In this document: positions 1 to 42,579 of the stretch, piece after piece | Position numbering within the stretch: position 1 is the stretch's first letter | How the letters are laid out: each line of letters opens with the position of its first letter | Source: Chloracidobacterium sp. CP2_5A | GTDB taxonomy: Bacteria; Acidobacteriota; Blastocatellia; Chloracidobacteriales; Chloracidobacteriaceae | DNA: 42,579 nucleotides | Assembly (NCBI GenBank): GCA_002254845.1 | Contig: NKPT01000028.1 | Coordinates: forward strand, 1 to 42,579 | Direction of reading: 5' to 3' | Position numbers and translations under genes: made by a program | Notes under the pieces: generated by a model | Told to the model about the DNA's origin: nothing | The model's database searches: none | The model's input: only the letters and a program-made list of their open reading frames with translations

Positions 1-435
1 CCCGCCCCGCCGGCCCGCCCGCCCCGCGCGCCCAATCCCGTCAAGCCCACCGGCAACGCGGAAGTGGACGCCGCCATTGACGACTTTTTAGCCTACCTCG
101 ACGATCAGAAAGCTCCGCTCATCGTCAGCGACTCCCTGTCGCTCCTGCTGCGCACCGAGCCGCCGTTCGCCTTGCCGCGCGACCGGGTCGCCGAAATTGT
201 CGCCGGCTGGGCCTATAATGAAGCGAGCCGGCGCAATCGCCCGCTCAACGAAATGCTGCTGGCCGCGCTCGAAGACATCCGCCATGCCGAGCGATCGCGC
301 GTCCTCGCCGCGTTTGACCCGGAAGCGTTTTATGAAGCGTTTGTCGCCGATCTCCTGCCCTTCTGCCCGCCCGAAGAGCAGGAACTCTTTCAACTCAAGC
401 TGGGCGGCATTCGGGAGTTTTTACGCCATGCTTGA
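1..435 (+). CDS. Hypothetical protein, 5' end cut by the window edge
   Basis: The reading frame is open from the first base of the window to a TGA at 433-435, so the N-terminus is probably missing. A GTG at 64 could serve as a start, but the upstream codons are in frame and encode a Pro/Ala/Arg-rich linker, which looks like the inside of a longer protein. The visible part, about 144 residues, is mostly helical and acidic in composition (an N-terminal AAIDDFLAYLDD stretch and a C-terminal PPEEQELFQLKLGG stretch), with no transmembrane segment. I do not recognise the family. It lies 31 bases upstream of an exported protein on the same strand. Confidence that it is coding is fair; function is unknown. 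Confidence 0.6.
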   Translation, partial: PAPPARPPRAPNPVKPTGNAEVDAAIDDFLAYLDDQKAPLIVSDSLSLLLRTEPPFALPRDRVAEIVAGWAYNEASRRNRPLNEMLLAALEDIRHAERSRVLAAFDPEAFYEAFVADLLPFCPPEEQELFQLKLGGIREFLRHA

Positions 436-466
436 GAGCCCTGATCCCAGCTCGGAGGTCATCCCT

Positions 467-1210
467 ATGCAGAGCCAAGCCAACGCCGTCATGCGCCGGT
501 CGCCTCGCTTCCGCTGGAGTCGCCGCGCCGGTTGCCTCGCGTCCAGCCTTGCCCTGGGACTCGCGCTCGCCGCGAGCGCGCCGGGGCAGTCGCCCAGCGA
601 CCCGCCAACTCGCCCCCGCGCCTACGCCGCGAGCGCCGCGAGAAAAGCGACCCTGCCGGCCGGGACGCCGCTGGTCCTCGAGCTGTTGACGCCGGTGCAC
701 ACCCGCATCAACGCCCCCGGCGATGAAGTTGTCGCCCAGCTCAAGGAGTCCATCCGACTTGCCGACGGCTCGCTTGTCATCCCGCGCGGCACGGAAGTGC
801 GCGGCACGATCGCCGCCATCCATCCCGCCAAAATGCCTCAGCGCGCGGCGCGGCTTCAGATGGTTTTTGACACCATCGCGACCGACCTTGGCTACCAGCA
901 AATGGCGGCGGTTGTCGTCTCGGTGGATGATGTCGGCAATGAAGCCCGCCTCCGCGCCGACCAAACCGGCACGGTCTCCGGCGGTCGCAGCGGGCGGCGC
1001 ACCATGCAAAACGCCATCAACGGCGGCTGGCTGGGCAGCATCGGGGCCGGCGTCATCGTTCTTAGCGGCGGCAGCGGGCCGGCCGCGGCGGGAACGCTGG
1101 GCGGCGGCGCGCTAGGCGGCGTCCTTCTGACGCGGGGCAACGACATCCGCCTGCCGCAAGGCGCTATCGTTCGCTTGGCTCTCGCCAAGCCAGCCACCAT
1201 CGCTCTGTGA
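467..1210 (+). CDS. Exported hypothetical protein with VirB10/TrbI-like motif
   Basis: 247 residues. The ATG at 467 is preceded by GGAGG at 454-458 with 8 bases spacing; the frame is open further upstream but that part overlaps the previous gene and lacks such a site. Residues 1-42 look like an export signal: an Arg-rich n-region, the hydrophobic run CLASSLALGLALAASA, then a small-residue cleavage zone. After a low-complexity segment comes a beta-rich domain with the stretch LVIPRGTEVRGTI, resembling the 'IPKGTxxxGxx' strand of VirB10/TrbI-type beta-barrels. Near the C-terminus is a Gly-rich hydrophobic stretch (GWLGSIGAGVIVLSGG and following) that could insert in a membrane. There is no secretion-system context, so this is more likely a stand-alone envelope protein. 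Its stop overlaps the GTG start of the next gene by 4 bases, implying translational coupling. Confidence 0.7.
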   Translation: MQSQANAVMRRSPRFRWSRRAGCLASSLALGLALAASAPGQSPSDPPTRPRAYAASAARKATLPAGTPLVLELLTPVHTRINAPGDEVVAQLKESIRLADGSLVIPRGTEVRGTIAAIHPAKMPQRAARLQMVFDTIATDLGYQQMAAVVVSVDDVGNEARLRADQTGTVSGGRSGRRTMQNAINGGWLGSIGAGVIVLSGGSGPAAAGTLGGGALGGVLLTRGNDIRLPQGAIVRLALAKPATIAL

Positions 1211-2628
1211 AGAAATCCAAGCTGCTCGCGCCCGCCATCGAGCCAGCCGCCGGCTCCGCCCAGGCCCCCGTCGTTATGCCTCCGGTCGTCCCGCGGCGGC
1301 GGGCGCGCAACCAACGCGGCCCTTGCCGGACGACCCTGCCCAGCGGCCTGACGCTCATTGTCGAGCCGATGGCGCATGTCTGCTCCGTGGCGGTCTCGAT
1401 CTGGAACCGCGTCGGCGCGCGCCATGAGCCGGCGCGCCTCAACGGCATCAGCCACTTTGTCGAGCATATGCTTTTCAAAGGCACCGCGCGCCGCACGACG
1501 CGCCAGATCGCCATTGAGAGCGACCGCCTTGGCGGACAAATTGAAGCCGCCACGATGATGGAGGGCGTTAACTACCACATCCAAACCATTGATCATTACC
1601 TGCCCCAGGCGCTCGACCTGCTGACGGACCTGCTCGTGGCCCCGCGCTTTGACGAGACAGAGCTCCGCCGCGAGCGAATGGTGATCCTCGAGGAAATGAA
1701 AATGATCGCCGACAGCCCGGAAGAGCTGATCTTCGAGCTGTTTCTGGCCAACTTCTTCCCCAATCATGCGCTTGGTCGCCCCATCGAGGGGACGCCGCGC
1801 ACGCTGCGCCGCTTGAGCCGCGACGACCTGCGCCGCTTTCACCGGGCGGCCTACCACCCCCGGCAGATCGTCCTCTCAGTCGCCGGCCGGGTTGACGTCG
1901 ACTTGGTTCTGGAGCACTGCCGCGCAAGCTTTGACGCAAGCTTTGACGAAAGCGAGGAACTGCCGCTGGATCAATCGCTTGAGCCTTGCGTCGGCGCGCC
2001 GACATTCTGCCTTGGCCACGAGCGCGAGTTCGAGCAAGCGCACCTCCTGCTCGGCGTCCCCGCCCCGTCGCTCCAGTCGCCGCAGCGCCCGGCCTCAACC
2101 CTGCTGGCCACGCTTCTCGGCGGCGGCCTCAGCTCCCGGCTCTTTCTGCGCATCCGCGAAGAAGCCGGGCTGGCCTACGCCATCTACGCCGACGCCCTGG
2201 CGTATCAGGACGCCGGCGTTTTTCTCATTTACGCCGCCGTCGCGCCGCGCAACCTCAAGCGGGCGGTCAAGGCCATTGTCCGCGAAACGGCGCTGGTCGC
2301 GCAGGGCGACTTTACTGAGGACGAGATTGACCTCGCCAAAGCGCAGCACCTGCTCAGCCTGCATCTTGGACACGACGCCGCCGGGGTTCGCGCCAATCAG
2401 AACGGATACCAAGAAATCATTTTCGGCCAAATTTTTAGCAAGAAAACCCTCGAAAAAGAGATTAGCCAAGTCACTCGCGCCGAGCTACAGGCGCTCGCCC
2501 GCGAGATGTTCGCCGGACGGACTTTTTCCGGGCTGGCCCTCGGGCCCCTGGGACGGCATGGGCTACAGCCGGAGTGGCTTTGCATTCCAACCCATGTTTC
2601 ACGTTCAACGGCTCAAGCATTTTCTTGA
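1207..2628 (+). CDS. M16 family zinc peptidase (processing-protease-like)
   Basis: 473 residues; an insulinase/pitrilysin-superfamily M16B-type peptidase of the single-chain bacterial size. The inverted zinc motif HxxEH is visible as HFVEH at residues 83-87, and the third ligand is Glu162 or Glu163 in VILEEMKM, about 76 residues downstream as expected. The C-terminal half carries SSRLFLRIREEAGLAYAIYA, the substrate-positioning R/Y region of the family, so one chain holds both M16 halves. The first 40 residues are Pro/Arg-rich, not a convincing signal peptide, so the protein is probably cytoplasmic. The GTG start overlaps the upstream stop (GTGA). A perfect 12-bp tandem duplication at 1923-1946 adds an ASFD repeat in a surface-like acidic loop. 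The exact substrate cannot be deduced. Confidence 0.9.
   Translation: MKKSKLLAPAIEPAAGSAQAPVVMPPVVPRRRARNQRGPCRTTLPSGLTLIVEPMAHVCSVAVSIWNRVGARHEPARLNGISHFVEHMLFKGTARRTTRQIAIESDRLGGQIEAATMMEGVNYHIQTIDHYLPQALDLLTDLLVAPRFDETELRRERMVILEEMKMIADSPEELIFELFLANFFPNHALGRPIEGTPRTLRRLSRDDLRRFHRAAYHPRQIVLSVAGRVDVDLVLEHCRASFDASFDESEELPLDQSLEPCVGAPTFCLGHEREFEQAHLLLGVPAPSLQSPQRPASTLLATLLGGGLSSRLFLRIREEAGLAYAIYADALAYQDAGVFLIYAAVAPRNLKRAVKAIVRETALVAQGDFTEDEIDLAKAQHLLSLHLGHDAAGVRANQNGYQEIIFGQIFSKKTLEKEISQVTRAELQALAREMFAGRTFSGLALGPLGRHGLQPEWLCIPTHVSRSTAQAFS
1923..1946 (+). repeat. 12-bp perfect tandem duplication inside the M16 gene
   Basis: The unit CGCAAGCTTTGA occurs twice back to back. It is in frame and inserts four residues (ASFD ASFD), so the reading frame is kept. 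One of a family of similar short duplications across the window. Confidence 0.9.
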
Positions 2629-2644
2629 AAAGTTCTAAAAACCC

Positions 2645-3436
2645 ATGCGGTTTAGCATTCTTGCCAGCGGCAGCGCGGGAAACGCCACCCTTATCGAGAC
2701 CGCGCGGACGGCCGTCCTGATTGACGCCGGGCTTTCCGCCCGCGCGCTCGCGCAGCGCATGACCGACGTGGGCTTCAACCCGGCGCGCCTCGCCGCTATC
2801 GCCATTACCCACGAACACGCCGACCACGTCGGCGGGCTTTCAGCGCTGGCGCGGCGACTTGACGTTCCGGTCTTTATCGCGTCGGCGACCCGCCGCCAGC
2901 TCCGTCTAAAGGACAAAGACGCCGCCGCCATTCGCTGGGCCGACCCGCTCGTCGCCGAACAGCCGACGGTCATCGGCGACCTGACCCTCACGCCGATCGC
3001 CGCCCCCCACGACGCCGCCGAGCCGTTTGTCTTCACGGCGACCGCGGCCGGCGTCAAGCTCGCGGTCGTCACCGACCTTGGCTATATCCCGGCCCATCTG
3101 GCCGCCCGCTTGTCCGGCTGCCACGCCCTTGTGCTCGAGGCTAATCACGACCGCGATATGCTGCGCGCCGGCGCCTATCCTTGGGAACTCAAGCAGCGCA
3201 TCGCCAGCCGCAGCGGCCACCTCTCGAATGACGAAATGGCGCGCTTCCTGCGCGAGGACTTCGATGGCCTAGCCGCTCACATCGTCCTCGCCCATCTCAG
3301 TCAACAGAACAACCACCCGGAGCTGGCCCGCCTGGCCGCGCTTCAAGCCTTGCGCGCGCGCCATCCGCAGCGCGACTGGACATCGATCGTCACGGTCGCC
3401 CCGGCCACCGGTCTTGGTCAGTGGCGCGCGCTATAG
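2645..3436 (+). CDS. walJ: Metallo-beta-lactamase-fold hydrolase, WalJ/YycJ-like
   Basis: 263 residues, the normal size for the YycJ/WalJ group. The protein opens with FSILASGSAGNATLIE, typical of the group, followed by the zinc motif THEHADHVGG (His56, His58, Asp60, His61). Further metal-site features follow: an APHDAAEP stretch, the characteristic LEANHD, and SGHLSN with LAHLSQQNNHPE. These are dinuclear-metal phosphodiesterases; WalJ members have been linked to DNA metabolism and, in Firmicutes, to the WalKR regulon, but no walKR genes are present here. The gene lies 16 bases after the M16 peptidase and its stop is 2 bases before the start of the thioesterase. No clear Shine-Dalgarno site is seen. 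Family assignment is strong; the biological role is inferred. Confidence 0.85.
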   Translation: MRFSILASGSAGNATLIETARTAVLIDAGLSARALAQRMTDVGFNPARLAAIAITHEHADHVGGLSALARRLDVPVFIASATRRQLRLKDKDAAAIRWADPLVAEQPTVIGDLTLTPIAAPHDAAEPFVFTATAAGVKLAVVTDLGYIPAHLAARLSGCHALVLEANHDRDMLRAGAYPWELKQRIASRSGHLSNDEMARFLREDFDGLAAHIVLAHLSQQNNHPELARLAALQALRARHPQRDWTSIVTVAPATGLGQWRAL

Positions 3437-3438
3437 CT

Positions 3439-3897
3439 ATGTCTCGCTCCGACTTCCCTTTCGCCCATTCGCTGCGCGTCCGCTGGGCCGAAACGGACGC
3501 GCAGGGCATCGTTTTCAACGGTCACTACTTGACGTATTTTGACGTTGGCGTGACGGAATACTGGCGGGCGGCCGGGCTGCGCTACCCGGCATCGTTCACG
3601 ACCGCCGAAACCGATCTCTTTCTCGTCAAGGCGACGGTCGAGTACCATGCGCCAGCCTATTTTGACGACTGGCTTGACATTGGCGTCCGCTGCGCCCGGC
3701 TGGGGCGCTCCAGCATGAGCTACGCCTTGGCGATCTTCCGTCAGGAGACTCGCCTCGCCAGCGGCGAGCTGATCTATGTCAACGCCAATCCGCGAGCCAG
3801 AACCGCCCAGGCGCTCCCCGAAGCCGTCCGAGCGCGCCTGACCGAGTTTGAATCAAGCTTCGCAAGCCCTGCCAAAGCCATGATGCCCAAGCCATGA
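3439..3897 (+). CDS. Acyl-CoA thioesterase, 4HBT/YbgC-like hotdog fold
   Basis: 152 residues from the ATG at 3439; a GTG at 3421 in the same frame would overlap the preceding gene and was not chosen. The signature RWAETDAQGIVFNGHY (residues 15-30) matches the 4-hydroxybenzoyl-CoA thioesterase motif, with Asp20 as the expected catalytic aspartate. The following YLTYFDVGVTEYWRAAG helix is the central 'sausage' of the hotdog fold. The family hydrolyses acyl-CoA thioesters in the cytoplasm, usually as a tetramer. The substrate is not predictable. The stop codon overlaps the purB start by 4 bases (ATGA), and this junction sits inside a short direct repeat. Confidence 0.85.
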   Translation: MSRSDFPFAHSLRVRWAETDAQGIVFNGHYLTYFDVGVTEYWRAAGLRYPASFTTAETDLFLVKATVEYHAPAYFDDWLDIGVRCARLGRSSMSYALAIFRQETRLASGELIYVNANPRARTAQALPEAVRARLTEFESSFASPAKAMMPKP

Positions 3898-3898
3898 T
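3875..3898 (+). repeat. 10-bp direct repeat spanning thioesterase stop and purB start
   Basis: AAGCCATGAT occurs at 3875-3884 and again at 3889-3898, period 14. The second copy contains both the purB ATG (3894) and the thioesterase TGA (3895-3897). The first copy carries an out-of-register ATGA as well, so the overlap junction appears to have been duplicated. Confidence 0.75.
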
Positions 3899-5240
3899 CA
3901 AGCGTTACGCCCTGCCCGAAATGACCGACCTGTGGAGCGACGAGCGTCGTTTCAAAGCCTGGCTCGCCGTCGAGCTGGCCGTCTGCGAGGTTCAGGCCGA
4001 GATGGGCGTCATTCCCGCCGCCGCGCTGGACGAGATTCGCGCCAAGGCGCGGTTCACCGTCGAGCGCATCGCCGAGATTGAGCAGACCACGCGCCACGAC
4101 GTCATCGCCTTTACGACGGCGCTGGCCGAAAGCATTGGCTCCGCGGCCCGTTACGTCCACTTCGGACTCACTTCGTCCGATGTCGTGGACACGGCCAACG
4201 CCATCCTCATGCGCGACGCCTGCGACCTTCTACTGCGCCGCCTTGACGCTTTCGCCGCGGCCATCCGGAGGCGAGCTCACGAACACCAGGACACCGTCAT
4301 GATCGGCCGGACGCACGGCGTTCACGCCGAGCCGACCACGTTTGGGCTGGTTCTGGCGCTTTATTACGCTGACGCGCAGCGCAACCGGCGGCGACTAGAA
4401 CAGGCGCGCCAAACCGTCGCCGTTGGCAAAATCTCCGGCGCGGTTGGCACCTTCGCCCACCTTGACCCGGAAGTTGAAGCGCGGGTCTGCGCCCGGCTGG
4501 GCCTCCAGCCCGCGCCCATCTCCACCCAGGTCATTCAACGCGACCGGCATGCGGAACTCCTGACCGCGCTGGCGCTCATCGGCGCGGGCATCGAGAAGCT
4601 GGCGCTGGAAGTTCGCCACCTGCAACGCACGGAGGTACGCGAGGCGCGGGAATCGTTCGGCGCGGGGCAGAAGGGCTCCTCGGCCATGCCCCACAAGCGG
4701 AATCCCATTGTCTCCGAGCAACTCTGCGGGCTGGCGCGCGTCCTGCGGTCAAATGCGCAGGCGGCCCTGGAAAACATTGCCCTCTGGCACGAGCGCGATA
4801 TCTCCCACTCAAGCGTCGAGCGCATTATCCTGCCGGATAGCTGCATCGTGACCGACTACATGCTAGACAAGGCGACGCAACTGGTTGACGGCTTGGCGGT
4901 GGACGCCGACCGCATGCGCGCCAACCTCGAAAGCTTGCGGGGCGTGACCTTTTCCGGCACGCTCCTGCTGGAGATGACGCGGCGCGGACTCGACCGGGAG
5001 GCGGCCTACGCCATCGTGCAGCGGCTGGCCCTGCGCGCCTGGGACGAGGGCGAGGACTTTATAGCTCTGGCCAGCCAGGATGCGGAAGTGCAAAGCCTCA
5101 TCGCGCCGGATGAGCTGGCTCAACTCTTTGACCTCAGGCATCAGTTGCGCAACGTGAGCGCCATTTTCAAGCGCGTCTTCGCGGCGCCGGATGCCGCCGG
5201 CTTACCCGCGCCGGAAGTTGGCGCGGCGGAACTTTTCTAA
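3894..5240 (+). CDS. purB: Adenylosuccinate lyase
   Basis: 448 residues, the usual length for the PurB branch of the fumarase/aspartase superfamily. The superfamily signature GSSAMPHKRNP is present with the catalytic serine as Ser263, and GRTHGVHAEP supplies the catalytic histidine region (His141). HFGLTSSDVVDTA is the conserved substrate-binding stretch. The enzyme acts twice in purine synthesis: it releases fumarate from SAICAR, and it converts adenylosuccinate to AMP. The ATG overlaps the thioesterase stop, so translation is likely coupled. No other purine gene is next to it. Identification is very secure. Confidence 0.96.
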   Translation: MIKRYALPEMTDLWSDERRFKAWLAVELAVCEVQAEMGVIPAAALDEIRAKARFTVERIAEIEQTTRHDVIAFTTALAESIGSAARYVHFGLTSSDVVDTANAILMRDACDLLLRRLDAFAAAIRRRAHEHQDTVMIGRTHGVHAEPTTFGLVLALYYADAQRNRRRLEQARQTVAVGKISGAVGTFAHLDPEVEARVCARLGLQPAPISTQVIQRDRHAELLTALALIGAGIEKLALEVRHLQRTEVREARESFGAGQKGSSAMPHKRNPIVSEQLCGLARVLRSNAQAALENIALWHERDISHSSVERIILPDSCIVTDYMLDKATQLVDGLAVDADRMRANLESLRGVTFSGTLLLEMTRRGLDREAAYAIVQRLALRAWDEGEDFIALASQDAEVQSLIAPDELAQLFDLRHQLRNVSAIFKRVFAAPDAAGLPAPEVGAAELF

Positions 5241-5325
5241 CCGCGCATCGTTCGACAGGGACGACCAGGACTGAGCCGCCAGTCGCTATAACCACTTGTC
5301 TAGCCATTCGCATGGAGCTACGCCT

Positions 5326-6858
5326 ATGATTCATTATCAGACGCTTGCCAATTCAAGCGCCGCTCGCGCCTCCCTCCGCCGGCTCCGCCAACGCGCCATT
5401 CATATCCAAGCTTGGCTCGCCGTCACCCTGCTTGCCCTCGCCGCCCTCCTCGGCGGCGTCGGCGGCAGCGTCGTCGCCCGCTTCCTATCGCCGCCCGCGC
5501 CGCCGCCGCCGCCGCTTAGCGCCCGCGCGAGCGAAGCTCTTCCGGCCGCCGGCTTTTCCGCGGTCGTCAAGTCCACCCTCCCGGCCGTCGTCAACATCTC
5601 CACCACCCGCGCCACCCGCGGGCAAGTTGACGCCGGCTTCGACCTGCCCTTTTTCCCCGATATTTTCGGCCCCGCGCCGCGCCGCCAGCCGGTCAATAGT
5701 CTTGGCTCCGGGGTGATCGTCAGCGCGGACGGCTACATTCTCACGAACCACCACGTCATCGACGGGGCCAACGACATCAAGGCGACGCTCGCCGACGGGC
5801 GCCGCCTCAAGGCTAGGCTCGTCGGGACCGACCCTAAGACGGATATCGCGGTGCTCAAGGTTGACGAGGCCAACCTGCCCGCCATTCCGCTTGGCGATTC
5901 CAGCCAAGTCGAAGTCGGCGACTTCGCGCTGGCCATTGGCAATCCCTTTGATCTCGGACAAACTGTCACCTTTGGCATCGTGAGCGCCATTGGGCGCGGC
6001 AACCTTGGCATCGAAGCCTACGAGGACTTCATTCAAACGGACGCCGCCATCAACCCGGGCAACTCCGGCGGCGCGCTCGTCAACCTGCAGGGAAAACTCA
6101 TCGGCATCAACACCGCTATCCTTTCGCGTGGCGCGCAGGGCAATCAGGGCATCGGCTTCGCCGTTCCCGCCAACATGGCGCGGATGGTCATGGAGCAGCT
6201 CATCAAGAACGGGCGGGTCGTCCGAGGCTACCTGGGCGTCACGCTGCAAGACCTCAACGAAGCCCTCGCCAAGCAGTTTGGCGTCGCGGGCAACCAGGGC
6301 GTCGTCATCACGGATGTCCTGCCCGACAGCCCCGCCGCCAAAGGCGGGCTCCAGCCCGGCGACGTGATTTTGGAGCTCAACGGGAAGCCGGTCCGCGACC
6401 TTCGCTCGCTTCGCCTGACAGTGGCCCAAACGCCCCCTGGCGCGACGGTCAAGCTTAGGGTTCTCCGCGACAAAGCGGCGCGCGACATCAGCGCCAAGCT
6501 CGACGAGCTGCCCGACGATCAGCCCCTGGCCGCCAACCGCGACCAGAGCGAGGCGCCGCCGGCGAGCAGTCCAGCCGGGAGCGCGCTGCCAGGCGTCGCG
6601 GTCGGCGAGCTGTCGCCGGCGCTCCGCAGCCGGCTCAACCTGTCGAGCGGCGTCATTGTCCGCGGCATACAGCCGAACAGCGCGGCGGCCGAAGCCGGAC
6701 TCCAGCGCGACGACATCATCCTGCAAGTCAATCAGCAGCCCGTCCTGAGCCCGGCCGGGTTTGACGCGGCAATTCGTCAAAGCCGCGGCGAAGCCCTGCT
6801 GCGCATCTATCGCGGCGGCGCGAACCTGTTTTTGGTCGTGCCGACTAAAGGCGACTAA
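5326..6858 (+). CDS. htrA: HtrA/Deg-family serine protease with two PDZ domains
   Basis: 510 residues from the ATG at 5326, chosen because GGAG (5314-5317) lies 8 bases upstream; a TTG at 5296 is possible but lacks a site. Residues about 30-55 (WLAVTLLALAALLGG) form a signal anchor, followed by a Pro-rich linker, so the protease faces the periplasm. The chymotrypsin-like triad is His143 (TNHHVIDGA), Asp173 (KTDIAVLK) and Ser247 (NPGNSGGALVN). A first PDZ domain follows (around 300-400, with RGYLGVTLQDL), and a second near the C-terminus (around 425-505, GVIVRGIQPNSAAAEAG). Such DegP/DegQ-type enzymes degrade or refold misfolded envelope proteins. It is preceded by 85 bases of spacer and followed by a repeat-rich non-coding stretch. 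Confidence 0.94.
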   Translation: MIHYQTLANSSAARASLRRLRQRAIHIQAWLAVTLLALAALLGGVGGSVVARFLSPPAPPPPPLSARASEALPAAGFSAVVKSTLPAVVNISTTRATRGQVDAGFDLPFFPDIFGPAPRRQPVNSLGSGVIVSADGYILTNHHVIDGANDIKATLADGRRLKARLVGTDPKTDIAVLKVDEANLPAIPLGDSSQVEVGDFALAIGNPFDLGQTVTFGIVSAIGRGNLGIEAYEDFIQTDAAINPGNSGGALVNLQGKLIGINTAILSRGAQGNQGIGFAVPANMARMVMEQLIKNGRVVRGYLGVTLQDLNEALAKQFGVAGNQGVVITDVLPDSPAAKGGLQPGDVILELNGKPVRDLRSLRLTVAQTPPGATVKLRVLRDKAARDISAKLDELPDDQPLAANRDQSEAPPASSPAGSALPGVAVGELSPALRSRLNLSSGVIVRGIQPNSAAAEAGLQRDDIILQVNQQPVLSPAGFDAAIRQSRGEALLRIYRGGANLFLVVPTKGD

Positions 6859-7245
6859 GCGCGTCCTTAATCGCTGGCAAGAGGGCGGCAAGCGATGCCC
6901 CGGGAGGCGGCTTGCCGCTCTTCACTTTTCAAACTACCCTACCCCTCAGGCCTCCGCCTGACGCCCGCGCAGGGCGCGGCAGGGAAAGCAGCGAGGCGGG
7001 AAAATGACGCCTTTCGCCCATTGCCGGGTCGCCTGACTCATCCGCCAAGCGGACGAGCGCTGAGCGCTTTTCAAATACAGCAGCGACCCGGATGGGCGCT
7101 TGACGGCAAAGGCGAGGCGCTTCGCGCCTCCCGGTCCCGCGCCAAAGCCGAGCGCCTAGGACAAGCAACGCGGCGACAGCGCGCCGCCGCGCTCAGCCCC
7201 CATCCGCCCCCCCAGGAAAACCTCAGCCAATTCCGCATACCAAGC
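6859..7245. other. 387-base non-coding region rich in inverted repeats
   Basis: An open frame crosses this stretch in line with the following cytochrome, but its composition and lack of recognisable protein features argue against coding. It holds several hairpins: a 13-bp stem at 6879-6893/6910-6922, GAGGCGC-TTC-GCGCCTC at 7114-7130, and a small AGCGC-TGA-GCGCT hairpin at 7056-7068 followed by TTTT. I see no convincing promoter. Confidence 0.55.
6879..6922 (+). terminator. Inverted repeat downstream of htrA, possible terminator
   Basis: The left arm AAGAGGGCGGCAAGC (6879-6893) pairs with GCTTGCCGCTCTT (6910-6922) over 13 bp, with a small bulge and a 16-base loop. It starts 20 bases after the htrA stop. 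The run after it (TCACTTTTC) is only weakly T-rich, so it may instead protect the mRNA 3' end. Confidence 0.4.
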
Positions 7246-7560
7246 ATGGCTTTCCGCTTCCAAAGACGCGACGCATTCTTCGCCCTTGTCGTAATCCTGG
7301 TCATTGGCGGGCTGGCCTACCTTTCCAGCACCGGCAAGCGCCCGCGCCCGGTCGCCGCGGTCTGCGACACTTCGCGTCAAAAGCCGGAACTGCCGGTCCG
7401 CGAGCGACGCGGGCAGTGCTTGAGCTGTCATGATCCCAGTCAGGGGTCGGCCGTCAGACACCGCCTCCAGCCTACGCATCCGCAAAAGTGGCTGGATGAA
7501 AAATTCGCTTGCACTGGCTGCCATGTCATCGGTAAACCCACGGTTGCCAGAACGCGCTAG
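7246..7560 (+). CDS. Small membrane-anchored dihaem c-type cytochrome
   Basis: 104 residues from the ATG at 7246; the frame is open upstream but only this start places a signal anchor at the N-terminus (residues 10-27, [18 protein letters not shown]). Two CxxCH haem c attachment motifs are present: CLSCH at 58-62 and CTGCH at 89-93. His72 and His78 between the motifs are candidate distal ligands, which would give two bis-His haems as in NapB/NrfH-like electron carriers. No known family is recognised beyond the motifs. It would be a periplasm-facing electron shuttle tethered to the membrane. Neighbours (HtrA, an aldehyde dehydrogenase) do not reveal a redox partner. No good ribosome site is visible. 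It is predicted coding because both haem motifs and the anchor occur in one short frame. Confidence 0.75.
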
Positions 7561-7601
7561 CGCGAGCGTCATTTCCCCTTCAGCGAGGATTCCCGACTTC
7601 C

Positions 7602-9140
7602 ATGCCAGCTAAACAAACGTCAAGCCAATCGCCTTCCGCGAAAAAAAATCATCGCCCGCCAACCTACGCCAACTACATCAACGGCGAGTGGGCGCCATCC
7701 AAAAGCGGCGAGACCTTTGCCAACCATAATCCGGCCGACACGCGCGACATCGTCGGCTACTTTCCGCGCTCCGCCGCCGAAGACATTGACGCCGCGGTGG
7801 CCGCCGCCGCCGAAGCCTATCCCAAGTGGCGACTTGTTCCCGCGCCCAAGCGCGCTGAATACATCTTCCGCGTTGGCGAAATTCTCATCCGCGACAAGGA
7901 AGCCATTTCGCGGGATATGACGCGGGAAATGGGCAAGACGCTCAAGGAAACTCGCGGCGACACCCAGGAAGCCATTGACATGGCTTATTTTGTCGCGGGC
8001 GAGGGGCGCCGTCTCTATGGTCAAACCACCACCTCGGAGCTGGCGGACAAGTTCGCCATGTCGGTGCGCGACCCAATTGGCGTCTGCGGACTCATCACCC
8101 CGTGGAATTTCCCGATCGCCATTCCATCGTGGAAGATTTTTCCGGCCATCCTGTGCGGCAACACGGTTGTCATCAAGCCCGCCGAGGACACGCCGCTCTC
8201 GGTCTATCGCTTTGTCAAAGCCTTTGAGGAAGCCGGTCTCCCGCCGGGCGTCGTCAATATGGTGACGGGTTACGGCGAAACGGCCGGCGCGCCGCTGGTT
8301 GTTCACCCGACGATTCGCCTGGTGTCATTTACCGGCTCGACGCAGGTCGGACGCATCATCGCCATGCAGGCCGCCGACAAGGGCAAGAAGTGCAGCCTGG
8401 AGATGGGCGGCAAAAACGCCATCCTCGTCATGGAGGACGCCAACCTGGAGCTCGCGGTCGAAGGCGCGATCTGGGGCGCGTTCGGCACAGCCGGTCAGCG
8501 GTGCACGGCCGCCTCGCGGCTGATCGTTCACAAGAAAGTCATCAAAAAGTTTACGCAGATGCTGGTTGAGCGCGCCAAAGGGCTGCGCTTGGGGAATGGT
8601 CTCGACGCCGCCACCGATGTCGGACCCGTGGTCAACCAGGAGCAGCTCGAGCGAGTGCTGGGCTACATTGAGATTGGGCGCTCGCGCGACAAGGCCAAGC
8701 TGCTCTGTGGCGGCGAGCGCGTCGCCGATGGCGACTTGGCTCACGGCTACTTCATCGCCCCAACCGTCTTTGGCGATGTCGCGCCCAACGCGACCATAGC
8801 CCAGGAAGAAATCTTCGGCCCGGTCACGGCCATCATTCCCTGCCAAGACTTTGAAGACGCCATGCGCATCGCCAACGGCGTTGGCTACGGTCTGTCGGCC
8901 TCGATCTATACCGGCGACGTCAACCGCGCCTTTCGCGCCATGCGCGACATCGAGGCCGGCATCTGCTACGTCAACGCCCCGACCATTGGGGCGGAGGTTC
9001 ACCTGCCGTTCGGCGGCGTCAAGGGCACCGGCAACGGGCACCGCGAAGGCGGGCTCCAAGCCTTTGATATTTTCTCCGAATGGAAAACGCTCTACGTTGA
9101 TTTCAGCGGCCGGCTTCAAAAGGCCCAAATCGCCGACTAA
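7602..9140 (+). CDS. NAD(P)-dependent aldehyde dehydrogenase
   Basis: 512 residues of the ALDH superfamily. Key residues are all present: the PWNFP oxyanion-hole Asn, the general base Glu267 in LEMGGKN, and the nucleophile Cys301 in [12 protein letters not shown]. The NAD-binding stretch [10 protein letters not shown] and the C-terminal [17 protein letters not shown] are typical of the semialdehyde/betaine-aldehyde-like group, but the substrate cannot be fixed from sequence. The first 25 residues (Gln/Ser/Lys-rich) are extra compared with minimal members. A GAGG at 7585-7588 lies 13 bases before the ATG, rather distant. The gene is followed by a strong hairpin (9148-9176), then by a hydrolase gene with its own ribosome site. 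Confidence 0.92.
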
Positions 9141-9147
9141 CCTCCAG

Positions 9148-9176
9148 AGCTGGCGCTCGGGCCTGGAGCGCCAGCT
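9148..9176 (+). terminator. Strong hairpin after the aldehyde dehydrogenase
   Basis: AGCTGGCGCTC (9148-9158) and GAGCGCCAGCT (9166-9176) form a perfect 11-bp stem with a 7-base loop, 7 bases after the stop codon. A T-rich stretch (TTATTTTCTTCC) begins about 12 bases later rather than immediately. It may be a non-canonical intrinsic terminator or a mRNA-stabilising element. Confidence 0.55.
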
Positions 9177-9218
9177 GACGCAAGCGCTTATTTTCTTCCT
9201 TATGCGGAGGCAGATCCC

Positions 9219-9899
9219 ATGGCTGGACAACGCGCCGAACTGACAGCGCATGACACAACAGTGGCGGGCTACCTGAGCGTTCCGCCGGACGGCGGCCCCG
9301 GCGTCATCGTTTTACAGGAATGGTGGGGTCTCGTGCCCCATATCGAAGCGGTCGCCGACCGCTTTGCGGCGGCCGGCTACACGGCGTTCGCGCCAGACCT
9401 TTACGAAGGCAAGGCGACCGCTTCGCCGGATGAGGCCGGCAAGCTCATGATGGCGCTCAACATCGGCGAGACGGCCAAGCGCCTGCGGGTCGTCGTTGCG
9501 GCGCTCCTGGCGCATCCGTCCACGCAGGGACATCCTAAAGTCGGCGTCATCGGCTTTTGCATGGGCGGGCAGTTGGCGCTTTACGCCGCCTGTGACAATC
9601 CCGACATCGGAGCCTGCGTGGACTTCTACGGGATTCACCCGAACGTCAAGCCTGACTTCGCCAAGCTGTCCGCCCCGGTGCTGGGGCTATTTGCCGAGAA
9701 AGACGCCTTCGTGACGCCGGAAGCCGTCGCCGCCCTGCGTCACGAGCTCGACCGACACGGTAAAGCCTACGAGTTTGATACATACCCCGGCACGGACCAC
9801 GCTTTCTTCAACGATACTCGCCCGGAGGTCTATCATGCGGATGCGGCCTATGATGCCTGGGATCGGGTTCAGCGCTTTTTCAAAGCGCACTTGCCGTAG
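9219..9899 (+). CDS. Dienelactone hydrolase-family alpha/beta hydrolase
   Basis: 226 residues, typical length for the DLH family. The Cys-Asp-His triad is seen as Cys114 in GFCMGG, Asp162 in AEKDAFVTPE and His194 in GTDHAFFNDTRP. QEWWGLVPHIE near residue 36 is the usual oxyanion region. The ATG is preceded by GGAGG at 9206-9210 with 8 bases spacing. DLH proteins open lactone rings in chlorocatechol degradation, but many family members outside such operons are general esterases or carboxymethylenebutenolidase homologues. No aromatic pathway genes are nearby, so a broad-specificity hydrolase is the safer call. The stop codon is part of a 12-bp tandem repeat. Confidence 0.9.
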   Translation: MAGQRAELTAHDTTVAGYLSVPPDGGPGVIVLQEWWGLVPHIEAVADRFAAAGYTAFAPDLYEGKATASPDEAGKLMMALNIGETAKRLRVVVAALLAHPSTQGHPKVGVIGFCMGGQLALYAACDNPDIGACVDFYGIHPNVKPDFAKLSAPVLGLFAEKDAFVTPEAVAALRHELDRHGKAYEFDTYPGTDHAFFNDTRPEVYHADAAYDAWDRVQRFFKAHLP

Positions 9900-9912
9900 A
9901 ACTTGCCGCAGA
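9889..9912 (+). repeat. 12-bp tandem duplication across the DLH stop codon
   Basis: ACTTGCCGTAGA (9889-9900) is followed directly by ACTTGCCGCAGA (9901-9912); 11 of 12 bases agree. The single difference converts the TAG stop of the first copy into CAG in the second, so the two copies read Leu-Pro-stop and Leu-Pro-Gln in the same frame. Confidence 0.85.
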
Positions 9913-9962
9913 GGTTCCGGGCGCGCTTGCCATCGTCGCCGCCACGCTGAGAGGAAGCTCCT

Positions 9963-10379
9963 ATGTCATTCAACAAAATCATCATTTACGGCCACCTCGG
10001 GCGCGATCCGGAGATGCGCTATACCACCCAGGGCGTCCCAGTCTGCACCTTTTCCGTGGCGACCAGCGAGCGCAAAAAGGGACAGGGCGACAGCGAGCCA
10101 ACGGAAGCCACGACTTGGTTCCGCATTACGGCCTGGCGCAACCTGGCCGAAACGGCCAACAAGTTTCTCAAGAAAGGCAGCCCGGTCTATATCGAAGGCC
10201 GCCTGGCGTCCCGCGAGTGGACCGACAACGAGGGCATGAAGCGGGTCTCGCTGGAAGTCACCGCCACGGAGTTGCACCTCATGGGCAGCCGCGGCGACAG
10301 CGAGGCGCGCGCCGAGCGCCCAACCGGTAGCGAGTCCGCGCCTGAAGAAGCCGTGCAGGACAACGACGTGCCTTTCTAA
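9963..10379 (+). CDS. ssb: Single-stranded DNA-binding protein
   Basis: 138 residues. An N-terminal OB fold spans about 1-105, starting with the family-typical FNKIIIYGHLGRDPEMRYT and containing TTWFRITAWRNLAE and GSPVYIEGRL. A short disordered acidic linker leads to the C-terminal tip DNDVPF, the conserved motif that recruits replication and repair proteins. It binds single-stranded DNA as a tetramer in replication, recombination and repair. GAGG at 9951-9954 lies 8 bases before the ATG. It is shorter than the E. coli protein because the linker is short. Identification is secure. Confidence 0.96.
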   Translation: MSFNKIIIYGHLGRDPEMRYTTQGVPVCTFSVATSERKKGQGDSEPTEATTWFRITAWRNLAETANKFLKKGSPVYIEGRLASREWTDNEGMKRVSLEVTATELHLMGSRGDSEARAERPTGSESAPEEAVQDNDVPF

Positions 10380-10408
10380 AGAGCTGTCAGTCCGGATTTT
10401 ACGCTACC

Positions 10409-10454
10409 GGCGCGGGCGTGGCCGCTTTTTCGCGGCGGGCGCGGGCGTGGCCGC
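10409..10454 (+). repeat. 17-bp direct repeat between ssb and the glycosyltransferase
   Basis: GGCGCGGGCGTGGCCGC occurs at 10409-10425 and 10438-10454, period 29, separated by TTTTTCGCGGCG. The rest of the 167-base spacer 10380-10546 holds no gene that I can support. Confidence 0.75.
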
Positions 10455-10546
10455 GCCCTGACCGTCCGCTCCGCCAACAAGCGCCGCTCCGTGGCCGGGC
10501 GGGCTTCCGTCTGGCAAGGGTCATACGCTTGAAAAGCCTGTTCGTC

Positions 10547-12238
10547 ATGGCAACTCCATCCCCGCCGACGCGGCAAGCCCAGCTCAGCCAACTTGCCTTC
10601 CTGGCGACAGCTTGCGGCATCGCTTTTTTCTGGCAGCTCGGCGGCATAGGGCTGCTCGGCCCGGATGAGCCGCGCTATGCGCAGGTCGCCCGCGAGATGT
10701 GGGCGCGCGGCGACTGGGTGACGCCAACGCTGGGCGGAACGACCTGGCTTGAAAAGCCGGCGCTCCTCTACTGGCTTATCGGCCTCAGCTATCAACTGAC
10801 AGGATTCAACGAGTGGGGCGCGCGGCTGCCATCGGCGGTCGCCGCGACGCTAACCGTTCTAGCGCTTAGCGCGCTGCGTCCCGCCCATCTCGGCTGGACG
10901 GCCGCCGTCATCGCGGCCACCAGCCCGCTGACGCTTGCCTTCGCGCGCGCAGCCTCCTTTGAAGCCCTTCTCGCTTTGGCTATTACAAGCTCTCTTCTAA
11001 CATTTCACCTAACCTTTGAAGCCGCTCGACTGGGACAACTGAAAACGGCGGCCATCGCCCGTCATCTGTTTTACGCCGCGCTTGGCGTCGGCTTGCTCGC
11101 CAAGGGACTGGTCGGACTCGTTCTGCCGCTAGGGAGCATCGCGCTCTATGCGCTCCTCGCGCCGGAAATTCGGCGGCAACCCCGGCAGGCGCTTCAAGCT
11201 CTGCGACCGCTGACCGGCGGACTCATCCTTCTGACCGTGGCGGGCGCTTGGTACGCCCCGGTCATCGCGCGGCATGGCTGGGCGTTTGTCGAGGAATTCT
11301 TTATCGCTCATCATTTTCAGCGATTCACCTCGAATCGGTTTCGACATCCCGGCCCCGTGTACTACTACGCGCCAATTGTCCTGGCCGGGCTGCTGCCCTG
11401 GACGCCCTTTCTCGTGGTCGGCTTCTGCCGTAGCCTTTTCGCCTTGCTCGCGTCGCCGGACTCGGACTCGGGAAAAACTTCGCTTCAAGCCCCTAAATCA
11501 ATCATCAGACTTGCTTTATGCAGCTTTAGCTTCCCCATCCTGTTTTTTAGCCTCTCCGGATCAAAGCTTCCCGGCTACATCCTTCCGGCAATCCCGTTCG
11601 CCAGCATCCTGGCAGCCTACGGGCTATGGAGCCTGTCCGCCCGAATGCGGATTCTGTGGCTCGCCGTCAGCGGGCTAAGCCAAGTCGGGCTTTATGTAGG
11701 GCTTCAACTATTTATCAACAAAGATTTGCTTGAGCAAGCCTTAGATTTAGCTAAGCTTTTGCCGGGCGGGCTACTGATCATAGCGCTTGGCGCGAGCGCC
11801 ATCTACGCGACACAGCCAACGCAGTCTGTGATCAGACTGGCCAGCGTCACGCTCGGAATTGTCATCTGGCTCGCGTCTTACTTTCCTGTCATCGAAGCAA
11901 AGTTCTCAACCAAAGGGCTTACCCCGTTTATCGCCCGCGCGGCGCGGCCCGGCGAGAAAGTCGCTTTCTTTCACTGCCGGGAGTACGCGCCCGTGTTCTA
12001 CAACCCGGCGCAGATGACTTGCTGCGACGCGGCCCGCGAGCCGAGCCAGTTGCCAGATCTCGCAGCCGTCGAGGCGGAAGTCGCCCGCCGGGGCGCGCTG
12101 CTCGTGGTTTTTCCGCAGCGCAAACGGGGCGACCTGGAGGCGTCCGGCGCGTACGTCGTGACGCCGCTCGGCGAGGCGGGGCGCTTCGCGCTGGCGCGGC
12201 TCGCGTTAGCCCAAGCGGGAGAAGTCGGTCACGACTGA
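10547..12238 (+). CDS. ArnT-like membrane glycosyltransferase (GT83/PMT superfamily)
   Basis: 563 residues from the ATG at 10547; the frame is open upstream but the earlier part is Arg-rich and unlike the family. Many hydrophobic segments alternate with short loops. The first periplasmic loop has LLGPDEPRYAQVAREM with the expected acidic pair Asp40/Glu41, then TTWLEKPALLYW with Lys70, the hallmark of ArnT and related polyprenyl-phosphate-sugar transferases. Residues after about 430 form a soluble C-terminal domain. The enzyme would transfer a sugar from a lipid-phosphate carrier to an envelope acceptor such as lipid A or protein. The central part (around 11500-11770) is visibly less GC-rich than its surroundings. 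The 3' end overlaps the convergent nucleotidyltransferase gene by 33 bases. Substrate unknown. Confidence 0.85.
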   Translation: MATPSPPTRQAQLSQLAFLATACGIAFFWQLGGIGLLGPDEPRYAQVAREMWARGDWVTPTLGGTTWLEKPALLYWLIGLSYQLTGFNEWGARLPSAVAATLTVLALSALRPAHLGWTAAVIAATSPLTLAFARAASFEALLALAITSSLLTFHLTFEAARLGQLKTAAIARHLFYAALGVGLLAKGLVGLVLPLGSIALYALLAPEIRRQPRQALQALRPLTGGLILLTVAGAWYAPVIARHGWAFVEEFFIAHHFQRFTSNRFRHPGPVYYYAPIVLAGLLPWTPFLVVGFCRSLFALLASPDSDSGKTSLQAPKSIIRLALCSFSFPILFFSLSGSKLPGYILPAIPFASILAAYGLWSLSARMRILWLAVSGLSQVGLYVGLQLFINKDLLEQALDLAKLLPGGLLIIALGASAIYATQPTQSVIRLASVTLGIVIWLASYFPVIEAKFSTKGLTPFIARAARPGEKVAFFHCREYAPVFYNPAQMTCCDAAREPSQLPDLAAVEAEVARRGALLVVFPQRKRGDLEASGAYVVTPLGEAGRFALARLALAQAGEVGHD

Positions 12239-13222
12239 CTTATCGCCCAGGACGACGTTGCGTAACATGCTGTTTGACCCAACGTGCGCCCCGCGCCCAA
12301 TAATCGAGGACGAAACCCGCGCGCCCTCGGCAATCCGCGCGCCGGCGAGCACGACGCTGTCCATGACCTGAACGTCGTTTTCTAAATAACAGTTAGCTCC
12401 GATGACGGAGCGCGTCACGGAAACGCCGGATTTGAGCGTCGCCCCGGCGTCCACGGCGGAGCCATCCGGCGTCAACGGCGGCGACGACTCCGGTGGATAG
12501 CGCCGCAGCCGACCGCTAAGGACATCCGCGTTCGCCTGTCGGTAGCGCTCAGGCGTGCCAATGTCCAGCCAGTAGGCATCCGTCACTTCGCCGTAAAGCG
12601 GCAGCCCGGAGGTCAGCAGGCGCGGAAAAAGGTCATATTCAAACGAATACTCGCGACCTTCAGGAATCAAATCCAGAACATCAGGTTCAAGTAAATAAAT
12701 ACCGGCATTGATTGACTTTGCGCTTGTCACCCCAGACTCCGGCTTCTCGTAAAAGCCCCGGATGCGCCCCTCATCGTCAAGCTCGACGACGCCGTAGGCG
12801 CGAGTATCCTCCACGTTGACCAGCACCAGCGTCGCCGCCGCCCGCCGCGCTCGGTGACGCTCCAGCACGGGCCGCAGGTCAATATCCGTGAGAATATCGC
12901 CGTTGAGAACCAGCAGCGTCCCCGTGACCTGCGACCGGACGTTGCGCATGGCGCCGGCCGTGCCAAGCGGTTGCCGTTCCACCACGGACCGCAGGCGAAT
13001 GCCGCCAAGCTCTTCATGCGCCAGCGCTTCCTCAATCCGGCGCGGCTGGTAGGACAGGCTCAGCAGAACCCCCATCGCGCCATCCGCGTTGAGCGGGCGC
13101 AGCAGGTCGAGCTGGTAGTGGATAAAGGGCCGGTTGACAATGGGCACAATCGGCTTCGGGGTGTGGAGGGTGAGCGGCCGCAGGCGCGTTCCCTTGCCGC
13201 CGGCCAGAATGAGTGTCTGCAT
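12206..13222 (-). CDS. Sugar-phosphate nucleotidyltransferase with left-handed beta-helix
   Basis: 338 residues. The N-terminus LILAGGKGTRLRPLT followed by PKPIVPIVNRP is the signature of NDP-sugar pyrophosphorylases, and LVLNGDILTDID carries the metal-binding Asp. Residues 1-235 form the Rossmann-like catalytic domain. From about 250 onward, hexapeptide-like repeats (VSVTRSVIGANCYLENDVQV and similar) form a left-handed beta-helix. The closest described groups are mannose-1-phosphate guanylyltransferase and glucose-1-phosphate nucleotidyltransferase; the nucleotide and sugar are not certain. It would supply an activated sugar for envelope glycans, consistent with the convergent membrane glycosyltransferase. 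Its last 33 bases overlap that gene on the other strand. Confidence 0.88.
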   Translation of the reverse strand: MQTLILAGGKGTRLRPLTLHTPKPIVPIVNRPFIHYQLDLLRPLNADGAMGVLLSLSYQPRRIEEALAHEELGGIRLRSVVERQPLGTAGAMRNVRSQVTGTLLVLNGDILTDIDLRPVLERHRARRAAATLVLVNVEDTRAYGVVELDDEGRIRGFYEKPESGVTSAKSINAGIYLLEPDVLDLIPEGREYSFEYDLFPRLLTSGLPLYGEVTDAYWLDIGTPERYRQANADVLSGRLRRYPPESSPPLTPDGSAVDAGATLKSGVSVTRSVIGANCYLENDVQVMDSVVLAGARIAEGARVSSSIIGRGAHVGSNSMLRNVVLGDKSVVTDFSRLG

Positions 13223-13248
13223 GAATCGCCTTTCCCGCGAGAATCAAA

Positions 13249-13277
13249 TTGTGACGCGCTAAAAAACAAAGTACATT
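13249..13277 (+). promoter_or_regulatory. Candidate sigma70-type promoter for the 36-residue ORF
   Basis: TTGTGA at 13249-13254 and TACATT at 13272-13277 are separated by 17 bases, each matching 4 of 6 consensus positions, in an AT-rich patch unlike the surrounding DNA. The -10 lies about 45 bases before the small gene. This is based on pattern only. Confidence 0.35.
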
Positions 13278-13321
13278 AGTTATGCGTCCGCCGAATCGCC
13301 AACTATGAGACGAGAACCGCT

Positions 13322-13432
13322 ATGTGGAATGTCATCGGCCAAATCCTTTCCGTTCTTGGGTTCTTCACCTTGACCGTGGGAACCCTATTCGGCATCGCCT
13401 ACGTATCGCACCTACTCTCGCGCGGGCAGTAG
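13322..13432 (+). CDS. Putative 36-residue single-pass membrane peptide
   Basis: A short frame from ATG 13322 to TAG 13430-13432. The product begins MWNVIGQILSVLGFF and continues through a hydrophobic stretch ending near AYVSHLLSRGQ, so almost the whole peptide is one transmembrane helix with a basic tail facing the cytoplasm. It has a candidate promoter upstream (13249-13277) and a strong hairpin downstream (13460-13497), which makes an independent small gene credible. Ribosome site weak (GAGACGAG at 13307-13314). Family not recognised. Coding status is uncertain because of its size. Confidence 0.45.
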   Translation: MWNVIGQILSVLGFFTLTVGTLFGIAYVSHLLSRGQ

Positions 13433-13459
13433 CCCCCTCGTCGCCAAGCCAATAAGCCC

Positions 13460-13497
13460 GGCTGCCAGAGCGCACTGCCGCAGTCGCCCTGGCAGCC
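13460..13497. terminator. Bidirectional terminator-like hairpin before xerD 3' end
   Basis: GGCTGCCAG (13460-13468) pairs perfectly with CTGGCAGCC (13489-13497), and the 20 bases between can themselves fold (GCG-C-ACTG-CCG-CAGT-CGC), giving one long imperfect stem. TTT follows on the + strand. It lies between two convergent genes, the small membrane peptide and the recombinase, so it could end transcripts from both sides. Confidence 0.5.
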
Positions 13498-13511
13498 TTT
13501 GCGCGCCATCG

Positions 13512-14393
13512 TCAACCGCGCGGGTGGAACTTCCGATAAGTCTCCCGGAGCCGCTCCGAGGTGACGTGGGTGTAGATTTGGGTCGTGGACAGATCGGCAT
13601 GGCCCAGTAACATCTGCACGGAGCGCAGGTCGGCCCCATGCTCCAGCAAGTGCGTGGCGAAGGTGTGCCGAATCATATGCGGCGTCACCGCGCCGAGTCC
13701 GGCCCGGCGACCGTATTCGGAAACCATTTTCCAGCAAAGCTGGCGGGTCATCGGCTTGCCGCGCGAGGTCACGAACAAATAGCGACTGTCGCTATCGTCC
13801 TGCCGCGCCGCCCGAAAGCGCAGGTAGCGCGCCAGCGCCGCGAGCGCGGAGCGACCAATCGGCACTTGTCGCTCCTTGCTGCCCTTTCCAAAGCAGGTCA
13901 GATAACCGACCTCCCGGTTAACATCGCCCAGCTTGAGGCCGCATAGCTCGGAGACCCGCAAGCCGGTGGCATACAGCAACTCCAGTATCGCCCGGTCGCG
14001 CGCGCCGGCTTCGGTGGCGATGTCGGCCTGCTGAAAGAGCCGCTCGATTTCCTCCGGCGTCAGAAACTTGGGCAGCGTCTGCCAGCTCTTCGGCTGCGCC
14101 AGCGACACGGTCGGGTCGGTGCGCCGATGGCCGTCAAGGACAAGGAATTTGTAAAAGCCGCGCGCCACCGCCAGCGCCCGCTCGACCGAGCGGGCGTCAA
14201 GCCCATCCGCAAAGAGGGATTCCATAAAGGCGGACAGGTCTCCCCGCTCCAGCGTCAGCGCCTCCTTCTGCCGCTCGGCGGCAAAGCGGGAGAGCTTGGC
14301 TAGATCGCGCCCGTAGGCCTCAAGGGTATTCGCCGACAGCCCGCGCTCAACCCGCAGGTACGCTAGAAACTCTTTGATGACATCCCGCGCCAT
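13512..14393 (-). CDS. xerD: Tyrosine recombinase, XerC/XerD family
   Basis: 293 residues, the exact size class of XerC/XerD. The N-terminal SAM-like core-binding domain (1-95) is followed by the catalytic domain with the complete active site: Arg146 (ATGLRVSEL), Lys170 (GKGSKER), His239 and Arg242 (HMIRHTFATHLLEHG), His265 (LLGHADLSTT) and nucleophile Tyr274 (QIYTHV). With a partner, such enzymes resolve chromosome dimers at dif during division. ACCTCCC at 14400-14406 (GGGAGGT on the coding strand) lies 6 bases before the ATG. Choosing XerD over XerC is tentative. The surroundings show no prophage or integron features, so a housekeeping role is likelier than an integrase. Confidence 0.92.
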   Translation of the reverse strand: MARDVIKEFLAYLRVERGLSANTLEAYGRDLAKLSRFAAERQKEALTLERGDLSAFMESLFADGLDARSVERALAVARGFYKFLVLDGHRRTDPTVSLAQPKSWQTLPKFLTPEEIERLFQQADIATEAGARDRAILELLYATGLRVSELCGLKLGDVNREVGYLTCFGKGSKERQVPIGRSALAALARYLRFRAARQDDSDSRYLFVTSRGKPMTRQLCWKMVSEYGRRAGLGAVTPHMIRHTFATHLLEHGADLRSVQMLLGHADLSTTQIYTHVTSERLRETYRKFHPRG

Positions 14394-14454
14394 AGCCTGA
14401 CCTCCCGTATGGACGCCTATGGGCGCGCGCGCTTGGCTGGAATGCTTGCCGGGG

Positions 14455-14483
14455 TTGCCCTCGGCGGGCAGTTACGGTTTACT
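14455..14483 (+). promoter_or_regulatory. Candidate promoter upstream of the 14543 gene
   Basis: TTGCCC (14455-14460) and TTTACT (14478-14483) are separated by exactly 17 bases, each matching 4 of 6 consensus positions. The site lies in the divergent spacer between xerD and the hypothetical gene, about 60 bases before its ATG. Weak evidence on its own. Confidence 0.3.
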
Positions 14484-14542
14484 CCGTCAAGCGGAAGCCT
14501 CTAGGCAAGCTTCCCAAACGCCATGCGCCGCCGCCGGTCGCT

Positions 14543-15085
14543 ATGAAAATCGAAAATCGCGCCACGTACAAAACAAAACTCAACCTGGAAGAGCTTGTGC
14601 AAACCACGCTCGCCGCCTTGCCGCGCAATCATAGCTCCGGCGTCACGCGCATCGTCTTCGTGGATCGCATTCTGGACCGCAACGTGCCAGCCGACAAACG
14701 CGACAAGCTCCCGCTACTTTACCATCCCAAGACGCCGGTTTCAGGCGCCTGGTTCGAGATTGCCCTCGGCCCGCTGATCGAGCAAAAGGGCTGGTGGCGG
14801 CGATTCGTCGCCCGGCGCTCGCTGCGCGTCAACCTCACGCACACGCTGCTAGCGCTGATGGGGCAGCATTACCACTTCAATTTCTCCCACGGCAGAAAAA
14901 AAACCGAGTACGAGCCGGCCATTCGGGAATACATCCGCAAAGGGCTTGAGGCGCTGCGCGAAAGCGACACCAGCTACCGCATGCGCCTCATGCGCCCGCT
15001 ACTTCCCTATCTCGACCGCTTCGCCCGCTGGCTGGCCAAGCAACAGCGCAAGGCGCTCCAGGCGCGCGCCAAGCAAGCGAAGTAG
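14543..15085 (+). CDS. Conserved-looking hypothetical protein, basic
   Basis: 180 residues; family not recognised. The frame has normal GC-rich codon use and no competing frame of better quality. The protein is rich in Arg and Lys, especially in the C-terminal helix (WLAKQQRKALQARAKQAK), and soluble. It has a compact central region with aromatic residues (GAWFEIALGPLI, GWWRRF) and a His-containing stretch GQHYHFNFSHGRKK that could bind a metal or nucleic acid; this is speculation. It lies between the Xer recombinase (divergent) and parB (convergent), 15 bases from the parB stop. No clear Shine-Dalgarno site. Confidence 0.65.
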   Translation: MKIENRATYKTKLNLEELVQTTLAALPRNHSSGVTRIVFVDRILDRNVPADKRDKLPLLYHPKTPVSGAWFEIALGPLIEQKGWWRRFVARRSLRVNLTHTLLALMGQHYHFNFSHGRKKTEYEPAIREYIRKGLEALRESDTSYRMRLMRPLLPYLDRFARWLAKQQRKALQARAKQAK

Positions 15086-15100
15086 CGCGCGCCAAGCCGG

Positions 15101-15940
15101 TCAGCCGGCATCCGGCGCATCCTCCAGCTCGCGCTCCAACTCAGCGACGACTTTCTTAAGCGCGGCGACCACCTGCGATTTATCCACGTCCGACTTGCGG
15201 AACTTCAAGTCGAGCGTGAACGCCCGCGACGGCGCCTGAAAGCGAAACTTGAACGGCGTCGCCCGCCTGGCGGGCTTGGTCGTTTTCCGCACGGCGTCGC
15301 GCGTCAGCCCGAGCTGCCGAATGCGGGCAATCAACGCCCGCCGCTCTTCATCCGACGGACGGCGGACAATCTGCAGCAGGGTTGACTTCGACGTAATGCC
15401 GGCCTGGCGACACAGCTCCCGGACTTCAGGCGAGAGACCGCCAATGGCGAGCGACTCCGTAATGCTGGAGCGCGATTTGCCAAGCTTGCGCGCCATCTCC
15501 TCGTGGGTGTAGTCAAACCGCTCCGCCAGCGCCGTCAGCCCCTCGGCCTCCTCGAAAGGCGTTAGGTCCTTGCGCTGAAGGTTTTCAATGAGCGCGATTT
15601 CCGCCACGGCGCGGTCGTCCACGTTCATTTCGATGCAGGGCAGCTCGCGCAGCCCGGCCAGCAGGCTCGCCCGGTAGCGTCGCTCGCCAGAAATGATCAT
15701 AAACCGCCCGCCGACCTCCGCCGGCCGCACCAGCAGCGGCTCTAGCACGCCCTTTTCCCGAATGGAGCTGGTCAACTCCTCCAGATCGCCGAACTCGATG
15801 CGCGGCTGGTTGGGATTTGGCTCCAGGCGGTCAATGGGAATCATGCGCCCGATGGGCGCCCCCGCGCGCGTCCAAAGCTCCTCGACGTAGTGTGACTCGT
15901 GGCGCATGCGCACCGTGGACGGCAGTCCGCGCTTAGACAC
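15101..15940 (-). CDS. parB: Chromosome partitioning protein ParB (CTPase, parS binding)
   Basis: 279 residues from a GTG at 15940, chosen because AGGAGG (15951-15956 on this strand) lies 10 bases upstream and the resulting N-terminus SKRGLPSTV resembles other ParB proteins. The conserved ParB/Srx CTP-binding boxes are present: NPNQPR (42-47), GERRYRAS (85-92) and [14 protein letters not shown] (119-132). A helix-turn-helix follows at about 144-170 ([16 protein letters not shown]). The C-terminal region (Lys-rich, [19 protein letters not shown]) would dimerise. ParB loads at parS sites and slides as a clamp to organise the origin region. It overlaps parA by 8 bases, confirming an operon. A cluster with recN and a BFN-domain gene lies upstream. 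Confidence 0.93.
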
Positions 15941-16733
15941 GACGCAATACCTCCTCGCACAGCTTGGCGTACTCGACGGCGCCGCTCGACTGGGGCGCAA
16001 AGGTAAAGATGGACTCGCGGTACGCCGGGCTTTCCTCCAGCCGCACCGACTTGGAGATCACTGTTTCAAACACCTTGTCGCCAAAGACCTCGTAAATCTG
16101 CCGGTAAATGTCCCGCGCCAGGGCGGTGCGCTTGTCATGCAGCGTAATGACCACGCCCAGCACCTGCAAATTCGGGTTCGGGCGGGATTTGACCTTGTCA
16201 ATCGTCTCCAGCAGGTCGTCCGTCCCTTCCATCGCGAAGTAGGACGACTGAATTGGAATCAGGACGTGCGAGGCCGCCACCAGCGCATTGACCGTAATCA
16301 GCCCCAGCGTCGGCGGCGTGTCAATCACAATAACGTCGTAGGCGTTGCGCAGCGGCTCCAGGCGATCCTTGAGGCGGTAGGGCGCGTCAAACTCGCCGAC
16401 CAGGCGCGACTCCAGCTTGGCCAAGCTGATGCGCGCCGGAAGGAGGTCGAGACCCGCCACCGGGCTGGGCTGAATAATCGTCAGCGGGTCTAGCTTGACA
16501 TCCATCAGAAAGTCATACGCCGACAATCCGGCGGCCTCATACGGCAGGTAAGAAAGCGTGCTGTTGGCCTGCGGATCGAGATCGAGCAGCAGCGTCCGCC
16601 GCCCGCGCATCGCCAGCCCAGCCGCCAAGTTAATCGAGGTCGTCGTTTTTCCGACGCCCCCCTTCTGGTTGGCGACCGCGATCACCAGGCACGTGTCCAA
16701 TCGTCGCGGGCGATGTCCGTTTACCGTCCCCAT
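15933..16733 (-). CDS. parA: Chromosome partitioning ATPase ParA/Soj
   Basis: 266 residues from the ATG at 16733, with AGGGAAG just upstream. The deviant Walker A motif [15 protein letters not shown] (Lys24-Thr31) with the signature lysine, DLDPQANST, and the Walker B region [12 protein letters not shown] identify a Soj-type MinD/ParA ATPase. It dimerises with ATP on the nucleoid and is displaced by ParB, driving origin segregation. The N-terminus has 17 residues before the core, shorter than plasmid ParA proteins that carry a helix-turn-helix, so this is a chromosomal (type Ib-like/Soj) protein. The stop lies within the start region of parB. Confidence 0.94.
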
Positions 16734-16800
16734 GGCTTCCCTTGGCTCAAAACATCGATGACTGCCCCCGGCGGGCTCAGGGCGGCGCGGTTGGCCGCCG

Positions 16801-17295
16801 TCAGCCGCGGCCGATGTCGGATTCGTCAATTTCGTCGGGCCAGTCAAACTCCATCTCGTCGGCCTTTTCAGCCGACTCATCGTCCGAGCGCTCCACCATA
16901 ACCGAGGTCGAGCTTTCCAAAACGGATTCGTGAACGAAAATCGGCGCGTCCACCCGGAGCGCCAGCGCGATAGCGTCGCTGGGGCGCGCATCGAGAAAGA
17001 TCATTTTGCCGGCGACCTCCAGCTCAATCACGGCGAAAAACGTATTGTTGCGCAGCTCCGTGACCACCACGCGGCGGACGCGGCCATCCATTTGCAGAAT
17101 CAGATTCCGCAGCAGGTCGTGGGTCATCGGGCGCGGCGGGGCCATTTTTTCAATCTCGAACGCAATGGCGTTGGCCTCAAACGGCCCGACCCAGATGGGG
17201 AGCAACTGATCGCCGTCCACTTCCTTGAGGACAACAATCGGCGTATTCGCCGCCGGATCAATCATCAGCCCGCGAATCTTCATTTCACGCTCCAT
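16801..17295 (-). CDS. Bifunctional nuclease (BFN/DUF151) domain protein
   Basis: 164 residues. The BFN/DUF151 core spans about 4-130 and shows LPIWVGPFEANAIAFEIE, RPMTHDLLRNLI and the diagnostic LDARPSDAIALALR. The last 35 residues are a strongly acidic tail (DDESAEKADEMEFDWPDEID). GGGAGGT on the coding strand (17304-17310) lies 8 bases before the ATG. The domain was described as a nuclease in plants, but its bacterial role is not settled. It sits between recN and parA on the same strand, 67 bases before parA, so it is likely part of this genome-maintenance operon. Confidence 0.88.
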   Translation of the reverse strand: MEREMKIRGLMIDPAANTPIVVLKEVDGDQLLPIWVGPFEANAIAFEIEKMAPPRPMTHDLLRNLILQMDGRVRRVVVTELRNNTFFAVIELEVAGKMIFLDARPSDAIALALRVDAPIFVHESVLESSTSVMVERSDDESAEKADEMEFDWPDEIDESDIGRG

Positions 17296-17366
17296 GGCAC
17301 CGCACCTCCCAAGCGAGTCTCAGGCGAAGTTGAAAAGCCAAAAAACTTCTAAAATCAAATATTAAG

Positions 17367-19064
17367 TTACGATGTCGGCGCGCCGACCAAGCTATCTGAA
17401 ACCAGCATGTCGCGGGCCGCCTGGCGCGCCGAGTCGGTCACGACCGCCCCGCCCAGAATCCGCGCCAGCTCCTCGACCCGCTCCGCGGCGTCGAGCGGCA
17501 TAATCGCCGCTCGCGTCCGCCCGTCCACGACGGACTTTTCAACCCGCAAGTGCGTTGTCGCAAACCGCGCCACCTGGGCCTGGTGCGTGATGCAGAGCAC
17601 CTGCTGACGCTCGGCGAGCCGCCGCAAGCGAAGGCCAACCGCTTCGGCCACCCGCCCGCTAATGCCGACATCCACCTCGTCAAACACCATCGTACGCGGA
17701 ATATCCGTCGGCGCAAGGATAGATTTCACGCCAAGCATCAGGCGCGACAGCTCGCCGCCGGAAGCGACTTTGGCGAGCGGGCGCAGCGGCTCGCCCGGAT
17801 TCGAAGTGAACAGAAACTCCACTCCCTCCAGCCCGGAAGCCGCCCACGTCGCCGGGTCAGCGGCATCGCGCTCCGCAAGCGCGACCGCGAGCCGCGCCTG
17901 GGGGAGCGCCAGCTCTGACAACTCCTGAGCAAGAGCCGCCTCAAAGCGCCGCGCCGCCGTCTGCCGGGCGGCGCGCAGCGCCAGCGCCAACTGCCGATAC
18001 CGCCCGGCCGCCGCCTCGACCGCGGCGCTTAGGCGGCGCAGTTCCGCGTCGTAGCTTTCAACCTGCGCCAGCTCCGCGCGGACGCGCTCCAGCGTCGCCA
18101 ACACGCGATCCAGCGTGCCGCCATACTTGCGCTTGAGCCGATCCAGCTCATCCAGCCGCGCCTCGACCTCGCGCAACCGCTCCGGCGCGATCACAATGCC
18201 GTCGGCGTAGTCGCGCAGCGCGAAGGCGACTTCCTCGACGCCGTAGCGGGCCGCTGCAAGCGTCGCCGCCGCTTCGGCTAGCGCCGGATCGTCCGCCGCC
18301 AAGTCCTCCACGCGGCGCAGCGCCTGAACGATCAGCGTCAACGCCGACGCCTCGCGCTCATACAGCAGGTCGTAGCTGTCCGCAGCCGTCGCCGCCAGCC
18401 GCTCGGCATTGGAAAGGCGCGCCCGCTCCCGCAAAAGCTCCTCATCCTCGCCCAGGCGCGGCGCGGCGCGCTCCAGCTCGTCGCGCTGGAAGTTGAGCAG
18501 GTCAAGCCGCTGCAGCCGTTCGGCTTCATCCTGGCGCAGGCGCTCCAGCGCCTGTCGCGCCAACTGCCAGGCGGCAAAAGCTGCGGACACCGACTCGGCC
18601 AGGTCCGTATGCTGACCAAAGGCATCCAGCACCCCGGCGTGCGCCGCCGGAAAGATCAGCGTTTGCTGATCGCCCTGCCCGTGAATGTCCGCCAAGTACG
18701 GGCGCAGCGCCCGCGCCGTCGCCAGCGCGCAAAGCTGGTCGTTGATGAGGGTTCGCCCCTTTCCGCTCGCTGACACCTCGCGGCGAATGAGCAGCTCGCT
18801 CCCGACTTCGAGTTCAGCCTCGGCGAGGATTCGCGCGACCTCGGGGTGACTGGGGCAATCAAACAGCGCCTCGACCACCGCCCGCGACTCGCCCGCTCGG
18901 ATGATGTCCACCGTCATACGCCCGCCGATAGCCAGCGCCAGCGCGTCCGCCACCAGCGACTTCCCAGCGCCGGTCTCGCCGGTTACGATGGTCAGCCCGG
19001 GCCCAAAAGTCACGCGCTGCCGATGCACGACCGCGATGTTTTCGATATGGAGCTGTTTCAGCAT
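17367..19064 (-). CDS. recN: DNA repair protein RecN (SMC-like ATPase)
   Basis: 565 residues from the ATG at 19064; an upstream Met at 19088 adds eight residues not found in the family, whose members start at a motif like MLKQLHIENIAVV. Walker A is GETGAGKS (29-36). A long coiled-coil middle (about 150-380, rich in Arg/Glu/Leu/Ala) follows. The C-terminal head has SGGELSRLMLG (ABC signature) and MVFDEVDVGISG (Walker B). RecN holds and aligns DNA ends in double-strand break repair by homologous recombination. It is the first gene of the recN-BFN-parA-parB run, 71 bases before the next gene. Its 3' end carries a perfect 14-bp palindrome. Confidence 0.95.
   Translation of the reverse strand: MLKQLHIENIAVVHRQRVTFGPGLTIVTGETGAGKSLVADALALAIGGRMTVDIIRAGESRAVVEALFDCPSHPEVARILAEAELEVGSELLIRREVSASGKGRTLINDQLCALATARALRPYLADIHGQGDQQTLIFPAAHAGVLDAFGQHTDLAESVSAAFAAWQLARQALERLRQDEAERLQRLDLLNFQRDELERAAPRLGEDEELLRERARLSNAERLAATAADSYDLLYEREASALTLIVQALRRVEDLAADDPALAEAAATLAAARYGVEEVAFALRDYADGIVIAPERLREVEARLDELDRLKRKYGGTLDRVLATLERVRAELAQVESYDAELRRLSAAVEAAAGRYRQLALALRAARQTAARRFEAALAQELSELALPQARLAVALAERDAADPATWAASGLEGVEFLFTSNPGEPLRPLAKVASGGELSRLMLGVKSILAPTDIPRTMVFDEVDVGISGRVAEAVGLRLRRLAERQQVLCITHQAQVARFATTHLRVEKSVVDGRTRAAIMPLDAAERVEELARILGGAVVTDSARQAARDMLVSDSLVGAPTS
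17374..17387. repeat. Perfect 14-bp palindrome at the recN 3' end
   Basis: GTCGGCGCGCCGAC is fully self-complementary and lies within the last codons of recN (encoding Val-Gly-Ala-Pro). AT-rich DNA follows in the direction of recN transcription. As a zero-loop palindrome it would make only a short hairpin; it could be chance in such GC-rich DNA. Confidence 0.5.
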
Positions 19065-19169
19065 GCGCAAGCGCGAAAGAGCGTGCAAAGGAGAACGACT
19101 AGCGCGAAGGCGCGCCGCTAGGCGGCGACAACCGCTTCCCCAGCAAGCCCCCCAGTGACGGAGAAACCG

Positions 19170-19691
19170 ATGCCGATACTACGGAGCCTGATGCAAGAGT
19201 ACAAGCGACTCCTCGCGAACGGACAGTCCGCCCTAGACAATCTCCCGGAAGCGGCGCTCTATTGGCGACTGCCGCTGCCCGACCACAATTTCAACAATCG
19301 GTCCTGCGGCGAATGGCTCATCGCCATGGCTGGCGGCATCGAGTATGTCATCAACGGGCTGCTTTCCAACTACTGGGATCACCCCGCCGAATGGACGATG
19401 CGCGAAACCCTCTCCACGCCAGAGCGCCTGCAAGCTTACCTCGGCGATGTTATCAGTCTCGCGTCAAAGCTGGAAGCCGCGCTCGCGGAGGACGACCTCG
19501 CCAAGGTCATCCACCTGCCCAACCCGCGGCAAACCGTCATCGGCGAGCTGCTGATTGAGCGACTGGCGCTTTCGGCGCAACATTACGGGCAAGCGGTCGC
19601 TATGGCGCGCGCCTTTGCAGCGCATGCCGGAGCGGAGCTTCCGCCAAAAAACGGCTCGCGCGGCGAGCGCGCCGCCATTCGGCAAGAATGA
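19170..19691 (+). CDS. DinB/YfiT-like four-helix-bundle protein
   Basis: 173 residues from the ATG at 19170, with GGAG 6 bases upstream; a GTG at 19155 is less likely. The protein is all-helical, with YKRLLANGQSALDNLPEA as first helix and LALSAQHYGQAVAMARAF as the last, the layout of the DinB/YfiT superfamily. Such proteins bind a metal through three histidines and often act as thiol (bacillithiol or mycothiol-like) transferases. Here only His at QHYGQ is in an obvious ligand position, and the usual His in the second helix (motif GEHL) reads GEWL, so metal binding may be altered. Its 3' end runs into a tandem repeat. It is convergent with the beta-propeller gene. Confidence 0.65.
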   Translation: MPILRSLMQEYKRLLANGQSALDNLPEAALYWRLPLPDHNFNNRSCGEWLIAMAGGIEYVINGLLSNYWDHPAEWTMRETLSTPERLQAYLGDVISLASKLEAALAEDDLAKVIHLPNPRQTVIGELLIERLALSAQHYGQAVAMARAFAAHAGAELPPKNGSRGERAAIRQE

Positions 19692-19726
19692 TGCATTCGG
19701 CAAGAATGATGCATTCGGCAGGAATT
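19676..19726 (+). repeat. 18-bp tandem repeat across the DinB-like stop codon
   Basis: CATTCGGCAAGAATGATG occurs perfectly at 19676-19693 and 19694-19711, then a degenerate third copy begins CATTCGGCAGGAATTCGG, and another TTCGGCAGGAATGA follows to about 19738. The TGA stop of the upstream gene (19689-19691) lies in the first copy. Beyond the repeat, the spacer to 19885 holds only a small hairpin (CCGGC-TTCA-GCCGG at 19806-19819). Confidence 0.85.
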
Positions 19727-19885
19727 CGGCAGGAATGACGAGCCTGCCTGTCGTAAGCTGCCGAACGGCGACGGGCGCGCTCTTGCCCGCGCTTCCCGAT
19801 GAAAACCGGCTTCAGCCGGCGGATGCCATTATCCGGACGCCTCCGAGCGCTAGCCGCCACGCAGGGAATGGAGAATGGGCGGCGG

Positions 19886-22021
19886 TCAGGGCTTGACGAC
19901 GAATACAAACTTCTCGCTCGTTGTGTGGAGCGCGGCGTCCAAAACCCTCACCGACACCAGATACTCGCCCGGCGCCAGGTTTTGATAGATTAAGGTAAAA
20001 GTTTCACTTGGCGAATCTAAAACTAAGTCATCAGGATAGATAAGCGCCCAATCCCCGCCGTTGAAAGCGACCTCGACCGACTTGAACGGCGCGGTCGGCG
20101 CGGCGACCTCAACCCGCAGCTTTGACTCTTTCGCGGAAATGACTGAAGGCGAGAAAGTTATCCTTGGAGCAGCATTGGCAATCGTCACTGGCGACGACAC
20201 CTGCGAGACGGTCAGCGCCAAAGCCGCCGGGTTTGACGGGCTATCGCTAACCTCGAGCAAAAACTCATAAACGCCATCGGGCAGCATGTCCGGCGCAATG
20301 ACAAAGAACGGATTGCGCAGCTTTTCGGCGAGCGCCTTCCAGGCCATCTGGCCACGCAGCCGGTACGACAGGCGGTACGTCAGCGCATCGCCGTTTTTAT
20401 CCTCCGCCTGCCACTGAAGCGTTCGCGCGCCGCGCTGAAAGACCTTGCGGGGCGGCTGGTTGGCGATAATGCCAAACTGGAGCGGGTCCAATCCCGAAGT
20501 CATCACGCTCGGATCAGGCGGCGGAACAATCGCCTCCTGCAAGGCCACGCCAACCGGCAACGCGCTGAACGAGGCGATGGCTGGCGGGAGATTTCTGGGC
20601 AAGTAAGCCACGCGCGCGAAAGAAACTTCCGCGCCTTTCCTCAAGCGCAGTCGCCACTGAAGAAAACGCGCCTTGGGGCTTGTAATCACGCCCCCCGGCG
20701 CGGGCATCTCCGCTGACCAGTCGCTCCATAGCGCGCCCGGCGTCTGGGTGTTGCCGGTTCGGGTTTGAATAAAGACATCGCCTTTGCTTTCAACATAGAT
20801 GCGCCCCCAAGTCTCAACAATCGCTTTAGCATCTTGCACGGGCGATGTGAACAGGCCTTCATCCTGCGCCGTCGCGCTCAATCGGTAAAGCTTAGCCAGC
20901 CCGCTGGCGATAATATACAAAACATCGCCGGCCGCGACCTCCGCCGCTGCAATGCGCTCTTCCTCGACGGTTCCAAAAAGCGATGCCTGCCCGTCGGGCG
21001 CGATGAAAAAGAGCCGCCCCTGCCCGCCCATCGCGCTGCTGCCCAAGCCAACCAGAACGCCATCCTGCCAGCGCGTCAGGGCGGTTGCCGTGTCGCCGGA
21101 GGTCCAGATGACGGACTGTCGCCCGTCCGCGCCAAGCCGGTAGAGCGCGGTCCCGCCGGCTGCCGGGCGCAGCAGCGCGGCGCTGCCGCCGCCTTCCCCG
21201 TCGCCGGCTGTCGCCTCGCCCGCGGCCGCCGGCTTGCCCTCGCCCGCCGCCGGCTTGCCCTCGCCAATCCCCAGGGCGAAGACGGTTCCATCCGGGAGCT
21301 GCGCAAGCTGCCGAACTTCACGGGACGGCGCGTCAAACACGGCCGTCGCCTTTTTGTCGGGACCAATGCGAACCACCAGCCCGCTCGGATCCGTGCCGGC
21401 CCAAATCGCCCCGTCCGCCGCCAACATCAAGCTGGTGACGTTGGATTCATCCGTCGCAAAAAGCGACTGCGCGGACGTTGCGCCGCGGGAAAGCGTAAAA
21501 ACCCCGCCCTTCGCCCCAGTGGCATAGACGAGCGCGCCGTCGGGCAGGAAGCGCATGGCCCAGATGTACTTTTCCGGCGGGTCATAGACCGCGCGAAAGC
21601 TCTTGTCGCCGGTTAGCTGGTAAATTTTTCCATCCGGCGAAGTCGCGGCAAAGACGCCGCCCTGCCCGTCGGCGGCGAGCGCCGTCACATCCAGCTCCTC
21701 AAAATCGGCGACCAGCGCGGTTGTCCCATCCGCCGCGACTTTGAAAAGCTTCCCGTCATGGCCTGTGCCAATATAGACATCGCTTCCAACCAGCAGGCTA
21801 CAGAGGGCGAACGGCTGCTGCGTATCGCCAAGCAGCCGCGGCGTCGGCACAACGCGCAGGATGCCATTATCAGACACAGATAACCCAAGCAGGCGCCCGG
21901 ACAGATAATCTTCCTTGCGCGCGGTCTCCCAAAACGCCGTCCCCTCAGCGCGCAGGGGCGTCGTCCACAACCAAGCCAGGGCTACGACCGCCAAGGCGGC
22001 GGCGGGTTTTCGTTTCAGCAT
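19886..22021 (-). CDS. Secreted beta-propeller protein with C-terminal Ig-like domains
   Basis: 711 residues from the ATG at 22021, with AGGAAA about 9 bases upstream. A clear signal peptide (LKRKPAAALAVVALAWLW, cleavage near LRAEG) directs export. Residues about 60-460 hold repeated blade-like units such as DGKLFKVAADGTTALVADF, DGKIYQLTGDKSFRAVYD and GGVFTLSRG, typical of NHL/SMP-30/WD-type propellers. A 42-base Gly-Glu-Lys-Pro-Ala repeat-rich loop interrupts the propeller around residues 254-275. The C-terminal 200 residues resemble fibronectin/Ig-like folds (RTLQWQAEDKNGDALTYRLS; SVEVAFNGGDWALIY). Function unknown. The start overlaps the stop of the upstream lipid A-type acyltransferase by 7 bases, so the two are probably co-translated envelope proteins. 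Confidence 0.85.
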   Translation of the reverse strand: MLKRKPAAALAVVALAWLWTTPLRAEGTAFWETARKEDYLSGRLLGLSVSDNGILRVVPTPRLLGDTQQPFALCSLLVGSDVYIGTGHDGKLFKVAADGTTALVADFEELDVTALAADGQGGVFAATSPDGKIYQLTGDKSFRAVYDPPEKYIWAMRFLPDGALVYATGAKGGVFTLSRGATSAQSLFATDESNVTSLMLAADGAIWAGTDPSGLVVRIGPDKKATAVFDAPSREVRQLAQLPDGTVFALGIGEGKPAAGEGKPAAAGEATAGDGEGGGSAALLRPAAGGTALYRLGADGRQSVIWTSGDTATALTRWQDGVLVGLGSSAMGGQGRLFFIAPDGQASLFGTVEEERIAAAEVAAGDVLYIIASGLAKLYRLSATAQDEGLFTSPVQDAKAIVETWGRIYVESKGDVFIQTRTGNTQTPGALWSDWSAEMPAPGGVITSPKARFLQWRLRLRKGAEVSFARVAYLPRNLPPAIASFSALPVGVALQEAIVPPPDPSVMTSGLDPLQFGIIANQPPRKVFQRGARTLQWQAEDKNGDALTYRLSYRLRGQMAWKALAEKLRNPFFVIAPDMLPDGVYEFLLEVSDSPSNPAALALTVSQVSSPVTIANAAPRITFSPSVISAKESKLRVEVAAPTAPFKSVEVAFNGGDWALIYPDDLVLDSPSETFTLIYQNLAPGEYLVSVRVLDAALHTTSEKFVFVVKP
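21225..21265 (-). repeat. 20-bp direct repeat, period 21, in the propeller gene
   Basis: The two copies (21225-21244 and 21246-21265) are identical over 20 bases and encode GEGKPAA twice in frame, inside a low-complexity loop (GEGKPAAGEGKPAAAGEA). The 21-base period keeps the frame. Confidence 0.8.
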
Positions 22022-23007
22022 GAGTCGTTTCCTAACGTCAGCCGCGTCGAGTTGGCGGCGGAAGCCGGCGGCGACGGCGCGGCTTCCGCCGGCTGACTTT
22101 TCCAGCGGCGGTGAATCCAGAGCCACTGATCCGGGTAGCGCCGCACAATCGCTTCCCACCGCTGCGTCAAGCGGGCCGTATTTTCCTGAATATCAAAGCT
22201 TTCGTCGGCCGTCCGCGCAAGCGGGACCGCCGCCTCGAAAATCAGCCGGTGGCGCGCGCGCGCTGCGTCCCAAACCAGATAGCCGGGAATGACCGCCGCG
22301 CCGGTTCGCCGCGCTAGGCGCGCCACGAGCGGCGAGGTGCAGGCCGGGCGGCCGAAAAACTGACAAAAGACGCCGCGCGGCGGCTGCACGTTGACATCCG
22401 CCAGAATGCCCACCGTTTCCCCGCGGCGCAGGCTGGCAACCAGCGCGCGCAGGTCGCGGTGCTTTGACAGCAGGCGGTTGCCGCTGCGCGAGCGGTAGCG
22501 CGTCACAAGCGCATCCACTAGCGGATTATCAATCGGGCGGACCAGAATCGTCAGCGGATGACCATAGAGCGCGTGGGCGTAGGCGCTCAGCTCCCACGCG
22601 CCAAGATGCCCCGTGAAGAAAATCACGCCGCGCCCCTGCGCGCGCGCCGCCTCAAAATGCTCAAAGCCTTCATACTCGACGAGTTCCGCGATGTTCCCCG
22701 AGTGCAGCTTGGGCAGGTGGGCGAACTCGCCGAGCAGGCGGCCCAAGTTCGCCGCGCAGCCCCAAAACAAGCGTCGCCGCGCGCGCGCCGGGAGATCAGG
22801 AAAGGCCAGGGCTAGATTTTCCATCCCAACGCGCCGCAGGCGCGGCAGCGCCGCCGCCAGCAGCCCGACCAGCGCCACGCCTAGCCATCGCGCGAGCGGG
22901 CGCGACAAGCCGCCCAGCCCGCGCAACAGGGCAGCCACCACAAAGGCTTCAGCTCGCAAGCGAATCGCGGGCGGCGGATTGACAGTCGCCGATTCGGTCG
23001 TTAGCAT
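22015..23007 (-). CDS. Lipid A biosynthesis acyltransferase-like (LpxL/HtrB family)
   Basis: 330 residues from the ATG at 23007. The open frame continues upstream through tRNA-Cys, which rules out the longer form. An N-terminal membrane segment (about 22-57, hydrophobic and Arg-flanked) is followed by GMENLALAFPDLPARAR and the catalytic HxxxxE motif in FTGHLGAWELSAYA (His134, Glu139). RRGETVGILADVNVQPPRGVFCQFFG is also typical. The family transfers acyl chains onto lipid A precursors (late Kdo-dependent steps) or onto other membrane lipids. It supports a diderm envelope, but the specific acceptor is not certain. The stop lies 7 bases inside the propeller gene. Confidence 0.9.
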   Translation of the reverse strand: MLTTESATVNPPPAIRLRAEAFVVAALLRGLGGLSRPLARWLGVALVGLLAAALPRLRRVGMENLALAFPDLPARARRRLFWGCAANLGRLLGEFAHLPKLHSGNIAELVEYEGFEHFEAARAQGRGVIFFTGHLGAWELSAYAHALYGHPLTILVRPIDNPLVDALVTRYRSRSGNRLLSKHRDLRALVASLRRGETVGILADVNVQPPRGVFCQFFGRPACTSPLVARLARRTGAAVIPGYLVWDAARARHRLIFEAAVPLARTADESFDIQENTARLTQRWEAIVRRYPDQWLWIHRRWKSQPAEAAPSPPASAANSTRLTLGNDSC

Positions 23008-23060
23008 CGCTTGCCCAATGCGAGCGACCGCGCCTGGCCGCTCGTCTCGCCGGCGCGCTC

Positions 23061-23135
23061 GGTGGCGTAGCCAAGTGGTAAGGCACGGGTCTGCAAAACC
23101 CTTATTCGTCGGTTCGATTCCGACCGCCACCTCCA
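23061..23135 (+). tRNA. tRNA-Cys, anticodon GCA
   Basis: The 7-bp acceptor stem GGTGGCG (23061-23067) pairs with CGCCACC (23125-23131), followed by T and an encoded CCA. The T arm GTCGG-TTCGATT-CCGAC is perfect. The D arm (GCC/GGC) and anticodon loop CTGCAAA with GCA are in place. The anticodon stem CGGGT/ACCCT has a C27-U43 mismatch at its base, leaving four pairs. The gene lies on the + strand between two oppositely directed gene groups. One copy only in this window. Confidence 0.95.
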
Positions 23136-23211
23136 GCCGCCGGGCAGCGCCGCGCCCCCGCGCCGGCTGAAGCGCCCCTCCTCCCCCGTACGTATCGCTG
23201 GAACGCTTGCT

Positions 23212-23538
23212 ATGGCTTCAGATTTCTTTGTCGGCATATCCTGCACGCTGATCATCACCGTCATGCTGTTGGCCCTGGCGCGCATTTCGGCCGTTCGGGT
23301 CAAGAAAGGCGCGAGTCTTTACCGCGCCTCGATCCAGCCGCTGCTGTTGATGTCCACGACGCTGCTCCTGCTGTATCTGGCGAACCTGGTCGTCATTTAT
23401 CTTCTGACGGCGGTCGGCGTCCGCGGCGATGTGGCGTTATACGCGGCGCTCCTGCTCGACGACATTCTCGCCTGCACGTTCCTGCTGACAATGTTTCGCC
23501 GCAACGCGCTGCGCCAGGCGGCAAAAACGCTCAAGTAG
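23212..23538 (+). CDS. Small polytopic membrane protein, unknown
   Basis: 108 residues with about three hydrophobic helices: residues 6-24 (FVGISCTLIITVMLLALA), 44-67 (PLLLMSTTLLLLYLANLVVIYLL) and 75-95 (VALYAALLLDDILACTFLL). Basic tail (RRNALRQAAKTLK). The family is not recognised. It is convergent with the cdaA-cdaR gene, whose stop is only 18 bases away, and follows tRNA-Cys by 76 bases. No clear ribosome site. Likely real because the composition and the whole length are consistently membrane-like. Confidence 0.65.
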   Translation: MASDFFVGISCTLIITVMLLALARISAVRVKKGASLYRASIQPLLLMSTTLLLLYLANLVVIYLLTAVGVRGDVALYAALLLDDILACTFLLTMFRRNALRQAAKTLK

Positions 23539-23555
23539 CCGCCCCCGCCCGACCT

Positions 23556-25469
23556 TCACGGCGCGCGGCGAAGGACCTCGCTGGGACTGACCGTGACAAT
23601 TTGCACCCGCCCGTCCATATCGGCGGGCGGCAAAACGACCACCGGCCGCCGGGACGGGCGCTCCGACGCCAGCTCGCTCCCGACCGTCGCCTGGAAGTCG
23701 CGCGCGCGGAGCTTTTCCACAACCGATTTCGGGCCTTCAACCGTCACCTCAACCCGCGTCACGGGAGCGCCGGGCGCGTCCAGGATGACATCTAGCCGGC
23801 GGCGCACAATGATTGGGCGAATCGTCACCTTCACCTCAACTTCCTGCGCGCCGATAATTTCAATCCGGGGATCCTTGACATCCACTTTGTACCGCTCGGC
23901 GAATGAGCGCTCATGAATGTTGAGCCAGATGGTTTCCGTGCTGACGGATTGCAAGGCGTAAACCTGCGCCTCCGGCCCGCGCAGGACGGTTGTTGGCGGA
24001 GACACTTGATACTCCGCGATCTCGCAATCCACAGGCAGCGTCCCGCGAAAGTTCGGGCGGATGTCAACCGAGCGATTGACCTGTCGCTCCAGGCTAAGCG
24101 TCAGCCGAGGCGGCTCGATTTCGAGGATTTCAACGCTAGCGGGCTTTTCGATGCGCGCATCCTCGCGCAGGATAATCACCCGGTCGCCGGAGTTCTTGCC
24201 GTCCAGCGGCACGGTGACGACAAATGACTCCGGGCGCAAGCGCTCCACCACATCGCGCGGGCCGCGCACCCGCAACGTGACCTCCCGCGCCTCATTCCCG
24301 TTGGCAATCACCAGGTCCTCCCGCAGTCCCTGGTAGTTGATCGGCACGCCGCGCATGACAAAAGGAATGGCATCCTGCTTGGTCGCCGAAAGCCAGAGCG
24401 CGCTGGTCATCAGCGCCGCGATGAGCTTGAGGGTAAAGTTCTCGACCACGAGCGCGCGCGCCCTTTTGCTCAGCCAGTCGAGCCAGTGCCGCCCTTGTCG
24501 CCAGGCGGCCGCCAGATCGAGCGCGCCGCGCTCTCTCGCCCGCGCCGCGCGCGCATCGCCGATGAGCGCCGGCGTCCCAGCCGCCGGCGTCTCGCTTGTG
24601 TCACTCAGCGGCTCGGCCGTCACGAAATCCACGCTGGAGCTATCCTCGACCAGCGCCGAGCGCCGCCGCCGCCGCCGCGGCGCGCCTTCAGCGGTCGCGT
24701 TCAGCGCCCGCGACAGCAGCGCGCGAACTTCCCGAACCCCAAGCCCGCGCTTGATTTGACCGCCTTCAACGCACGATACGATCCCCGTCTCCTCGGAGAC
24801 GACAATCACGAAGGCGTCGCTTTCTTCCGTGATGCCAATCGCCGAGCGATGGCGCGTTCCCGTGTCTTTTGAAAGCCGCGGGTTGAGCGTGAGCGGCAAA
24901 AAGCAGCTCGCCGCGGCAATTCGCTCCCGGCGAATGATCACCGCTCCGTCATGCAGCGGCGCTTCCGGGTTGAAAATGTTGACCAGCAGGTCATAGCCGA
25001 CGATGGCGTCGAGCTTGACGCCGCGCGCGATGTACTCATCCAGATTGTCCTGCCGCTCAAACACAATCAAAGCGCCGGTCTTTTTCGCGGAGAAGGTCGT
25101 CACGGCAAGGAGCGCGCTCTCATAGGCCGTCGCGGGCGACTTGGGCGCTCGCCATCCAAAGCGCGCCGGAAGGCGAATGTTGCGGCCAAAGTTCGCGAAA
25201 GCCGCGCGAATTTCGTTTTGAAACAGCACGACGACAGCAAAGCCGACATAGAGCAGGCTGTGGCGAATAACAAACTCCAGGGTTGGCAGGCGCAGCCAGT
25301 GGGAAGCCTGGTAAAGAATCGCCACGACCCCGATTCCAATCGCGATCTGCGCGGCCCGCGTTCCCTTGAGGAGCTTCAACACCTCATAAACGACCAAAAA
25401 CACTAGGATCAAATCAATGGCGATAGCGAGCCAGGATTGACCAAGCCAGTGGATGAGCGTCGTTAGCAC
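23556..25469 (-). CDS. cdaA: Diadenylate cyclase CdaA fused to YbbR-domain CdaR
   Basis: 637 residues from a GTG at 25469. The N-terminal half is CdaA: three membrane helices (about 14-34, 41-56, 72-84), then the DAC domain with DGA at 174-176 (APLHDGAVIIRRERI) and GTRHRSA at 204-210, the ATP-binding motifs that make c-di-AMP from two ATP. A linker of about 80 residues (rich in Arg, Ser and Glu) follows. A further hydrophobic segment (345-361) begins the CdaR part, with about three YbbR repeats (365-637), each with a PRDV- or PKSVVEKL-like turn. In Firmicutes cdaA and cdaR are separate adjacent genes and CdaR regulates CdaA. Here they form one chain, so the sensor is covalently tied to the enzyme. 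c-di-AMP controls potassium and osmotic homeostasis and wall balance. Confidence 0.92.
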   Translation of the reverse strand: MLTTLIHWLGQSWLAIAIDLILVFLVVYEVLKLLKGTRAAQIAIGIGVVAILYQASHWLRLPTLEFVIRHSLLYVGFAVVVLFQNEIRAAFANFGRNIRLPARFGWRAPKSPATAYESALLAVTTFSAKKTGALIVFERQDNLDEYIARGVKLDAIVGYDLLVNIFNPEAPLHDGAVIIRRERIAAASCFLPLTLNPRLSKDTGTRHRSAIGITEESDAFVIVVSEETGIVSCVEGGQIKRGLGVREVRALLSRALNATAEGAPRRRRRRSALVEDSSSVDFVTAEPLSDTSETPAAGTPALIGDARAARARERGALDLAAAWRQGRHWLDWLSKRARALVVENFTLKLIAALMTSALWLSATKQDAIPFVMRGVPINYQGLREDLVIANGNEAREVTLRVRGPRDVVERLRPESFVVTVPLDGKNSGDRVIILREDARIEKPASVEILEIEPPRLTLSLERQVNRSVDIRPNFRGTLPVDCEIAEYQVSPPTTVLRGPEAQVYALQSVSTETIWLNIHERSFAERYKVDVKDPRIEIIGAQEVEVKVTIRPIIVRRRLDVILDAPGAPVTRVEVTVEGPKSVVEKLRARDFQATVGSELASERPSRRPVVVLPPADMDGRVQIVTVSPSEVLRRAP

Positions 25470-25577
25470 GAGGAGCGCGTTTCCTTTGCGTCGAGATAGC
25501 TTGAGCGTCAGGCCCGGGGCGGGCGCCCTGAGCGGCTTTCACAACTTTGCCTGGAAGCTCAGATTTTGAGGCAAGCC

Positions 25578-26876
25578 TCATGCGAGGCGGCCGTCATGCG
25601 CGACAAACTTGACGCTGCGCGCGTACCCGCACACCGCGACGCCGGCCCCAGCATAGTACAGCATATCCGATGCCCAGCGTTCGGGCGAAAGCAGCCAGAA
25701 CATGGACAGGTAAGCCAGCGCTCCGGCTGTCACGAGCGGCCAGTGCAAATGCCTGACTGCCAAAGCATAGGCGACGACGAAGGATAGCCACAAGACATGC
25801 GGCCCGTAGCCCAGCCCTTCAGGGCGGATCGCTTCCAGCCACCACAGCGCGAGATAGCCCATCGCGAGGCCGCGCAGAAAACGTTGGGCATCATAGTAGC
25901 TCGTCCAGTGAAACGGAAACAGCGCGCTGGCCAGAGCCAGCCCAAGCAGCCACGCCTTGGCATCCAGAAAAGCGGCTTGCGCGCCGGGCGGGACAAAGGT
26001 GGCGACCGCCCAGGGATAGCTCGCCGCCAGCCACGCCGGTAGCGCCAAGTCGCGGACAACCTTGGTCAACCGCTGTTGTGGAAGAAGCCAAATGTCCAGC
26101 AAGAGATAGGCAAGGTAGGCCGCCGTCGGCAGCGTGAGCGCCCAGCGTGTCCCGGCGAGCCCGAAGCTCGCCAGCCAAACCCAGAGCGGGATCCACTCAT
26201 ACGAGCGCAGCGCCCAGGCTGGGCGGCTATAAAGCTCGGCGCGCTTCGCGCCAACTTTCAGAGCCGGCAGGAGCCGCCGCTCGATGGACTGCCGAAGCTG
26301 CTCCGTGAGCGCCTGCGCCAGCGCCGACTCGTCCGCGGCAGTCGCGCGCTCAGCGGCGGGCGGTTGGAGCGGCGGATGATACTTGACCGTAATCTTTCGC
26401 GGCAGCGGCAGCCACTGTCCGCGCGGCCAGGCGGCGCGCGCGCCGGCAATCGTCACCGGCACAAGCGGACATTGCGCGGCAATCGCCAGCCGCGCCGCGC
26501 CGGACTTGAGCAGCGCGTTCATGCGCGCCTCCTTGGAAAGCCCGGCTTCGGGAAAAATCCCCAGCGCGTCGCCATCGCGCAACACTTGAAGGGCTTGCAA
26601 GAAGGCTTGTTGATCGCGCCGGGTCGTATCCACGGGAAAAGCCCCGAAGAAGCGAATCAACGAGCCCAACAGGGGTATCGCGAACAGCTTGTCCCAAGCG
26701 ACGAAGCGAATCCGTCGCCGCACGGGCAGCGAGATGAGCGCCGGGTCAAGGTAGCTCGGATGATTTCCGGCCAAAATCACCGCCCCGGTCAAAGGCACGT
26801 TCTCGACGCCAGCGTACTCAAGCGTGAAAGCCACCCGAAAAAGCGCGTGGACAACGAGTTTGAGAACCCAGAGCAA
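25578..26876 (-). CDS. PlsC-like acyltransferase with polytopic C-terminal half
   Basis: 432 residues from a TTG at 26876, with GAGGAG 4 bases upstream and an in-frame TAG just before it, so the N-terminus is well bounded. Residues 1-200 are an LPLAT (1-acyl-glycerol-phosphate acyltransferase) domain: the HxxxxD motif is NHPSYLD (His39, Asp44) and the phosphate-binding motif reads FPEAG rather than FPEG (108-112). The remaining half is a run of six or more hydrophobic segments, such as IPLWVWLASFGLAGTRWAL and AGALAYLSMFWLL, not usual in PlsC. The enzyme would acylate a lysophospholipid or related lipid; the C-terminal part may bind or move lipids. It is 108 bases upstream of cdaA. Two functions may be fused. 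Confidence 0.85.
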   Translation of the reverse strand: MLWVLKLVVHALFRVAFTLEYAGVENVPLTGAVILAGNHPSYLDPALISLPVRRRIRFVAWDKLFAIPLLGSLIRFFGAFPVDTTRRDQQAFLQALQVLRDGDALGIFPEAGLSKEARMNALLKSGAARLAIAAQCPLVPVTIAGARAAWPRGQWLPLPRKITVKYHPPLQPPAAERATAADESALAQALTEQLRQSIERRLLPALKVGAKRAELYSRPAWALRSYEWIPLWVWLASFGLAGTRWALTLPTAAYLAYLLLDIWLLPQQRLTKVVRDLALPAWLAASYPWAVATFVPPGAQAAFLDAKAWLLGLALASALFPFHWTSYYDAQRFLRGLAMGYLALWWLEAIRPEGLGYGPHVLWLSFVVAYALAVRHLHWPLVTAGALAYLSMFWLLSPERWASDMLYYAGAGVAVCGYARSVKFVAHDGRLA

Positions 26877-26997
26877 GGCGCTCCTCAGCTAGTGCGGGGC
26901 TGTTAGGGTAGGACTGATAGAGCGGGCCTGATGCGCCGCAATCGCCCGGCGCGGCTTGGGCGCGTCGGGTCTAGGGCCCAGCGGGTCAGCTCAGGCT

Positions 26998-27432
26998 TCA
27001 GGCGCGGCCCGTCAGCGAGCGAAGCTCGGATTTGAGCTTTTCGATCTGGATGATCTTTTCCGTTACCTGCTCGAACAGGTCGCGCCGGGCGGCAATGCCC
27101 TCGCCAATCAAGTAGGTCGCGGCCTCCGAGCGGTTGGCGAAAATGCCGGCCTGGACGAGCATCTCGATAGAGCGCATGGCGTCTTCGGAAAGGTGCGCCG
27201 TAACGCTTAGGTCGCGACTTGAAAGCGCCTGCTGGATCGCCGCCCCGATGGAGCCGGGCAGCTTTCCGATAGACTCCGGCAGCGTCTTGGCCAGCTCGCG
27301 GACGGAGCTGGTGATTTCCTCAATTGCGCCCCGCGGCTCTTCGCTCGGCGCGCTGGACGAAGCCCCGGATGCCGGCGCGGCATCATCCTTGCGCTCGATA
27401 ATGACGATTTTGCGTTCCTCTGGCGTGGCCAT
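26998..27432 (-). CDS. Ribbon-helix-helix-like regulatory protein
   Basis: 144 residues from the ATG at 27432, with GGAGG (27442-27446 on the + strand as CCTCC) 9 bases upstream. The N-terminus (MATPEERKIVIIERKDD) is followed by a disordered, Ser/Pro/Ala-rich region to about residue 40 and a helix. Residues about 80-120 read LSVTAHLSEDAMRSIEMLVQ and NRSEAATYLIGEGI, the strand-helix-turn-helix pattern of CopG/MetJ-type DNA-binding proteins. The last 30 residues are an amphipathic helix (coiled coil) that may oligomerise. No toxin partner is adjacent, so it is more likely a lone regulator or nucleoid protein than an antitoxin. It is divergent from the methyltransferase with 202 bases between. 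Confidence 0.65.
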   Translation of the reverse strand: MATPEERKIVIIERKDDAAPASGASSSAPSEEPRGAIEEITSSVRELAKTLPESIGKLPGSIGAAIQQALSSRDLSVTAHLSEDAMRSIEMLVQAGIFANRSEAATYLIGEGIAARRDLFEQVTEKIIQIEKLKSELRSLTGRA

Positions 27433-27604
27433 TGGCGGAAACCTCCGGTTGAAAATCTTGTCGCGGCACAGGTTACTCCGCCGCGCCGGCTTCCGCAAAC
27501 GCCGCCCCCCTGACCGGCAGGCGGCTTGCGCCGCGCCAGATGCGACGCAAACGGCGCGGACCCGCGCCTTTCCTAAGACTCCGCTCATTTGCAAAACTCG
27601 CGGC

Positions 27605-27634
27605 AGCGGCAACCTGAAGAGCGGCAACCTGAAG
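27605..27634 (+). repeat. 15-bp perfect tandem duplication abutting the methyltransferase ATG
   Basis: AGCGGCAACCTGAAG occurs at 27605-27619 and 27620-27634 with no gap, and the ATG follows at 27635. Both copies are in frame with the gene and carry the same CTGAAG that sits at the ribosome site position. Confidence 0.9.
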
Positions 27635-28231
27635 ATGGGCAAGTTCGCCGACAACTACGACACCTGCATGCGCCCGCTCGAGCGACGCATCTTCGCGGCG
27701 CGACGGCGGCGGCTCATCCCGCTGGCGACCGGCGACGTTCTTGAAGTCGGCGGCGGCACGGGCGCGAATCTGCCTTTCTACCGGGGCGTCCGGTCGCTGA
27801 CCTTCACCGACCCCGACCCGGCCATGCTGCGCATCGCGCAGTCCAAGCCGCGTCCGACTGACTTGCCCGTAACATTCCGCGCCGCCGCCGCTGAGGCGCT
27901 GCCCTTTCCCGACGCTGGCTTTGACACGGTTGTCGTCACGCTGGTTCTGTGCAGCGTCGCCAGCCCGGCGCGCGCGCTGGCTGAAATCCGGCGCGTCCTG
28001 CGGCCGGGCGGCGCGCTGCTCGCGCTGGAACACATCCGCCCTCCGGGCCTGCTGGGCTACGTCGCCGACGCGCTGACGCCGCTCCAAAAACGCCTCGCCG
28101 CCGGCTGTCACCTCAACCGCGCCACCCGCCGCGCCGTGGCCGAGGCCGGGTTTGTCATCGAGCGCGAAACGCTCTCCGCGCTCGACATTGTGGCGGAGAT
28201 TGAGGCTACCACCGCGCCCACGCCTTCCTAA
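27635..28231 (+). CDS. Class I SAM-dependent methyltransferase
   Basis: 198 residues from the ATG at 27635; the frame is open upstream across the RHH gene, but the domain starts here. Motif I is VLEVGGGTGANL (about residues 34-45), the acidic post-I position is TFTDPDPAMLRIA, and motif IV-VI regions are TVVVTLVLCSVASP and RRVLRPGGALLALEHIRP. The fold and the LALEHIRP stretch resemble UbiE/Coq5-like and METTL7-like small-molecule or lipid methyltransferases. The acceptor is unknown. No good Shine-Dalgarno site; a tandem repeat sits directly before the ATG. Divergent from the RHH gene. Confidence 0.85.
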   Translation: MGKFADNYDTCMRPLERRIFAARRRRLIPLATGDVLEVGGGTGANLPFYRGVRSLTFTDPDPAMLRIAQSKPRPTDLPVTFRAAAAEALPFPDAGFDTVVVTLVLCSVASPARALAEIRRVLRPGGALLALEHIRPPGLLGYVADALTPLQKRLAAGCHLNRATRRAVAEAGFVIERETLSALDIVAEIEATTAPTPS

Positions 28232-28420
28232 GCCCGCAACAGGGCCGACGCTCTCGGCGACCTGGAAAGCGATGGCGACCGCCCCGCCCCCGCGGCTCAT
28301 TTTTTCTTTGCCTTCGCGGCGCCGGTCAGACAGGATAGCGACCGCTCTTTCAGATACTTTTTTCCCAAAACTTTCCTAAAACGCGCTGCTCGTCCTCATC
28401 CGGCGGAAAGGAACCGTCCT

Positions 28421-30484
28421 ATGTCGCAGTCCATGGAAACGCTGGCGATTAACACGATTCGAACGCTCTCGATGGACGCCGTCCAAGCGGCTCGCTCGGG
28501 GCATCCAGGCACGCCTATGGCTATGGCCCCGGTGGCTTACACGCTATGGAACGATTTTCTTCGCTTTGACCCCGAAGACCCTATCTGGCCCAACCGCGAC
28601 CGATTTGTGCTCTCGATGGGCCACGCCTCGATGCTGCTTTACTCGATGCTCCACCTGACGGAAACCAAAGCCGTCAACGCCAAGTACGAAACGACCGGCG
28701 CGCCGTCGGTCAGCCTGGACGACATCAAGAAGTTTCGCCAGCTCGACAGCAAGTGCCCCGGACACCCCGAATATCGCTGGACCTCCGGCGTCGAGACGAC
28801 GACCGGGCCGCTTGGGCAAGGCATTGCCACGAGCGTCGGCCTGGCGATCGCCTCGAAATGGCTCGGCAACTACTTCAATCGCCCCGACTTCGAGATGTTT
28901 GACTTCCGCGTCTACGCCCTGTGCGGCGACGGCTGCCTAATGGAAGGCGTTTCGCAAGAAGCTCTGTCGCTGGCCGGCCACCTCAAGCTCTCGAATCTGT
29001 GCTGGATTTACGACAACAACAAGATCACCATCGAGGGCCATACCGACTGGGCGTTTAGCGAGGACGTGGCGACGCGCTTTATCGCCTGCGGCTGGAACGT
29101 CACCCGCGTCGGCGACGCCAACGATACGGCCATGCTCCGCCGCGCGTTCAACACGGCCATCAAGGAGCGCGAGCGCCCGACGCTCATCATCGTGGACAGT
29201 CACATCGCCTGGGGCGCGCCCAACAAGCAGGACACGCACGCGGCGCACGGCGAGCCGCTTGGCGAAGAGGAAATCCGGCTGACCAAGCGCAACTACGGCT
29301 GGCCTGAGGACGAGCGCTTTCTCGTGCCGGACGAAGTTCGGGCGCACTTCCGCGCCGGCATCGGCAAGCGCGGACAGGAGCTCCGCAACGACTGGATGAC
29401 GCGCTTCGCGGCCTACCGGGCGGCTTACCCCAATCTGGCCGACCAGATGCTTAGGGTGCAGAAGCGCGAGCTTCCCCAGGGGTGGGACGCTGAGCTGCCC
29501 ACCTTCCCGCCGGACGCGAAAGGCATCGCCGGACGCGACGCCTCGGCCAAGGTTCTCAATGCCGTCGCCAAAAACTTCCCGTGGCTCATCGGCGGCTCCG
29601 CCGACCTTGCGCCCTCAACCAAAACTCGCCTCGTCTTTGAAGGGGCCGGCGACTTCCTGGCGGAGTCCTACGGCGGGCGCAACTTCCACTTTGGCGTCCG
29701 CGAACACGCCATGAGCGCCATTCTCAATGGGCTGTCGCTCGCCAAGACGCGACCCTACGGCTCCGGCTTCCTCATTTTCTCCGACTACGCGCGCCCGGCC
29801 ATCCGCCTGAGCGCGCTGATGGAGTTGCCGACCATTCACATCTTCACCCACGATTCCATTGGCGTCGGCGAGGATGGCCCCACGCATCAGCCCATCGAGC
29901 AGCTTGCCGGACTGCGCTCGATTCCGGGGCTACACGTGTTTCGCCCGGCGGACGCCAACGAAGTCGTCGAGTGCTGGAAGGTCATCCTGCGCCTCAAGCA
30001 TGAGCCGGCGGCGCTGATTCTGAGTCGCCAGCCGATTCCAACGCTGAATCGTAGCCTTTACGCCAGCGCCGAGCTGGCGCGGTTTGGAGCCTATGTATTG
30101 GCTGACAGCGGCGATACGCCGGAAGTCATCCTGCTGGCGACTGGCTCGGAAGTCGCCTTGTGCGTGGAGGCCTACGAGCGATTGACCGCCGACGGCCACC
30201 GCGCGCGCGTGGTCAGCATGCCGTGCTGGTCGCTGTTTGAGCGCCACAGCGAGGAATACCAAGAATCCGTGATTCCCTCTCAGGCGCGCGCCCGCGTCGC
30301 GGTCGAGCTGGCTTCAACCTTCGGCTGGGGACGCTACGTCACGCATCAGCGCCAAATTATCGGCATGAAAACCTTCGGCGCGAGCGCGCCGCTCAAGGAA
30401 GTCACGAAGAAGTTCGGCTTCACCGTTGAAGCGATTGTGGAAGCTGCCAAGCGCGAAATCGAAGCCTGCAAGCAAGGTCAATGA
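28421..30484 (+). CDS. tkt: Transketolase (first copy of two)
   Basis: 687 residues. The thiamine-diphosphate fold is complete: SGHPGTP with His28, GPLGQGIATSVG, the ThDP/metal motif GDGCLMEGVSQEA ending in [12 protein letters not shown] with the catalytic Glu428, and [18 protein letters not shown]. Transketolase moves two-carbon units between xylulose-5-phosphate and ribose-5-phosphate or erythrose-4-phosphate. AAAGGAA lies 7 bases before the ATG. It is clearly divergent from the second copy: it has a 10-residue insertion near residues 76-92 (TETKAVNAKYETTGAP) and WTSGVETTTG, so the two are not a recent duplication. The 3' end has a tandem repeat across its stop. Confidence 0.95.
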   Translation: MSQSMETLAINTIRTLSMDAVQAARSGHPGTPMAMAPVAYTLWNDFLRFDPEDPIWPNRDRFVLSMGHASMLLYSMLHLTETKAVNAKYETTGAPSVSLDDIKKFRQLDSKCPGHPEYRWTSGVETTTGPLGQGIATSVGLAIASKWLGNYFNRPDFEMFDFRVYALCGDGCLMEGVSQEALSLAGHLKLSNLCWIYDNNKITIEGHTDWAFSEDVATRFIACGWNVTRVGDANDTAMLRRAFNTAIKERERPTLIIVDSHIAWGAPNKQDTHAAHGEPLGEEEIRLTKRNYGWPEDERFLVPDEVRAHFRAGIGKRGQELRNDWMTRFAAYRAAYPNLADQMLRVQKRELPQGWDAELPTFPPDAKGIAGRDASAKVLNAVAKNFPWLIGGSADLAPSTKTRLVFEGAGDFLAESYGGRNFHFGVREHAMSAILNGLSLAKTRPYGSGFLIFSDYARPAIRLSALMELPTIHIFTHDSIGVGEDGPTHQPIEQLAGLRSIPGLHVFRPADANEVVECWKVILRLKHEPAALILSRQPIPTLNRSLYASAELARFGAYVLADSGDTPEVILLATGSEVALCVEAYERLTADGHRARVVSMPCWSLFERHSEEYQESVIPSQARARVAVELASTFGWGRYVTHQRQIIGMKTFGASAPLKEVTKKFGFTVEAIVEAAKREIEACKQGQ

Positions 30485-30529
30485 TCTAAAATCTAATGAT
30501 CTAAAGATGTCAAAAGAGATGTCAAAAGG
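30480..30529 (+). repeat. Two adjacent short tandem repeats at the end of tkt
   Basis: AATGATCTAAA occurs at 30480-30490 and 30495-30505 (period 15), the first copy holding the TGA stop at 30482-30484. GATGTCAAAAGA (30506-30517) follows at once, then GATGTCAAAAGG (30518-30529), 11 of 12 identical. This AT-rich patch is unlike the genome average. Confidence 0.8.
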
Positions 30530-30623
30530 CTCCCCAAGTTCCGCCGGCGAGGTTGTGATTCATTCTTCCGCGAATTCATCCAAAAGCGTTCATCAAAGAA
30601 CGAGCTCGAGCCTCGATCTCGCC

Positions 30624-30663
30624 TTGGCCTCGTGTAAAACAAGTCAAATAAAATCAGATTTTA
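30624..30663 (+). promoter_or_regulatory. AT-rich candidate promoter with palindrome, upstream of the pseudogene
   Basis: TTGGCC (30624-30629) and TAAAAT (30649-30654, 5 of 6 consensus positions) are separated by 19 bases, longer than ideal. The -10 is the left arm of the palindrome TAAAATC-A-GATTTTA (30649-30663), perfect over 7 bp each side, which could be an operator. The rest of 30530-30744 has no supported gene. Confidence 0.3.
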
Positions 30664-30744
30664 TCCTACTTACTATCAAGCTCGACACAGCTTTGACCTC
30701 ATACGCTTCTCAAGCTTTCGCAAAAGGCTTATGGAACGCCTGAG

Positions 30745-31419
30745 ATGAGAAAAGCGATTTGGCGCGTCTTGCCGCTTGCTTTTTTTCGCCTGCGCCTGGG
30801 CGCAGGATCACGCCATTCGCGTCGCGTCGGAGCTGGCGGCTTTTGAGATCGGCGTTTTTCGCCTCGCGACAAATGCTCCAGCGAGCGGATTTTTGGTCAG
30901 CGAATCTGAAGTTTTTGAAGATGGCCGACGACAAGCGATAAGCGCAGCTTGGTTGGGAAGAAAAGCCGCTCTCGGCTCTGGTCGCGCTTGACACAAGCAA
31001 GACCGAGCGGAAGCAATTTGAAGCCTTGCGCCGGTAACTGCTGGAAGCCGCATTCTATCCGCGGCCGCTCGGTAATATGGCTATTTTAGCCACGGCCGAA
31101 CGAACGGAAAAGATCCGCGACTTTACCCGCGATCGCCAAAAAAATAGCCAAAGCCATACGCGAGCTTGGCGAGCGAAAGCGTGGCGAGGAGGGCATTTTT
31201 CTCCACGACGCCGTCGCCCGCGCCGCCCTTGCCCCGCGCGTCGCGCCAATCCGGCCGGACGGCGCGTCATCCTGGTCGTTTCAGACCTGGTCGTTTCAGA
31301 CAGCTCAGCAACCGCGCAACCTCGGCCGGCTTGACGCGGATGACGCGCAGTCGGCGCTGCCTGCAACCGGCGCGCGGCTGATCCGGCCCAATCGCGGCGC
31401 GCGCCGGCTTGAAGCTTAG
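30745..31419 (+). pseudogene. Decayed VWFA-related (acidobacterial type) secreted protein gene
   Basis: The pieces of one protein are spread over three frames in order. (1) 30745 onward: signal peptide MRKAIWRVLPLA, continuing as FFACAWAQD only after a shift in a run of seven T (30780-30786). (2) QDHAIRVASELAAFEIGVF and EVFEDGRRQAIS, as in the N-terminal part of VWFA-related proteins. (3) Another frame from about 30963: PLSALVALDTSKT (MIDAS-like DTS), interrupted by a TAA at 31035-31037. (4) ILATAERTEKIRDFTRDRQ, then a shift in a run of seven A (31138-31144) to KIAKAIRELGERKRGEEG and FLHDAVARAA. (5) AGRRVILVVSD, with a 15-bp duplication repeating LVVSD, and (6) [18 protein letters not shown] to TAG. 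At least five frame changes and one stop. An intact copy would bind metal through the VWA fold. Confidence 0.8.
31271..31300 (+). repeat. 15-bp perfect tandem duplication inside the pseudogene
   Basis: CCTGGTCGTTTCAGA occurs twice without gap (31271-31285 and 31286-31300). In the relevant frame it repeats the VVSD strand-end motif of the VWA fold, so it arose inside a formerly coding region. Confidence 0.9.
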
Positions 31420-31423
31420 CGGC

Positions 31424-31449
31424 GGGGGTTGTCCAAGGGGGTTGTCCAA
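31424..31449 (+). repeat. 13-bp tandem repeat before the second transketolase
   Basis: GGGGGTTGTCCAA occurs at 31424-31436 and 31437-31449, followed by a partial third copy (GGGGGT). It lies 5 bases after the pseudogene's TAG, in the 163-base spacer leading to the second transketolase; the spacer has no other recognised element. Confidence 0.85.
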
Positions 31450-31582
31450 GGGGGTCGCCAATTCGGTTCGCGCCGCGCTTTTTGCCCTTGCCTTCACTGT
31501 TCAGCGGCGATACAAACACACCGACCGTTCGTTTCATAACGCTCTACAGCAACCCGCTCGCTTCCAGCACCGAATCTTAGCC

Positions 31583-33613
<2,031 letters not shown>

Positions 33614-33740
33614 CGGGCGCTTGCGCGGGGCGCCGGTCCAGCTCGTCGCCAAAACCCCTGTCGTCGCCTATCCAAGAGACAGCCCAAAAAGCCATTCAAC
33701 GCCATCTCAAAAGCTGTTCAACTACCTGGAGCAAGCCTGT

Positions 33741-36575
33741 ATGAATCCTCTTCAAGCGTTACATGAGCAGGGCCAATCGCCGTGGCTGGACTACATTCGG
33801 CGCAGCCTGATTACCAGCGGCGAGCTACAACGCTTCATTGATGAAGACGGCCTTATGGGCGTCACATCAAATCCCGCCATCTTTGAGAAAGCCATCACCG
33901 GCAGCCAGGACTACGCGGCGGCGCTGGCCGCCCTTGAAGCCGAAAACCTTGACGCAAATGCCCTCTATGAGCGGCTGGCCATTGAAGACATTCAAAGCGC
34001 CGCCGATATCCTCAAGTCGGTGTACGACCGGACGCAGGGACGCGACGGTTACGTCAGCCTCGAAGTCTCGCCCTACTTAGCTCAAGATACCAACGGCACC
34101 ATCGCCGAAGCGCGCCGCCTGTGGCAGGCGGTCAACCGCCCCAATTTGATGATCAAGGTGCCAGCGACGCCGGAGGGCCTCCCTGCGATCCAGACGCTCA
34201 TCAGCGAGGGCATCAACGTCAACGTCACCCTGCTCTTCGCGCAGGACGCCTACCGGCAGGTGGCGGAAGCCTACATTGCGGGGCTCGAAGCCTTCGCGGC
34301 CGCCGGCGGGGAGCTGCGCCGCGTCGCCAGCGTCGCCAGCTTTTTCGTCAGCCGGATTGACTCGCTGGTGGATGCCAAGCTCGATGCCAAGCTCAAAGCC
34401 GGGGACGGCGACCCGGCGCTCATCGCCAGCCTCAAGGGCAAAGTCGCGATTGCCAACGCCAAGTTGGCCTACCAGGCCTACAAGAAGCTCTTTTCGGGCG
34501 AGCGATGGGCCAAGCTCGCGGCGGCCGGCGCGCAGACGCAGCGATTGCTCTGGGCCAGCACGGGCACGAAAAACCCGCAGTACAGCGACACGCTCTACGT
34601 TGACGAGCTCATCGGGCCCGACACCGTGAACACGATTCCGCCGGCCACCTGGGAAGCCTTCCGCGACCACGGGCGCGTCCGGCCGACGCTGGAAAGCGAC
34701 CTCGACGCGGCTCATGACACGCTGGAGACGCTCGCCAAGGTCGGGATTTCCCTGAAGGAAGCCACTGACGCCCTGCTCGCGGAAGCCGTCCGGCTCTTTG
34801 CCGAGCCGTTTGACAAGCTGCTCAACTCCCTCGACAAGAAGTGCAAGGCGGTTAACTGGACGCGCCTCAACGCGCAGGAGCTGCACCTTTCGGCCGAGCA
34901 CCGCCGCCTTATGGAGGCCGAACTCGACGACTGGAAAATCAACGGCAAGGCGCGCCGCCTCTGGATGCGCGACGCCAGCGTCTGGACGCGCAGCGATGAA
35001 AGCCAGTGGCTGGGCTGGCTGGGGCTGGTCGAGGATCAGCTCGCCAATCTGCCCGCGCTCATGGCTGCCGCGGAAGATCTGCGGCGGAGCTTCAAGCATG
35101 CCGTCGTGCTGGGCATGGGCGGCTCAAGCCTCTGCCCGGAAGTGCTGCGCATGACGTTTGGCATCCTGACCGACGCGCCGGTTTTGCACGTGCTGGACTC
35201 CACCGACCCGGCGCAGATCAGCGCGCTCGAAGCCCGGCTTGACCTGGAACACACCGTCTTCATCGTGGCGAGCAAGTCTGGCAGCACGCTTGAGCCCAAC
35301 ATCTTTAAGCAGTATTTCTTCGAGCGGATGAAGGGGATCGCGGGGCCGGAGCGGGTCGGCGCGCACTTTGTCGCGATCACCGATCCCGGCTCAAAGCTCG
35401 AAGGCATCGCCAAAGCCGATGGCTTCCGGCACATCTTCGCGGGCGTGCCCAGCGTCGGCGGGCGCTATTCGGCGCTGTCGAATTTCGGCATGGCGCCAGC
35501 GGCGATCATGGGCATTCCCGTGGGCGAGTTCCTTGACGCCGCCGACGACATGGTCAACGCCTGCTCCTACTGCGTGCCGATTGCCGAAAACCCCGGCGTC
35601 GCGCTGGGTTGCGCGCTGGGGGCGCTCGCCAAGGCTGGGCGCGACAAGCTGACGTTCATCGCCTCGCCCAAGCTCTGGGGCCTGGGCGCGTGGATGGAAC
35701 AGCTCATCGCCGAATCCACCGGCAAGCAGGGCAAGGGCATCATTCCCGTGGACTTGGAGTTTCCAACCGATATTTCGGCCTATGGCGATGACCGCGTCTT
35801 CGCCTACCTGCGGCTCGAAGACGACGACAACGACGCCACCGACGCCGCCGTCGCCGCGTTCAAGGACGCGGGCTATCCGGTCATCGTCAATCGGCTAACG
35901 AATGAAATGACGCTGGGACAGGAGTTTTTCCGCTGGGAAATCGCCACGGCGGTCGCCGGCGCGATCTTGGGCATCAACCCCTTCGATCAGCCGGACGTGG
36001 AAGCCAGCAAGGTGGCGACGCGGGAGCTAACGGCCGAATACGAGCGCGCCGGCGCGCTCCCGGCGGAAGCGCCGCTGTTCGAGGCCGACGGGATCCGGCT
36101 CTTCACTGACGCCGCCAACGCCGAGGCGCTTGGCGCGCAGGACAGCTTGGCGAGCTACCTGCGCGCCCACCTGGGACGGCTCGCGGCAGGCGACTACTTT
36201 GCCCTGCTTGCCTACCTCGACATGAACGACCTCAACAAAGCGCATCTCCAAGCGATTCGGCATGCCGTTCGGGAGGAAAAGCGCGTCGCCACCTGCTTGG
36301 GCTTCGGGCCCCGCTTTTTGCACTCAACCGGACAAGCCTACAAGGGCGGGCCGAACACTGGCGTCTTTTTGCAAATCACCTGCGACGACGCGCAGGACCT
36401 GCCCGTGCCGGGCCAGGCTTACACATTCGGCGTCGTCAAGGCGGCGCAAGCGCGGGGCGACTTCCAGGTGCTGGTCGAGCGGCGACGGCGGGCGCTCCGC
36501 ATCCACCTCGGGCCCGACGTGGCGGCCGGGCTGGTCAAGCTGCGCGAAGCTGTCGCTCAGGCGCTAGCCCGCTGA
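33741..36575 (+). CDS. tal-pgi: Fused transaldolase-glucose-6-phosphate isomerase
   Basis: 944 residues. The ATG at 33741 has GGAG 9 bases upstream; the frame is open earlier but overlaps tkt. Residues 1 to about 365 are transaldolase: DGLMGVTSNPAIFEKAI, the Schiff-base Lys139 in LMIKVPATPEG, and SFFVSRIDSLVDAKLDAKL. Residues about 430-944 are a phosphoglucose isomerase: GMGGSSLCPEV (about 458-468), ASKSGSTLEPN, and the C-terminal GFGPRFLHSTGQAYKGGPN. The chain therefore interconverts sedoheptulose-7-phosphate and fructose-6-phosphate, then isomerises the latter to glucose-6-phosphate, closing a cycle with zwf. Tal-Pgi fusions are known in several bacteria. A 12-bp duplication adds DAKL in the Tal part. 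It is followed by a hairpin and gnd. Confidence 0.96.
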   Translation: MNPLQALHEQGQSPWLDYIRRSLITSGELQRFIDEDGLMGVTSNPAIFEKAITGSQDYAAALAALEAENLDANALYERLAIEDIQSAADILKSVYDRTQGRDGYVSLEVSPYLAQDTNGTIAEARRLWQAVNRPNLMIKVPATPEGLPAIQTLISEGINVNVTLLFAQDAYRQVAEAYIAGLEAFAAAGGELRRVASVASFFVSRIDSLVDAKLDAKLKAGDGDPALIASLKGKVAIANAKLAYQAYKKLFSGERWAKLAAAGAQTQRLLWASTGTKNPQYSDTLYVDELIGPDTVNTIPPATWEAFRDHGRVRPTLESDLDAAHDTLETLAKVGISLKEATDALLAEAVRLFAEPFDKLLNSLDKKCKAVNWTRLNAQELHLSAEHRRLMEAELDDWKINGKARRLWMRDASVWTRSDESQWLGWLGLVEDQLANLPALMAAAEDLRRSFKHAVVLGMGGSSLCPEVLRMTFGILTDAPVLHVLDSTDPAQISALEARLDLEHTVFIVASKSGSTLEPNIFKQYFFERMKGIAGPERVGAHFVAITDPGSKLEGIAKADGFRHIFAGVPSVGGRYSALSNFGMAPAAIMGIPVGEFLDAADDMVNACSYCVPIAENPGVALGCALGALAKAGRDKLTFIASPKLWGLGAWMEQLIAESTGKQGKGIIPVDLEFPTDISAYGDDRVFAYLRLEDDDNDATDAAVAAFKDAGYPVIVNRLTNEMTLGQEFFRWEIATAVAGAILGINPFDQPDVEASKVATRELTAEYERAGALPAEAPLFEADGIRLFTDAANAEALGAQDSLASYLRAHLGRLAAGDYFALLAYLDMNDLNKAHLQAIRHAVREEKRVATCLGFGPRFLHSTGQAYKGGPNTGVFLQITCDDAQDLPVPGQAYTFGVVKAAQARGDFQVLVERRRRALRIHLGPDVAAGLVKLREAVAQALAR
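34371..34394 (+). repeat. 12-bp perfect tandem duplication in tal-pgi
   Basis: GATGCCAAGCTC occurs at 34371-34382 and 34383-34394, giving DAKLDAKL in frame in the transaldolase domain. Confidence 0.85.
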
Positions 36576-36583
36576 CCTTATAA

Positions 36584-36612
36584 GCCGCCGGGGCGCGGGC
36601 TATTCCGGCGGC
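36584..36612 (+). repeat. Hairpin between tal-pgi and gnd
   Basis: GCCGCCGG (36584-36591) pairs with CCGGCGGC (36605-36612), a perfect 8-bp stem with a 13-base loop, starting 9 bases after the tal-pgi stop. No T run follows, so it is more likely an mRNA-processing or stability element than a terminator. Confidence 0.45.
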
Positions 36613-36656
36613 GATGTTCGCTTTCGACCGTATTCATTCAAGGAGCGAGGCACACT

Positions 36657-38090
36657 ATGGCGGAAGGATTGGCCGACATCGGCATGATTGGCTTGGCGGT
36701 CATGGGCAGCAATTTGGCCCAGAACATTGAGCGCAATGGCTTCACGGTCGCGGTATGGAACCGCGATCCGGCGCGGGTAGATGAGTTTATCGCCACCGTC
36801 GGCGCGGGCAAGAAATTTGTCGGCGCGCACACGCCACAGGCGTTCGTAGCGGCGCTTGCGCGCCCGCGCAAGATCATCCTGCTGGTCAAGGCGGGCGCGG
36901 CGACCGACTGGACGATTGACCAGATCAAGCCCCACCTTGAGCCGGGCGACATTATCATTGACGGCGGCAACGCGCTCTATCACGACACGATTCGCCGCGA
37001 GAAGGCGCTCAAGGCGGAGGGATTTAACTTCATCGGCTGCGGCGTTTCAGGCGGCGAGGAAGGCGCGCTCTGGGGGCCGTCGCTAATGCCGGGCGGCGCG
37101 CGCGACGCTTACGAAAGCCTGCGCCCGATTTTCGAAGCTATCGCGGCGAAGGTCGATGACGGCCCTTGCGTGACTTACATTGGGCCGAATGGCGCGGGAC
37201 ATTTCGTCAAGATGGTTCACAACGGGATCGAGTATGGCGACATGCAGCTGATTGCCGAGGCCTACGACCTGCTCAAGCGCGTCGGACGCCTGACCGCGCC
37301 CGAGCTCGCCGCCGTCTTCGAAGCCTGGAACCAAGGCGTCCTGCAATCGTTCCTCATTGAAATCACGTCGCAGATTTTCCGCGCCATTGACCCCGAGACA
37401 AACCAGCCCCTCGTGGAACTCATTCTCGACAAGGCCGGGCAGAAGGGGACGGGCAAGTGGACCTCGGAAGCGGCGCTGGATTTGGGCGTTCCCGTGCCGA
37501 CCATCCAAGCGGCAATTGACGCGCGCGTGCTGTCCTCGATGAAAGCCGAGCGAGCAGCGGCCAGCGAAGTCATTGTCGGCCCGCCGACATCGCCGGAAAT
37601 GCCTAACAAGACAGACTTTATCCTGCTTGTCCACAATGCGCTCCACGCGAGCAAGATCTGCTCCTACGCGCAAGGCATGGCGATGCTCTCCACGGCTTCG
37701 CGGGTCTACGACTGGCATCTTGACCTGGGCGAAATCAGCCGCATCTGGAAGGGCGGCTGCATCATCCGGGCGCAGTTCCTCGATAAAATCAAGCAGGCCT
37801 ATCAGCGGCGGGCCGACCTGCCGAATCTGTTGCTCGACCCGGATTTCAACCAGTGGATGTCCGACGCCCAGACGAGCTGGCGCAGCGTGGTCAGCGTCGG
37901 GACGCTGGCCGGCATTCCGCTGCCCGCGATGAGCGCCAGCTTGGCCTACTTCGACAGCTACCGCACGGCCCGCCTGCCGCAAAACCTCACGCAGGCGCAG
38001 CGCGACTTTTTCGGCTCGCACACCTACGAGCGCATTGACCAGCCGGAAGCCGGGTTTATCCATACCGAATGGAAAGACCTCATTCGGTAG
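36657..38090 (+). CDS. gnd: 6-phosphogluconate dehydrogenase, decarboxylating
   Basis: 477 residues, the long homodimeric type. GMIGLAVMGSNLAQNIE is the NADP-binding fingerprint at the N-terminus, GPNGAGHFVKMVHNGIEYGD holds the catalytic Lys185 and Glu192 (spaced as in the sheep enzyme), and FGSHTYERIDQPEAG is the conserved C-terminal signature. It oxidises and decarboxylates 6-phosphogluconate to ribulose-5-phosphate with NADPH formation in the cytoplasm. AGGAG and GAGG lie 6-11 bases upstream of the ATG. It is 81 bases after tal-pgi and 69 bases before zwf, in one operon. Confidence 0.96.
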   Translation: MAEGLADIGMIGLAVMGSNLAQNIERNGFTVAVWNRDPARVDEFIATVGAGKKFVGAHTPQAFVAALARPRKIILLVKAGAATDWTIDQIKPHLEPGDIIIDGGNALYHDTIRREKALKAEGFNFIGCGVSGGEEGALWGPSLMPGGARDAYESLRPIFEAIAAKVDDGPCVTYIGPNGAGHFVKMVHNGIEYGDMQLIAEAYDLLKRVGRLTAPELAAVFEAWNQGVLQSFLIEITSQIFRAIDPETNQPLVELILDKAGQKGTGKWTSEAALDLGVPVPTIQAAIDARVLSSMKAERAAASEVIVGPPTSPEMPNKTDFILLVHNALHASKICSYAQGMAMLSTASRVYDWHLDLGEISRIWKGGCIIRAQFLDKIKQAYQRRADLPNLLLDPDFNQWMSDAQTSWRSVVSVGTLAGIPLPAMSASLAYFDSYRTARLPQNLTQAQRDFFGSHTYERIDQPEAGFIHTEWKDLIR

Positions 38091-38113
38091 AGCAGCCCCT
38101 TCCCCACAGCCCC

Positions 38114-38141
38114 GCGCCGGCCGCCGCAAGCGGCCCGGCGC
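38114..38141 (+). repeat. Hairpin between gnd and zwf
   Basis: GCGCCGGCCGC (38114-38124) pairs with GCGGCCCGGCGC (38130-38141) with one bulged base and a 5-base loop. It occupies most of the 69-base gnd-zwf spacer. No T run; likely an intercistronic stability or processing element. Confidence 0.45.
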
Positions 38142-38159
38142 GCTTGGGAGCGATGCAGC

Positions 38160-39692
38160 ATGGCCAACAACCATAACCCTCTCCGCGAAGAAGCGCGCGT
38201 CGAGCGCACCCCGTCGCCCTGCACGGTGGTGATTTTTGGCGCGTCGGGCGACCTGGCCAAGCGCAAGCTCGTCCCGGCGCTTTTCAGCCTCGCCCGCGAG
38301 CGCCGGCTGCCGGGCGGCTTCTCGATTGTCGGCTACTCGCGCAGCGCCATGAGCGATGACGCCCTACGGTCGCTGATGCACGAGGCGGTGGCGAAATTTT
38401 CCAGCTCGGGCCCGCCGACCGCCGCCGAGTGGGAAAGCTTCTCCGCCGGGATGTTTTACTGCCAGGGGGGGTATGACGATGTCGCCGGCTACGAGCGGCT
38501 CAAGGCGCGGCTCGCCGAGATTGACGCGGAGCGGGGCACGAGCGGCAACCGAATTTTCTACCTCTCGACGCCCCCCAGCCTCATCGGGCCGATTATGGAC
38601 ACGCTCGGCGCGTCGGGCCTGGCGCGGAGCGCGCCGGGAAGCTGGACGCGCATCATCATCGAGAAGCCCATCGGCTACGATCTGAAGACCGCGCAGGAGC
38701 TCAACGCGCATGTCAGCCGCATCTTTGACGAAGACCAGGTGTATCGCATTGACCACTACCGAGCGAAAGAGACTGTCCAGAACATTGTGGTCATGCGCTT
38801 CGCCAACGGCATCTTCGAGCCGGTCTGGAATCGGCGCTACATTGACCACATCCAGATTACGGCCGCCGAGGCGGTTGGCGTCGAGGGGCGCGGCGGCTAT
38901 TACGAAGGCTCCGGCGCGGTGCGCGACATGCTCCAGAATCACCTGCTGCAACTGCTGGCGCTGGTTGGCATGGAGCCGCCCACCTCGCTCGAGGCCAACG
39001 CCATCCGCGACGAGGCGATCAAGGTCGCCAAGGCCGTCCGCCCCATCGCGCCCGACGCCGTGGATGCTCACGCCGTGCGCGGGCAGTACACGGCCGGATG
39101 GGTCGGCGGCAAGGCCGTCCCCGGCTACCGGGAGGAGGAAGGGGTCAGCCCCGCGTCAACAACGGAAACTTACGCCGCCATCAAGTTTGAAATTGACAAC
39201 TGGCGCTGGGCCGGCGTGCCGTTTTACCTGCGCTCCGGCAAGCGCATGACCAAGCGGGCCGCTGAAATCGCGGTGCAGTTCCGGCAAGCGCCGATGCGAC
39301 TCTTCACGACGACCGAAGCCGACCTGCACGAGCCGAACCTGCTCGTGATGAAGATCCAGCCGGACGAGGGGCTGACGCTGCGCTTGGCGGCGAAGCTGCC
39401 CGGACACGCCATCCACCTGCGCTCCGTCAACATGGACTTTCGCTACGGCACGTCGTTTGGCGCGCGGTCATCGGAAGCCTATGAGCGATTGCTGCTGGAT
39501 TGCATGTTTGGCGACCCGACGCTCTTCACGCGCCGCGACATGGTCGAAACCGGCTGGTCGCTGATGATGCCGATTCTCAACCGCTGGGCCGAAAGCGGCG
39601 AGCGCCACCTGCACTTTTACGAAGCCGGCACGTGGGGGCCCGAAGCCGCGGACGCCCTCATGGGCGAAGGGCGCGCTTGGCGGCGGCTCTAA
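38160..39692 (+). CDS. zwf: Glucose-6-phosphate 1-dehydrogenase
   Basis: 510 residues. The N-terminus carries the nucleotide-binding VVIFGASGDLAKRKLVPALF. The substrate signature, usually RIDHYLGKE, reads RIDHYRAKETVQN here (Asp198, His199, Tyr200, Arg201, Ala202, Lys203): the catalytic His-Asp pair and Lys are retained, but the Leu-Gly are Arg-Ala. NRRYIDHIQITAAEAVGVEGR and GYYEGSGAVRDMLQNHLLQ follow as expected. It makes 6-phosphoglucono-lactone and NADPH. GGGAG lies 9 bases before the ATG. It is the first of a tight zwf-opcA-pgl run (16- and 6-base gaps). Confidence 0.95.
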   Translation: MANNHNPLREEARVERTPSPCTVVIFGASGDLAKRKLVPALFSLARERRLPGGFSIVGYSRSAMSDDALRSLMHEAVAKFSSSGPPTAAEWESFSAGMFYCQGGYDDVAGYERLKARLAEIDAERGTSGNRIFYLSTPPSLIGPIMDTLGASGLARSAPGSWTRIIIEKPIGYDLKTAQELNAHVSRIFDEDQVYRIDHYRAKETVQNIVVMRFANGIFEPVWNRRYIDHIQITAAEAVGVEGRGGYYEGSGAVRDMLQNHLLQLLALVGMEPPTSLEANAIRDEAIKVAKAVRPIAPDAVDAHAVRGQYTAGWVGGKAVPGYREEEGVSPASTTETYAAIKFEIDNWRWAGVPFYLRSGKRMTKRAAEIAVQFRQAPMRLFTTTEADLHEPNLLVMKIQPDEGLTLRLAAKLPGHAIHLRSVNMDFRYGTSFGARSSEAYERLLLDCMFGDPTLFTRRDMVETGWSLMMPILNRWAESGERHLHFYEAGTWGPEAADALMGEGRAWRRL

Positions 39693-39708
39693 GCGCGGGA
39701 GAAAAGAC

Positions 39709-40878
39709 ATGAGTATCGTCGAAGACATCGAGCGTCGCCGCCAAGTGGACGTGGCCGCCATCGAGCGCGAGCTCACTGAGCTGTGGAAAGCCGCGGCGGA
39801 AGTCAAGGAAGGCAGCGCCGATGAAGCCGTCATGCGCGTTTGCCTGCTCAACCTGCTGGTCTTCATCACGGATGAGGCGCGCTTTGGCGAAGTCTCGGAA
39901 GTCGTCGCCAAAATCACCGAGTCCGCGCCCTGTCGCGCCATCATCCTGTACGGGAATCCAGCCGCTCCGACGGATGAGACCCAGGCGTGGATCGCCTCGC
40001 ACTGTCACCTCGATGACCGCATGCGCCAGGTTTGCTGCGAGGAAATTCGCGTCGCGGCGCGGGGCGCGACCATCAGGTATCTGGCCCGCACCGTCGCGCC
40101 GCTCATCGCGCCCGATTTGCCGGTTTTCCTCTGGTGGCAAGACCTTCAGACCCTGGGCGAGAAATACTTTCTCGACTTCTTATCCGAAGTTGACCGGGTC
40201 ATCATGGACAGCCGCGGCCTCACGCATCGCGACGGGGTGGCCGCTCAGCTTGCCAGCTTCGTGCTTGAAAGCCGGCGGCGGGCCGCCTTTAGCGACCTCA
40301 ACTGGACGCGCTTGACGCGATGGCGCGACTTGGTCGCGGGACTTTTTGACGCGCCTGATTTGACGCATCAGCTCCAGGAATTGACGCGCGTCACGATTTG
40401 CTATGCCAATGACGACGAAACGCCCGGCATCCCCCTGCAGGCGCTTTTGCTGGCGGGCTTTTTCGCGGCGCAGCTGGGTTGGACGCTCAAGGACGCTCAG
40501 GAAGTCACGCCCCATCAGGCCGAGCTTCGGTTTCGCGCCCGACGGCGGCGCGTCATGCTGACCATCGAGCCGCAATCCGACAGCCGACTTCCCCCGAAGG
40601 AGCTCGCGGCAGTCACGCTTGTCGCGGAGCGTCCTCCCGAAGCCAGCTTTAGCGTCGCTTGCCGCCCGACCGAAGGGACGGATTGGCTTTACACCACGTC
40701 GGTTGAAATCTCCGGCGGCGCGCGCTACCACACGACCATTGTCCTGCCCTCGCTGACGGATGCGCGCCTGATGTCGCGGGAGGTTGAAATATTCGGGCGC
40801 AGCAAGCCCTACGAGCGCGCGCTGCGCATGGCGCTTGACATCATCGCCGAGCTTGAGCTGGACGCTCAACTTGCCTGA
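39709..40878 (+). CDS. opcA: G6PDH assembly/activator protein OpcA
   Basis: 389 residues. The conserved OpcA features are present: APCRAIIL (residues about 74-81), QVCCEEIRVAARG, and PLIAPDLPVFLWW at about 130, with TWARD-like DWTRLTRWRDL later as NWTRLTRWRDL. In cyanobacteria and actinobacteria OpcA binds G6PDH and tunes its oligomerisation and redox response. Its position directly after zwf, 16 bases on, supports that role. GGGAG is 7 bases before the ATG (39709). It is a soluble protein with no enzymatic motif. Confidence 0.92.
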   Translation: MSIVEDIERRRQVDVAAIERELTELWKAAAEVKEGSADEAVMRVCLLNLLVFITDEARFGEVSEVVAKITESAPCRAIILYGNPAAPTDETQAWIASHCHLDDRMRQVCCEEIRVAARGATIRYLARTVAPLIAPDLPVFLWWQDLQTLGEKYFLDFLSEVDRVIMDSRGLTHRDGVAAQLASFVLESRRRAAFSDLNWTRLTRWRDLVAGLFDAPDLTHQLQELTRVTICYANDDETPGIPLQALLLAGFFAAQLGWTLKDAQEVTPHQAELRFRARRRRVMLTIEPQSDSRLPPKELAAVTLVAERPPEASFSVACRPTEGTDWLYTTSVEISGGARYHTTIVLPSLTDARLMSREVEIFGRSKPYERALRMALDIIAELELDAQLA

Positions 40879-40884
40879 AGCCCC

Positions 40885-41625
40885 ATGGATATTCGCGTCT
40901 TTCCCGCCGCCGCCGACTTGGCGCGGCATGCCGCCGCGTCATTCGTGACGCATGCCGCGTCAGCCATTGACGCGCGCGGACGCTTCAGCGTCGCGCTTTC
41001 CGGCGGCAGCACGCCGCGCCTGGTCTTTCGCCTGATCGCCAACGAGGAATTCGCCCGGCGCGTCAACTGGAGCGCCACGCATATTTTCTGGGGCGACGAG
41101 CGTTGCGTTCCGCCTGACCATGCCGACAGCAACTACCGCCTGGCGCGGGAAACCCTGTTGGCGCCGCTAGGCATCGCGGAAAGCAACATTCATCGCATGG
41201 AAGGCGAGCTTCCGCCGGCTGAGGCGGCGGCGCGGTATGACGCCCGCTTGCGAGCGTTTTTCGGCAATGCGCCGCCGCGCTTTGACCTGATTCACTTGGG
41301 GCTCGGCGAGGACGGTCATACGGCATCGCTGTTTCCTGGCACGGCGGCGCTGGCTGAAACCGAGGCCAAGGTCGTCGCCAACGAGGTGCCGCGCTTGCAG
41401 GCGACGCGCATCACCTTCACCGCGCCGCTCATTAATGCAGCCCGCGCCGTCGAGTTTTTCGTGACTGGCAGCGCCAAGGCCGGAGTCTTGCGGGAGGTTC
41501 TCGTCGGCAACAACCAAGCGCCTTATCCTTCGCGGATGATTCGGCCGACGCAGGGAACGCTAACGTGGCTCGTCACCGCCGATGCGGCGGCGCAGCTTCC
41601 GACTGAGCTCATCCGGCATGCCTGA
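40885..41625 (+). CDS. pgl: 6-phosphogluconolactonase (DevB type)
   Basis: 246 residues. The family signatures are SGGSTP (39-44), FWGDER (68-73) and LGLGEDGHTASLFPG with the active His145. It hydrolyses 6-phosphoglucono-lactone to 6-phosphogluconate, the step between Zwf and Gnd. The ATG is 6 bases after the opcA stop, and the last 8 bases overlap the patatin-like gene. All oxidative-branch genes are thus clustered. Confidence 0.94.
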   Translation: MDIRVFPAAADLARHAAASFVTHAASAIDARGRFSVALSGGSTPRLVFRLIANEEFARRVNWSATHIFWGDERCVPPDHADSNYRLARETLLAPLGIAESNIHRMEGELPPAEAAARYDARLRAFFGNAPPRFDLIHLGLGEDGHTASLFPGTAALAETEAKVVANEVPRLQATRITFTAPLINAARAVEFFVTGSAKAGVLREVLVGNNQAPYPSRMIRPTQGTLTWLVTADAAAQLPTELIRHA

Positions 41626-42493
41626 GCGGGGGCGGGGGCTGGGCCTGGTCTTCGCCGGCGGCGGCAACCGGGCCTTTTATCAACTTGGCTTAATGCGAGC
41701 GTGGGACGATCTGTGGTCGCGCGCGAGCGCCGTCGCCGCGTGCAGCGCCGGGGCCTGCGTGGTCGCCATGCTGCTGAGCGGGCGCGCCGAGGCGACAGCC
41801 GACTTTTGGAAGCGCCGCCGCGCGCATGTCACGCGCAACATCAACTGGCTTCATCCGCTGGTTGGCAAGCCGCTCGCGCCCCACGCGCCGATCTACCGCG
41901 ACACGGTGAACTTCTGCCTCGCTGACGGCGGCTTTGAGCGCATTCGCTCGCAGCCCTTTCCCCTGCTCGTTTTGACTTCGCGGCTTCCGCGCGGACTGCC
42001 CCCGGCGGCGGCGGCGGTTTTGGGGCTGGCGACGTACAGCCTTGAGAAACAGTTCAAACGCGGGCTGACGCACCCAACGTGGGGACGGCAGCTGGGCTTT
42101 CGTCCGGCAGCTTTCGACATGCGGGATTGCGCGACGGCGGAAGACCTCGCGACGCTGATTTTGGCTTCGTCGGCGACGCCGCCCTTTACGCCGCTCGGCC
42201 GCGTCGCCGGTCAGACGGTGCTTGACGGCGGGCTGGTGGACAACGTCCCGGCTTTTCTGTTAGACGACCTGCCGGGCGTAACTCGGCAGGCGGTGTTGAT
42301 GTCGCGCCCCTATCCGGCGGAAATCGTCGGACGGCAGGGGCGACGGCTCTACGTCGCGCCGTTGACGCCGCCGCCGGTTTCGCGGTGGGATTACACGCGG
42401 CCCGACTTGGTTGAGGCCACGATCGCGCAGGGCGAGCGCGAAGCCTCGTTACACCGTCCGGCGCTCGACGCGCTGCTTGACGAGCTTTGCTAG
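41618..42493 (+). CDS. Patatin-like phospholipase family protein
   Basis: 291 residues from the ATG at 41618; the frame is open back to 41582, inside pgl. The oxyanion-hole glycine motif is VFAGGGNRAFYQLG (11-24). The nucleophile elbow reads ACSAGA with Ser43, a departure from the usual GxSxG because the first Gly is Ala. The dyad Asp is Asp203 in LDGGLVDN. The fold is otherwise typical, so acyl hydrolase activity is likely but not certain. It overlaps pgl by 8 bases and may be co-translated with the pentose phosphate genes, though the functional link is unclear. The last codons lie in a four-fold repeat that contains the stop. Confidence 0.85.
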   Translation: MPERGRGLGLVFAGGGNRAFYQLGLMRAWDDLWSRASAVAACSAGACVVAMLLSGRAEATADFWKRRRAHVTRNINWLHPLVGKPLAPHAPIYRDTVNFCLADGGFERIRSQPFPLLVLTSRLPRGLPPAAAAVLGLATYSLEKQFKRGLTHPTWGRQLGFRPAAFDMRDCATAEDLATLILASSATPPFTPLGRVAGQTVLDGGLVDNVPAFLLDDLPGVTRQAVLMSRPYPAEIVGRQGRRLYVAPLTPPPVSRWDYTRPDLVEATIAQGEREASLHRPALDALLDELC

Positions 42494-42566
42494 CGCGCAT
42501 TCCAGCTTTGCTAGCGCGCATTCCAGCTTTGCTAGCGCGCATTCCAGCTTTGCTAGCGCGCATTCC
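42483..42566 (+). repeat. 21-bp perfect tandem repeat, four copies, across the patatin stop
   Basis: Four identical 21-base units (42483-42503, 42504-42524, 42525-42545 and 42546-42566) each contain the palindrome GCTAGC and the sequence GCTAGCGCGCATTCC. The patatin stop TAG is in the first copy and the unit is a multiple of three, so all copies carry a stop in that frame. No spacer is present, so this is not a CRISPR. It lies 13 bases from the window end and may continue beyond. Confidence 0.95.
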
Positions 42567-42579
42567 AAAAGCTGTTGAC

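Follow-up and report, generated by a model that had tools for sequence, protein, structure and literature searches.

A single reading frame joins a predicted CdaA-type diadenylate cyclase to its CdaR partner in the Chloracidobacteriaceae examined

Results

One gene encodes both a cyclase half and a YbbR half

In the window, by which we mean the whole 42,579-nucleotide stretch of Chloracidobacterium sp. CP2_5A DNA that was analysed, the reverse strand carries a GTG-initiated gene at 23556..25469 encoding 637 amino acids, which was identified from its ORF, from Pfam and NCBIfam matches and from orthologues in 10 of 10 examined genomes of the family. Its product contains, in order, three membrane helices, a CdaA-type DAC (diadenylate cyclase) domain, a disordered linker, a fourth membrane helix and three YbbR domains. 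The initial annotation had proposed a CdaA cyclase and its CdaR/YbbR regulator in one chain, and this is borne out by the ORF, by the Pfam DAC and YbbR matches and by NCBIfam TIGR00159. A search of the CP2_5A genome found a single DAC and a single YbbR protein, both of them this ORF, which would therefore have to supply both roles; a control search for DAC detected it in 11 of 14 genomes, E. coli not being one of the 11. Because one ORF encodes the two parts, they should be synthesized at 1:1, as had also been claimed, provided that there is neither processing nor an internal start. The gene is flanked in the window by one for a lipid A acyltransferase at 22015-23130 and by one for a PF01553 acyltransferase at 25578-26876.

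The structure of the protein was predicted with AlphaFold2 as a monomer, using an alignment of 35 rows (mean pLDDT 79.1, pTM 0.42). Helices were modelled at residues 2-34, 39-59 and 62-82, followed by a confident DAC fold and, later in the chain, by a helix at 345-362 and three confident beta domains; confidence in the membrane helices was modest (blocks of 55-84). All the features described below lie on the reverse strand. The three CdaA-type transmembrane helices, together with the helix after them, occupy residues 2-97 (25179..25466) in the model, with matching hydropathy peaks, and the Pfam CdaA_N model scores just under its cut-off at residues 17-87 (21.4 versus 23.8 bits). The DAC domain itself (residues 122-238; 24756..25106) is matched by PF02457 with an E-value of 1.6e-41. 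Its DGA motif (D174-G175-A176; 24942..24950) is invariant across the 10 fused proteins, and so are G204-R208 and A210 of the GTRHRSA (RHR) motif (residues 204-210; 24840..24860), leaving S209 as the sole letter of the two motifs that varies; both motifs lie exactly where they had been placed initially.

The NCBIfam equivalog TIGR00159, 'diadenylate cyclase CdaA', spans residues 13-251 with 217.6 bits, where its cut-off is 188.8. When the DAC part was searched with Foldseek, all 50 rows listed were diadenylate cyclases, CdaA 8ohf being matched with a TMt of 0.93, and the ten best fold matches were CdaA of B. subtilis and S. aureus (0.9-1.9 A over 139-151 columns). These matches and the model suggest that the fused protein is a membrane-bound CdaA-type diadenylate cyclase, presumably catalytically active.

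The linker, the fourth helix and the YbbR domains

The DAC domain is followed by a presumably cytoplasmic linker with an Arg-rich start, predicted to be disordered (residues 263-321, pLDDT under 50; 24507..24683). The fourth helix (residues 345-362; 24384..24437), seen in both model and alignment, aligns with the transmembrane segment of separate CdaR proteins. Beyond it Pfam detects three YbbR stretches (E 5.6e-14). Domain 1 covers about residues 366-461 (24087..24374), with a Pfam stretch at 24165-24347 and a beta domain in the model; domain 2, recognized by Pfam and in the model, covers residues 468-549 (23823..24068); domain 3 (Pfam stretch and model; 23574..23762) is the least conserved of the three. 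Searched as a profile, the CdaR part hits six sequences of solved structure, including the YbbR domains 2l3u and 2kpu. The linker, extra membrane segment and roughly three YbbR repeats read from the letters by the initial annotation are thus recovered as the disordered region, helix 345-362 and the three YbbR stretches.

Comparison of the window gene with locus L006 gave dN/dS values of 0.10 for DAC, 0.07 for YbbR1, 0.09 for YbbR2, 0.29 for YbbR3 and 0.48 for the linker, and across the four pairs compared the values for DAC, YbbR1 and YbbR2 were 0.014-0.112. The linker region (residues 256-337) had the highest dN/dS of seven regions in three of the four pairs and was second to YbbR3 in the fourth. 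The DAC domain and the first two YbbR domains are under strong purifying selection, which is weaker on YbbR3 and the linker.

A short stretch, ETP..GTP (residues 292-300; 24570..24596), stands out in the alignment of the 10 fused proteins: T294, P295 and P300 are invariant, and E293, G298 and T299 nearly so. Its conservation in the window and in L006-L014, within an otherwise disordered and fast-evolving linker, may mark a binding or modification site.

The disorder and rapid evolution of the linker would also suit a protein from which CdaR is released, either by cleavage there or from an internal GTG start at residue 280, so that the ORF would also, or mainly, yield free CdaR and the working ratio would not be 1:1. 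At the codon that aligns with residue 280, nine of the ten fused genes have GTG or ATG, and an SD-like stretch accompanies it in five of the ten; of all 321 in-frame ATG/GTG codons in these genes, the ones at this place included, 43 have such a stretch. However, the other five lack such a stretch, one of them (L014) has no start codon there, GAGG is also what Glu-Asp codons spell at that place, and GTG ranks second among the Val codons that these genes use (279 of 720). We regard the internal start as suggestive, not convincing, and production of free CdaR on a scale that upsets the ratio as unlikely; a single chain that keeps both parts at 1:1 is the reading we prefer.

The fusion is present throughout the examined family

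The window comes from a 385-contig assembly, in which two neighbouring genes might have been joined by an assembly error or a frameshift. Unbroken homologous ORFs, 49-89% identical, are nevertheless present in nine other assemblies, and three of the fused genomes (G001, G004 and G005) are 2-contig assemblies. Because of these unbroken homologues an artefact is excluded as far as any such explanation can be, and the CdaA-CdaR join is genuine. The initial annotation had named two findings that would count against it, a frame-joining artefact and a domain search without YbbR; unbroken orthologues and three YbbR stretches were found instead.

Fourteen genomes of the order were searched in total. 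The fusion is full-length and free of stops in 10 of the 10 examined genomes of the family, seven of the same genus and three of other genera, and was found in none of the four examined genomes of the order's other family. In two of the latter (G011 and G013) the cdaA and cdaR parts are two adjacent, separate ORFs; in G012 a separate cdaR lies near a contig edge and is followed by glmM, and in G010 the CdaA half alone was found. In a quickly built tree with 61 CdaA domains, the 10 fused domains fell on one side of one branch (SH-aLRT 99), inside the class Blastocatellia, and since they are so placed a single origin of the 10 fusions would suffice.

Fusions are rare among the CdaA loci surveyed

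A search of genome contigs gave 249 CdaA loci, of which the best 80 were named, and it is through these 80 that phyla beyond Acidobacteriota were sampled. Four of the 80 named loci are fused and 76 are not; all four fused loci belong to genomes already counted (G002, G003, G007 and G008), so they add none to the 10 distinct fused genomes. A separate CdaR-like ORF lies within the examined stretch in 60 of the 76 non-fused loci, a count that rests on a later iteration round of the CdaR profile; with the strict first profile it is 35 of 76, each over 180 amino acids. As the iterated profile also picks up the end of DAC, a fusion was counted only if the CdaR region lay downstream of the CdaA region. 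In the scan of fetched loci made with that profile, this rule retained one gene, that of G143 described below.

DAC was present in 232 of the 297 acidobacterial genomes searched. With the alignment of fused proteins as query, 99 of 119 acidobacterial genomes gave a match, and the full-length, unbroken ones among the matches listed were four members of the family. That full-length criterion missed a divergent fusion in genome G143 (described below), matched at residues 16-265 in a 542-aa frame, and the searched genomes may contain further diverged fusions. Within Acidobacteriota, among the matches listed, the fusion is confined to Chloracidobacteriaceae and this one separate, LysM-bearing case.

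Several candidates were rejected. Apparent fusions in other Blastocatellia, with open frames of about 600 amino acids, have separate ORFs in G033 (L022), G055 (L025) and G036 (L030); these frames evidently read through the stop between two same-frame genes. In G038, G042, G048, G051 and G056 the DAC frames are 283-297 amino acids long, and the 638 frame of G067 consists of two ORFs. Outside the family at least 16 long DAC frames (382 amino acids or more) were seen; in the 14 that were fetched (all but G246 and G253) none had YbbR after DAC, the extra length lying upstream. Nine further long frames came from a search of 396 acidobacterial genomes, and none had a CdaR region after DAC in the ORF.

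A second acidobacterial fusion ends in LysM

Genome G143, from another acidobacterial family, contains a 541-aa ORF with the order CdaA_N, DAC, a transmembrane segment, two YbbR stretches and a C-terminal LysM domain (LysM E 8.4e-15). The gene is a single ORF on the forward strand at 959-2581 of locus L156 (contig C478 of G143; also seen as L157, L180 and L181), downstream of a gene for a SpoU-type rRNA methylase. Like the window's protein it is an acidobacterial cyclase-YbbR fusion; unlike it, it has two YbbR stretches rather than three, it ends in LysM, and its genome also has a separate cdaA and cdaR pair, which overlap by four bases.

A genome of the same genus, G338, encodes an 87% identical YbbR-LysM end that is cut by a contig edge (contig C52; L158/L177), so that the join of DAC to YbbR-LysM is whole in one genome only, G143. 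The YbbR-LysM fusion was not found in G187, the third examined genome of this family, and among the matches listed from the 396 acidobacterial genomes nothing else matched the G143 fusion over its full length without a stop. In a tree of 53 CdaA domains the G143 DAC stood apart from the ten, and a tree grouping it with them was rejected (p-AU 0.003); at 3.5 changes per column, however, its branch is very long, which leaves its placement unsure. The G143 fusion apparently arose separately from that of Chloracidobacteriaceae. LysM commonly binds peptidoglycan, and the LysM tip hints that the YbbR side faces peptidoglycan.

In the genomes tested, the fused genes are unlinked from glmM

In many relatives glmM lies just downstream of cdaA-cdaR. 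GlmM-like ORFs were called with phmmer, accepting E-values up to 1e-5 and using the G012 protein as query. Such an ORF was present in at least 36 of the 76 non-fused named loci, a lower bound set by the 3 kb flank examined, and was found in none of the fused loci, including stretches of 10-11 kb in G001, G007 and G009. The best GlmM match was on another contig in G000, G007 and G009 and 1.24 Mb away in G001, so that glmM was unlinked in all four of the fused genomes in which it was looked for, and these no longer have the classic cdaA-cdaR-glmM arrangement. In G011, where cdaA and cdaR are separate, glmM was also not found within the 10 kb examined, and loss of the linkage therefore need not accompany fusion.

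Several observations concern turnover and sensing of c-di-AMP. A candidate degrading enzyme is a 322-aa DHH-DHHA1 protein, which resembles NrnA although it scores far below that model's cut-off. The 7TMR-HDED domain, which we take to be the mark of PgpH, was not found in any of the four genomes of the genus tested (G000, G001, G004 and G005) and was found in both genomes tested from other genera of the family (G007 and G009), so that members of the family may differ in how they degrade c-di-AMP. A search of G000 for the c-di-AMP riboswitch RF00379 gave no hit.

Discussion

How the fused protein might work

The window's protein most likely does the ordinary job of CdaA and CdaR, with the cyclase inside, the regulator outside and the two held at 1:1. 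Control of c-di-AMP might be altered by the joining, as the initial annotation suggested. More specifically, we think it quite probable that it is a membrane-anchored, single-chain CdaA-type cyclase and CdaR partner in which the YbbR part reads the envelope and biases DAC assembly through helix 4. Starting from the domains, motifs, predicted fold, fixation in the examined family and purifying selection that were seen, we infer topology, catalysis, sensing and helix contact as follows. The predicted topology that fits best has the N-terminus outside, then three helices, the DAC domain and linker inside, helix 4, and the YbbR domains outside; the inside loops of this arrangement contain more basic than acidic residues. 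The three N-terminal helices would hold the DAC domain against the cytoplasmic side of the membrane, and there paired DAC domains would join two ATP molecules into c-di-AMP. The chain would then recross the membrane through the fourth helix and present its YbbR domains, three in number, to the periplasm. This part would most likely read the state of the envelope, and contacts of helix 4 with the CdaA helices would bias the assembly of the DAC domains, as is thought for separate CdaR.

Parts of this scheme have precedents in the sections available to us of two papers. CdaA and CdaR are described as interacting via membrane segments, and AlphaFold predictions for the streptococcal proteins suggested a contact between the first helix of CdaA and the helix of CdaR (PMC10243994). 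CdaA activity is said to need higher oligomers, whose formation GlmM blocks; CdaR has been reported both as an activator and as a repressor of CdaA, depending on condition, and how it controls CdaA is described as remaining unclear (PMC8573169).

The YbbR part might instead only anchor the cyclase or serve as a scaffold for its assembly, without transmitting a signal. No YbbR-domain ligand came up in the present analysis, and 16 of the 76 non-fused named CdaA loci showed no CdaR-like ORF within the examined stretch, one of these (L118) being cut by a contig end. A signal-free scaffold is nevertheless improbable in our view, given that the protein retains three YbbR domains, of which two are under strong selection, and that c-di-AMP rose in S. 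aureus upon an insertion in ybbR, as stated in the available part of PMC11520302. We continue to favour a YbbR part that signals.

Relation to known systems

Every domain of the fused protein is also found in separate CdaA (DacA) and CdaR (YbbR), and the order of the two parts in the protein is the gene order of the cdaA-cdaR-glmM operon; it differs from that operon in forming one chain instead of two and, in the fused genomes tested, in being unlinked from glmM. The joining of CdaA to CdaR is already reported: some streptococcal strains have the two fused (UniProt A5LQF8, E1M7C3 and V8IIN0; PMC10243994). As far as that review's description goes, these are the same two partners in one chain. 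The streptococci belong to another phylum, whereas the 10 fusions here, in Acidobacteriota, fit one origin inside Blastocatellia.

In our literature searches the phrase 'CdaA-CdaR fusion' was not found, and a survey of DACs (Galperin 2023, 'All DACs in a row') may already list the architecture. Chloracidobacterium and c-di-AMP were not found together, and diadenylate cyclase, LysM and YbbR came up together only in a paper on Enterococcus, as judged from the part of its text available.

A fusion kept across the examined family offers a natural single-chain system of fixed stoichiometry for studies of structure and signalling, and the protein with the LysM tip suggests a candidate ligand of the YbbR side. 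A wider reading, possible though doubtful, is that joining occurred at least twice in Acidobacteriota, beside the streptococcal cases, and produced an obligate 1:1 receptor-cyclase that would read peptidoglycan and, here, has been freed from its genomic link to GlmM.

Other fused and repeated genes in the window

On the forward strand at 33510-36575 a single ORF (1021 amino acids from the first start) combines transaldolase (PF00923) and phosphoglucose isomerase (PF00342), and is another enzyme fusion. It is directly preceded by two forward-strand ORFs with full sets of transketolase domains, at 28421-30484 and 31409-33613, about 900 bases apart.
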